A DNA stretch of 41,258 nt, from positions 1-41,258 of the forward strand of contig CAKZUV010000252.1 of NCBI GenBank assembly GCA_937921555.1, given 5' to 3'. The notes under the pieces were generated by a model that was not told the DNA's origin, did no database searches, and saw only the letters and a program-made list of their open reading frames with translations. The DNA is from an uncultured Saprospiraceae bacterium (lineage in GTDB: Bacteria > Bacteroidota > Bacteroidia > Chitinophagales > Saprospiraceae). Below are positions 1 through 41,258 of this stretch, piece by piece. Numbering within the stretch: position 1 is the first letter of the stretch; every line of letters begins with the position of its first letter. Both the position numbers and the translations under genes were made by a program.

Positions 1-401
1 ACCATAGTATTTGAATTTGTTGTGATCTTCAAATCTCGGTAACAGTTCTGTCTTTTCAAAACTTATCCACTAATTTTACTAAACTTAGATTTTTGATCCT
101 TAACTCAACCAAAAAATTTAAGCCTGTCAAAAGTCCAGTAACACTGAATTGTCGTATATTTTTCGTGTTTCTGATTCGCCACTAAGTCAACAAGGACACA
201 AAATTTTTTCTTCGTGCACTCAGTGCCGGAGAACCCACCCTCAGCTCCTTTCAAAAGTCCGGTATCTGCTCCGTCCATCCGGCTGGCCATTCGCCCTTCG
301 AAAATTTTCTGGCAAACTGATCTGCCCGGCTTGTTTTTCCCGTAATTTTTATTTGGTAATTTAAAGATGGTGATTTTCCGCAACTTGTCTATCTTCGAAC
401 T
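1..401. other. Intergenic region upstream of mtnA
   Basis: No convincing gene. Short open frames on both strands here have no recognisable domain and no typical codon pattern. Around 176-222 there is a stretch of the kind 'cactaag...aaggacacaaa...ttcgtg', which resembles low-complexity dispersed intergenic sequence common in Bacteroidota genomes (recognition from memory, not a search). A near-consensus -7 box, TATCTTCG at 390-397, is too close to the mtnA start to be a confident promoter. I see no SAM-type riboswitch, although the downstream gene would make one plausible. Confidence 0.5.
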
Positions 402-1505
402 ATGAAAAACGACATCAAAGTTCAGCAATCTGTTTGGTTAAATTCAGAAAATCCAAAAATCGTAGAAATCATTGACCAGCGATTTTTACCCCATCGACTG
501 GTAATAGAACAGTTAGAATCCTGGAAAGATTCCGAAACAGCTATCCGGGAAATGCACGTCCGGGGTGCTCCTCTGATCGGCGTAACGGCAGCGTACGGCA
601 TGTATCTCGCCTGTCTGGAAGCAAAAGATCACGCAAAAAATAATTCCTATTTTTCAGCAGTAGCAACTGCCTTGAAAGCCAGCCGACCCACGGCGGTTAA
701 TCTCGCATGGGCAGTAGATCGTCAACTAAAGATCATTAATCAATTTAAAAATACCGACAAATTAATTGCTGCCTCTTTAAATCTGGCTAAACAAATCAGC
801 AACGAGGAAGTGGAGAATTGTAAAAAAATCGGTCAGCATGGCTTGACGCTTTTACAACCATTAATCGAAAAAAAGAAAGGACAACCGCTCAACATCCTGA
901 CTCATTGCAACGCCGGATGGCTCGCTTGTGTAAAACATGGTACCGCCACCGCTCCCATGTACGCAGCCCACCAGGCGGGCATTCCCATCCACGTCTGGGT
1001 AGATGAGACCCGACCGAGAAATCAGGGTGCCCGCCTCACGGCCTGGGAATTGAGTCAGGCGGGTATTCCTCACACCATCATTCCCGATAACACAGGTGGT
1101 CATCTGATGCAGCACGGGCTGGTAGATTGCTGTATTGTCGGCAGTGACCGGACTACCCGTACGGGCGACGTGGCCAATAAAATTGGTACCTACCTGAAAG
1201 CACTGGCTGCTCACGACAATGATATTTCATTTTATGTAGCACTTCCCGCTTCTACTTTTGACTGGGAGATTAGTGACGGAGTAAAGGAAATTCCTATCGA
1301 AGAACGGAATCCCGAAGAAGTAAAATATATTCAGGGATTACACGAAAAAAATATTATAAAAGTGTTAGTTTCGCCTCCGGAAAGTACGGCGGTCAATTAT
1401 GGATTTGACGTCACGCCGTCGCATTTAGTTACCCGTCTGATCACCGAGCGCGGTGTTTGCCAGGCCAACGAATCATCAATTCATGAATTATTCCCGGAAT
1501 ACTGA
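402..1505 (+). CDS. mtnA: S-methyl-5-thioribose-1-phosphate isomerase
   Basis: Cytosolic enzyme that isomerises 5-methylthioribose-1-phosphate to 5-methylthioribulose-1-phosphate in salvage of methylthioadenosine. The 367-residue length is normal for the eIF2B-related MtnA family. The N-terminal motif MHVRGAPLIGVTAAYG (about 51-66), THCNAGWLA with the presumed catalytic Cys169, and GSDRTTRTGDVANKIGTY with Asp249 are the family hallmarks. Archaeal ribose-1,5-bisphosphate isomerases are related, but these motifs and the bacterial context favour MtnA. The next gene, four bases downstream of the stop, is a class II aldolase that fits the following step, so the two are probably co-transcribed. No mtnK, mtnN or mtnP lies in the window, so the source of the substrate is not visible. 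Confidence 0.93.
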   Translation: MKNDIKVQQSVWLNSENPKIVEIIDQRFLPHRLVIEQLESWKDSETAIREMHVRGAPLIGVTAAYGMYLACLEAKDHAKNNSYFSAVATALKASRPTAVNLAWAVDRQLKIINQFKNTDKLIAASLNLAKQISNEEVENCKKIGQHGLTLLQPLIEKKKGQPLNILTHCNAGWLACVKHGTATAPMYAAHQAGIPIHVWVDETRPRNQGARLTAWELSQAGIPHTIIPDNTGGHLMQHGLVDCCIVGSDRTTRTGDVANKIGTYLKALAAHDNDISFYVALPASTFDWEISDGVKEIPIEERNPEEVKYIQGLHEKNIIKVLVSPPESTAVNYGFDVTPSHLVTRLITERGVCQANESSIHELFPEY

Positions 1506-1509
1506 GACC

Positions 1510-2112
1510 ATGGAAGAAGGGTATATCAAATTTCACTGCGACTGGAAAAAAAAGCCAGCCCTGTCTGCGGATGCGTTGCACTCCGTCAACTGGGGGCGTC
1601 AGGAGATGTACCGGCGGGGATTGATCGGTGCTTATGAGAATGGAATTGGCTATGGGAATATTAGTGAACGTCTGGCGGGCGAAAAATTTATTATCAGCGG
1701 CTCTGCTACCGGTGGGCTAAAAAAATTAACAGCCGCTCATTATAGCATTGTTGATAAAACAGATATTAAAAATAACCGGGTTTGGTGCAATGGGCCGATT
1801 AAAGCTTCTTCTGAATCTATGAGTCACGCGGTTATCTACCAAAATTGTCCGGAAGTAAATGCGGTAGTTCACATCCACGATCTGGAACTGTGGAAATCTA
1901 CCGTCCACCGCAGTCCGACCACACACGCATCCGTTGCTTATGGAACTCCGGAAATGGCGTATGAAATTATCCGTCTTCTGAAACAGACTAATATTCGTCA
2001 GCATACTGGCTACTTTACGATGGCTGGACACGAAGAAGGCATTATCGCTTTTGGTAAAAATATGCAACAAGCCATTAACCGAATTGCCTGTCTGGTAGAT
2101 TGTCCATTTTAG
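1510..2112 (+). CDS. Class II aldolase/adducin family protein (MtnB- or Ald2-like)
   Basis: Zinc-dependent class II aldolase fold of 200 residues. Motifs counted from the chosen start: Glu102 in ASSES (catalytic Glu position), zinc ligands His121 and His123 in VVHIHD, and the third ligand His174 in AGHEEG. The frame is open from 1453, overlapping mtnA, but the ATG at 1510 lies four bases after the mtnA stop and begins just ahead of the conserved region, so I prefer it; 1483 is another possibility. After MtnA it could be methylthioribulose-1-phosphate dehydratase (MtnB) or the aldolase of the dihydroxyacetone-phosphate shunt, which splits the same substrate. Family membership is clear; the exact reaction is inference from the neighbour. 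Confidence 0.8.
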   Translation: MEEGYIKFHCDWKKKPALSADALHSVNWGRQEMYRRGLIGAYENGIGYGNISERLAGEKFIISGSATGGLKKLTAAHYSIVDKTDIKNNRVWCNGPIKASSESMSHAVIYQNCPEVNAVVHIHDLELWKSTVHRSPTTHASVAYGTPEMAYEIIRLLKQTNIRQHTGYFTMAGHEEGIIAFGKNMQQAINRIACLVDCPF

Positions 2113-2417
2113 TAATGGTCAAAAAAAAATTGTCAAATATGTCACATTTAATCAAAAAATGATTTAAATTGGATTTGATTATAAGAGAACGCATTTAGTT
2201 AAAAAACTGTTATAAAAACCCATTTCCCCGCTTTTTGACCCGCTTTTAGCACGATTTTTGCAATATTTTAAATGTCTTTACCTGTCACACCAACCTCTTC
2301 TCCTCGGTTGACAGTACTTTTCTCCCGCTTATTACTCCTCGTACCCTTTTCCCTGCCACTTACAATATTTTACGCACGGGATCCCTTCATTCGTGGAAAC
2401 ACTATAACAATTTTACC
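2113..2417. other. Intergenic region with a possible short overlapping reading frame
   Basis: AT-rich leader before the T9SS gene at 2418. No terminator-like hairpin is evident after the aldolase gene. The only coding candidate is the 49-codon frame described separately at 2272-2421. I could not find a promoter with both the Bacteroidetes -33 TTG and -7 TAnnTTTG boxes at good spacing. Confidence 0.4.
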
Positions 2418-2421
2418 ATGA
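2272..2421 (+). CDS. Possible 49-aa hydrophobic small protein or leader peptide
   Basis: An ATG at 2272 opens a 49-codon frame rich in Leu, Pro and Phe, with a hydrophobic stretch (LLLLVPFSLPLTIFY) preceded by Arg. Its stop TGA overlaps the start of the next gene as ATGA at 2418-2421, an arrangement typical of translational coupling. No homology is recognised, the AT-rich intergenic context makes chance frames common, and the coding signal is weak. It may be a leader peptide, a small membrane protein, or nothing. Confidence 0.2.
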   Translation: MSLPVTPTSSPRLTVLFSRLLLLVPFSLPLTIFYARDPFIRGNTITILP

Positions 2422-3968
2422 AGATTTTTTTTTACCACACTTTACTTACCTTCCTTTTGTTTACCAGTACTTCCACTGTTTTTGCTGCTACCATTTTTTC
2501 CGCCCAAAGCGGAGACTGGGATGATCCTGCCAGTTGGTCTCCAGCTGCTGTACCATCGGCCACGGACGAAGTAATTATCGAAAATGGTCATACCATCACC
2601 AAAAGTGGTGCTCCCTATACGCATCAAGGAAACATTACCATTAGAGAGCACGCAGAACTAATCGCTAATACCGGAAACGCTTCAAATGGATTTACCTACG
2701 ATGGAGGTACCTTTAATGTATTCGGAAAACTGACATTGCCTTTTCCAGACAAAGATTTGGATATCATTGGAAACAGTTTATTTATGGGACATCCTTCGGC
2801 CATTATCTTCGTTAGTGATGACTGGCAGGTTTCCAGTCAGGCAGAAGTTGTTATCAATGGAATCTGTGCAGAAGTAGATGATGATTTTACAATTAATGGA
2901 ACAACCGCTAGTGTATGCGGAGACGGCGGGGTAAGTATCGGCAACAATGCTAATAATAATACCTTCAATCTGCAGAATGGTGCGACGGATGCTCAGGTGT
3001 GTCTTGATACAGAAGTATATCGTGGACCCGGTGGTTCTTGCGAAACCCTGATTACTGCGGGTACCGGGAATGCCCAACCAGTTGCCAACGATGATTTTGA
3101 AAATGCCAATATGAATCAATCTACCCTGGTGGATATTCTGTTTCAGGGAAAACCAGATAACGATCCGGATGCTAATGATGTGCTAAGAATTGTCAGCATC
3201 GGAGGAGATATGACGGCCATGGGAGATACTTCTTTACAAGGAGGTACCATCGTTATTGACGATAATGGAACGTCGAATAATCCGGGTGATGATTTTGTTA
3301 TCTATACGCCACCTGCTGATTTTGTAGGAGTTGATACTTTCTACTATATCATTACAGATCAGAATGGTGGATACAGCACCGCGCTGGTCACGGTGACCGT
3401 TATTAATCCACTGCCGGTTACCTGGTCAGATTTTTATGGAAATGAAATAGCGTGCGAAGTTGTCCTGAACTGGACGACCGCCAACGAGCTGAACAACGAA
3501 TATTTTGAAGTAGAAAAAAGTACGAACGGTAGAGATTTTACTTCACTGGGAATCGTCAAGGGATCAGGAACAACCAGCGATTATCGTCAGTATAAATTTG
3601 TAGATGAATTGCCTGCTACCGAAAATTATTACCGGATCAAGCAGGTTGATTTTGATGGAAAAACCGATTATTCAAAAGTAATTGTCCTGAAATCCAACTG
3701 TATTGAAAACGATGAAAATATTGGTATTGCGACTTTGTTTCCAAATCCGGCGATGTACGATGATGCACATCTTCGTTTTAATGCCCGTCAGACAGAAGAT
3801 ACTTTTCTGATGGCCAGTGACCTTTTCGGAAACATTATTATCAACGAACCACTCACAGTGTACGCTGGCATGAACAACGTAGACCTGGACATCAGCGCAT
3901 GGCCCGCCGGCTCTTATACGATCTGGCTGGGCAAGCAGTCCAAGCGGTTTGTTAAGGTTAAAGATTAA
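2418..3968 (+). CDS. Secreted multidomain protein with T9SS type A sorting domain
   Basis: Predicted cell-surface or secreted protein of 516 residues. A Sec signal peptide covers about residues 1-23 (hydrophobic LLTFLLF, cleavage near VFA-AT). It is followed by a region with SGDWDDPASW and DEVIIENGHTIT, a pattern seen at the N-terminus of many Bacteroidota surface proteins with beta-helix/G8-like folds. A cadherin-like/Ig-like domain with FVIYTPPADFVGVDTFYY lies around residues 215-330. An FN3-like module (VVLNWTTANELNNEYFEVEKS, here shortened to its core TTANELNNEYFEVEKS) spans about 335-425. The C-terminus from about 435, with LFPNPA and ending in KRFVKVKD, is a type A T9SS sorting signal. 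Substrate or ligand is unknown. The gene stands alone and ends at a strong bidirectional terminator. Confidence 0.8.
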   Translation: MKIFFYHTLLTFLLFTSTSTVFAATIFSAQSGDWDDPASWSPAAVPSATDEVIIENGHTITKSGAPYTHQGNITIREHAELIANTGNASNGFTYDGGTFNVFGKLTLPFPDKDLDIIGNSLFMGHPSAIIFVSDDWQVSSQAEVVINGICAEVDDDFTINGTTASVCGDGGVSIGNNANNNTFNLQNGATDAQVCLDTEVYRGPGGSCETLITAGTGNAQPVANDDFENANMNQSTLVDILFQGKPDNDPDANDVLRIVSIGGDMTAMGDTSLQGGTIVIDDNGTSNNPGDDFVIYTPPADFVGVDTFYYIITDQNGGYSTALVTVTVINPLPVTWSDFYGNEIACEVVLNWTTANELNNEYFEVEKSTNGRDFTSLGIVKGSGTTSDYRQYKFVDELPATENYYRIKQVDFDGKTDYSKVIVLKSNCIENDENIGIATLFPNPAMYDDAHLRFNARQTEDTFLMASDLFGNIIINEPLTVYAGMNNVDLDISAWPAGSYTIWLGKQSKRFVKVKD

Positions 3969-3971
3969 TTT

Positions 3972-4000
3972 GATTCGTTGATTCGTTGATTCGTTGATTC
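3972..4000. repeat. 8-bp tandem repeat after the T9SS gene
   Basis: Three exact copies of GATTCGTT followed by GATTC, beginning three bases after the stop codon of the preceding gene. Probably a slippage-prone simple repeat; no function is implied. Confidence 0.9.
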
Positions 4001-4034
4001 AATAGTTCAAAAAAATCAAATTTTGATAAAAAAA

Positions 4035-4065
4035 AATCCCGGCGGTCGCACTGACTGCCGGGATT
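4035..4065. terminator. Bidirectional intrinsic terminator
   Basis: An 11-bp stem (AATCCCGGCGG paired with CTGCCGGGATT, one G-U pair) with a 9-base loop, flanked by an A-run on the left (4027-4036) and CTTTTT on the right. It sits between two convergent genes, so it can end transcription from both the T9SS gene and the lipoprotein gene. Confidence 0.85.
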
Positions 4066-4097
4066 CTTTTTACAATAAAATATTTTATACAAACAGA

Positions 4098-5303
4098 TTA
4101 CAGCTCAGAAGTTTTAATATTAAAAAGATAACGATCTTCATTATTGTTGGGTGTAACTGTTATATCGGTCACCGTCATTATAAAATAATCACCTCCCCGA
4201 TTTGCCAGAAAGACATCTCCTTCTGACACGACTCCACTTGTGTTTCCGATAATTGCTGAATCATAAGCTCCAATAATTGCTTCGCGGGAATTGATATTTT
4301 CAAAGTTAAATAATTCAGGGCTATTCGGGTTAGCAGACCGTAATTCAGTTCCATTATTTCCCTGAATTTGTTGTCTCCATTCTCCAGTAGTAAGGTCTAA
4401 TCCCAGATCAATAATATAGGCAAAATCACTGTTCACAGATACGTTCTCACCAGTATAAAGATTTAAACCACCAAGCACATTAGCCGGACCATCTGCGTTG
4501 GATAATAAACTTGCCGTATAAGTATTTGTAACTGGCGTGCCTGGGGCTTCCACTTCTACACTCACTTCCGTACTGGCCGTTTCACCATTCACATCTTCTA
4601 CCTCAAAAGTAATGTTAGTGGTACCCGCATCCAGGAATCTTATCAGCACGCTGGCCATATCAAATCCAGCCTGATCGTCTCCCACCAGAGAATAAGGATT
4701 GACATCAAAATCTACTCCGTCCAGTTCTAACCGCGTTGGGTCAACCAGCTCACCATCTTCGAATACCGCGATGGTAGATAAATTAGCACCACCTGGTGTA
4801 GCGGTGACATTAAAAATATTACCGCCCAGAGAGACTTCCCGTGGATTGGTTCCCATGTAAGTAATAGTTGGCGGAGCACTAAGTATGGTTACCTCAACAC
4901 TCGCTTCGTCAGTTCTTCCGTTCAGGTCACGCACAATTGCCGCGTAGGTATAAGCAGCGGGAGCAGTAGGTGCATCTATTTCTACCGTAAATCCAAAAGC
5001 GCTGGCATTATCACCGGCAAGCAACGCGGGATTCGCACCAATGTCAGTAGAATTAATACGGTCCAGAGAGATATTTGCACCATTCTCGGTAATGGTCAAT
5101 AAATCCATATCTGCGTCTCCTCTTGACCCACTTATATTCAAGGTAATGATACCTCCGGGTGCCGCTTCAGCATCCGCCGTGATGGTCGCAGAAGGTGGAA
5201 TTTCAGTATTTAAAATCGGATCATCACCACAAGCGGTAAGTCCAAAAATAGCGGCAACTGCCAATAATAGCAGGTAGTTTGAAAACATCGTGAATTTCTT
5301 CAT
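4098..5303 (-). CDS. Ig-fold repeat surface lipoprotein
   Basis: A 401-residue lipoprotein. The signal peptide ends in the lipobox LTAC with Cys25, followed by GDDP; acidic residues right after the lipidated Cys are associated in Bacteroidota with export to the outer face of the outer membrane. The mature part has at least two similar beta-sandwich segments of about 105 residues (around 35-140 and 143-250). Each holds phrases of the form 'PxxTI...P-GG-I...VFVDG/DLDT' and ends in a TASVEV/TEVSVEVEAP strand, as in Ig-like or PKD-like domains. The last 150 residues form a different region ending KTSEL with no T9SS signal. No enzymatic motif is visible, so the role is unknown; adhesion or glycan binding is possible. 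It is transcribed convergently with the T9SS protein at 2418. Confidence 0.7.
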   Translation of the reverse strand: MKKFTMFSNYLLLLAVAAIFGLTACGDDPILNTEIPPSATITADAEAAPGGIITLNISGSRGDADMDLLTITENGANISLDRINSTDIGANPALLAGDNASAFGFTVEIDAPTAPAAYTYAAIVRDLNGRTDEASVEVTILSAPPTITYMGTNPREVSLGGNIFNVTATPGGANLSTIAVFEDGELVDPTRLELDGVDFDVNPYSLVGDDQAGFDMASVLIRFLDAGTTNITFEVEDVNGETASTEVSVEVEAPGTPVTNTYTASLLSNADGPANVLGGLNLYTGENVSVNSDFAYIIDLGLDLTTGEWRQQIQGNNGTELRSANPNSPELFNFENINSREAIIGAYDSAIIGNTSGVVSEGDVFLANRGGDYFIMTVTDITVTPNNNEDRYLFNIKTSEL

Positions 5304-6048
5304 CGTAAATTTTTTTGATTTAAAAAGTTTTATAAAAATATTAAGTAAACAGCATTTATAGTTTTCCAGAAAGCCACGAAGGCCTCCTTTGCATAAATAA
5401 ACGATACATGGTTATTTTTTGAATTTTGCCGCAAAAAACATTCTATCTGTCGGAATAAAAATTGCTGGCTGAGGTTAGATTTTCCAGTATAACTGTGATA
5501 GGAACGAATAAAATGATCAAATGTTAGTCCAAATACTGTTATTTTATAAAATAATTAACATATTTAACCACCTTCACCAGTGGCTGGTAAATGGTAAGAG
5601 AGCCTTTCATTACAAGTGAACGCAATTAAAAGAATGTGCCAACCACTGGAGAAAATGGATGTTCTTCTCCACGGAACTGTTTCCGTGGAGAGCGAACATT
5701 TGAGGAATGGGTTAAAACCTCATTTAAAACCGGTCCCGACATTCTATACCTTTTTAATGGTAGTAGATTGTTTTCATAGCTTTATAAATTCCGGTTTAAA
5801 AGTGTGGACTGCAACGAACCAGCTGGGTGTGAAAACTGGCTCAGTTTATCACAAGATAGCGACAAATATCATCCCGATGCAAGCGAAAAATCACCGATCA
5901 GAGGTCGTTTGGACGCTTTAACACCAAAAAATACATTTACTTAAAATATGTTAAGCCTTTCTAATCCTTTAACACTGACAATCAATTTATTACACATTTG
6001 TTAATTTTAATTTTTTAACACTGTTAATAACTTTAACTAGCATAAAAC
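5304..6048. other. 745-base divergent intergenic region with hairpin and AT palindrome
   Basis: Holds the promoters of the lipoprotein gene (leftward) and meaB (rightward). It contains a perfect hairpin at 5667-5690 and a perfect 16-base AT palindrome, TTATTTTATAAAATAA, at 5539-5554. A 101-codon frame at 5616-5921 crosses the hairpin, has no recognisable domain and is probably not a gene. The length is large for this otherwise compact window. Confidence 0.5.
5667..5690. other. Perfect 10-bp hairpin in long intergenic region
   Basis: CTCCACGGAA and its exact complement are separated by a CTGT loop. The stem may be extended by one A-T and one G-U pair on the outside. No T-run follows on either strand, so it does not look like an intrinsic terminator. 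It could be part of a structured RNA or a protein-binding site; nothing else supports either. Confidence 0.5.
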
Positions 6049-7128
6049 ATGACCAAAAAGCCCAATTCTGACCGTTCTAAAAGCAAATCCGGAACGACCC
6101 CGGATTTCTTTAATAAAAAAGCAGCGGGCAGACCTGTTCCTAAAAGACAAAAATCTACTGAAACGTACGTCCGGGGCATCCTGAATGGTGACCGGGTTAC
6201 GCTGGGTCAGGCGATCACCCTGATTGAAAGTCAGCATCCCGGCCATCAGGAAAAGGCACAATCCATCATCGAGGCTTGTCTGCCACACGCAGGAAAAAGT
6301 TTCAGAATCGGAATTACCGGAACGCCCGGGGTTGGCAAGAGTAGCTTTATCGAGGCACTGGGTATGTATTTGGTAAAACAGGAAAAAAAAGTTGCGGTAC
6401 TGACCATTGATCCCACCAGTCAGAAAAATCACGGAAGTATTTTGGGAGATAAAACCAGAATGCAAGATCTCTCGGTCCATCCCAATGCGTTCATCCGCCC
6501 TTCTCCGGCGGGTGATTCTCTGGGCGGCGTAGCACGTAAGACCAGAGAAACCATGATTCTTTGCGAAGCAGCGGGTTACGAAGAGATTATTGTTGAAACG
6601 GTCGGCGTCGGACAATCTGAAACAGCAGTACATTCTATGGTTGACTTTTTTTTGCTGCTGTTACTTCCGGGTGCGGGCGACGAACTACAGGGCATCAAAA
6701 GAGGTATCGTAGAAATGTCGGATCTGATTGCCATCAACAAAGCCGACGGAGACCGGATCACCATCGCCAGGCAATCACAGAAAGCCTATAAAAATGCTTT
6801 ACATCTTTTACCTGCTACCGATAGTGGCTGGATTCCGCCCGTACTGACTTGCTCCGCGCTGGAAACAACCGGCATTCAGGAAATTTGGCAAAGCTGCTCT
6901 GATTACCGGAAAATGACGGCTAAAAATGATTTTTTTCAACAAAAAAGAAGAAAACAGGCAAGCTACTGGCTGCACGAACGGATACAAAATGATTTACGAC
7001 TTCATTTATTGACAGATCCTACGATGAAAGACGCGCTCGAAAAAATCGAAGCTGCGGTTTTATCTTACCAGAAAACACCATTTCAGGGAGCCAGAGAGAT
7101 TATCCAACTCCTGATAAAAAAGCATTAG
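6049..7128 (+). CDS. meaB: MeaB/ArgK-family P-loop GTPase
   Basis: G-protein chaperone that in known cases loads and protects adenosylcobalamin-dependent acyl-CoA mutases such as methylmalonyl-CoA mutase. The 359-residue protein has a P-loop GTPGVGKS at 91-98, the family signature GSILGDKTRM, ETVGVGQSE (G3 region) and NKADGD (G4). It ends in a helical dimerisation region. The first 35 or so residues are a basic, low-complexity extension compared with typical family members. Between the P-loop and GSILGDKTRM the usual DPSS...GG is DPTSQKNHGS, a modest divergence. No mutase gene is in the window, so the partner must be encoded elsewhere if the classical role holds. Confidence 0.9.
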   Translation: MTKKPNSDRSKSKSGTTPDFFNKKAAGRPVPKRQKSTETYVRGILNGDRVTLGQAITLIESQHPGHQEKAQSIIEACLPHAGKSFRIGITGTPGVGKSSFIEALGMYLVKQEKKVAVLTIDPTSQKNHGSILGDKTRMQDLSVHPNAFIRPSPAGDSLGGVARKTRETMILCEAAGYEEIIVETVGVGQSETAVHSMVDFFLLLLLPGAGDELQGIKRGIVEMSDLIAINKADGDRITIARQSQKAYKNALHLLPATDSGWIPPVLTCSALETTGIQEIWQSCSDYRKMTAKNDFFQQKRRKQASYWLHERIQNDLRLHLLTDPTMKDALEKIEAAVLSYQKTPFQGAREIIQLLIKKH

Positions 7129-7307
7129 ATAAATTAAATATATTTTGTATATTTGAGGTGCATTCCAAAAACCGACGGAGGATACTGTGTGTGGTACCTC
7201 CACTACTTTTAGAGAACATTTTATAATCCCTGAACATATTTTTCCTTTCCCGGCCTTCACAAGTCCTTTAACTACCGTTCAAATTCCTGCTTATGCGGGC
7301 AAATTGG

Positions 7308-7315
7308 TATCTTTG
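7308..7315 (+). promoter_or_regulatory. Candidate -7 box for ybaB
   Basis: TATCTTTG matches the Bacteroidetes housekeeping -7 consensus TAnnTTTG exactly and lies 81 bases upstream of the ybaB start. There is no clean TTG about 20 bases further up (only TTC at 7284-7286), so the promoter is plausible but incomplete. Confidence 0.4.
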
Positions 7316-7396
7316 CCAATGATAGAGATCAACAAACACTCATCAATCGTCAGGTAATCTGAATTATCTGCTATTTTAAAAATTAAATCAAAAATC

Positions 7397-7702
7397 ATGT
7401 TTGGAGATATGCAGGAAAAGCAGGAAGCACTGCAAAAAGCATTAGGAGAAATGCGGATGGAAGAAACAGCGGGCGACGGGCTGGTCAAAGTAACCGTCAA
7501 TGGTAACCGGGAAATTGTTAATATTTCAATTCAATCAGCGGCCATTACCCCGGATGATCCGGAGCAACTCGAAGACTTATTGCTTGTAGCAGTAAATCGG
7601 GCGATGGCCAAGGCCGCAGAAACAGAAGCGGCGGAATCCCAAAAACTAATTCAGGATATGCTGCCTCCTGGAATGGGTGGTCTGTCTGATATGTTTTCAT
7701 AA
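7397..7702 (+). CDS. YbaB/EbfC family nucleoid-associated protein
   Basis: Small DNA-binding protein of 101 residues, the normal length for the family. An N-terminal helix (MFGDMQEKQEALQKALGEM) is followed by the conserved core GDGLVKVTVNGNREIVNISI and a C-terminal helix ending in the typical PPGMGGLSDMF tail. Family members form dimers and bind DNA with low specificity; EbfC in Borrelia and YbaB in gamma-proteobacteria are the studied cases. The usual recR/dnaX neighbours are absent. A -7-like promoter box lies 81 bases upstream and the gene is probably monocistronic. Confidence 0.9.
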   Translation: MFGDMQEKQEALQKALGEMRMEETAGDGLVKVTVNGNREIVNISIQSAAITPDDPEQLEDLLLVAVNRAMAKAAETEAAESQKLIQDMLPPGMGGLSDMFS

Positions 7703-7840
7703 TAATATACCGGTCCAGTTCGTTTTTGCAAATGGGAAGACGACCGATTTACGGAAGTAATCCGATTTTTTTTCTGTTTTTACACGAATTAGTGACTATT
7801 TAAAAAAAATGGCCTGATTCTTTGAATCATTATTCATACG

Positions 7841-9058
7841 ATGAAATATTTCTTTACCATACTGCTGATTGGTTTGACCTTGCCAATGTTCGCTCAGCTG
7901 GAGCCGGGTCTGATCGCTTATTATTCCTTTAATGATTGTACGCCTCGTGACAGCAGTGGCGTTACGGGTTCCGGTGCGTTTGTAGGTTCACCGGATTGTG
8001 TTTGCGGAGTCAGTGGAAATGCCATTGAGCTGAATGGTTTTGATCAGGAAATGCTGATGCTTGGAACCATTAATAATGCTTTTGACAATGGTGATTTTAC
8101 GATCAGTATGTATATCAAGTCCACGAGTGCTGCGGGTACGCAGTCGCTGCTCAACAAGCGAGAGACCTGCGGTGTTGTCAATAGTCTGGGAATCCGGTTA
8201 AATCCGGCAGCCAATAGTATATCAGCAGAACTGAGCGAGTCCAACGATCAAATGGCCAATGTGACCGGTTCGCTGGATTTTGGAAGTTGCTGGCAACACG
8301 TTGTTGTGGTACGGTCCGGTGCTCAAACCCAGCTCTACATTAATGCAGTTCTGATAGGAGAAACGGTGTCGAATACCCGCGCCAGAGTAAATCTGGGGAA
8401 CAATGCGGTTATGTCCGTTGGTGGTGGTGCCTGTGTCAGCGAAGCGGTAGATAATCGTTTTTCCGGATTCATCGATGAAATAAAAATTTACGAGCGGGCT
8501 TTTAATCAGAGTCAGGTAGCTTCACTTTATCTCGCTCCTGACCAAATTGCCACTTCGGATACGACCATCTTTGTGGGCAATTCTGTTAATATTCGAACAA
8601 CTAATTCCTGTGCTACAGATTTCCAATGGACGCCGGTAGAAGGACTCGATGATCCGAATAGTCCTGAACCGATAGCCAGTCCTGATCAGACCACTACTTA
8701 CGCAGTGCTCTTTAATGACGGTATTTGTGCTGCGATTGATAGTGTTACCATATCTGTGATTGATCCCGACGATCTGGACTGCGGACTGGTATTTTTACCT
8801 TCTGCTTTTACACCAAACGGAGATAATTTGAACGATGCTTTCGGCATCAGTAATCCAAATGCAGTAGAAGATTTGATTTCTATGGAAATATTTGACCGCT
8901 GGGGTGGACGGGTTTTTGCAACGGATAATCCGTTCGAACGCTGGGACGGTAACTTTAAGGGACAACCCGTCCTTTCAGGGGTAATGCTGTACCGGGTAAG
9001 GTTTCGTTGTGATGGTGAAGAAGATACTGCTGTGGGTAGTTTTTCCATTATTCGCTAG
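7841..9058 (+). CDS. LamG-domain secreted protein with T9SS type B (gliding-associated) sorting domain
   Basis: A 405-residue predicted secreted protein. The signal peptide covers about 1-19 (FFTILLIGLTLPMFAQ). Residues 25-215 resemble a laminin G/concanavalin-like jelly roll: GLIAYYSFNDCTPRDSSG, an internal DFTISMYIKS strand, WQHVVVVRSGAQTQLYINA and FSGFIDEIKIYERA are typical. An Ig-like/PKD-like segment follows (about 225-315). The last 90 residues (FLPSAFTPNGDNLNDAFGI, IFDRWGGRVF, WDGNFKGQPVLSGVMLYRV) are the CHU_C/gliding motility-associated C-terminal domain, the type B T9SS signal. It probably binds a carbohydrate or matrix ligand at the cell surface; the ligand is unknown. Confidence 0.85.
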   Translation: MKYFFTILLIGLTLPMFAQLEPGLIAYYSFNDCTPRDSSGVTGSGAFVGSPDCVCGVSGNAIELNGFDQEMLMLGTINNAFDNGDFTISMYIKSTSAAGTQSLLNKRETCGVVNSLGIRLNPAANSISAELSESNDQMANVTGSLDFGSCWQHVVVVRSGAQTQLYINAVLIGETVSNTRARVNLGNNAVMSVGGGACVSEAVDNRFSGFIDEIKIYERAFNQSQVASLYLAPDQIATSDTTIFVGNSVNIRTTNSCATDFQWTPVEGLDDPNSPEPIASPDQTTTYAVLFNDGICAAIDSVTISVIDPDDLDCGLVFLPSAFTPNGDNLNDAFGISNPNAVEDLISMEIFDRWGGRVFATDNPFERWDGNFKGQPVLSGVMLYRVRFRCDGEEDTAVGSFSIIR

Positions 9059-9272
9059 ACTGGTAAACTTTATTTCGCAAACGCTGTGTTATAGGTATAC
9101 GGACAAAATATCCCAAGATATCTACCTGGCAGCAGGTTAAATATGTTTTTTATTTTTATTTATCCCCGGAGACTACGTGTCTTTTTACAACACATTACGT
9201 CTTAATGAAATAAGAGGACAAGATTCAGTAACGACCGAATAATTGCCTTTTTTTATCATCTAACCCAACCAT

Positions 9273-10100
9273 ATGCGTATTTACAACTCTTCTCTTTTGC
9301 TAAGTACTTTTATTCTGATATTATTAGCTGTTGGCTGTTCTTCGGATCCGAAAGTAGAAACCAATTCTCTGCCATCGGTGGGAGATCAGGAAATAACCAA
9401 TAGTATTGCCGAGGCCACTCCCAAACCACCGACTCCGTCGGCAGAAGAAATTGCGGCAGCGAAAGCGGAAGAACTCGCAGCCGAAAAAGCAGCAGCCGAA
9501 GCACTGAAGGCAGAGAAGAAAAAAGAAAAAGAAGAAGCTGCCAGCAAAGAACGCAGAAGGAAACGCCGGGAAAAAAGAAAAAAGAGAGCCGCAGAAAAAG
9601 CAGCCGCAGAAAAACTGGCGCGCGAAGACGCAACCAGAGCGGCCGCAACAACTGCCGCCGTAACTGCGCCTGACGACGCCATCGCAAGATCTGTCGCCGT
9701 TGTACAGGAAGAGGACCTATCCGACGTAGATCCGGAACTGCTAAAGGTTGTTCAAGTCAAACAAACCGGAGGGACTCCACGAATTCGTTTTGACGCTGAA
9801 ACATTTGACTTTGGAAGAATCATTCAAGGAAAAGAAATTGATCACGAGTTTGAGTTTACCAATGTTGGCTCAGCACCACTGGTCATTAATAACGTAGAAG
9901 TAACCTGCGGCTGTACGACTCCCTTCTACCCTTTTATTCCTATCGAACCGGGCGAACGTGGAAAAATAAGTGTACATTTCAGCAGTAAAGGCCGTTTGGG
10001 AAATCAGACTCCCACTATTACCGTTTATACAAATACCGATCCCGGTACTTTTGAGCTTCATCTAAAAGGGATTATTGATACCGAACGCGAGGGTCAATAA
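9273..10100 (+). CDS. DUF1573 lipoprotein with charged Ala/Glu/Lys-rich linker
   Basis: A 275-residue lipoprotein. The signal peptide ends at Cys22 in LLAVGC-SSDP. Residues about 58-125 are almost entirely Ala, Glu, Lys and Arg (blocks such as AEELAAEKAAAEALKAEKKK), probably a long helix or coiled-coil stalk. The C-terminal 100 residues are a DUF1573 domain: IRFDAETFDFGRIIQGK, FEFTNVGSAPLVINNVEVTCGCTTP (core VTCGCTTP) and EPGERGKISVHFSSKG. DUF1573 is an Ig-like, ASH/PapD-like fold common in Bacteroidota exported proteins; its molecular role is not established. Only 18 bases separate it from the TPR histidine kinase gene, suggesting one transcript, though the kinase has no membrane segment and could not directly sense this protein. 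Confidence 0.82.
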   Translation: MRIYNSSLLLSTFILILLAVGCSSDPKVETNSLPSVGDQEITNSIAEATPKPPTPSAEEIAAAKAEELAAEKAAAEALKAEKKKEKEEAASKERRRKRREKRKKRAAEKAAAEKLAREDATRAAATTAAVTAPDDAIARSVAVVQEEDLSDVDPELLKVVQVKQTGGTPRIRFDAETFDFGRIIQGKEIDHEFEFTNVGSAPLVINNVEVTCGCTTPFYPFIPIEPGERGKISVHFSSKGRLGNQTPTITVYTNTDPGTFELHLKGIIDTEREGQ

Positions 10101-10118
10101 AACAATGAAAATTCCAAA

Positions 10119-12314
10119 ATGGGAACAACCAATAAACAAGATCCTTACACAGAAAATTTATTAAAAAAAGCACAACTACTCTATCAGGCTAGTAGTCTCG
10201 AAGAAGCACTCATTGTAACGCAGGATGCAAAAAGTCTTTATGCGCTCAATGGAGATAACGAGGGCGTTATTACTACTAATCTTCTGTTGGCAAAAATCTA
10301 TACTACTTTTGGTCGCTACCACGGTGACACCAAACAAATGCGAAAAGCACAGTCTTTTATCAATGCTGCGGCTGCCCTCACTGACGCTGATACGCCCCGT
10401 CAACAACTGGCGATAGAACTGGCCCAGGCTCAGGCGTATCTCAGCGAGAAATCTTCGGAAACCGCCGAGCGACATTTCAAAAATCTACTCACACACAGTC
10501 AGGAATTAAAGGAGATATCGTACCAAATTTCAGCGTTGGTCGGTCTGAGTGAAAATGCTACTCAGCAAAACGAGTTTGATAAGGCGCTGGCTTACGCAGA
10601 ATCTGCCAAAACATTGCTGGGCGATGACAAGGTTCGCCGGGCGGATGCGCTGGTTTCCACGGTTTATAATCAATTGAGTCAGATTTATTTCAAGCAGCAG
10701 AATTATGACCTCATGTTTACTTGTAGTGAAAAGGTATTGCAGATCAGTGCCAAAGCAGGAGACGTCGAAAAAGAAATGAATGCCTTAAAAAATATTGCAA
10801 TCTACCACGCCGCCAAGTCAAATTATAAAAAGGCCATGCAATATTTTCTGGATTCGATGGATAAAAGTAAAAGCATCAATTACCGCTATCATACCGTTCA
10901 GTGCCTCATCAATATTGCCACCATCTACGCCAATCTTTACAATCACGAAGATGCTATCTCACGTTACCAGATGGTATTGGAAAATTATAGTGATATAATT
11001 AGTAAAAATACGCGAATTGTTATTTATAATAATCTGGGAAATATTTACTACTTCTCGGACCGACTCACACAAGCAACAAACTATTTTGAAAAGGCTAATA
11101 ATCTGGCGCAACAGCGCAATTATACGGAAATGATTATCCTCTCACTGGCCAATCTAAGTCGTGCCTACATTGCAAAAGACAAGATAGCATTTGCCAAAGA
11201 AAAGGCAAAAGCCGCTGAAAAACTGATGGAAAATCAGGGTGACATCAACGGCAGACAAATCAATTTACTTAACCTTGGGCATATTTATTATCTGGAAAAT
11301 GATTTTGAAAAAGCAATTTTATTTACCAGCAAAGGCATCACGGCAGCAAACCGGATGAAGGATGAAACCAACGAAGTGCAGGGTTATCAACTGATGTCCA
11401 GCATTTATCAAATGCAGGGTGATTATAAAACGGCACTCGATTATCAACTCGTCTATTCGAAGGCGCAGGATAAATTTGCCAAAGAACGGCGCAACCGCCA
11501 AATCATTGATCTGGAGATAAAAAATACCATTAAAGAAAAACAAAAAGAGATTGAGCAACTAACGCGTGAAAATGAATACCAGGCATTATTGCTCAAACAG
11601 AATGAACAGATTGCCGAACAAAACGCCCTGTTGATTGCTGCGAACGAAGAACTCCGCCAGTTTGCGTACGTGGCTTCTCACGACTTGAAAGAGCCTATCC
11701 GGATGATCGGTAGTTACACCCAATTGATCGAAAGAAAACATAAACATCAATTTACGGAAGACTCCCAGACGTACTTCACCTACGTAAAGGAGGGGGTTAT
11801 CCGGATGAATGATTTGCTGGACGCCCTGCTGAAATATACGACGGTCAGTAAAACGGAAGAGACTTTTGAAAAAGTAGAATTGAAAGATATTGTAGAAATC
11901 GCCGTGATTAATCTCCGGGTAAGCGTGGATGAAAATAATGCAATCATTAACTGCCACAATTTACCTGCCGTCATGTCGATTCGTTCGTTGTTGATTCAGC
12001 TTTTCCAGAATCTGATCAGCAATGCCATTAAATTTAAAAAACCGGATACAGATCCGGAAATAACGATCTCTGCCCAAACAACTAAAGACGAAACCATTAT
12101 CAAAGTAAGTGACAATGGAATCGGTATCAATCCCGATTATCAAAAACGGATATTTATAATTTTCCAAAGGTTACATACCCGGACGGAGTACAAAGGGACG
12201 GGAATTGGTTTGGCGATCTGCCATAAAATTGTACAGCATGTCGGTGGTCGGATCTGGGTAGAATCAGAAATAGATAAGGGAGCCAGCTTTTTTGTAGCTT
12301 TGCCGAGGAGTTGA
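10119..12314 (+). CDS. Cytoplasmic TPR-repeat sensor histidine kinase
   Basis: A 731-residue hybrid of tetratricopeptide repeats and a histidine kinase core. Residues about 10-455 form a long array of TPR-like helical pairs (e.g. TRIVIYNNLGNIYYFSDRLTQA, INLLNLGHIYYLENDFEKAI). A coiled coil (455-510) leads into the HisKA domain with phospho-acceptor His521 in VASHDLKEPIRMI. The ATPase domain has the N-box NLISNAIKF (631-639), the G1 box DNGIGI (665-670) and the G2 box GTGIGLAI (693-700). There is no signal peptide or membrane segment, so it should sense intracellular or protein-borne signals. No response regulator is adjacent: an orphan kinase. It follows the DUF1573 gene by 18 bases. Confidence 0.9.
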   Translation: MGTTNKQDPYTENLLKKAQLLYQASSLEEALIVTQDAKSLYALNGDNEGVITTNLLLAKIYTTFGRYHGDTKQMRKAQSFINAAAALTDADTPRQQLAIELAQAQAYLSEKSSETAERHFKNLLTHSQELKEISYQISALVGLSENATQQNEFDKALAYAESAKTLLGDDKVRRADALVSTVYNQLSQIYFKQQNYDLMFTCSEKVLQISAKAGDVEKEMNALKNIAIYHAAKSNYKKAMQYFLDSMDKSKSINYRYHTVQCLINIATIYANLYNHEDAISRYQMVLENYSDIISKNTRIVIYNNLGNIYYFSDRLTQATNYFEKANNLAQQRNYTEMIILSLANLSRAYIAKDKIAFAKEKAKAAEKLMENQGDINGRQINLLNLGHIYYLENDFEKAILFTSKGITAANRMKDETNEVQGYQLMSSIYQMQGDYKTALDYQLVYSKAQDKFAKERRNRQIIDLEIKNTIKEKQKEIEQLTRENEYQALLLKQNEQIAEQNALLIAANEELRQFAYVASHDLKEPIRMIGSYTQLIERKHKHQFTEDSQTYFTYVKEGVIRMNDLLDALLKYTTVSKTEETFEKVELKDIVEIAVINLRVSVDENNAIINCHNLPAVMSIRSLLIQLFQNLISNAIKFKKPDTDPEITISAQTTKDETIIKVSDNGIGINPDYQKRIFIIFQRLHTRTEYKGTGIGLAICHKIVQHVGGRIWVESEIDKGASFFVALPRS

Positions 12315-12374
12315 TCAATGACGGACTTGATCTGGCGTCTCAAAATTCACAAACCATTCTTATCCGAAAATATC

Positions 12375-12659
12375 ATGGAAATAATCACCGGAAAAAATCT
12401 TTCTGCTTTACTGGAAACAAAGAATCTGGATTGGAAAATCAAAGGTCATACGCTTCAGAAAGAATTTGTCTTTAATAATTTTATTGACGCTTTTGGGTTT
12501 ATGTCCCGGGTAGCCATTCTGGCAGAAAAGCAGAATCATCATCCCGAATGGTCGAATGTTTACAATAAGGTAAATATTACTTTAACTACCCACGATGCGG
12601 GTGGTGTGACGGAGAAAGACCTTCGGCTGGCTGCCTCCATTAAAGAACTGATGAAGTAG
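12375..12659 (+). CDS. Pterin-4a-carbinolamine dehydratase (4a-hydroxytetrahydrobiopterin dehydratase)
   Basis: Dehydrates 4a-hydroxytetrahydropterin, recycling the cofactor of aromatic amino acid hydroxylases. The 94-residue protein is the usual size, with the hallmark active-site motif EKQNHHPEW and [15 protein letters not shown]. The frame is open from an ATG at 12318, three bases after the kinase stop, but the family's N-terminus matches better from the ATG at 12375 (MEIITGKN...), which I chose. No phenylalanine hydroxylase is in the window. It probably shares the kinase transcript. Function of the family is well established; the physiological substrate in this organism is inferred. Confidence 0.9.
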
Positions 12660-12725
12660 CATCTTTTTGAAAAAATTCTGAAATACTTTTTTCCGGAAAA
12701 AGGTACTTTTTATATTTCCCGTATT

Positions 12726-13376
12726 TTATTTTTTCTCTTTCTTTTTAAAGTCACCGTTTTTCCAAGCTTTAAAAAACTGTCCCCATGCGATGGGATTAAA
12801 GATATTCATGGGAGGAGTTTGTCCGATGTAGTAACTTTTGCGAGCTTGTTCCCGCAAGTAATAATTTGCATTTTCAGTGCCATCGTATTTGGTCACCTCC
12901 TCTACCCTGGCCAGCACATCTTTGGCGAGATTTTCCATAGCACGTTCCTGTAAATCCTGCGTAACATCCAGTGCCAGAAATTCCAGTTTAAAATGTTCTT
13001 TACTTGGCCACGGGAATACCACGGTTTCAGGAAGGTTAAAGGTATCCTGCGTCATCAGCTGAATCAGGGAATAACGACTTTCTTTCAAACTGTCCGGTAC
13101 CGTTACTTCGACCGTTCCGTATCCAACGGATGAGAAAATCAGCGTATCTGTTTTTTCGATAACAATAGAAAAGAAACCGGTAAAATCAGAATAAGTACCC
13201 CGGGCTTTATTTTTGACGGCCACGTTAACGTAAGGTATAGGATATAAATTTTCGTTACTGCCATCCAGAATCATCCCGGAAAATTGCACCAGAGAGTCCT
13301 GTCCTGTTTGCGCAAATAAACGCGTACTGAATATACTGATTACACTAAAAAACAATATTACTAATCCGATTCTCAT
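12726..13376 (-). CDS. Exported CarboxypepD-regulatory-like domain protein
   Basis: A 216-residue protein with a signal peptide (about 1-22, LVILFFSVISIFSTRLFAQ). It carries a beta-sandwich of the carboxypeptidase-regulatory-like type (VQFSGMILDG...IPYVNVAVKNKARGTYSDFTGFFSI, core NVAVKNKARGTYSDFTGFFS; then DTLIFSSVGY), the same module found at the N-terminus of TonB receptors. The C-terminal half is helical and charged, ending DFKKKEKK, with a FNPIAWGQFFKAW segment. No T9SS or lipobox signal, so probably periplasmic. Proteins of this layout are common in Bacteroidota and uncharacterised. It converges on the pterin dehydratase gene. Confidence 0.7.
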   Translation of the reverse strand: MRIGLVILFFSVISIFSTRLFAQTGQDSLVQFSGMILDGSNENLYPIPYVNVAVKNKARGTYSDFTGFFSIVIEKTDTLIFSSVGYGTVEVTVPDSLKESRYSLIQLMTQDTFNLPETVVFPWPSKEHFKLEFLALDVTQDLQERAMENLAKDVLARVEEVTKYDGTENANYYLREQARKSYYIGQTPPMNIFNPIAWGQFFKAWKNGDFKKKEKK

Positions 13377-13583
13377 GTCGATATTTTTATTTAAGGAAGG
13401 TTGAGTAAATTACCACTCCTATGCAGGCTTCTACTACAAGATACAGAAGATAAACGCAGAATAAAGAATTTTAGCTTAAAAATCGGTTAAGTATTAACAG
13501 TGTTTAACATCCTTTGTCGGTTGCGGCGCAATAAGGCTGAAAACACCCAAACGGACCCAACCTTTTTATAAATATCAAATATT

Positions 13584-15992
13584 TCAAATAGCCAGCTTCA
13601 GAACTTCTTCCATTTGCGTGACATAATTTATTTTTAACCCCGTAATATAAACCGGTTTAATCTCTTCTACGTGCTTACGGTTTTCTTCACAGAGGATTAG
13701 TTGTTTGATGCCCGCCCTTTTTGCAGCCAGAATTTTCTCCTTGATTCCTCCCACGGGAAGTACCTTTCCACGCAGCGTAATTTCTCCGGTCATTGCTAAA
13801 TACGGCTTGACGGGTTTTCCCAGAAAGATACTCGCCAGGGCGCTCAGCATGGTTATTCCGGCAGACGGACCATCCTTTGGAATGGCACCTTCCGGTACGT
13901 GAATATGTATATCCCGCTCTTCGATCATCTGGCCTGTAACTCCCAGTGCTTCCGAATGTGCTTTGAGATAACTCAGCGCCGTAGTCGCAGATTCTTTCAT
14001 TACATCCCCCAAATTTCCGGTTAAGGTAAGACGGCCTTTGCCCTTGCTGAGACTGGCTTCGATGAATAAAATATCTCCTCCCACGCTGGTCCAGGCCAAT
14101 CCCACGGCCACTCCGGAAACTTTATGATCCGTATAACGGTCCCGGCTGTACTTGGAAGGACCAAGCATTTTCTTTAATCCCGTTGAGGTAACATTTACCA
14201 TTTCCGTTTCTTCCATGGCAATTTGTTTGGCCACATTTCGCATCACCCCTGCCACTTGCCGGTCAAGTCCCCGCACACCGGACTCTCTGGTATAATCTGT
14301 AATTATCGCTTTCAGTGCATCACTGTTGATCTTAATCTGTTTAGCCTTCAGTCCATGTTCTTTCCGTTGTTTTGGAATCAGGTGTTTTCTGGCAATTTCC
14401 ATTTTTTCTTCCTGAGAATATCCACTCACTTCTATAATTTCCATTCTGTCGAGCAAAGCGGGCTGAATGGTGCTGAGTGAATTCGCCGTCGCGATAAACA
14501 ATACTTTAGAAAGATCATAATCTGCTTCCAGATAATTATCGTGGAAGCTCGTATTTTGTTCCGGGTCGAGTACTTCGAGCAACGCGGACGAAGGATCACC
14601 CCGAAAGTCTTTTCCAACTTTATCTATTTCGTCCAGAATAAAAACAGGATTGGAAGATCCAGCTTTTTTAATGGATTTTATAATCCGGCCAGGCATGGCA
14701 CCAATATACGTTTTCCGGTGTCCACGAATTTCTGATTCGTCGCGCAAGCCACCAAGCGACATGCGGATAAATTTACGGTCCAGCGCACGAGCGATGGATT
14801 TACCCAAAGAAGTTTTTCCCACACCCGGAGGGCCCACCAGACAAATAATAGGTGCTTTCATATCTCCTTTCAGCTTTAAAACCGCAAGGTGTTCAATAAT
14901 TCTTTCTTTGATATCTTCCAGTCCCGAATGATCTTTGTCCAGTATTTTTTTCACCTTTACCAGGTCAAAATTATCCGTGGTATATTCTTCCCACGGCAGG
15001 TCAAGTAGTAGTTCCAGATAATTTAACATCACCGAATACTCCGCTACCTGTGGATTTACCCGACGTACTTTTTTGATCTCACGGGTGAACAACTCGTTCA
15101 CTTCCTCTGGCCATTTTTTGGTTTTACTTTTTTCAATCAACAATCTGATTTCGTCTTCCTGTGGATTATGGCCAAGTTCTTCCTGAATCGTTTTTAGTTG
15201 TTGATTCAGGAAATAATCTCTTTGCTGTTTTTCAATATCGACCCGCACCTTGGATTCAATCTGGTCTTTGAGCTGGAGCAACTGCAGTTCGCTGTCCATG
15301 TGTTCCATGACGACGTGTGCCTTATCGTTGAGATCATCCATTTCCAGAATAGCCTGTTTGTGCTTCAGCTTAATGCCAAGATTAGAGGCGATAAAATTAA
15401 GTAAGAACGGATGACCGCTGATATTGCGCAGCATCAGATTGGCTTCGGTAGGAATATTGGGGGACAGATCAATGATCTGCCGCGCCATATCTTTAATGGA
15501 AGAAATAATCGCTTCAAATTTCATATCGTCCTCCGCAACTTCCTTCAGTGACCGGACCGCAATTCTGGCTTTCATATAAGGAACTTCCCGCACCATTTCG
15601 ACGAGACTAAATCGGCGACGCCCCTGAATGATAGCAGTCGCGGTGCCGTCGGGCATCCGTAATAATTTTATTATCCGGGCAACGGTTCCTATTTTATGCA
15701 AATCGTTTACTGTAGGATCTTCTATTTTTGCGTCCACCTGAGAAAGCACGGCAATGATCCGGTCATTTTCGTAAGCTTCGTTAATTGCTTTGATAGACTT
15801 GTCACGTCCTACCGTAATAGGAATAATAATTCCGGGAAATAAAATGGTATTTTTTATCGCAAGTACCGGGAGTACTTCGTCGTATTCCTCATTATTCTGC
15901 ATTTCGTCTTCTTCTTCCATAGAAAACAAAGGCATAAATTCTGTATCTCCATCCAGCCCGTGCGGGGGCAAAAAATCTTCAAACATACTCAT
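13584..15992 (-). CDS. lon: ATP-dependent Lon protease
   Basis: Cytosolic AAA+ serine protease that degrades misfolded and regulatory proteins. At 802 residues it is a standard LonA. Domains: an acidic N-terminal tail (1-40); the LON substrate-binding domain (about 40-240); a coiled coil (240-330); AAA+ with Walker A GPPGVGKT at 387-394 and Walker B VFILDEID; the protease domain with catalytic Ser710 in KDGPSAG and Lys753 in GGIKEK. All key residues are present. Translation from ATG at 15992 gives the usual short N-terminus; an internal Met three codons later would change little. A good promoter (16029-16059) lies just upstream. Transcribed alone or with little read-through, with topoisomerase IV subunit B upstream on the same strand. 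Confidence 0.96.
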
Positions 15993-16358
15993 TGATCAAT
16001 AGTTTTTGTGGCTGACCTTGCCAAAAAGGAAAGATACCCATAAGCCGGTCTAATGTCAAGGTGGCAGGAACAACAAACTATTCGGTTCGCCAGACATTGG
16101 CAATATAGATGGTCAATAGTTATGCCATCGGCGGATTATCGGATTTTTGCAGAAACAGTGGATATTATGTCACCTTGGCCTGTAATAAAGGCAGTGTGTT
16201 TAAGCGCTTGTCTGAAGTTCTTTACTCATTAATGGTAACTCGATAATTAACCGACTTTTATATGAAAGGTATTTAAAGTTCATACAAAATGACGGTAGCT
16301 TCACTGAAAGTGGATTTCCCGGAAGGCAGACACTGTTCATTAGTTCCCCTCTCCGTGA
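15993..16358. other. Intergenic region between parE and lon, carrying the lon promoter
   Basis: 366 bases between two minus-strand genes. The left end carries the lon promoter candidate. The rest shows no open frame worth calling and no strong terminator after the topoisomerase gene. I found no clear CIRCE-like inverted repeat that would suggest HrcA control of lon. Confidence 0.5.
16029..16059 (-). promoter_or_regulatory. Candidate lon promoter
   Basis: Read on the minus strand: TTG (16059-16057), 20 bases, then TATCTTTC (16036-16029). This matches the Bacteroidetes primary sigma pattern TTG-N(17-23)-TAnnTTTG with one mismatch in the last -7 base. The distance to the lon start, about 36 bases, is appropriate. 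Confidence 0.6.
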
Positions 16359-18368
16359 TTACTCCACCTCTGACAGTTTTTCCGTTTCACTTTCAGCCGC
16401 CGCCTTTCTAACCTTCTCCTCTTCTTCATCACTTAATTCCTCCATTTCTACCCGCAGATTTTCAATAATAAATTCCTGGCGGCTCGGTGTGTTCTTACCC
16501 ATATAGTAAGACAATACGTGTTCGATGCTCGTTTCTTCGTTCAATACTACAGGATCCAGTTTTATGTCTTCGCCGATAAATGCCCCAAACTCATCGGGTG
16601 AAATCTCTCCCAGTCCTTTAAATCGGGTGATCTCCGCTTTACCTCTCAAACTTTTAATCGCATCTTGTTTCTCCGATTCAGAGTAACAATAAAAAGTCTT
16701 GCTTTTGTCTCTCACACGGAACAAGGGCGTGTCGAGGATATAGAGGTGACCGCTACGTACCAGGTCCGGAAAAAACTGCAGAAAAAAGGTAAGCAGCAAT
16801 AAACGAATGTGCATACCATCGACATCCGCATCCGTAGCGATTACTACACGGTTGAATCGTAAATCATCCAGTGAATCTTCGATATTCAGGGCGTGTTGCA
16901 ACAGATTAAATTCTTCGTTTTCGTACACTACTTTTTTAGTAAGACCAAAACAGTTAAGCGGTTTACCTCTCAGACTAAAGACAGCTTGAGTCTGTACGTC
17001 TCGTGCTTTAGTGATTGACCCACTCGCCGAGTCTCCCTCGGTGATAAAGATGGTCGTATTCAGCGACATCTCCGGATCTACTTTTTTGCCGGTATCGTTA
17101 TAATGAAGACGACAATCTCTCAATTTTTTATTATGCAGGTTCGCCTTTTTGGCTCGTTGATTGGCCAGTTTTTTAATACCCGCAATTTCTTTTCTTTCCC
17201 GCTCGGACTGAATAATCCGACGCTCCATTGCTTCGGCGACTTCTTTATTTTTCAATAAAAAATTATCCAGTTTGCTCGCCAGAAAATCGTTGATAAATTT
17301 ACGTACCGTTGCACCACCGGGGGCGATGTGCGTAGAACCCAATTTTGTTTTCGTTTGTGATTCAAAGACTGGTTCTTCTACCCGGACACTGATGGCGGCT
17401 ACGATGGACGCACGAATGTCTTTGGCATCGTAAGATTTTTTCTTTTCTCTTTTAAAATAATTTTGCAGCGTACTGGCAAAAGATTCTTTAAAAGCAGCTA
17501 AATGGGTTCCACCCTGCGTGGTATTTTGTCCATTAACGAAGGAATAATATTGCTCTCCGTATTGTTGTCCGTGCGAAACGGCCAGTTCAATATCATCGCC
17601 TTTCAGGTGAATAATTTCGTAGCGTAGCTGTTCGCTGCCATTGGTTTTACGATGTAAAAGATCGAAAAGGCCGCGACGGGAGAAAATGGATTTATTATTA
17701 AAATTAATCTTTAAGCCTGCGTTCAGATAGGCGTAGTTCCAAAGCTGATTTTCTACATATTCGGAACGAAATTTATATTTTTTAAAAACAGAGCTATCCG
17801 GTTGAAACTGAATCATCGTTCCATTGTCGCCCGCTCCTTTTTTTATTTTGGCATCATTGGTAACATTACCTTTTTCAAATTCTGCGACTTTGGTTTTTCC
17901 ATCCCGGTATGCCTGTACTTTAAAATAGTCCGAAAGTGCATTGACCGCCTTGGTCCCTACCCCGTTCAGTCCCACTGATTTTTTAAAAGCTTTAGAATCG
18001 TATTTACCTCCGGTATTTATTTTTGAAACACAATCCACTACTTTCCCGAGTGGAATTCCACGACCATAATCCCGGATCGTAACGATTCCATCTTCGATCT
18101 TTACGTCAATTTCTGAACCGTAACCCATGACGTATTCGTCGATAGAGTTGTCGATCACTTCTTTGAGTAGAATATAAATACCATCGTCGGGAGAAGATCC
18201 ATCGCCTAGTTTACCGATGTACATACCAGGTCGGATACGGATATGTTCACGCCAGTCGAGCGACCGGATATTGTCTTCATTATAAGTTACCTTTTCCATC
18301 TTATTGCGCGTATTTTTTTGAGTGTTTCGATTAGCGGATTTGTTTTGCGCGCGGGTTCGGGAGGCCAT
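16359..18368 (-). CDS. parE: DNA topoisomerase IV subunit B
   Basis: ATPase subunit of a type IIA topoisomerase that decatenates daughter chromosomes. 669 residues: GHKL ATPase with Glu70/Asn74 in [12 protein letters not shown] and DYGRGIP; transducer with the QTKTKLG loop (338-344); Toprim with EGDSASG (444-450) and the metal-binding [17 protein letters not shown] replaces the LRGKILN of GyrB, and the overall length is that of Bacteroidota ParE rather than GyrB, which favours topo IV. A basic N-terminal tail of 23 residues precedes [16 protein letters not shown]; starting at 18299 would remove it. The C-terminus is acidic. parC, often adjacent, is not next to it here. Confidence 0.92.
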
Positions 18369-18440
18369 ATAATTTACTTTGAGATATTAATAAATAAAGA
18401 AGTTATTTAAATCTCCCGTCCGGCCAGAAAATAAGCTTCA

Positions 18441-18448
18441 CAAAAGTA
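18441..18448 (-). promoter_or_regulatory. Candidate -7 box for parE
   Basis: On the minus strand this reads TACTTTTG, an exact match to TAnnTTTG, about 73 bases upstream of the first possible parE start. No TTG is found at the expected distance, so support is partial. A perfect 10-base palindrome, CTGACGTCAG, lies at 18474-18483, close to where the -33 region would be. Confidence 0.4.
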
Positions 18449-18527
18449 AAGATATCCGGCGACTTAAAAAAGTCTGACGTCAGGAGATGAATAGTTAAGA
18501 ATGTCGATACAGACAAAGTAAAGTCAG

Positions 18528-18563
18528 AACGCGCAGTAAAGACGAATACCTCTACTGCGCGTT
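18528..18563 (-). terminator. Stem-loop after the AntA-like gene
   Basis: An 11-bp GC-rich stem (AACGCGCAGTA with its complement) and a 14-base loop start 23 bases beyond the stop of the AntA-like gene on the minus strand. The following bases are only moderately T-rich, so it may be a weak terminator or a 3' stabilising hairpin. Confidence 0.5.
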
Positions 18564-18585
18564 TGATCCGAAAAACTGGTTATTT

Positions 18586-19398
18586 CTACCAGAGACTTAA
18601 TAGTCCATTCCGGTTCATATCTTTGACATCATTGACCAGTCCAAGATTCACTTCCGGAGAGTAAAGCGGCAGGCTGGCCTTGCGGTCATCCCAGATTTCT
18701 ACTTTCATTTCGCGGGCAAAGGCTTTGGCCAAATCCCCCATATCTTTGGCGTATTCTTTTGGCTTGCCCAGTGCGACAAATAAGTCGATGACTGCCATTC
18801 GGATAATCTCGTATTTATCCAGTTTGAATAACATTTTGAGGACCGTTTGATTTTTATAATTATTTCCGACCTCTTCCATTTTTTCTTTGAGTTCCTGTAC
18901 GGAATATCCTAACAGGCCGGCACGATATTGCCACCACTTGTAGGCATTGCTATTGGCACCGAACGAACGCTGATGTTCTTTTTCAACTGATTTCTGGCAG
19001 GAGATTAATCCCATTACTTTGGTCAGTTCAATAACGGCCAGCACCTGATCTTTGGTGAGTCGTTCGGTGGCGACCTCTGCTTTCTTCCCCTTCTGTTCGT
19101 GGCTCAGGATCAATTTTGCACACATCTGCTTGACGGGACTATCGGAACTCAGGGTAATCAAGCGGGCCATTTCCAGAGAGATATAGTAATCTTTGAGTTT
19201 ACTATGCTGCATGGTTTTTATCGCAAAATCTTTTAATTCCTGTGGTTTCCGAATGTCATCCTGAAAGGCGTAGACGTCCTTTAACCAGTGCTCCACATTC
19301 TTATTGTATTTGTGAGCCGGAAGTTTAAGGGCAGCATGCAAATTAGTGGTAGTAACTACCTGTGTTCCCTTTTTGCTTACCAATAATTGAAGTTCCAT
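18586..19398 (-). CDS. Phage AntA/AntB-like antirepressor-domain protein
   Basis: A 270-residue, probably cytosolic, protein. The first 100 residues follow the layout of phage AntA/AntB antirepressor domains: a TTNLHAALKLP segment (like 'sarelhe-L'), WLKDVYAFQDDI, then DYYISLEMARLITLSS and a C-terminal helix MCAKLILSHEQK. The rest (about 110-270) is helical and does not match a domain I know; it contains KWWQYRAGLLGYSVQELKEKM and a conserved-looking LFVALGKPKEYAKDMGDLA. No other phage genes are nearby, so this may be a domesticated regulator rather than prophage debris. It is monocistronic, with an inverted repeat upstream (19472-19513). Function unknown; the domain call is by eye. Confidence 0.55.
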   Translation of the reverse strand: MELQLLVSKKGTQVVTTTNLHAALKLPAHKYNKNVEHWLKDVYAFQDDIRKPQELKDFAIKTMQHSKLKDYYISLEMARLITLSSDSPVKQMCAKLILSHEQKGKKAEVATERLTKDQVLAVIELTKVMGLISCQKSVEKEHQRSFGANSNAYKWWQYRAGLLGYSVQELKEKMEEVGNNYKNQTVLKMLFKLDKYEIIRMAVIDLFVALGKPKEYAKDMGDLAKAFAREMKVEIWDDRKASLPLYSPEVNLGLVNDVKDMNRNGLLSLW

Positions 19399-19471
19399 AT
19401 TTTAATCTTTTTGTTTGTATTAGGCGTAAATGCGCCAAAAAACAGTTTGATCACACTGCAATTTAAAAACA

Positions 19472-19513
19472 ATTTGTGAATAAAACAATTTTTGTTTTAA
19501 AAAATTCACAAAT
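19472..19513. promoter_or_regulatory. Inverted repeat upstream of the AntA-like gene (possible operator)
   Basis: ATTTGTGAAT at 19472-19481 and its exact complement ATTCACAAAT at 19504-19513, with an inner AAAACAA/TTGTTTT pair. It lies 74-115 bases upstream of the AntA-like start, where an autoregulatory operator would be expected. AT-rich sequence makes chance inverted repeats easier, but two nested exact arms are more than usual. Confidence 0.4.
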
Positions 19514-19804
19514 AATTATATTTTAAACACAAAAACGTATAAACTTATTATTTTATGAGGGTAATTTTATCATCAAAATGAGTATATCGTACAAAAAGGA
19601 ATGGGAGAAACTTATTCCTTTATCGCTGGAAGGGATTTCAATTTTCTTTGGAGGAACTACGGGAAGGGGGATTTGTAAAGGACTTGAGTGAACAAGTTAT
19701 ATGTTACTCATCGTAAAGTCAATGGGTGGTGCATGAAGAGGATTGTTGTTTGAAGCACGGCTTACTCCCAAGAAATCCCAATTGGCAGAAAAGTTTATTA
19801 AATC

Positions 19805-19896
19805 TGCTCTTTAAAAATAATACGATCCCGCTGGGATCGATCGACCGTGGGCCTCGAATCTCGGCTAACATAATTTGATCCCCTGGGATCAGACCG
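19805..19896. repeat. GATCCC doublet repeat, copy A
   Basis: A roughly 92-base element with two palindromes, GATCCCGCTGGGATC (19824-19838) and GATCCCCTGGGATC (19877-19890). They are joined by a spacer containing CCTCGAATCTCGGCTAACAT. The same arrangement, with an almost identical spacer, occurs in the same orientation at 40987-41080. The layout resembles REP/BIME-type elements. Confidence 0.8.
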
Positions 19897-20016
19897 AGAA
19901 TATGACCCAAAATCTAACTAAAAGAGTTTTGCTAAAAGGTAAGACTAAGACTGGACAGCATAGCTTGCAACCAGAAGTAGTGAATAAAACTATCGAGATA
20001 TAAGCGTTTATCCAAA

Positions 20017-20616
20017 TCACTCTTCCCCCTTTATCTCCTTCCAGGTCTTATATAATATCTCCTGACTGGGTCGGTCTTTAGGAATTTCCCGTAATGGTTC
20101 ACAGGCTTCCAGGTGCTCAAAGCAATCTCCGGGAAGGGTTTGGTAAAGCTGGGTTCCTTTGGTTTTCCAGGCAATCATTTCGTCGGTTACCTGCCGGATG
20201 ACCTTTCCGGGATTGCCGACGACGAGGCTGCGTTCGGGAATAACCGTATTGGCTTTTACAAAAGTAAGCGCTCCGATGATTGAGTTGGCACCCAAAACAA
20301 CATTATCCATAATCACCGAATTCATTCCCACCATCACGTTAGCGCCCACGTGGGCACCGTGAATAATGGCGCCGTGTCCGATATGCGCGCCTGCATCCAG
20401 ATGGACCACAATGCCGGGAAACATGTGGATGGTGCAGTTTTCCTGTACGTTGCAACCATCGGCAATGACAATACCGCCCCAGTCGCCACGGATGGCCGCA
20501 CCGGGACCGATATATACATCTTTGCCGATGATGACGTTGCCCGTTACGGCTGCTTGTGGATGCACAAAGGAAGAAGGATCAACGACGGGGCGAAAGTTTT
20601 TGAAGGCGTAGAACAT
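20017..20616 (-). CDS. paaY: PaaY-like gamma-carbonic-anhydrase-type thioesterase
   Basis: Left-handed beta-helix hexapeptide protein of 199 residues. In E. coli, PaaY is a thioesterase that hydrolyses dead-end CoA thioesters of phenylacetate degradation. Hexapeptide turns start at VIIGKDVYIGPGAAIRGDWGG; zinc-ligand histidines are seen in CTIHMFPG and in AHIGHGAIIHGAHVG. The C-terminal tail (TKGTQLYQTLPGDC...) with conserved FEHLEACEPL matches PaaY/CaiE rather than plain gamma carbonic anhydrases. paaH and paaG lie upstream on the same strand, with a Bax-inhibitor gene between, supporting the PaaY call. A CaiE-like or carbonic anhydrase role is the alternative. Confidence 0.8.
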   Translation of the reverse strand: MFYAFKNFRPVVDPSSFVHPQAAVTGNVIIGKDVYIGPGAAIRGDWGGIVIADGCNVQENCTIHMFPGIVVHLDAGAHIGHGAIIHGAHVGANVMVGMNSVIMDNVVLGANSIIGALTFVKANTVIPERSLVVGNPGKVIRQVTDEMIAWKTKGTQLYQTLPGDCFEHLEACEPLREIPKDRPSQEILYKTWKEIKGEE

Positions 20617-20837
20617 CTGATGCTAATTTATTGATTTATACCGGATTCTTAGCTTGACTTTAGCCAAACTTTGCTATTGGCTTTTAGCATTTGGCTATTG
20701 GCTTCCCTAAAATGTGAATAGACCTATTTATTTTTATCACGGTTGTTGAATAACCCCGACAATTAATAAAATTGTCCCATATTTACGAATAAAGGGAAGC
20801 TAATAACTAAAGTCGAGCTTAGGTTGATGAATTAATT

Positions 20838-20880
20838 AAAAAAACGGATAACGATCATCATAACCATTATCCGTTTTTTT
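20838..20880. terminator. Intrinsic terminator after the Bax-inhibitor gene
   Basis: A 14-bp stem, seven A-T pairs plus CGGATAA/TTATCCG, with a 15-base loop. It lies 17 bases beyond the stop of the minus-strand Bax-inhibitor gene. The T-run is part of the stem on both strands. It separates that gene from paaY, so paaY probably has its own promoter. Confidence 0.75.
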
Positions 20881-20896
20881 TATAATAAAATATTTA

Positions 20897-21646
20897 TCAG
20901 TCACCGCTAAAAGCAGACAGTAAATACAGGATTTCCGAATATAACCATACCAGGGTAAATAATAATCCCATTCCAAAGTACCATTCCATGTAAGCAGGGG
21001 TACGCATTTTTTCGCCCTTATCGAAGTCGTCAAAATCAACGGCTAATTTCAGAGAAGCGACACCCACAATGACAAGGCTGATACCAATGCCGATCATCGA
21101 CTGGTCGTGTAAAAAGGGTACGTCAATACCAAACATGTACAGTCCCAATTCTACCATATAGACCAACATAATTCCTCCTACGGCCATCATAACCATGCTA
21201 CGGAATTTTTCAGTTACCTTAATGATACCAGTTTTGTACAAAAACAGCATAGTAAACAAGATACCGAAAGTCAGCGTTGCCGCCTGAAAAATAATTCCAT
21301 CAAAGACGAAACTATAAACGTACGAAATACCTCCCACAAATAATCCCTGAGTAATCGCATAAATAGGTGCAAAAACAGGAGATTTAGATGGATTTCTCGC
21401 CGTAATAAAACTAATCACCGCTCCGGCGATCACCGCACCGATGATGAGAAATTTACTCGCAAACATCCAACCAATCGCAGAAGCGGCCAGCATAACGCCA
21501 AAGAGAATAAATGTTTTGTTAACCGCTCCGCTTACGGTCATCAGGTCACCGGAGTAGACCAGTTCTGAGTCCAGAGGCTGTGCTGTTTGCTTTTTCAGCG
21601 TTTCCTCCTTAATCAGCGGATTATTGGATTTAAAAAAATCTCGCAT
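20897..21646 (-). CDS. Bax inhibitor-1/YccA family membrane protein
   Basis: A 249-residue integral membrane protein with about seven hydrophobic segments, starting near residue 45 (TFILFGVMLAASAIGWMFA) and ending LVWLYSEILYLLSAFSGD. The N-terminal 40 residues are cytoplasmic and polar (SNNPLIKEETLKK). The IYAITQGLFVGGISYVY segment is characteristic of this Bacteroidota/Actinobacteria branch. Relatives include the calcium-leak channel BsYetJ and YccA, which modulates FtsH; which of these applies here is unknown. It starts 84 bases downstream of paaH on the same strand and ends at its own terminator. Confidence 0.88.
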   Translation of the reverse strand: MRDFFKSNNPLIKEETLKKQTAQPLDSELVYSGDLMTVSGAVNKTFILFGVMLAASAIGWMFASKFLIIGAVIAGAVISFITARNPSKSPVFAPIYAITQGLFVGGISYVYSFVFDGIIFQAATLTFGILFTMLFLYKTGIIKVTEKFRSMVMMAVGGIMLVYMVELGLYMFGIDVPFLHDQSMIGIGISLVIVGVASLKLAVDFDDFDKGEKMRTPAYMEWYFGMGLLFTLVWLYSEILYLLSAFSGD

Positions 21647-21730
21647 ATTATTTAATTTTAAATGTTTTTAAACAACTTCTATAACTATCTGGAAATGAAA
21701 TTAATCACTTCCGCTAAAATATACAATTAT

Positions 21731-22909
21731 TTAGACGATATGTTCGAAAAAAGTCTCTTCTTTCCGCCGCATCCGGCGCAACAACGGACTGCAACGATAA
21801 CGATCTTCGTGGTATTCATCGTACAAGGCATCCATTTGTTTAACACAATTATCAATCCCTATTTCGTCGGCCCAGGCCAGTAAACCTTTCGGATAATTGA
21901 CACCTTTGGTCATCGCCAGATCAATATCTTCCCGGCTGGCAATCCGCAAATGCAACGCATCGGCAGCTTCGTTGATCAACATTACCAATATACGGGAAAA
22001 TATCTGATTTCCCAAAACAGTATCTCGGTCCGGTTCGGGCTGCACACTGTTCTCTCCGTAATCGTAATACCCTTTTCCCGTTTTCCGGCCCAGATAACCT
22101 GCCTCCGATAACCGTTGCTGCGTAAAAGCGGGCCGGTAACGCGGATCGTAATAAAAGGCTTTAAAAACCGTTGCGGTCACCGTATAGTTGATATCATTAC
22201 CAATATAGTCCATCAATGTAAACGGTCCCATCCGGAAACCGCCCATCTCCGTCATGGCCCAATCAATTGTAGCAGGTTCGGCGATGCCTTCTTCGTAGAT
22301 TCTGAGCGCCTCACCGTAAAAAGGACGCGCCACCCGATTGACAATAAACCCCGGCGTATCTTTGGCGAAGACCGTCAGCTTACCCATCTCGTCAATCCAG
22401 GTTTTGGCTTTTTTCAGTACCGCATCTTCCGTTTGAATGGCAGGAATTATTTCTACCAGTTTCATCAAAGGTGCCGGATTAAAAAAGTGAATCCCTACTA
22501 CCCTTCCTGGATGCTGGCAAGCGGCTGCAATACTGGCAATCGACAACGAGGACGTATTGGACGCAAGAATACATTCTTCGCTAACAATATTTTCCAGTTT
22601 TTTAAAAACAGATTGCTTTATTTCCAAGTTTTCAATGATGGCTTCGATGACCAGATCGCTTTCCTCCGCGGCGGTCAGGTCTTCGGCCAAGTACAAACGA
22701 CCAAAAATAGCTTTGGCATCTGCGTCACTGATTCGTCCTTTTTCGGCGGACCGGTTGAGCATTTTCAGAATAAAATTTTGTGCTTTTTTGAGCGCTTCGG
22801 AATTGGTATCGTAGACCACTACTTTGTGGCCAGCCGTGGCGGCAACCTGTGCAATACCCGTTCCCATTGAACCGGCACCGAGGACCGTAATTGTTATTTC
22901 ATTATTCAC
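21731..22909 (-). CDS. paaH: 3-hydroxyacyl-CoA dehydrogenase (PaaH/PaaC type)
   Basis: NAD-dependent oxidation of 3-hydroxyacyl-CoA; in phenylacetate degradation, of 3-hydroxyadipyl-CoA. 392 residues: a Rossmann domain with GAGSMGTGIAQVAA (about 11-24); the active-site region NTSSLSI and GIHFFNPAPLMKLVEII; then the 3HCDH C-terminal domain with DTPGFIVNRVARPF and a shorter second helical domain. This one-and-a-half-domain layout fits PaaH. It begins eight bases after paaG, so the two are one operon. 3-hydroxybutyryl-CoA dehydrogenase is the main alternative, made less likely by the PaaG neighbour. Confidence 0.85.
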   Translation of the reverse strand: MNNEITITVLGAGSMGTGIAQVAATAGHKVVVYDTNSEALKKAQNFILKMLNRSAEKGRISDADAKAIFGRLYLAEDLTAAEESDLVIEAIIENLEIKQSVFKKLENIVSEECILASNTSSLSIASIAAACQHPGRVVGIHFFNPAPLMKLVEIIPAIQTEDAVLKKAKTWIDEMGKLTVFAKDTPGFIVNRVARPFYGEALRIYEEGIAEPATIDWAMTEMGGFRMGPFTLMDYIGNDINYTVTATVFKAFYYDPRYRPAFTQQRLSEAGYLGRKTGKGYYDYGENSVQPEPDRDTVLGNQIFSRILVMLINEAADALHLRIASREDIDLAMTKGVNYPKGLLAWADEIGIDNCVKQMDALYDEYHEDRYRCSPLLRRMRRKEETFFEHIV

Positions 22910-22917
22910 AATAAAAA

Positions 22918-23694
22918 TTATTTTCCGGTGAAGGTAGGTTTTCTTTTTTCTACAAAGGCGGTGACCCCTTCTTTATAGTCGGCCGTATTTCCCGCGGTGG
23001 TTTGCAATTGTTCCTCAATTCCGAGTTGCGTGTCCAGATCGTTGTGAAAGGAGTAGTTTAATGCCCGCTTGGTGAGTCCGAGTCCAGCCGTAGGCATGCC
23101 GGCCAGTTTTTTGACAATGGCTTTTGCTTCGCTTTCAAAAGACGCATCGGGAAAAAAGCGGTAGATCATTCCCATCCGTTCGGCGTCAGCCGCAGAAACT
23201 TTTTCGGCCAGCATCATCAGCGCCGAAGCTCTCTGAAAACCAATCAACCGAGGTAAAAAATAGGTACCTCCCGAATCCGGAATTAACCCGATTTTACTGA
23301 ATGCCTGGAGGAAATAAGCAGATTCGGTGGCCACCACTACATCACAGCAGAGTGCGATATTCGCACCGGCACCGGCAGCAATTCCGTTGACCGCTGCGAC
23401 GATGGGCTTTTCAATTTCACGGATCAGTTGTACAATTGGATTAAAGTGTTCTCCGACAATCTTGTTGAGGTCCGGTCCTTCCGGATCAACAATTTCACCG
23501 AGGTCTTGTCCGGTGCAAAATGCTTTACCAATACCGGTCAGGTAAATTGCCCGAACTTCTTCGTTGTCGCGGGAGACGATGAGTGCTTCTTGCAGGGTCA
23601 TCGCCAGGTCTTTGTTGACCGCGTTGTATTTATCAGGCCGGTTGAGGGTAATAAACGCGATGTTATCTTCGATGGTAAATGATATAGTATCCAT
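22918..23694 (-). CDS. paaG: 1,2-epoxyphenylacetyl-CoA isomerase (enoyl-CoA isomerase family)
   Basis: Crotonase-fold enzyme of 258 residues. PaaG turns ring-epoxide phenylacetyl-CoA into the oxepin form. Specific similarity to PaaG is seen in FCTGQDLGE, AVNGIAAGAGANIALCCDVV, SKIGLIPDSGGTYFLPRLIG and the C-terminal NTADYKEGVTAFVEKRKPTF; these closely follow the E. coli PaaG pattern as I remember it. It starts the paaG-paaH operon, eight bases from paaH. The oxygenase genes paaABCDE, paaZ and paaK are not in the window, so the pathway is split or incomplete here. A general enoyl-CoA hydratase is the fallback call. Confidence 0.85.
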   Translation of the reverse strand: MDTISFTIEDNIAFITLNRPDKYNAVNKDLAMTLQEALIVSRDNEEVRAIYLTGIGKAFCTGQDLGEIVDPEGPDLNKIVGEHFNPIVQLIREIEKPIVAAVNGIAAGAGANIALCCDVVVATESAYFLQAFSKIGLIPDSGGTYFLPRLIGFQRASALMMLAEKVSAADAERMGMIYRFFPDASFESEAKAIVKKLAGMPTAGLGLTKRALNYSFHNDLDTQLGIEEQLQTTAGNTADYKEGVTAFVEKRKPTFTGK

Positions 23695-23726
23695 ATATAT
23701 AATGGTGAAATTTTGTTAGCAATAAA

Positions 23727-23889
23727 TAGACTTTATTCCAAAATAATTTGTATGCTCCCAAATGATCTTTTTGTCCATCTTTTCGGCTTTTTTATCGCCC
23801 ATAGCGCGGCTATGCACTCTAAAAAGAGCCTCAATCTGATCAAAAATATCTATTTGGTACCTCTACAAAACATTATGGAATTAAGTCTA
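23727..23889. mobile_element. MITE-like imperfect palindrome, family 2
   Basis: Arms of about 80 bases pair imperfectly end to end. Outer ends read TAGACTTTATTCC on the left and, complemented, TAGACTTAATTCC on the right. The apex on the minus strand reads CATAGCCGCGCTATGG, which is the same as the apex of the neighbouring element except for two central bases. It carries no coding capacity. The form suggests a non-autonomous palindromic element or a structured RNA; no second copy lies in the window. Confidence 0.65.
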
Positions 23890-23972
23890 ATGAGAGACGA
23901 AAATACGAAAATGTCCCGTAGTATGAAGCTGGCTGGTAATTGAATGTCCAAACGGGGTATTATTGGCGATAA

Positions 23973-24130
23973 GTAACGACCAATTAATAAGTCCGTCATC
24001 TTGGCTAGGAAGAATTTAAGCTAGACGAGTTAAAAAACGTAGACATAGCCTAGCTATGGCGAGGCTTTTTTACGAAGTATAGTTTAAATTCTTTTAGCCA
24101 CAGATGTGGAAGTTATTATTTGATCGTTAC
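23973..24130. mobile_element. MITE-like imperfect palindrome, family 1 (full copy)
   Basis: A 158-base element with terminal inverted repeats GTAACGAYCAA and arms of about 77 bases meeting at CATAGCCTAGCTATGG. It is flanked on both sides by TAA, a possible 3-bp target duplication. Bases 23994-24131 recur as the reverse complement at 41121-41258 with only about two differences. The apex hairpins are followed by runs of six T on one side and, read on the other strand, six T on the other, so it might also act as a bidirectional terminator. Confidence 0.8.
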
Positions 24131-24219
24131 TAAGCAGATTTTAATTATCTTTATTGATAGAAGCTGTTTAAAAATGAAGCAGAATGGCTACGAATAAGTC
24201 ATTGATAAATTGAGACTAC

Positions 24220-24933
24220 ATGAGAATAAGAATGGACGATATTATAAAAAAAAGAAAGACACAGAAGGTGTTAGCGGATAAACCCTGGCCCGTTGATCAG
24301 GATCGGGAAGGCTTGAAGAAAATGATAAACGAGTTGCTTGATCTGGCAGGACACGCACCTTATCATAAAAAATGTCATGAGCGTTATTCCGAAGTTGAAA
24401 ATGACCTTGACTCTTGTGTTCCCTGGCGATTTTATGTGCTGGATGCCCAAAACTGCCGAACGCTTTATCATTACATTGCCCGGCAAGATATCAAAGCGGG
24501 AAAGATCAGTAATATGCTGGCAGCGGCAGATGCCTTGTTTTTGGTGACCTGGCTGCCCGATCCGCCGGAAGCAACTGCAACCGATGAAGAAGATAAAATG
24601 CAAGTGGAAGAATCGCTTCCTTTCACGGGCAACATGAGAAATATGGAGCATATTGCCGCCGCTTCTACCGCTATTCAAAATGTACTGATTGGAGCCACCG
24701 CAAGGAATATTCCTAATTACTGGTCTTCCGGCGGGCAATTGAGAAATTTAGTGCTCAGACAGTATTTAAATATCTCACTACAAGAAATCCTGCTGGGAGC
24801 CGTATTCCTGTTTCCGGAAGATGCCGAAAACAGAAATAATGTGATGATCAAATCAGGAGCTATGCGTGACCAGGGCAAGGAAAAATCCACCTGGAGCAGA
24901 TGGCTTCAACTGGACATGGAAAAACAGGTATAA
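24220..24933 (+). CDS. Nitroreductase-like flavoprotein
   Basis: A 237-residue protein with features of FMN-dependent nitroreductases: a basic N-terminus, an early SCVPWRFYVLD segment (the 'PWRF' FMN-contact strand), HIAAASTAIQNVLIGATARNI (core AASTAIQNVLIGATA) and NYWSSGGQLR, where many family members have 'YWSSG'. The C-terminal ILLGAVFLFP strand is typical. The middle carries an acidic insert (ATATDEEDKMQVEE). The first ATG at 24220 and the second at 24232 are both plausible. Substrate cannot be predicted. The gene stands alone, and its upstream region is occupied by palindromic repeats that may influence its expression. Confidence 0.75.
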   Translation: MRIRMDDIIKKRKTQKVLADKPWPVDQDREGLKKMINELLDLAGHAPYHKKCHERYSEVENDLDSCVPWRFYVLDAQNCRTLYHYIARQDIKAGKISNMLAAADALFLVTWLPDPPEATATDEEDKMQVEESLPFTGNMRNMEHIAAASTAIQNVLIGATARNIPNYWSSGGQLRNLVLRQYLNISLQEILLGAVFLFPEDAENRNNVMIKSGAMRDQGKEKSTWSRWLQLDMEKQV

Positions 24934-25111
24934 ATATTGTAAAAAAGAATAATAAGTAATAAGCATTTACTTTCTTTATTATGGTGGAACTGTTTGATTA
25001 CTTTTTTTTGCGAAAGCCAGAACAAATTAAACTTTAGTTGCTGGTAACCGTCCAAGGGAAATACCCCAATTTTTAGTTCTTGCATTTATGTGACCTCAAA
25101 ATCAATGAATT

Positions 25112-26671
25112 ATGTTGCAACCGTATACTGGCCCCTGGAATTTTGCGCAGGCTGCTCACTTGCTACGTCGTACCACCTTCGGTCCCAGTAAAGCCCGTAT
25201 TCAACAGGCCCTGGACGAGGGAATGGAAGGCACCTTTCAAACCCTTTTTTCTGCTCCTCCTCCCCGGGAATTACCCGTTTACTACGATTTTGATCAAGAT
25301 CCTCAGGCGGGTATCGGTGAAACCTGGGTCGGAAAACCAATTGATGATACCATTACAGATATTTATTTCTCCCGTTATAAAACCATCTTTAACGGCTGGT
25401 TGAGGGGTATGCACCGGGATAATCAGACCATCACCGAGCGCCTTACTTTATTCTGGCACAATCATTTTGTAATTTCTGAATCCGGTTCGCCCAATATGAA
25501 CTGGAAATATTTTACACTGCTGCGGGAATTTGCGCTGGGTGACTTTAAAGAACTTACCAAACGTATAACCGTAGACCAGTCTATGCTGATCTATCTCAAT
25601 GGTACCCTCAATTTCAGGGACGAGCCCAATGAGAACTACGCACGGGAATTACTCGAATTATTTACTATTGGGAAGGGACCACTCGCCGGACCGGGAGATT
25701 ATACCACCTACACTGAGCAAGACGTCGCAGCCATTGCGAGGGCACTGACCGGATGGTTTGCCTGGATTCAGGTACCACAACCTGCACAATTCTGGAACTG
25801 GAATCACGATGGTGGCACCAAACAATTATCTCACCGTTTTGATAATCAGGTGATTGAAAATGCCGGAGCAGACGAGTACAAAAATGTGATTGATATTATT
25901 TTTGAAAAAGAAGAAGTATCCCGCCATATCTGCCGCCGGCTCTATACGTGGTTTGTTTACTATGACCTTACACCAACCGTCGAAGCGGAAGTCATCGAAC
26001 CGATGGCCCAGATTTTACGGGATAATAATTATAACATTCAACCGGCACTGGAAGCTTTGCTTCGCAGTCAGCATTTCTTTGATATGGCGATGCATGGTTG
26101 TATGATTAAAAATGTATTTGAACACTTCTTTTCCGTATTTAACACGTGGAATGTTTCGGTACCCGAAGATTTCGCCCAGGAACAGATGATGTGGCTTATT
26201 TTTCATTTTGATTTACAGGAACTGGGTATGTCCGTAATGAGTCTGCCAAGTGTTGCCGGCTGGCGTGCTTATCACCAGGCACCGGTATTTTACCGGGATT
26301 GGATTACCTCGGCCAGTATCGCATTGCGTACGGAGATGATTACCAAAATAAATGGTATTATCAATTTTGTGAGCCCCGGACACGTAGGTATTGATCTGTT
26401 ACGGATTGTAGAAGATTTAGAAAATCCGGCGGATGTAAATAGTTTGGTAGAAGAACTCGGCGGGTTGTTATATCCAAGACCCATGACGACGCCTCAACGT
26501 GATTACTTCAAAGAAGCATTAATTCCGGGACTCCCCGATTTTGAATGGACGGTAGAATACGAAGCTTATCTGGCTGAACCCGACAATCCGATGGTCCGGC
26601 AAACGGTTGAGTTAAGACTGCTGGGATTATTTTTTGCGATGATTACCGTCCCGGAATTCCAGTTAATGTAA
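25112..26671 (+). CDS. DUF1800 domain protein
   Basis: A 519-residue member of the DUF1800 family, which is nearly always encoded beside a DUF1501 protein as here. Recognised motifs: HLLRRTTFGPS near the start, RLTLFWHNHFVISE, NYARELLELFTIG, TEQDVAAIARALTGW and HICRRLYTWFVYY. No signal peptide or Tat motif is visible from the ATG at 25112, and no upstream in-frame start would add one. The partner has a twin-arginine signal, so co-export as a folded complex is a possibility (inference). The biochemical role of the family is unknown; roles in cell-surface or polysaccharide processes have been proposed. 87 bases separate the two genes. Confidence 0.88.
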   Translation: MLQPYTGPWNFAQAAHLLRRTTFGPSKARIQQALDEGMEGTFQTLFSAPPPRELPVYYDFDQDPQAGIGETWVGKPIDDTITDIYFSRYKTIFNGWLRGMHRDNQTITERLTLFWHNHFVISESGSPNMNWKYFTLLREFALGDFKELTKRITVDQSMLIYLNGTLNFRDEPNENYARELLELFTIGKGPLAGPGDYTTYTEQDVAAIARALTGWFAWIQVPQPAQFWNWNHDGGTKQLSHRFDNQVIENAGADEYKNVIDIIFEKEEVSRHICRRLYTWFVYYDLTPTVEAEVIEPMAQILRDNNYNIQPALEALLRSQHFFDMAMHGCMIKNVFEHFFSVFNTWNVSVPEDFAQEQMMWLIFHFDLQELGMSVMSLPSVAGWRAYHQAPVFYRDWITSASIALRTEMITKINGIINFVSPGHVGIDLLRIVEDLENPADVNSLVEELGGLLYPRPMTTPQRDYFKEALIPGLPDFEWTVEYEAYLAEPDNPMVRQTVELRLLGLFFAMITVPEFQLM

Positions 26672-26695
26672 GGACTGTTGATTAAATAAAATTAT

Positions 26696-26733
26696 ATCTG
26701 GCCGTAATTTCCATACAATAATTTCAGCCAGAT
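26696..26733 (+). terminator. Weak stem-loop between DUF1800 and DUF1501 genes
   Basis: ATCTGGC and GCCAGAT, 7 bp, with a 24-base loop and TTT following. Possibly partial termination or processing within the operon; weak on its own. Confidence 0.3.
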
Positions 26734-26758
26734 TTTCAGCCTCAAAATTTTTAATAAA

Positions 26759-28312
26759 ATGAAAAGAAGATCTTTCCTTAAAAAAAGCAGCCTGGTAACT
26801 TTACCTGCCTTTTTAGGTGGTTTCGAACTATCAGCCTTTTCTTCTAATAATATGTTTAATCTGGTCAATGGGGACGATGATAAAGTGCTCGTTTTGATTG
26901 ATTTGAATGGTGGCAACGACGGACTCTCGTCTTTTGTTCCACTCGATTATTTTGATAACCTGGCCAATGCCCGTCCCAATCTATATCTGCCGGAAAACGA
27001 ATTACTGACCATGACCGATACCATTGGTCTGCATCCGGCGATGGAAGGGATTAATAATTTGTACGACAATGGTAATCTTACCCTCGTACAAGGCGTCGCT
27101 TACCCCGATCAAAACCGTTCCCATTTCCGCTCGGCGGATATCTGGAATACCGGCGTGAAAGCCGACGAATTTAAATCTACGGGATGGATGGGTCGTTATT
27201 TCGACGACGAATTTCCGGGATATCCCGGAGGCTATCCCACCGATGATTGTCCCGATCCTTTTGCGCTTACGCTGGGAAAATCCGTTTCGGGAACCTGCCA
27301 GGGAGCAGACTCTAATTTTAGTTTAGCCATTATCAACGTAGAATACCTGGGCGGATTGACAACCGGTGTGGAAGCGCCGTTACCGGATGATTGTTACGGC
27401 GCAGAACTGGGTTACGTAGTGGATACTTTTAAGAAAAGTAATGCCTACGCAGAACGAATTGTAGACTCCGTAGAAAATGGAAATTCCCTCGTTGATTATC
27501 CGGATAACAGTATTGCCCAACGGCTCAAAACCATTGCACAAATGATCTCCGGTGGTTTACAAACAAAGGTCTTTGTGATTCGTCAGGGTGGTTACGACAC
27601 CCACGCTGATCAGGTTGTGGAAGGAAATACCACCATTGGTAATCACGCAAATTTGCTCAGAGATTTGTCGGATGCCATCTACGCTTTTCAGGAAGATTTA
27701 AAAGCCCTGAATATCGATCAGCGGGTAATAGGAATGACTTTTTCTGAATTTGGTCGAAAGATCATTTCCAACGCCGGAATGGGTACCGATCACGGTACGG
27801 CGGCTCCCATGATGATCTTCGGCAGTTGTATCAACGCGGGCGTCATCGGTAGTAATGCGGAAATTGGAACAGACGTAGACATTGAGGAAGGTGTGGCCAT
27901 GCAATACGATTTTAAATCCGTTTACGGATCGGTGATGATGGACTGGTTTGGGGTCTCCGAGTCAGATGTCAGAAATTACCTCTTCGAAGATTTTCAGCAT
28001 ATTCCAATCATCAATTCCTGTAATATTACCAGCACACAATCGGTCGAGCCTGTGCCCAATATTGCGGTCAGCAGCTATCCGAATCCATTCCGGAATCAGT
28101 TTACCGTCACGGTCACCACGGATCGTACGGAGACCGTGCGGATTGACGTTGCGGACGTGATGGGAAAGACGGTGAAATCAGTTACGAATAAATCTTTGAG
28201 CCGGGGGACTCATGAAATTCCGGTGGCAGGTTATGATCTGGACGGCGGTATTTATTTTGTACGGGTACAGGTGGGCAGAGCCGTGAAGACGTTGCGGGTG
28301 ATGCGGGGGTGA
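26759..28312 (+). CDS. DUF1501 protein with Tat-type signal and T9SS type A sorting domain
   Basis: A 517-residue partner of the upstream DUF1800 protein. The N-terminus MKRRSFLKKSSLVTLPAFLGG has the twin-arginine pattern RRSFLK. The DUF1501 (sulfatase/alkaline-phosphatase-like) body starts with VLIDLNGGNDGLSSFVP and includes LHPAMEG, QNRSHFRSADIWNTG, RQGGYDTHADQ and SEFGRKI...GTDHGTAAPMMIFG. The metal-site-like Asp/His residues are in GGNDG, RSHF, YDTH and TDHG. From about 435 (SSYPNPFRNQFTVTV to KTLRVMRG) there is a type A T9SS domain. It thus carries export marks for Tat across the inner membrane and T9SS across the outer. Substrate unknown. Confidence 0.88.
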   Translation: MKRRSFLKKSSLVTLPAFLGGFELSAFSSNNMFNLVNGDDDKVLVLIDLNGGNDGLSSFVPLDYFDNLANARPNLYLPENELLTMTDTIGLHPAMEGINNLYDNGNLTLVQGVAYPDQNRSHFRSADIWNTGVKADEFKSTGWMGRYFDDEFPGYPGGYPTDDCPDPFALTLGKSVSGTCQGADSNFSLAIINVEYLGGLTTGVEAPLPDDCYGAELGYVVDTFKKSNAYAERIVDSVENGNSLVDYPDNSIAQRLKTIAQMISGGLQTKVFVIRQGGYDTHADQVVEGNTTIGNHANLLRDLSDAIYAFQEDLKALNIDQRVIGMTFSEFGRKIISNAGMGTDHGTAAPMMIFGSCINAGVIGSNAEIGTDVDIEEGVAMQYDFKSVYGSVMMDWFGVSESDVRNYLFEDFQHIPIINSCNITSTQSVEPVPNIAVSSYPNPFRNQFTVTVTTDRTETVRIDVADVMGKTVKSVTNKSLSRGTHEIPVAGYDLDGGIYFVRVQVGRAVKTLRVMRG

Positions 28313-28374
28313 TGTGTGGATTTTTTGATGTGCGGATGTGTGGATTTTTTGATGTGTAGATAGGCGGATTTTTT
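28311..28374. repeat. 24-bp imperfect tandem repeat
   Basis: Units of the form GATGTG(C/T)(G/A)GAT(A/G)(T/G)G(T/C)GGATTTTTT: one 16-base partial unit (28311-28326) and two 24-base units (28327-28350, 28351-28374), with a degenerate echo at 28479-28506. It begins inside the DUF1501 stop codon. Probably a slippage or dispersed low-complexity repeat. Confidence 0.75.
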
Positions 28375-28756
28375 GATTGTTTGATGCTTTTTCTGTTGAT
28401 AACAGCAAGGCAAAAATCTCAAAATCTCCCCTCCGGGGCCGGGGCAAAATTTTGGGATTTTTGCCGGATTTACCTGCAGATTGTTTGATGTGCGGATAGG
28501 CGGATTGGTAATAGAGATACGTAATTTATTTGTTATCTACTCTATTTCCAGAGCGAACTACAAGGTTCAATGATGAGCCTGCTACGAAAAGTATAAAATG
28601 CAATAAACGCAATAAACATTAAAGTAGATTACATTTATAACATATTCGCATTTTAAGATTTACACGTTGAAATCTTTGCGCCTTTGCGCGACAAAAAACT
28701 TTTCAGAGGAGTTTCAATGATTATTCTATGATAAAAATTGGGATAGCTCCTGTTTT
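28313..28756. other. 444-base intergenic region made of repeats
   Basis: Tandem 24-mers, a 57-base hairpin (28409-28465), and at 28674-28691 a CTTTGCGCCTTTGCGCGA stretch typical of low-complexity intergenic sequence in this phylum. No gene. It lies between the DUF1501 gene and a convergent lipoprotein gene, so the hairpin may terminate one or both. Confidence 0.6.
28409..28465. repeat. Long hairpin with GC-rich apex
   Basis: The left arm starts GGCAAAAATCTCAAAAT and the right arm, complemented, reads GGCAAAAATCCCAAAAT; the inner parts (CTCCCC / GGGGC) also pair. The stem is about 22 bp with a few mismatches. It sits 97 bases past the DUF1501 stop and could be a bidirectional terminator between convergent genes or a dispersed palindromic repeat. 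Confidence 0.6.
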
Positions 28757-29698
28757 CTAATCCACAAATATTACTTTCAGTTTTGCTTTTTTCATGATTG
28801 GATTTTCCGAAGAGAAGAGATCATCACCCATGATTTGCTGGTATTCTTCCGTTGGTAATTCTTCCGTTACACCAAACTGAACCACCCGACCGGTGAGTTT
28901 TCCTCCTTTCCAGTCCACTGCTTTTCCGGCGATTTCTCCGTCTACCTCAAAACCAACCAACATAAAAGGTTTTTCATTGATAGCTTGAATATCAGCAAGT
29001 GAAGCACCTGTTTCCAGCAAAATATTCTGACTTTCAGCGTCTATCCTTATTTTATTAACCTCGTTGTCAGGACCATAAGTTACGCGCATTCTTTTTCCTA
29101 CTAAATCAGGATTGGCCCCCGGAGGACCTTCCGCTACGTCCGATTCCAGTAAATTGCCGGGCAGACTTACGACGGGATTTTCATCCAGGTCGTTCACCCG
29201 AATTTCAATGAAGTGGTCTTTTGCATCTTTAAAGGAGTAATCGGTAGCCGCTGCGTACACAGTAGCTGATTCGTAGGTCAGTATTTCGTAAACTACGTGC
29301 CAGTAATTCAAATCTCCTTCGCCCGTATATTTTCGGAATATCTGTAAATCGTTTCCATTATTTTTTACATAAAAATCAGTACCACTACCAGCCCACCAAC
29401 AATGACAAGCAGCATCAGCAACTTCCGGTACTTCGTTATCCTGAAAGGCATCCGGAGCAATCGGTTTGCAATCACCATCCGCCAGGATAGCATGTTTTTG
29501 TGATCCCAGCGTAAACTCAAGTAAGGTCTGCGGATTGAGCTCATTTGCTTTTTCAGTAAAAGAAATACTCGCAGACAGTGGTTTATCCGACGAAGAATCA
29601 CTGGTCACAGGATTGGTGGAAGTGGGTTTACTCTGACAGGAAATCATCCACAAAGCGGAAAGTATCAGCAGGTTTAAAAGAGGGGTCATTGTTTTCAT
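28757..29698 (-). CDS. Hypothetical lipoprotein
   Basis: A 313-residue lipoprotein with Cys21 in MISC-QSKPTS, then a Ser/Thr-rich linker to about residue 50. The globular part has no motif I recognise. It contains a Cys/Trp cluster (DAACHCWWAGSGTDFYVKN, with a further Cys at GDCKPIAPD that could form disulphides) and a beta-rich centre (GEGDLNYWHVVYEILTYESATVYAA shortened: NYWHVVYEILTYESA). A C-terminal half resembles a second beta domain. No T9SS signal. It is monocistronic and divergent from the EamA transporter. Role unknown. Confidence 0.6.
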   Translation of the reverse strand: MKTMTPLLNLLILSALWMISCQSKPTSTNPVTSDSSSDKPLSASISFTEKANELNPQTLLEFTLGSQKHAILADGDCKPIAPDAFQDNEVPEVADAACHCWWAGSGTDFYVKNNGNDLQIFRKYTGEGDLNYWHVVYEILTYESATVYAAATDYSFKDAKDHFIEIRVNDLDENPVVSLPGNLLESDVAEGPPGANPDLVGKRMRVTYGPDNEVNKIRIDAESQNILLETGASLADIQAINEKPFMLVGFEVDGEIAGKAVDWKGGKLTGRVVQFGVTEELPTEEYQQIMGDDLFSSENPIMKKAKLKVIFVD

Positions 29699-29774
29699 AA
29701 CGTAAATATAAAAAGAGTATGGGACAAATTTCCAGCAACCGGAAAATTAACCACCCGAAGATGGGCTTTTTGGC

Positions 29775-29782
29775 TATCTTTG
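29775..29782 (+). promoter_or_regulatory. Candidate -7 box for the EamA gene
   Basis: TATCTTTG is an exact match to TAnnTTTG, 68 bases upstream of the GTG start of the transporter gene. No TTG at the usual distance, so the -33 region is weak. Confidence 0.4.
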
Positions 29783-29849
29783 TTTTTTGTTTAGAGGATT
29801 TGCGCTGTCATTTAGCAGCACAAGTCTGACACATTCCTAATTTACTTTT

Positions 29850-30731
29850 GTGGTCGAATCACGTAAAGCCGACTGGCTAAACTATTTCCTGTTGTTACTG
29901 CTCAGCCTCGTATGGGGAAGTTCTTATATTCTGATCAAAAAGGGATTGATTGCCTATACTCCACCCCAGGTCGCCTGTCTGCGAATTGCGATTTCTTCGC
30001 TTACCTTTCTACCTTTTTTCCTGATGCGATTCCGACAGATTGACTGGTCAAAATTCAAATCGCTCGCCGTAGTCGGATTGACGGGAAGTTTTATTCCTGC
30101 CTTTTTATTTTCTTTTGCCCAGACGGAAATTAATAGTTCGATGGCCGGTGTACTGAGTTCGCTTACCCCTTTGTTTACGTTGCTGCTAGGGGTATTATTT
30201 TTTAAAATATCCGCCGGATGGTATAAATATCTGGGAGTATTCCTGGGGCTGAGCGGAGCCATATTTTTAATATTATTCGGTAGTCAGGCGGGAATGGAAG
30301 GTGATCTGCGCTATGGTTTTTTGGTAGTCGCCGGATGTTTTTTCTACGCGTTAAGTGTGAATACTGTCAAAGCAGAATTTCAGGAGATGAACTCGATCAC
30401 GCTGAGTTCTGCCGCATTTACAATTGTGACGCTCCCGGCTTTTATCTATTTATGGTACGCAGATTTTGTGGGGACGCTGACCACACACGAGGCGGGCTGG
30501 TCTTCTCTGCTAGCCATTTCTGTCCTGGCCGTATTCGGGACGGTGATTGCATCGGTCATCTTCTTTAAGCTGGTGCAGCGAACGAACGCCATCTTTGCGT
30601 CGATGGTTAGTTATTTTATTCCCATTGTGGCCATCTTATGGGGCGTCAGAGACGGCGAACCCATCACCTGGTATCATCTGACAGGAATGATTTTGATTTT
30701 ACTGGGAGTTTATATTACCAAGAAAAAGTGA
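29850..30731 (+). CDS. EamA-family (DMT superfamily) transporter
   Basis: A 293-residue inner-membrane protein with about ten hydrophobic segments in two EamA repeats (about 12-140 and 152-292). Typical features: LLLSLVWGSSYILIKKGL at the first helix, PPQVACLRIAISS, SSLTPLFTLLLGVLFF, and in the second repeat ASMVSYFIPIVAILWGV. Family members export amino acids, metabolites or nucleotide precursors; the substrate cannot be read from sequence. I take the GTG at 29850 as start because no ATG precedes the first helix in frame. It ends in ITKKK and appears monocistronic. Confidence 0.88.
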   Translation: MVESRKADWLNYFLLLLLSLVWGSSYILIKKGLIAYTPPQVACLRIAISSLTFLPFFLMRFRQIDWSKFKSLAVVGLTGSFIPAFLFSFAQTEINSSMAGVLSSLTPLFTLLLGVLFFKISAGWYKYLGVFLGLSGAIFLILFGSQAGMEGDLRYGFLVVAGCFFYALSVNTVKAEFQEMNSITLSSAAFTIVTLPAFIYLWYADFVGTLTTHEAGWSSLLAISVLAVFGTVIASVIFFKLVQRTNAIFASMVSYFIPIVAILWGVRDGEPITWYHLTGMILILLGVYITKKK

Positions 30732-30785
30732 GATTGATCGGCTGACTCAGTCCGGATAGCCAGCAAGTTTATTATTTCAAAAATA

Positions 30786-31676
30786 TCATCTCCTCACCCT
30801 CAGTCGTTTCCCTTTTTGTTTAAAAAATAAAATCTTTTCTGATCCCAGATACAACGTTTCTTCATCCCAAAAATCCAATGCTTCGTATTGTTTGGGAAAA
30901 ATAAATCCCGGCGCCCTCTGCTTACGCATCCGACCCCGCAAAAATCGGTTTCCCGTAAATTCACTCAATAAAAAAACCTTATTTTTTACCCACGGAAAAA
31001 CACCCAAAAATCGTCCATAATTATAAGCGGTCATCGCTACCGTTTTTCCGTCCGGACTGATACAAACACCGGTAATTAATTTTCTTTTGAACGCTAAACT
31101 ATCCACCGCACGGATATTATAGTCTCCGGCTTTGGCGGGCAATACGTAATGACGCGTCAGATAATTACCATATTTCGCGCGGTTTTTTGAAAATAAATGC
31201 AGAGAATCCTGATAGTAAAAAAAGGCTTCCATGTCAAAATTCTGATGGGTACGATCCGGCGGAAAACTTGTTTGTTCTTCGTAATTAAAATGAATAGAAT
31301 CGAGTTTCCCGGTACTTATTTCGTAAACGTATATTTTTAAATCCTTCCGGCGATTCCTGTTATTACCAAAATCACCGATAAAAATTCGTCCGCGGTCGTC
31401 TGCCGTCAAATCTTCCCAGTCAACATTTTTGATTGATTTTAAATTGACCGAATCCAGCATGTTTCCCGATAAATCCGTACAATATAATGTGGGGGTATGT
31501 CCTCCGTCATTATGCCACCAGAGAGAATCCGGGCTGGCGATCCACAATCCGGATACTTCGTTTAGTGCCGCAGGCAACCTTATGGTTTTGGGCTTGTCTT
31601 TCTGAGCAGACACGATCACCGGAATAAAAAATATCCCTGAAACTGCCAGTAGAATAATTTTTAAAATTCTTTTCAT
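30786..31676 (-). CDS. Exported beta-propeller-like protein
   Basis: A 296-residue protein with a signal peptide (1-24, IILLAVSGIFFIPVIVSAQ). The mature part shows repeated propeller-style strands: EVSGLWIASPDSLWWHNDGG, VDWEDLTADDRGRIFIGDFGNN and GVCISPDGKTVAMTAYNYGR. The DWEDL...GDFGNN signature occurs in a widespread Bacteroidota exported family with no assigned role. The C-terminus is very basic (KQKGKRLRVRR) and lacks a T9SS signal, so it is probably periplasmic. It is divergent from blaI, with the blaI operators in the shared 149-base gap, so it might be co-regulated. Confidence 0.65.
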   Translation of the reverse strand: MKRILKIILLAVSGIFFIPVIVSAQKDKPKTIRLPAALNEVSGLWIASPDSLWWHNDGGHTPTLYCTDLSGNMLDSVNLKSIKNVDWEDLTADDRGRIFIGDFGNNRNRRKDLKIYVYEISTGKLDSIHFNYEEQTSFPPDRTHQNFDMEAFFYYQDSLHLFSKNRAKYGNYLTRHYVLPAKAGDYNIRAVDSLAFKRKLITGVCISPDGKTVAMTAYNYGRFLGVFPWVKNKVFLLSEFTGNRFLRGRMRKQRAPGFIFPKQYEALDFWDEETLYLGSEKILFFKQKGKRLRVRR

Positions 31677-31759
31677 CTGACAAATTTAAGCAGAAGTCGT
31701 GTAAGCGCTGCTGGTGCGGGTGGCCAATTCGCGGAAGAAACTGTTAAATAATTTGCGTT

Positions 31760-31775
31760 TACGAAATATTTCGTA
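31760..31775. promoter_or_regulatory. Palindromic operator candidate O1 upstream of blaI
   Basis: TACGAAATATTTCGTA, a perfect 16-base palindrome. It lies immediately upstream of the -33 box. BlaI/MecI-family repressors bind dyad operators of similar size as dimers. Confidence 0.7.
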
Positions 31776-31780
31776 TATCA

Positions 31781-31811
31781 TTGTATACGAAATAATTCGT
31801 AGTTATATTTT
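31781..31811 (+). promoter_or_regulatory. Candidate blaI operon promoter
   Basis: TTG (31781-31783), 20-base spacer, TATATTTT (31804-31811): matches the Bacteroidetes promoter pattern with one mismatch in the last -7 base. The start codon of blaI is 14 bases further on, so the leader would be very short. The O2 palindrome fills the spacer, so bound repressor should block RNA polymerase. Confidence 0.65.
31786..31801. promoter_or_regulatory. Palindromic operator candidate O2 in the blaI promoter spacer
   Basis: TACGAAATAATTCGTA: the same half-sites as O1 (TACGAA...TTCGTA) with a two-base central mismatch. Centre-to-centre distance from O1 is 26 bases. Together they suggest cooperative binding by two repressor dimers. 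Confidence 0.7.
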
Positions 31812-31825
31812 CAGATCAAATTTTA

Positions 31826-32218
31826 ATGAGCAAAAAATCAAATTTACCCCAACCTACGGACGCAGAACTGGAGATTTTACAAATTCTCTGGGAAGCCGGA
31901 CCGAGTACCGTTCGTTTTGTGAACGGACGGCTCAACGAACAACAGGAGAAAGAAATCGGTTATACGACGACGCTGAAGTTAATGCAGATTATGACCGAAA
32001 AGAAGTTGCTCAGCCGTAATACCGAAACCCGGACGCACGTATATCTGGCCGAAGCCGTACAGGAGGTTACCCAAAAAGCCTTATTGAAAAAATTCGTGGA
32101 TGCCGCTTTTCAGGGTTCCGCAACGAGCCTGGTCATGCAGGCACTGGGAAATCATCAGACTTCGCAGGAAGAACTGGACGAGATTAAGGCATTAATTGAA
32201 AAAATTGAAAAAGGATAA
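31826..32218 (+). CDS. BlaI/MecI/CopY-family transcriptional repressor
   Basis: A 130-residue winged-helix repressor of standard length. The DNA-binding part, PTDAELEILQILWEAGPSTV, is followed by the recognition region GYTTTLKLMQIMTEKKLL and a wing (RNTETRTHVYLAEAV); the C-terminal helices mediate dimerisation. In known systems a membrane protease of the M56 family triggers cleavage of the repressor. The M56 gene starts three bases after this stop codon, so they form an operon. Two TACGAA...TTCGTA palindromes at its promoter fit autoregulation. There is no beta-lactamase gene nearby; the regulated function is probably the PDZ protein downstream. Confidence 0.92.
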   Translation: MSKKSNLPQPTDAELEILQILWEAGPSTVRFVNGRLNEQQEKEIGYTTTLKLMQIMTEKKLLSRNTETRTHVYLAEAVQEVTQKALLKKFVDAAFQGSATSLVMQALGNHQTSQEELDEIKALIEKIEKG

Positions 32219-32221
32219 GCC

Positions 32222-34225
32222 ATGGAATTTATTACCCAATTTTTTTCTGACTGCGTTTTGTACGCACTGGGCTGGACCGTCATTCATTCCCTCTGGCAGG
32301 GCACGCTTCTGGCAGTGCTGCTGTCCGTTTTGATAATGGCGCTGGAAAAACGGTCCGCACGGGTACGTTACGAAGTGGCCTGTGGTGCCCTGTTTACAAT
32401 GCTGATGATGGCAGTGTCTACTTTTATTATTTACCTGGATCAGGATACCAGTTTAATGGAGGTAACCGTTGCGCTGACAAACAGTTTTGTCAGTCCGTCC
32501 GTCACGGTCATCAGCGGAGAGACCAGTTTTTTTCAAAGCAACTTCCAAAATGTTATTGCATTTTTTGATCAGCAGCTGCCGATGATTGTCTATATCTGGC
32601 TGATTGGATTTTTATTTTTTGCGGTGAGAATGGCAGGTGGTTTTATGCAGCTGCGGCAACTGCGACAGCGGGATATTTTTCCAGTGGATCAACTGGTACA
32701 AAATAAATTGAACGGATTGATCCGACGTACGGCGATACGACGATCCGTGCAGGTGATGGAGTCGGCGCTGGTCAAAGTACCGGTGTTATTGGGGCATTTA
32801 AAACCACTCATTTTAATTCCTGTTGGCACCATTAATTTGTTGAGTGCAGAAGAAGTGGAAGCTGTTTTAGCCCACGAACTGGCCCACATTATACGTCGTG
32901 ACTTTTCGATGAATCTATTTTTTACTTTCGTAGAAATACTCTTTTATTATCACCCCGGCGTCTGGCTGATGGCCGCTACGATCCGGACCGAACGGGAAAA
33001 TTGCTGTGACGATACGGCGCTGCTGCTTTGCAAAAAACCAATGGCTTACGCCCGCGCGCTGTACAAACTCGAAGCGGCACACCAATCCACACGATTGCCG
33101 GGACTGGCACTTTCTTTTTCCAGTAAAAAGAAACAGCTTTTACACCGGGTACGCCGTATTTTAAATCAACCACAAAACAAATCCAATATTATGGAAAAAT
33201 TAGCAACCACTATTTTTTTATTATTAACTATAACAATTCTTTCCGTCGGAGCCACTACTCCACTCGATAATATAAAAGCCAATCGGGTAATCAGTACAAG
33301 TCTGGAAACCTTGAGTAATCCAGTTGTTATCGTGGAAGCCAACCGGATTCCTGCGTTGAATATTCATCCTCAGATAATTCTTACAGATACGATTCCCGTT
33401 AAAAAACAGGGTCGTCAAAAAATTATCAAAACGGAAAATGGCCGGGCGATTGAGATAACCACGGAGGACGGACAGATTTCAAATCTGAAAATTGATGGTA
33501 AAGAAATTCCCGCCGAAGAATACGATCAGTACGAAAAACTGGTACAGGATGTAATGGTGGAGTTTGAAAATATTCCAGCACCTCCCACGCCTCCGGCTCC
33601 TTCAGCAGCTCCACCTGCTCCTCCGGCACCACCCAGTGTCAACGAGATAATCATTGTCGATGATGAGGATGTTACTATTTACCAGGATGATTCAAAAAAT
33701 CTATCCGAAGAAGCGCAGGAAAGAATGAAAAACAGAATGGAAGAGCATCAGATAACAATGGAAAAGCATCACAAGAAGATGGAGAAACACCACGAAAAGA
33801 TTAAGGAACACCAGATAAAAATGGCCGAACAACGCGAAGCGATGATGGAAAAACACCACGAAAAAATGGAGGCTCACCGGGAGGAAATGGAAGCCCGACG
33901 GGAAGCAATGGAGGAAAGAAGGCTGGAAATGGAAGTTGAAATGGAAGAAATGGACGAGACGCTCGCATCTTCTCAAATCATCGCAGAAAATATTGGCCGG
34001 GCCAATAATGAAATCAATACAGCTATTGAAGATCAACTGCTCGCAGACGGCCTGATTGACTCCAGGGAAAATTACGCCTTTGAACTCACCGGAAAAAAAC
34101 TGAAAATAAATCGCAAAACACAGTCTGATGCCTTGCACCAAAAGTACAAACAACTGTACGGCGAATTATCCGGCTCCCCTCTTTCAGAAAAAAGTAAACT
34201 GAAAGTAGTGAAAAAGAAAAATTAA
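32222..34225 (+). CDS. M56-family (BlaR1-like) membrane metalloprotease with unusual periplasmic tail
   Basis: A 667-residue integral membrane protease. Hydrophobic segments lie at about 13-42, 48-72, 119-144 and 330-348, with a hydrophobic stretch after the zinc site. The zinc motif HELAH is at 218-222 (VLAHELAHIIRRDF), with downstream Glu259 in ERENCCDD, as in BlaR1/MecR1. BlaR1's penicillin-binding sensor domain is absent. After the last membrane segment come a linker region, a proline-rich stretch (about 450-472) and a helical region (about 506-578) dense in Glu, Met, Arg and His, with repeated EKHHEKM-type units. The ligand is therefore not predictable. Partner of the BlaI repressor, whose stop is three bases upstream. 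Confidence 0.9.
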   Translation: MEFITQFFSDCVLYALGWTVIHSLWQGTLLAVLLSVLIMALEKRSARVRYEVACGALFTMLMMAVSTFIIYLDQDTSLMEVTVALTNSFVSPSVTVISGETSFFQSNFQNVIAFFDQQLPMIVYIWLIGFLFFAVRMAGGFMQLRQLRQRDIFPVDQLVQNKLNGLIRRTAIRRSVQVMESALVKVPVLLGHLKPLILIPVGTINLLSAEEVEAVLAHELAHIIRRDFSMNLFFTFVEILFYYHPGVWLMAATIRTERENCCDDTALLLCKKPMAYARALYKLEAAHQSTRLPGLALSFSSKKKQLLHRVRRILNQPQNKSNIMEKLATTIFLLLTITILSVGATTPLDNIKANRVISTSLETLSNPVVIVEANRIPALNIHPQIILTDTIPVKKQGRQKIIKTENGRAIEITTEDGQISNLKIDGKEIPAEEYDQYEKLVQDVMVEFENIPAPPTPPAPSAAPPAPPAPPSVNEIIIVDDEDVTIYQDDSKNLSEEAQERMKNRMEEHQITMEKHHKKMEKHHEKIKEHQIKMAEQREAMMEKHHEKMEAHREEMEARREAMEERRLEMEVEMEEMDETLASSQIIAENIGRANNEINTAIEDQLLADGLIDSRENYAFELTGKKLKINRKTQSDALHQKYKQLYGELSGSPLSEKSKLKVVKKKN

Positions 34226-34294
34226 AAACGTATATTTATATTTATAATTCACCAGGTTTTGATTTATCAATTACCTATAAAAAAATAGAAAATT

Positions 34295-35605
34295 ATGAAA
34301 GCAGTAAAACTCAATTTATTCTCTTTCGTGATGGTCATGTTACTATGTACGGGCATGCACCACCTGCAGGCACAGCAGGAGATCAACGTGGAGACCGATG
34401 GCAAGACTATCACGATTATTAAAAAATACGTGGACGACGAAGGTATTTCCGTTACCGAAAAAATTGTCAAACAAATAGATGATGCCAACGGATTTGACGT
34501 AGACGATTTTATCTCAGACATGCCGGGCAGTGAAATCAACATCGAAATAATCGAAGAAAATGAAACGGATCTGTTAAACAATAGTCTTAGCCAAATGGAT
34601 CAGTTCATGCTTGGCAAGTCTGGTTGTAGTACCAAGCCAATAAGAAGGTCCATCAACGACAAAGGCAAACTCGGTGTTTACCTTGATACCCACGCGAACC
34701 CCAAAGAGGGCGTCCGCATCGAATCCGTGGTAAAAGGCGGTGCCGCTGAAGGAATCGGGATGCAGGCAGGAGATATTATTTTAGCCATTAATGGTACAAA
34801 AACAAATGGCCACTCGGCTCTTACCGCAGCCATGCGGAATCATAAAATTGACGATGTGGTAAAAGTCGATTACCAGCGTGATGAAGCTTTCTTTCAATCG
34901 GAAATAACACTGAAAGGTCATATCCGTCCCGAAAGAAGAATCCGCTACGCCTATGATTACATCTCCCCTTCCGACCGCAGTTACTACAAGAAAGATCCCT
35001 GTAAACCATTCATCGGAGTCACCTTGAGTACCCGAGGAGAAAATGGCGTACCTGTTCACAACGTCATTGAAGATACACCCGCTTCGGAGGTAGCGCTGAA
35101 AAAGGGAGATCGTATTACCTCCATCGACGGGACTTCCGTTACTACCCAATCCGAAATTGTCCGGTTGCGTGATCTGCACAAAGCTGGCGATTATTTCACC
35201 ATCGGGTATCTGCGCGATGGCCAGGAATATGAAGTGGAAGCACAATTTAATGCTTGCGAAACGGAGACCACCGACGACGAGAAAGAAACAATTGCGGATA
35301 TCACCCCGGCGGATGTAAAACCCATCGTAACAAATGATCTGCAACTCGAATCCATCTCGGCTTTCCCAAATCCTACCTCGGGTAGAATTACCTTGCAATT
35401 CAAAGGCGAGGCTGTTCCAACGACCATCCGGCTAACGGATGCACTAGGTAAGGTATTGATGACCGAACAATTACAGGATTTCCCCGGAGAATATAACGAC
35501 CGGATTAATCTTTCTAATTACCCTTCCGGAATTTATAATATCACCATCACTCAGGACAACAAGTCTTATAATGAAAGAATTGTTCTTAACGGAAATCGTA
35601 CATAA
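34295..35605 (+). CDS. Secreted two-PDZ protein with T9SS type A sorting domain
   Basis: A 436-residue protein with a signal peptide (1-26, ending HHLQAQ). An acidic N-terminal region (27-115) resembles the 'KTITIIKKYVDDEG' type of segment. Two PDZ domains follow: about 128-213 (GKLGVYLDTHA, GGAAEGIGMQAGDIILAING) and about 238-322 (FIGVTLSTRGENGVPV, TPASEVALKKGDRITSIDG). No trypsin-like or other protease domain is present, so these are binding modules. The C-terminal 85 residues (SAFPNPTSGRITLQF to RIVLNGNRT) are a T9SS type A signal. It lies 69 bases after the M56 gene with no terminator, so it probably belongs to the blaI operon. Confidence 0.85.
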   Translation: MKAVKLNLFSFVMVMLLCTGMHHLQAQQEINVETDGKTITIIKKYVDDEGISVTEKIVKQIDDANGFDVDDFISDMPGSEINIEIIEENETDLLNNSLSQMDQFMLGKSGCSTKPIRRSINDKGKLGVYLDTHANPKEGVRIESVVKGGAAEGIGMQAGDIILAINGTKTNGHSALTAAMRNHKIDDVVKVDYQRDEAFFQSEITLKGHIRPERRIRYAYDYISPSDRSYYKKDPCKPFIGVTLSTRGENGVPVHNVIEDTPASEVALKKGDRITSIDGTSVTTQSEIVRLRDLHKAGDYFTIGYLRDGQEYEVEAQFNACETETTDDEKETIADITPADVKPIVTNDLQLESISAFPNPTSGRITLQFKGEAVPTTIRLTDALGKVLMTEQLQDFPGEYNDRINLSNYPSGIYNITITQDNKSYNERIVLNGNRT

Positions 35606-35653
35606 ATTTTATGTGAAATTACGATGTAACAAACGGTGATTTTTTATAAAAAA

Positions 35654-35683
35654 AGGCCAGCTTGAAATTCATCAAGCTGGCCT
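35654..35683. terminator. Bidirectional intrinsic terminator between two PDZ genes
   Basis: A 12-bp stem, AGGCCAGCTTGA with its complement, and a 6-base loop, flanked by A-run and T-run (35685-35692). It separates convergent genes and should stop transcription in both directions. Confidence 0.9.
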
Positions 35684-35732
35684 CTTTTTTTTAACCCGGG
35701 ACTAAATTATAAACCGGGACTTCATTTCAATA

Positions 35733-36659
35733 TTATTTTGCATTTTGTAAAATCACCTTTTCGGTACGGCTTTCTCCACCGTGGACAATTTGCAGGAAAT
35801 AAATTCCGGAAGCTCTTCCCGTCAGATCAATGACTTCGTCGAAGTAACCCGCGAATTTTTCTTCTGAATTTTTATAAATTAATCTCCCCGCTACGTCCGT
35901 AAGCCGTAAAGCAAAACTTCCGTCCATTTCAGAACTATATTTCACCCGGGCAATTCCCGTAGTTGGATTAGGAAATACTTCCAGTTCACCCGGCAGTAAA
36001 TCATCCGTCGCAATAGTAGCGGGCAGTTCAGTCGCCGAACCATCACAACAAACAGTCCAGACGGTATTTTTTTGAATTTTATAACCCAATACAACAGATA
36101 ACAATTCTGCTCTTCCATTTCGGATAATGTCTACATCCAGGGCATCGCCCGCTTCGTACGCGTTGATGGTCGTATGCAGGTCACAGCCGGAATAAACCGT
36201 TTCGCCTTCGATGTTGGTAATAATATCGCCGGGTAAAATGCCCGTTTCGGCGGCAGCCGAGCCAGCAATCGTTCGCTGTACTTCCACGCCGGAAATCTTC
36301 GTTGCCGGAATGGTCGCTACGCCCATTAAAGGTAATTTTTTTACATCAGTTGTTTTTTCACAAAAATCATAACACTGACCATCCCAGTCCGCTTTGTTAA
36401 AAGAGACCCGTACCACTTCGGTATCGCGAACGATGGTTCCCCGGATTTTTATATCGGCCTTATCTCCGTGCTTACGCAAATAGTCTCCCAGATCGAATGC
36501 TTTCGCTTCTTCTCCCAGCAAACGCTGATAAGTAGTTTGGGAATTCAGGGTCGCTTTGGACGTAATAGAAATTCTGGCGGAATGGATTTTTTCGGATTGT
36601 GCCGTAGATAATTGGGCAATGATAAGTAAGATCAGGGTATAAAAGTACTTCGACTTCAT
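35733..36659 (-). CDS. Secreted one-PDZ protein with T9SS type A sorting domain
   Basis: A 308-residue relative of the convergent two-PDZ protein. Signal peptide 1-20 (YTLILLIIAQLSTAQ). One PDZ domain at about 110-195 (LMGVATIPATKISGVEVQ, GSAAAETGILPGDIITNIEG). The N-terminal region differs from the other PDZ protein and contains a CYDFC pair. The T9SS type A domain runs from about 228 (EVFPNPTTGIARVKYS) to the end (RTEKVILQNAK). No protease domain. The similarity in architecture suggests duplication or functional pairing with the neighbouring protein; no BlaI-type operator is seen in its upstream region, so its regulation is likely separate. Confidence 0.82.
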   Translation of the reverse strand: MKSKYFYTLILLIIAQLSTAQSEKIHSARISITSKATLNSQTTYQRLLGEEAKAFDLGDYLRKHGDKADIKIRGTIVRDTEVVRVSFNKADWDGQCYDFCEKTTDVKKLPLMGVATIPATKISGVEVQRTIAGSAAAETGILPGDIITNIEGETVYSGCDLHTTINAYEAGDALDVDIIRNGRAELLSVVLGYKIQKNTVWTVCCDGSATELPATIATDDLLPGELEVFPNPTTGIARVKYSSEMDGSFALRLTDVAGRLIYKNSEEKFAGYFDEVIDLTGRASGIYFLQIVHGGESRTEKVILQNAK

Positions 36660-36791
36660 GTTCTCTAGTGTTTAAATATGAATAAGAGTTGGTCTTGTGG
36701 TTATCCTTAACCATACAATTGCTATTCCAAAAAGCCGATTTTAAGAATTTTTTAAAGATTATTGAGCACTAAAAAATATTGACTAAGCTAT

Positions 36792-37592
36792 TCAGGGATG
36801 AATCTGCAAATGAATGTGATCGTCGTGGCGAACAGCCCGGCAGCCATGAAACCTAATTCGGCTATCAGTCATTTTCAGGCGGGATTTCAGGTGAGGTTCA
36901 ATAAAAATTTTTTGAATGGATTTATTTTCCAGTAAAGCTTCGATCAGGGCTTTGGTTCCTTTTTCAGAAAAGTTTAATTCCGTATTGACCGCTCCAAAAC
37001 TGAAATATTTTGAATAATCATATTGAAGATATCCGGCTTTTTTACATCTTTGAGTTTGATTTATTTCGCCGTTTTGGGGAGGTACATATATACCATACCC
37101 CGTACGGGATTTTTTGGCGGGAATGATAGCTCCTTCTTTGTCTTCGTATACCAAAGCCAGGTCTAGCTTCCGGCCATCGTCGTGGCTTAGATGGGGCAGC
37201 AATGGAAATCCGTTAATAAATGGAAAATTAGCATCCAGATAAATTATTTGAATGCCAAACGGTTTTATCTTTTTTGCGGAAGTTATCAACAAGTTATTCA
37301 CTGCTGGCCGAACGTAGTTTCTGTTCGTAAAAACGGTAAACCACGTGGCGGGCCTGATCTGCTCTGTATGTTGCACGGGTTCCCTTCCAAAAATAGGCGC
37401 CACTTGCGGAATGATTCCAAAAGTGGCGATCAAATACAGGGTTAATGATAATACTATTTTTTTCCAGCGTCGCTGCCAGCCAAAAATCCGGGCCAGCAAT
37501 ATCGCCAGTAGCATCACTACGCCACCGACTTGCGTTAGCAGCGTCAGAAAAAGTACCAGCAGAACAATTAACGTCCATTTTATCATTAGCAA
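36792..37592 (-). CDS. Membrane-anchored LAS-type (MepA-like) metallopeptidase candidate
   Basis: A 266-residue protein with two N-terminal membrane segments (about 5-38 and 45-65) and an extracytoplasmic domain. Two motifs match the LAS metallopeptidases (lysostaphin, D-Ala-D-Ala carboxypeptidase, sonic hedgehog): HDDGRKLD (His-x6-Asp with Gly at +3, as in the SHQTGLDVD of MepA) and a C-terminal DDHIHLQI with the HxH-type second zinc site. The family cleaves peptidoglycan cross-links. The sequence between is divergent and lacks other MepA landmarks, so the assignment rests on the zinc motifs. Two consecutive in-frame ATGs occur at 37592 and 37586; either may be the start. Confidence 0.6.
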   Translation of the reverse strand: MLMIKWTLIVLLVLFLTLLTQVGGVVMLLAILLARIFGWQRRWKKIVLSLTLYLIATFGIIPQVAPIFGREPVQHTEQIRPATWFTVFTNRNYVRPAVNNLLITSAKKIKPFGIQIIYLDANFPFINGFPLLPHLSHDDGRKLDLALVYEDKEGAIIPAKKSRTGYGIYVPPQNGEINQTQRCKKAGYLQYDYSKYFSFGAVNTELNFSEKGTKALIEALLENKSIQKIFIEPHLKSRLKMTDSRIRFHGCRAVRHDDHIHLQIHP

Positions 37593-38031
37593 TTATTTAA
37601 AAACATACAATGAGGCTCCCCGACACAAGTCGTCGGGGTATCGCTCAAAGCTAAACACCGTTAATCGGTAAATTTGTTAATCTGTCCCGCTGACGTGTGC
37701 ATCCAAGGCAGCGCCTCGTAGAATTCTTATTGATTAAATATAGCAAGAAAAGATTGTATAGTCAGGGTCTGTTCAATTAACTGTGTCTGAACTAATACCT
37801 CTGCATTATGTATTGAGTGACCAATAACTAATAAACGGATTAAGTAACGATCAATTTATATAAAAATAAATAAAAACAGGGGATGAAGCATAACGAAGCA
37901 GACACCGTTTAATATATTCCTATAGCCACCATTTCAGATCACAATACCATCCGGAAATTCTCACTATAACCATCTTTTATTTGACCTGTTTTATGTATCT
38001 TGTCAAATTTCACTAAAATAAAAATACGTCA
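37593..38031. other. 439-base divergent intergenic region
   Basis: It contains the GC-rich hairpin CCCCGAC/GTCGGGG (37618-37638) and TAAGTAACGATCAA at 37841-37854, which matches the outer end of the family 1 MITE-like element plus its TAA flank but has no partner end within 160 bases. No promoter with both conserved boxes was found for the TonB receptor, and no gene is evident. Confidence 0.5.
37841..37854. repeat. Solo end of the family 1 palindromic element (possible)
   Basis: TAAGTAACGATCAA is identical to the TAA flank plus terminal repeat of the elements at 23973 and 41121. The rest of the element is absent, so it may be a remnant or a chance match. Confidence 0.35.
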
Positions 38032-40875
38032 ATGTATCCAACGAACCGGCTACTACTTATCTGTCTATTCTGGATGATCATTTTTCAGCTCCAGGCACAA
38101 TCTATCTCCGGAATTATCACTACCGAAAACGGAGAAGGTATCGAAAACGTACTGGTACAACTACAAGGCAGCAGCAAAGCAACAATCACAGATCAGGCGG
38201 GAAAATTTGTCCTGACAGATTTATCCGGCGGCACCCAGATTCTGCAAATTCAGCGAATCGGTTACGCAGCGTGCGCGGACACCCTTTTACTCAACGGCGC
38301 GGACTTGTCCGTTAACCTGACACTGAAGCCCGACCCACTCGATCTACAGAGTGTTGTTGTCACCGGGACGTACCAGGCCGATACTAAAATTGACGCACCT
38401 GTTTCGATCACCACCCTATCGACCAAAGATATCAGTATCCGCAATGCGCGGGGCACGGCCGATCTCCTCAAAGCAATTCCCGGCGTCTATGTGGACGCCA
38501 GTGCCGGAGAAATCTATACGCGGATCTATACGCGTGGCGTCGCATCTTCGGCGGAGGATGACCTGGGCTGGTACTATGTTTCTCTACAGGAAGATGGCCT
38601 GCCGGTCACCCTGGTTCAGTACTCCTATTATAGTCCGGATTTATTTCACCGTTCTGATCTGACAACCCAGCGGGTAGAAGCCATTCGTGGAGGTAGTGCA
38701 GCCATCACGGGTATCAACGCGCCGGGTGGTATTTTTAATTTTATTGCCAAAAAAGGAAACAGCAACCACCGCAATCAACTGGAAACGACGGTTGGTTTAC
38801 AGGGAGACAATAACCTATTGGGTCGGCTGGACGGTAATTTTAGTGGCCCGTTGGGCAAAAAAAACTGGGCGTATAATATTGGTGGATTTTACCGGTACGA
38901 TCAGGGGCCCCGCAATACGGATTATCCGTGGGCCAAAGGCGGACAACTCAAAGCCAATGTTTCCAAAACGTATCCGGAAGGACAACTTAATTTTTACGTA
39001 AAATATTTGAATGATCAAACCAACCGCTACCTCGGACTGGCTGCTACCGACTGGGATGATCCGCAGCCGGCTTTTGGTCAGAATTTTAATACTACCGCTT
39101 TGTTACTGCCGGGTGTTTCCGGTGAGCTTCCGGACCCACGCGACAGATTTGACGAAGAGCGTCCACAGACTCGTTCTTATAATTCGGCGGATGGAGTTCG
39201 TACCAAAGATTTTGCGGCCGGTTTTTATCTGACCAATCAATTGAAGTCGGGATGGATCATAGAAAACCGGTTTAAAGCGAGTATTAAATCGGCCAACTGG
39301 CAAAATACAATTTCCAGTGTCCGGCTGGGCCTCGATAATTTTATCACTTATTTTCTAGGTAATGATTTTGATTCATTTGGTCAGGTCGTTTTTCGTGATC
39401 CAGCCACGGGAGCCGAACGCGCCCTGGTTAATAATTTGGGGGCACTTAATATTTTTAGTGGAATGCCTCCCTCCTTCGAATATTTGACCGAAGACCGGTT
39501 GCCCAACGACGCAGTACTGGGAACCGCCCTCTGGCACAAACTCGACAAAGTTACGGATCTGATGTACAAAGTAAATGTCAAAAGGGACTGGAATCAACAT
39601 CGTCTGAATCTTAGTTTATTTGCCGGACATTCCGCCGTCAACTCATTTACGCAGGGAAGTTTTGCGTACGCAACTTATGAGAATGAACCAGAGATGTTGC
39701 AGGTAACACTCGAGAATCCGGGCGCACCGATCATCCAGCTTTCTGACGATCAAGGACTGGCAAACTATGGCGGTCTCTTTTATAACAATGTCCTGTCGGA
39801 CGTTGCACAAGTTCAGTTATCAGCCAGTGACACCTGGCAGATAACGCCGGCGCTGCGCCTTGATTTTGGTGGAAGTTTTGAATACATCAATCACACGGGC
39901 GTAAAGGACCGGGCCAATCGTACTAACAGACCAGGTGGACAGGATGATGATTTAAATACAGCCTACGACAATTTCACACTGGTCCCCGAACTCGTCAAAG
40001 ATTCTTTTGACTTTTCTTATACTTTTCTCAATTTGTCATTAGGTGCTAATTATAAACTGGACGCACAACGTGCTATTTTCGGACGTTTTACCCACAGTAA
40101 TAAAGCGCCTGAACTGAATTATTATTTTAATAATTTTGACAATATACCCATCGACCAAAAAGGAAGCGTTCAGGAGATCACGCAGGCTGAACTGGGTTTT
40201 AAGCAAAAAAATAAAAACATCAGTATTTTTGCAACTGCCTTCTGGAGTCAGCTAAATAATATAGGTTTTTCAGAATTTGTCTTTGACCAATCAGGAATGG
40301 AAGGTATCTTTTTCACCCCCGAACAAATCAATAAAACAACAACTGTTGGCTTAGAACTGGAAACCGCCTGGCAACCTTTACCCGCTTTGAGTTTTCGATT
40401 TTTAACTACTTTGCAAAATGCCACGGCTACCAAATTTACGGTTTATGATACAGCCGGTAGTTTTGAAACGGAAGACGATCAGATTCTGGATTACTCCGGG
40501 AATGAATTGCCTCACCAACCTAAATTAACACTGGAGTTTATTCCAACTTATCAAATTAAAAATTATCAATTGTTTACCGCGTGGCGTTACCTTGGTGAGC
40601 GGCAAGCCAACGTCGCCAACGCACACCAGCTTCCCGGTTTTAGCACCTTCAGAGCCGGTATAAGTGGTCAGTTATCCAGACATATTTCGATGTCGCTGAT
40701 TTGTAACAACTTATTGAACAGTACCGGACTGATGTACTCGTTTGGTCTGAATGAATTTGGCAGTAGTTCCAACGCGGCAACGCAGGAGTTTGTCGCTGAA
40801 AATCCGGAGGCTAGCTTTATGGTTGTTCCGGTGCTGCCAAGGACGGTGGTGCTGAAGGTGGGGTATGCATTTTAA
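38032..40875 (+). CDS. TonB-dependent outer-membrane receptor
   Basis: A 947-residue outer-membrane receptor. Signal peptide 1-23 (LLLICLFWMIIFQLQAQ). A CarboxypepD-regulatory-like domain at about 24-110 (ISGIITTENGEGIENVLVQLQ, core TENGEGIENVLVQLQG) is followed by a TonB box-like region and the plug (PVSITTLSTKDISI, ADLLKAIPGVYVD, RVEAIRGGSAAITGINAPGGIFNFI), then a beta-barrel of about 700 residues ending in the aromatic VVLKVGYAF. SusC-type receptors are longer and usually sit with SusD; no susD gene is adjacent. The plug wording is closer to siderophore/iron-type receptors (FecA-like), but the ligand is unknown. It appears monocistronic. Confidence 0.92.
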   Translation: MYPTNRLLLICLFWMIIFQLQAQSISGIITTENGEGIENVLVQLQGSSKATITDQAGKFVLTDLSGGTQILQIQRIGYAACADTLLLNGADLSVNLTLKPDPLDLQSVVVTGTYQADTKIDAPVSITTLSTKDISIRNARGTADLLKAIPGVYVDASAGEIYTRIYTRGVASSAEDDLGWYYVSLQEDGLPVTLVQYSYYSPDLFHRSDLTTQRVEAIRGGSAAITGINAPGGIFNFIAKKGNSNHRNQLETTVGLQGDNNLLGRLDGNFSGPLGKKNWAYNIGGFYRYDQGPRNTDYPWAKGGQLKANVSKTYPEGQLNFYVKYLNDQTNRYLGLAATDWDDPQPAFGQNFNTTALLLPGVSGELPDPRDRFDEERPQTRSYNSADGVRTKDFAAGFYLTNQLKSGWIIENRFKASIKSANWQNTISSVRLGLDNFITYFLGNDFDSFGQVVFRDPATGAERALVNNLGALNIFSGMPPSFEYLTEDRLPNDAVLGTALWHKLDKVTDLMYKVNVKRDWNQHRLNLSLFAGHSAVNSFTQGSFAYATYENEPEMLQVTLENPGAPIIQLSDDQGLANYGGLFYNNVLSDVAQVQLSASDTWQITPALRLDFGGSFEYINHTGVKDRANRTNRPGGQDDDLNTAYDNFTLVPELVKDSFDFSYTFLNLSLGANYKLDAQRAIFGRFTHSNKAPELNYYFNNFDNIPIDQKGSVQEITQAELGFKQKNKNISIFATAFWSQLNNIGFSEFVFDQSGMEGIFFTPEQINKTTTVGLELETAWQPLPALSFRFLTTLQNATATKFTVYDTAGSFETEDDQILDYSGNELPHQPKLTLEFIPTYQIKNYQLFTAWRYLGERQANVANAHQLPGFSTFRAGISGQLSRHISMSLICNNLLNSTGLMYSFGLNEFGSSSNAATQEFVAENPEASFMVVPVLPRTVVLKVGYAF

Positions 40876-40986
40876 GATAGGTTGTTGGCCAGGTTTTTCA
40901 TTAAAAAATGGCTGCATATTAGATTTTATTTACGACTGATCCTTTTTGAAATTTCATCAGCGCTGATGTATTTATTTTACAAATTC

Positions 40987-41080
40987 GCTCTTCAAAAAAT
41001 AATGCGATCCCGTTGGGATCGATCAAACGCGGGGCCTCGAATCTCGGCTAACATAATTTGATCCCGCTGGGATCATTCCG
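40987..41080. repeat. GATCCC doublet repeat, copy B
   Basis: Palindromes GATCCCGTTGGGATC (41006-41020) and GATCCCGCTGGGATC (41060-41074), with the CCTCGAATCTCGGCTAACAT spacer. Same order and orientation as the copy at 19805-19896, with only a few differences over about 93 bases. Confidence 0.8.
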
Positions 41081-41120
41081 TAAATGTGCGTTGGGGAACT
41101 GCCATTTTTTTTTGAATTTA

Positions 41121-41258
41121 AGTAACGATCAAATAATAACTTCCACATCTGTGGCTAAAAGAATTTAAGCTATACTTCGTTAAAAAGCCTCGCCATAGCT
41201 AGGCTATGTCTACGTTTTTTAACTCGTCTAGCTTAAATTCTTCCTAGCCAAGATGACG
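41121..41258. mobile_element. MITE-like imperfect palindrome, family 1 (second copy, cut by window end)
   Basis: Reverse complement of 23994-24131 with about two differences over 138 bases. It begins with AGTAACGATCA after TTA, the same flank as the other copy. About 20 bases of the far end would lie beyond the window. Confidence 0.85.

Follow-up and report, generated by a model that had tools for sequence, protein, structure and literature searches.

The 158-bp palindrome at positions 23973-24130 of the window is a recently multiplied, gene-less transposable element (a MITE), and its insertion with a 3-bp TWA duplication is observed in the genome. The window is the whole stretch of DNA that was analysed (41,258 nucleotides); it constitutes the whole of contig C252 in a 5.44-Mb genome assembled into 403 contigs. 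Rather than filler, the body of the element is a single long, imperfect hairpin, the centre of which is common to many MITE families with differing ends. In the reading to which we give a probability of roughly 0.7, the MITE would be moved by an IS5-type DDE transposase, and its core hairpin would be selected as a folded single strand, most likely a transcript.

Two TAA copies enclose the element (read directly: GATAA, the element from GTAACGACCAATTAATAA to TTATTATTTGATCGTTAC, then TAAGC). A second copy, placed behind a TonB-dependent receptor gene, follows AATTTAA and reads GTAACGATCAAATAATAA from 41122. The palindrome, its TAA flanks and the near-identical inverted copy had been recognized in an earlier sequence-only reading, and direct reading confirms them: arms 23994-24131 and 41121-41258 form an inverted pair of 138 nt with 99% complementarity. 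That reading placed the second copy at 41121-41258; the copy is present and 99% identical, but it starts at 41122, since 41121 is the last base of its TAA. It is truncated because the contig ends with the window, and 137 of its bases are present. The element is short (158 bp), with 18-bp terminal inverted repeats and without coding sequence; its length leaves no room for a transposase gene. Folded as RNA, the first copy reaches -61.8 kcal/mol, whereas shuffled sequences average -29.31 (z -8.85) and none of 200 does as well; folded as DNA it has a z of -8.21, so that the palindrome is far beyond chance. It is imperfect, with an apical hairpin and two internal loops inside. The features are:

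23970-23972, no strand: left target-site copy TAA (direct reading, flank comparison)
23973-24130, + strand: family-A element, complete copy of 158 bp, in the orientation reading AAAAACGTAG
23973-23990, + strand: left terminal repeat GTAACGACCAATTAATAA
24013-24026, + strand: helix 1, 5' side, partner 24077-24090 (positions from alignment A1, described below)
24027-24031, + strand: outer internal loop, 5' side, GAGTT here and RAGGC in most other families
24032-24036, + strand: helix 2, 5' side AAAAA, partner TTTTT at 24066-24070
24037-24043, + strand: inner internal loop, 5' side ACGTAGA
24044-24058, + strand: helix 3 and apical loop, CATAGC-CTA-GCTATG
24059-24065, + strand: inner internal loop, 3' side GCGAGGC
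24066-24070, + strand: helix 2, 3' side
24071-24076, + strand: outer internal loop, 3' side, TACGAA here and AACGAA in most others
24077-24090, + strand: helix 1, 3' side
24113-24130, - strand: right terminal repeat, GTAACGATCAAATAATAA as read on the - strand
24131-24133, no strand: right target-site copy TAA
37841-37861, + strand: TAA and a solo terminal repeat GTAACGATCAATTTATAT (repeat 37844-37861), with 2 mismatches to the 18-mer, a relic or chance
41119-41121, no strand: target-site copy TAA of the second element
41122-41258, - strand: second family-A element, 99% identical, truncated at the contig end

Other repeats also occur in the window. Identical 34-bp repeats at 19849-19882 and 41032-41065 lie beside GATCCCGCTGGGATC-type palindromes (19814-19838, 40996-41020 and 41050-41074) and belong to another dispersed repeat family. 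Degenerate tandem repeats with 8-bp steps follow a long ORF at 28302-28378.

A genome-wide search with the 158-base sequence finds the element in at least 22 places at 92-100% identity, and the same search adds at least three further complete elements of 188-192 bp; copy counts are lower bounds, 40 of 137 first-look candidates having been scored. Twelve of the 22 places are full length and 10 are truncated, every one at a contig end, as expected of repeats that break assembly. All 30 flanks of the 15 complete copies are TAA or TTA, never TCA or TGA, and the triplet is equal on both sides in 13 of the 15 (TAA/TAA in L006, for example), the unequal ones being L005 and L023. An empty site is provided by contig C285, where a family-A copy interrupts another palindrome (family D) between GAGC and TAA: an uninterrupted family-D sibling in C16 matches the joined flanks over 159 of 168 bases and has a single TAA. 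Matches to an apparent empty site of L008 were self matches of its own right flank and were dropped. The palindrome of family D itself is 154 bp long and has GAGCTTGTTTAAA ends; its hairpin centre, with A6/T6, differs but is similar in architecture (L232:1589-1742; L004:1416 onwards). Thus the number of places, the equal TWA flanks and the single-TAA empty site together identify the non-coding element as a MITE, in agreement with the non-autonomous MITE proposed from its shape, and they exclude the alternative of two copies only at fixed positions. A living autonomous partner is not demanded by most definitions of a MITE. In this genome 48 occurrences of the end pattern TWAGTAACGAYCAA were counted (reversed control 0), against two in six congeners together (controls 5), so that the burst is confined to this species. 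Several solo family-A ends with unrelated interiors are also present. One of them (L030:4303-4562, at the end of C189) lies about 240 bp before an apparent CRISPR repeat, ATTAGGATTGAAAC, at the contig end.

The centre of the element reaches far beyond its own family. BLAST searches of 60 relatives matched 15 genomes, mostly only at element positions ~50-109, and when these matches were read, the centre turned out to lie within elements whose ends are different. Scanning GTDB genomes with the core pattern gave at least 110 stretches, mainly from Saprospiraceae, Lewinella and Chitinophagales, a cultured carrier being Lewinella cohaerens DSM 23179 (element at L138); among the matches listed, some come from Draconibacterium and Flammeovirgaceae and a few from MAGs labelled Lactobacillales, Streptococcaceae or Eubacterium. 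Clustering of 116 distinct, sufficiently complete elements (17 from the own genome, 6 from relatives, 93 from GTDB) shows a core of ~57 nt common to at least 41 families (clusters at 80% identity) with dissimilar ends. TWA-flanked ends include GTAACGAYCAA of family A, GTAATGGTCGAA, GAGCTTGTYYAAA, GGGTTTGTGAAGAAATAA, GGGACGGGAAATAAATAA and GAGCCTGTTAACG, among others. In a second class CTAG flanks both ends (6 of 6 copies of one family), and in a third TATA does so (7 of 8 loci looked at, L192 having TACA on one side); as both are self-complementary, CTAG and TATA could belong to the ends instead of being duplications. Families with different ends could have diverged from one ancestor with the core held, or could have gained the core by exchange. 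The sharing of one core across end types hints at a common, so far undescribed function.

Rfam 15 yields nothing at gathering score in the nine loci scanned, and the only hit on an element (MIR1515 at L110 2373-2499, - strand; E 0.14, with 26.6 bits where the gathering score is 140) was taken as chance. The core pattern has 0 exact matches in viral_contigs, the 158-bp sequence no match in plasmids and a family-B core no match in phages. One frame of the core is open in several families, but inspection by eye led to rejection of a coding reading, since frames and lengths differ from family to family and L049 carries a stop in the frame concerned. A description of such a core was not found in open-licence papers, which is weak evidence.

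Model R1 of the core matches 59 of 100 Saprospiraceae genomes (58 of 99 genera), several with at least 40 hits; one genome consisting of a single contig has 31. Across the phylum at least 9 of 395 genomes match, counting the own genome: five belong to the same family, three to a single other family of the class and one to a different class. This is a lower bound, given 10 scored candidates per genome and strict filters. Among matches in other families, L268-L270 keep the fold and change the inner loop, and L271 keeps mainly the outer loop. The six contigs labelled Lactobacillales, Streptococcaceae or Eubacterium that carry core elements are L137, L142, L152, L171, L176 and L179; TAA stands on both sides in L137, L171 and L176, and TTA on both sides in L152. 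L171 encodes an RNase J1 (RnjA) and L137 a manganese-dependent pyrophosphatase, both above cut-off. These proteins are typical of Bacillota, so that L171 and L137 at least look like genuine Bacillota contigs, suggesting transfer of the core elements between phyla. The two largest frames of L176 are without family hit.

The structure of the core was derived from A1, an alignment of 41 cores comprising 40 of the 41 cluster representatives and a second member of one cluster (L101); L174, with one arm replaced, was left out. From the outside inwards, the core consists of helix 1, a loop RAGGC/AACGAA, a helix of five A-U pairs, a loop ACGYAG/CGAGGC and an apical helix of six pairs. The 25 pairs of these three helices are formed in 91.3% of cells, double changes occur in 21 of them, and the covariation score is 0.651, against 0.196 for shuffled alignments and at most 0.155 with partners slid. 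Most cores have a mismatch at pair 22-79 of helix 1, and A-C is frequent at pair 43-58. Four helix-2 pairs are invariant in A1, where the search pattern fixed them; in model hits obtained independently of that pattern, both sides change in four of the five helix-2 pairs (GCGAA/TTCGC in L265, for example), in an alignment fitted to the model and leaning to it.

Double changes can also arise without selection, since quasi-palindrome correction, an established process, yields them. On this basis the elements could form an ordinary IS5-type MITE superfamily, in which the core reflects only old common ancestry, with no role other than that of the least diverged middle, and template-switch repair in long inverted repeats keeps the palindromy. 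Two-ended elements are mostly 154-167 bp irrespective of their ends, and such nearly constant arm lengths around the core are as under simple descent; the existence of 54-bp coreless derivatives also fits. However, this explanation does not predict loops far better kept than arms: between families, mean identity is 0.80 for RAGGC+A, 0.45-0.47 for helix 1 and 0.34-0.35 for the outer arms, with 0.27 for random sequence. In 19 hits, themselves found with the model, most loop positions keep one base or base class. Nor does it predict the one-strand G-U excess in the arms described next, and we judge it unlikely.

Pairing maintained on double-stranded DNA would give G-T and A-C equally often on either strand. 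The strand that reads AAAAACGYAG has 64 G-U against 21 A-C in the three helices (51 against 8 in helix 1; 12 against 12, and so no asymmetry, in helix 3) and 100 against 32 in the outer arms, compared in all 41 representatives. Thirty clusters lean to G-U, three to A-C and eight are ties. Purine-purine mismatches exceed pyrimidine-pyrimidine mismatches on this strand. Its composition is skewed (A 2303, T 1907, G 1444, C 990), which alone would give a ratio near 1.2. A C-to-T mutational bias as the cause of the G-U excess is not supported by within-family variants (C>T 36, G>A 60). The one-strand excess and the compensatory changes suggest that selection acts on a folded single strand, which is probably RNA rather than single-stranded DNA, since as DNA the elements are copied and mobilized in either orientation. 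The orientation of the elements to neighbouring genes shows no bias (tandem ++ 30, -- 24, p 0.50, among 95 loci with two neighbours), and a promoter scan stayed near the shuffled expectation. In our preferred reading, the core transcript would protect, process or regulate something for the element or the host.

G-T pairs are tolerated in folded single-stranded DNA too. The selected strand could accordingly be DNA, perhaps exposed in replication, serving as substrate of a nuclease, a recombinase or a Y1 (HUH) enzyme, like REP or attC. Four Y1_Tnp genes are present in the genome, and GYAG precedes the hairpin in 41 of 41 aligned cores (the search pattern required it), recalling the GTAG tag of REPs. 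Yet model R1, searched up to E 10, finds no core beside the four Y1 genes (L053-L056), the TWA duplication at both ends marks a DDE transposase and not Y1, and REPs end at GTAG where here GYAG lies inside a longer hairpin. A selected DNA strand is distinctly improbable. A role of the core as transcription terminator or insulator, making insertions less harmful, is very improbable. On the - strand one terminator-like site coincides with the core (0.4 expected), but on the + strand the run of U pairs within helix 2 and does not come directly after the apical stem. The two genes flanking the first window copy, moreover, are transcribed divergently: one, on the - strand, is enoyl-CoA hydratase-like and the other, on the + strand, weakly nitroreductase-like. 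Of the 95 loci, 14 have convergent neighbours, the rarest class.

As to the mobilizing enzyme, a link runs through a sister family, C, which has the same core and 141 end matches in this genome (control 0). Its ends, GAGCTTGTYYAAA, and IS5-type ends, GAGCRTGTCTAAAA, are alike in kind; family-A ends are without such a match. All 18 two-ended family-C loci have equal TWA flanks; the pattern used to pick them includes TWA. In the relative G012, two 886-bp elements (L252 and L255) with ends GAGCATGTCTAAAA and GAGYGTGTCTAAAA and TTA on both sides encode a DUF4096 transposase (PF13340, IS5-type). The own genome encodes a single IS5 transposase (NF033580), located at a contig end and associated with GAGGCTGTTYAAAAAT ends. 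A 3-bp TNA duplication characterizes the IS1031-like group of the IS5 family, and the 30 flanks of family A, TWA only, agree with it. The earlier suggestion of an IS5-group TNA duplication thus holds in part: a relative has IS5-type transposases flanked by TTA on both sides and bearing GAGCRTGTCTAAAA-like ends, which match the core-bearing sister family, but none was found for GTAACGAYCAA.

The matching transposase gene looked for with these ends did not appear in the searches made. The own assembly and the loci examined in relatives hold no autonomous element with GTAACGAYCAA ends, a weak result in a broken assembly. Patterns of 18 bp and 14 bp for the ends gave, among the listed places of the own genome inspected, the known elements and solo ends, and no facing pair at 0.6-3 kb. 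GTAACG ends are absent from the examined loci of DDE_Tnp_1 (5 matches, own genome), DUF4096 (3 of 20 genomes) and DDE_Tnp_4 (7 of 60 genomes). At C16 and C103, family-C ends paired over a long distance resembled an IS, but these candidates were rejected because they enclose ordinary genes. IS5-type transposition is our best guess for the superfamily and a guess for the GTAACGAYCAA family, drawn from the sister family, in which core and type of target site are the same. The family-A MITE would be moved in trans by an IS5-type DDE transposase that recognizes the terminal repeats and duplicates TWA on insertion.

Variants of the elements bear on what such movement requires. Instead of GAGGC, 9 of the 10 cluster members of the window family have GAGTT. 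The family has multiplied nonetheless, so an intact outer loop is not needed for transposition. Seven 54-bp family-C derivatives (L234-L240), in which one arm is joined to the other end, mostly AAATTT to AAATTT, have equal TWA flanks at 7 of 7 loci. These coreless forms give no sign that the core is needed, and they may be in-place, possibly hairpin-driven, deletions. Longer variants (L023-L025 in family A, 188-192 bp; L241-L248 in family C, 193-255 bp) carry small palindromic inserts at fixed core places. Both families have an insert beginning CCTGCCCGATCTGACGATC after TTTTTAAC, and both have one containing TGAACCGC and then GCGGACGGG after GAGGC. This looks like site-specific nested insertion or module exchange.

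Bacterial MITEs are classified by their ends and by the IS that mobilizes them. The IS5-family (IS1031-like) MITEs, such as those of Porphyromonas gingivalis with ISPg-type ends, are likewise small, non-coding and present in many copies in Bacteroidota hosts, with ends like those of IS5-family elements, as also seen here in sister family C (GAG...) (PMC4596501). As described, P. gingivalis MITEs have common ends and differing bodies (PMC4596501), whereas here a common core has differing ends. GTAACGAYCAA ends match no IS here. ERIC, NEMIS/Correia and QMITE are palindromic MITEs too, with transcripts that fold into stable hairpins, and processing by RNase III or RNase E is reported for NEMIS/Correia and ERIC (PMC10969869). 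The accessible sections of this review describe no family with one structured core inside many ends, and Porphyromonas is the only member of the Bacteroidota mentioned in them (PMC10969869). REP/REPIN sequences with RAYT are likewise short, dispersed palindromic repeats with GYAG before a hairpin, and GTAG repeats are listed for Proteobacteria, Cyanobacteria, Chloroflexi and PVC (PMC3733652). Compared with them, the element here is much longer and has terminal repeats and a TWA duplication, and no core was found beside the four Y1 genes of this genome.

It is tempting, if tentative, to see the core as a portable structured RNA, a hairpin with two invariant internal loops that is carried by TWA, TATA and CTAG MITEs across Bacteroidota and on at least two Bacillota contigs and is kept for a function of its own; we hold this possible at rather less than even odds. 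Such an RNA could bind a widespread host or transposon protein, raising the spread of the element or blunting its harm. What the elements present is a constant body with varying ends, in at least one bacterial family and further afield. A fold under selection as RNA would represent a large uncatalogued RNA family, given its reach within Saprospiraceae, and would raise the question of what a gene-less parasite needs an RNA for. Should the RNA prove portable, it would constitute a mobile non-coding RNA family defined by its core and not by its ends.
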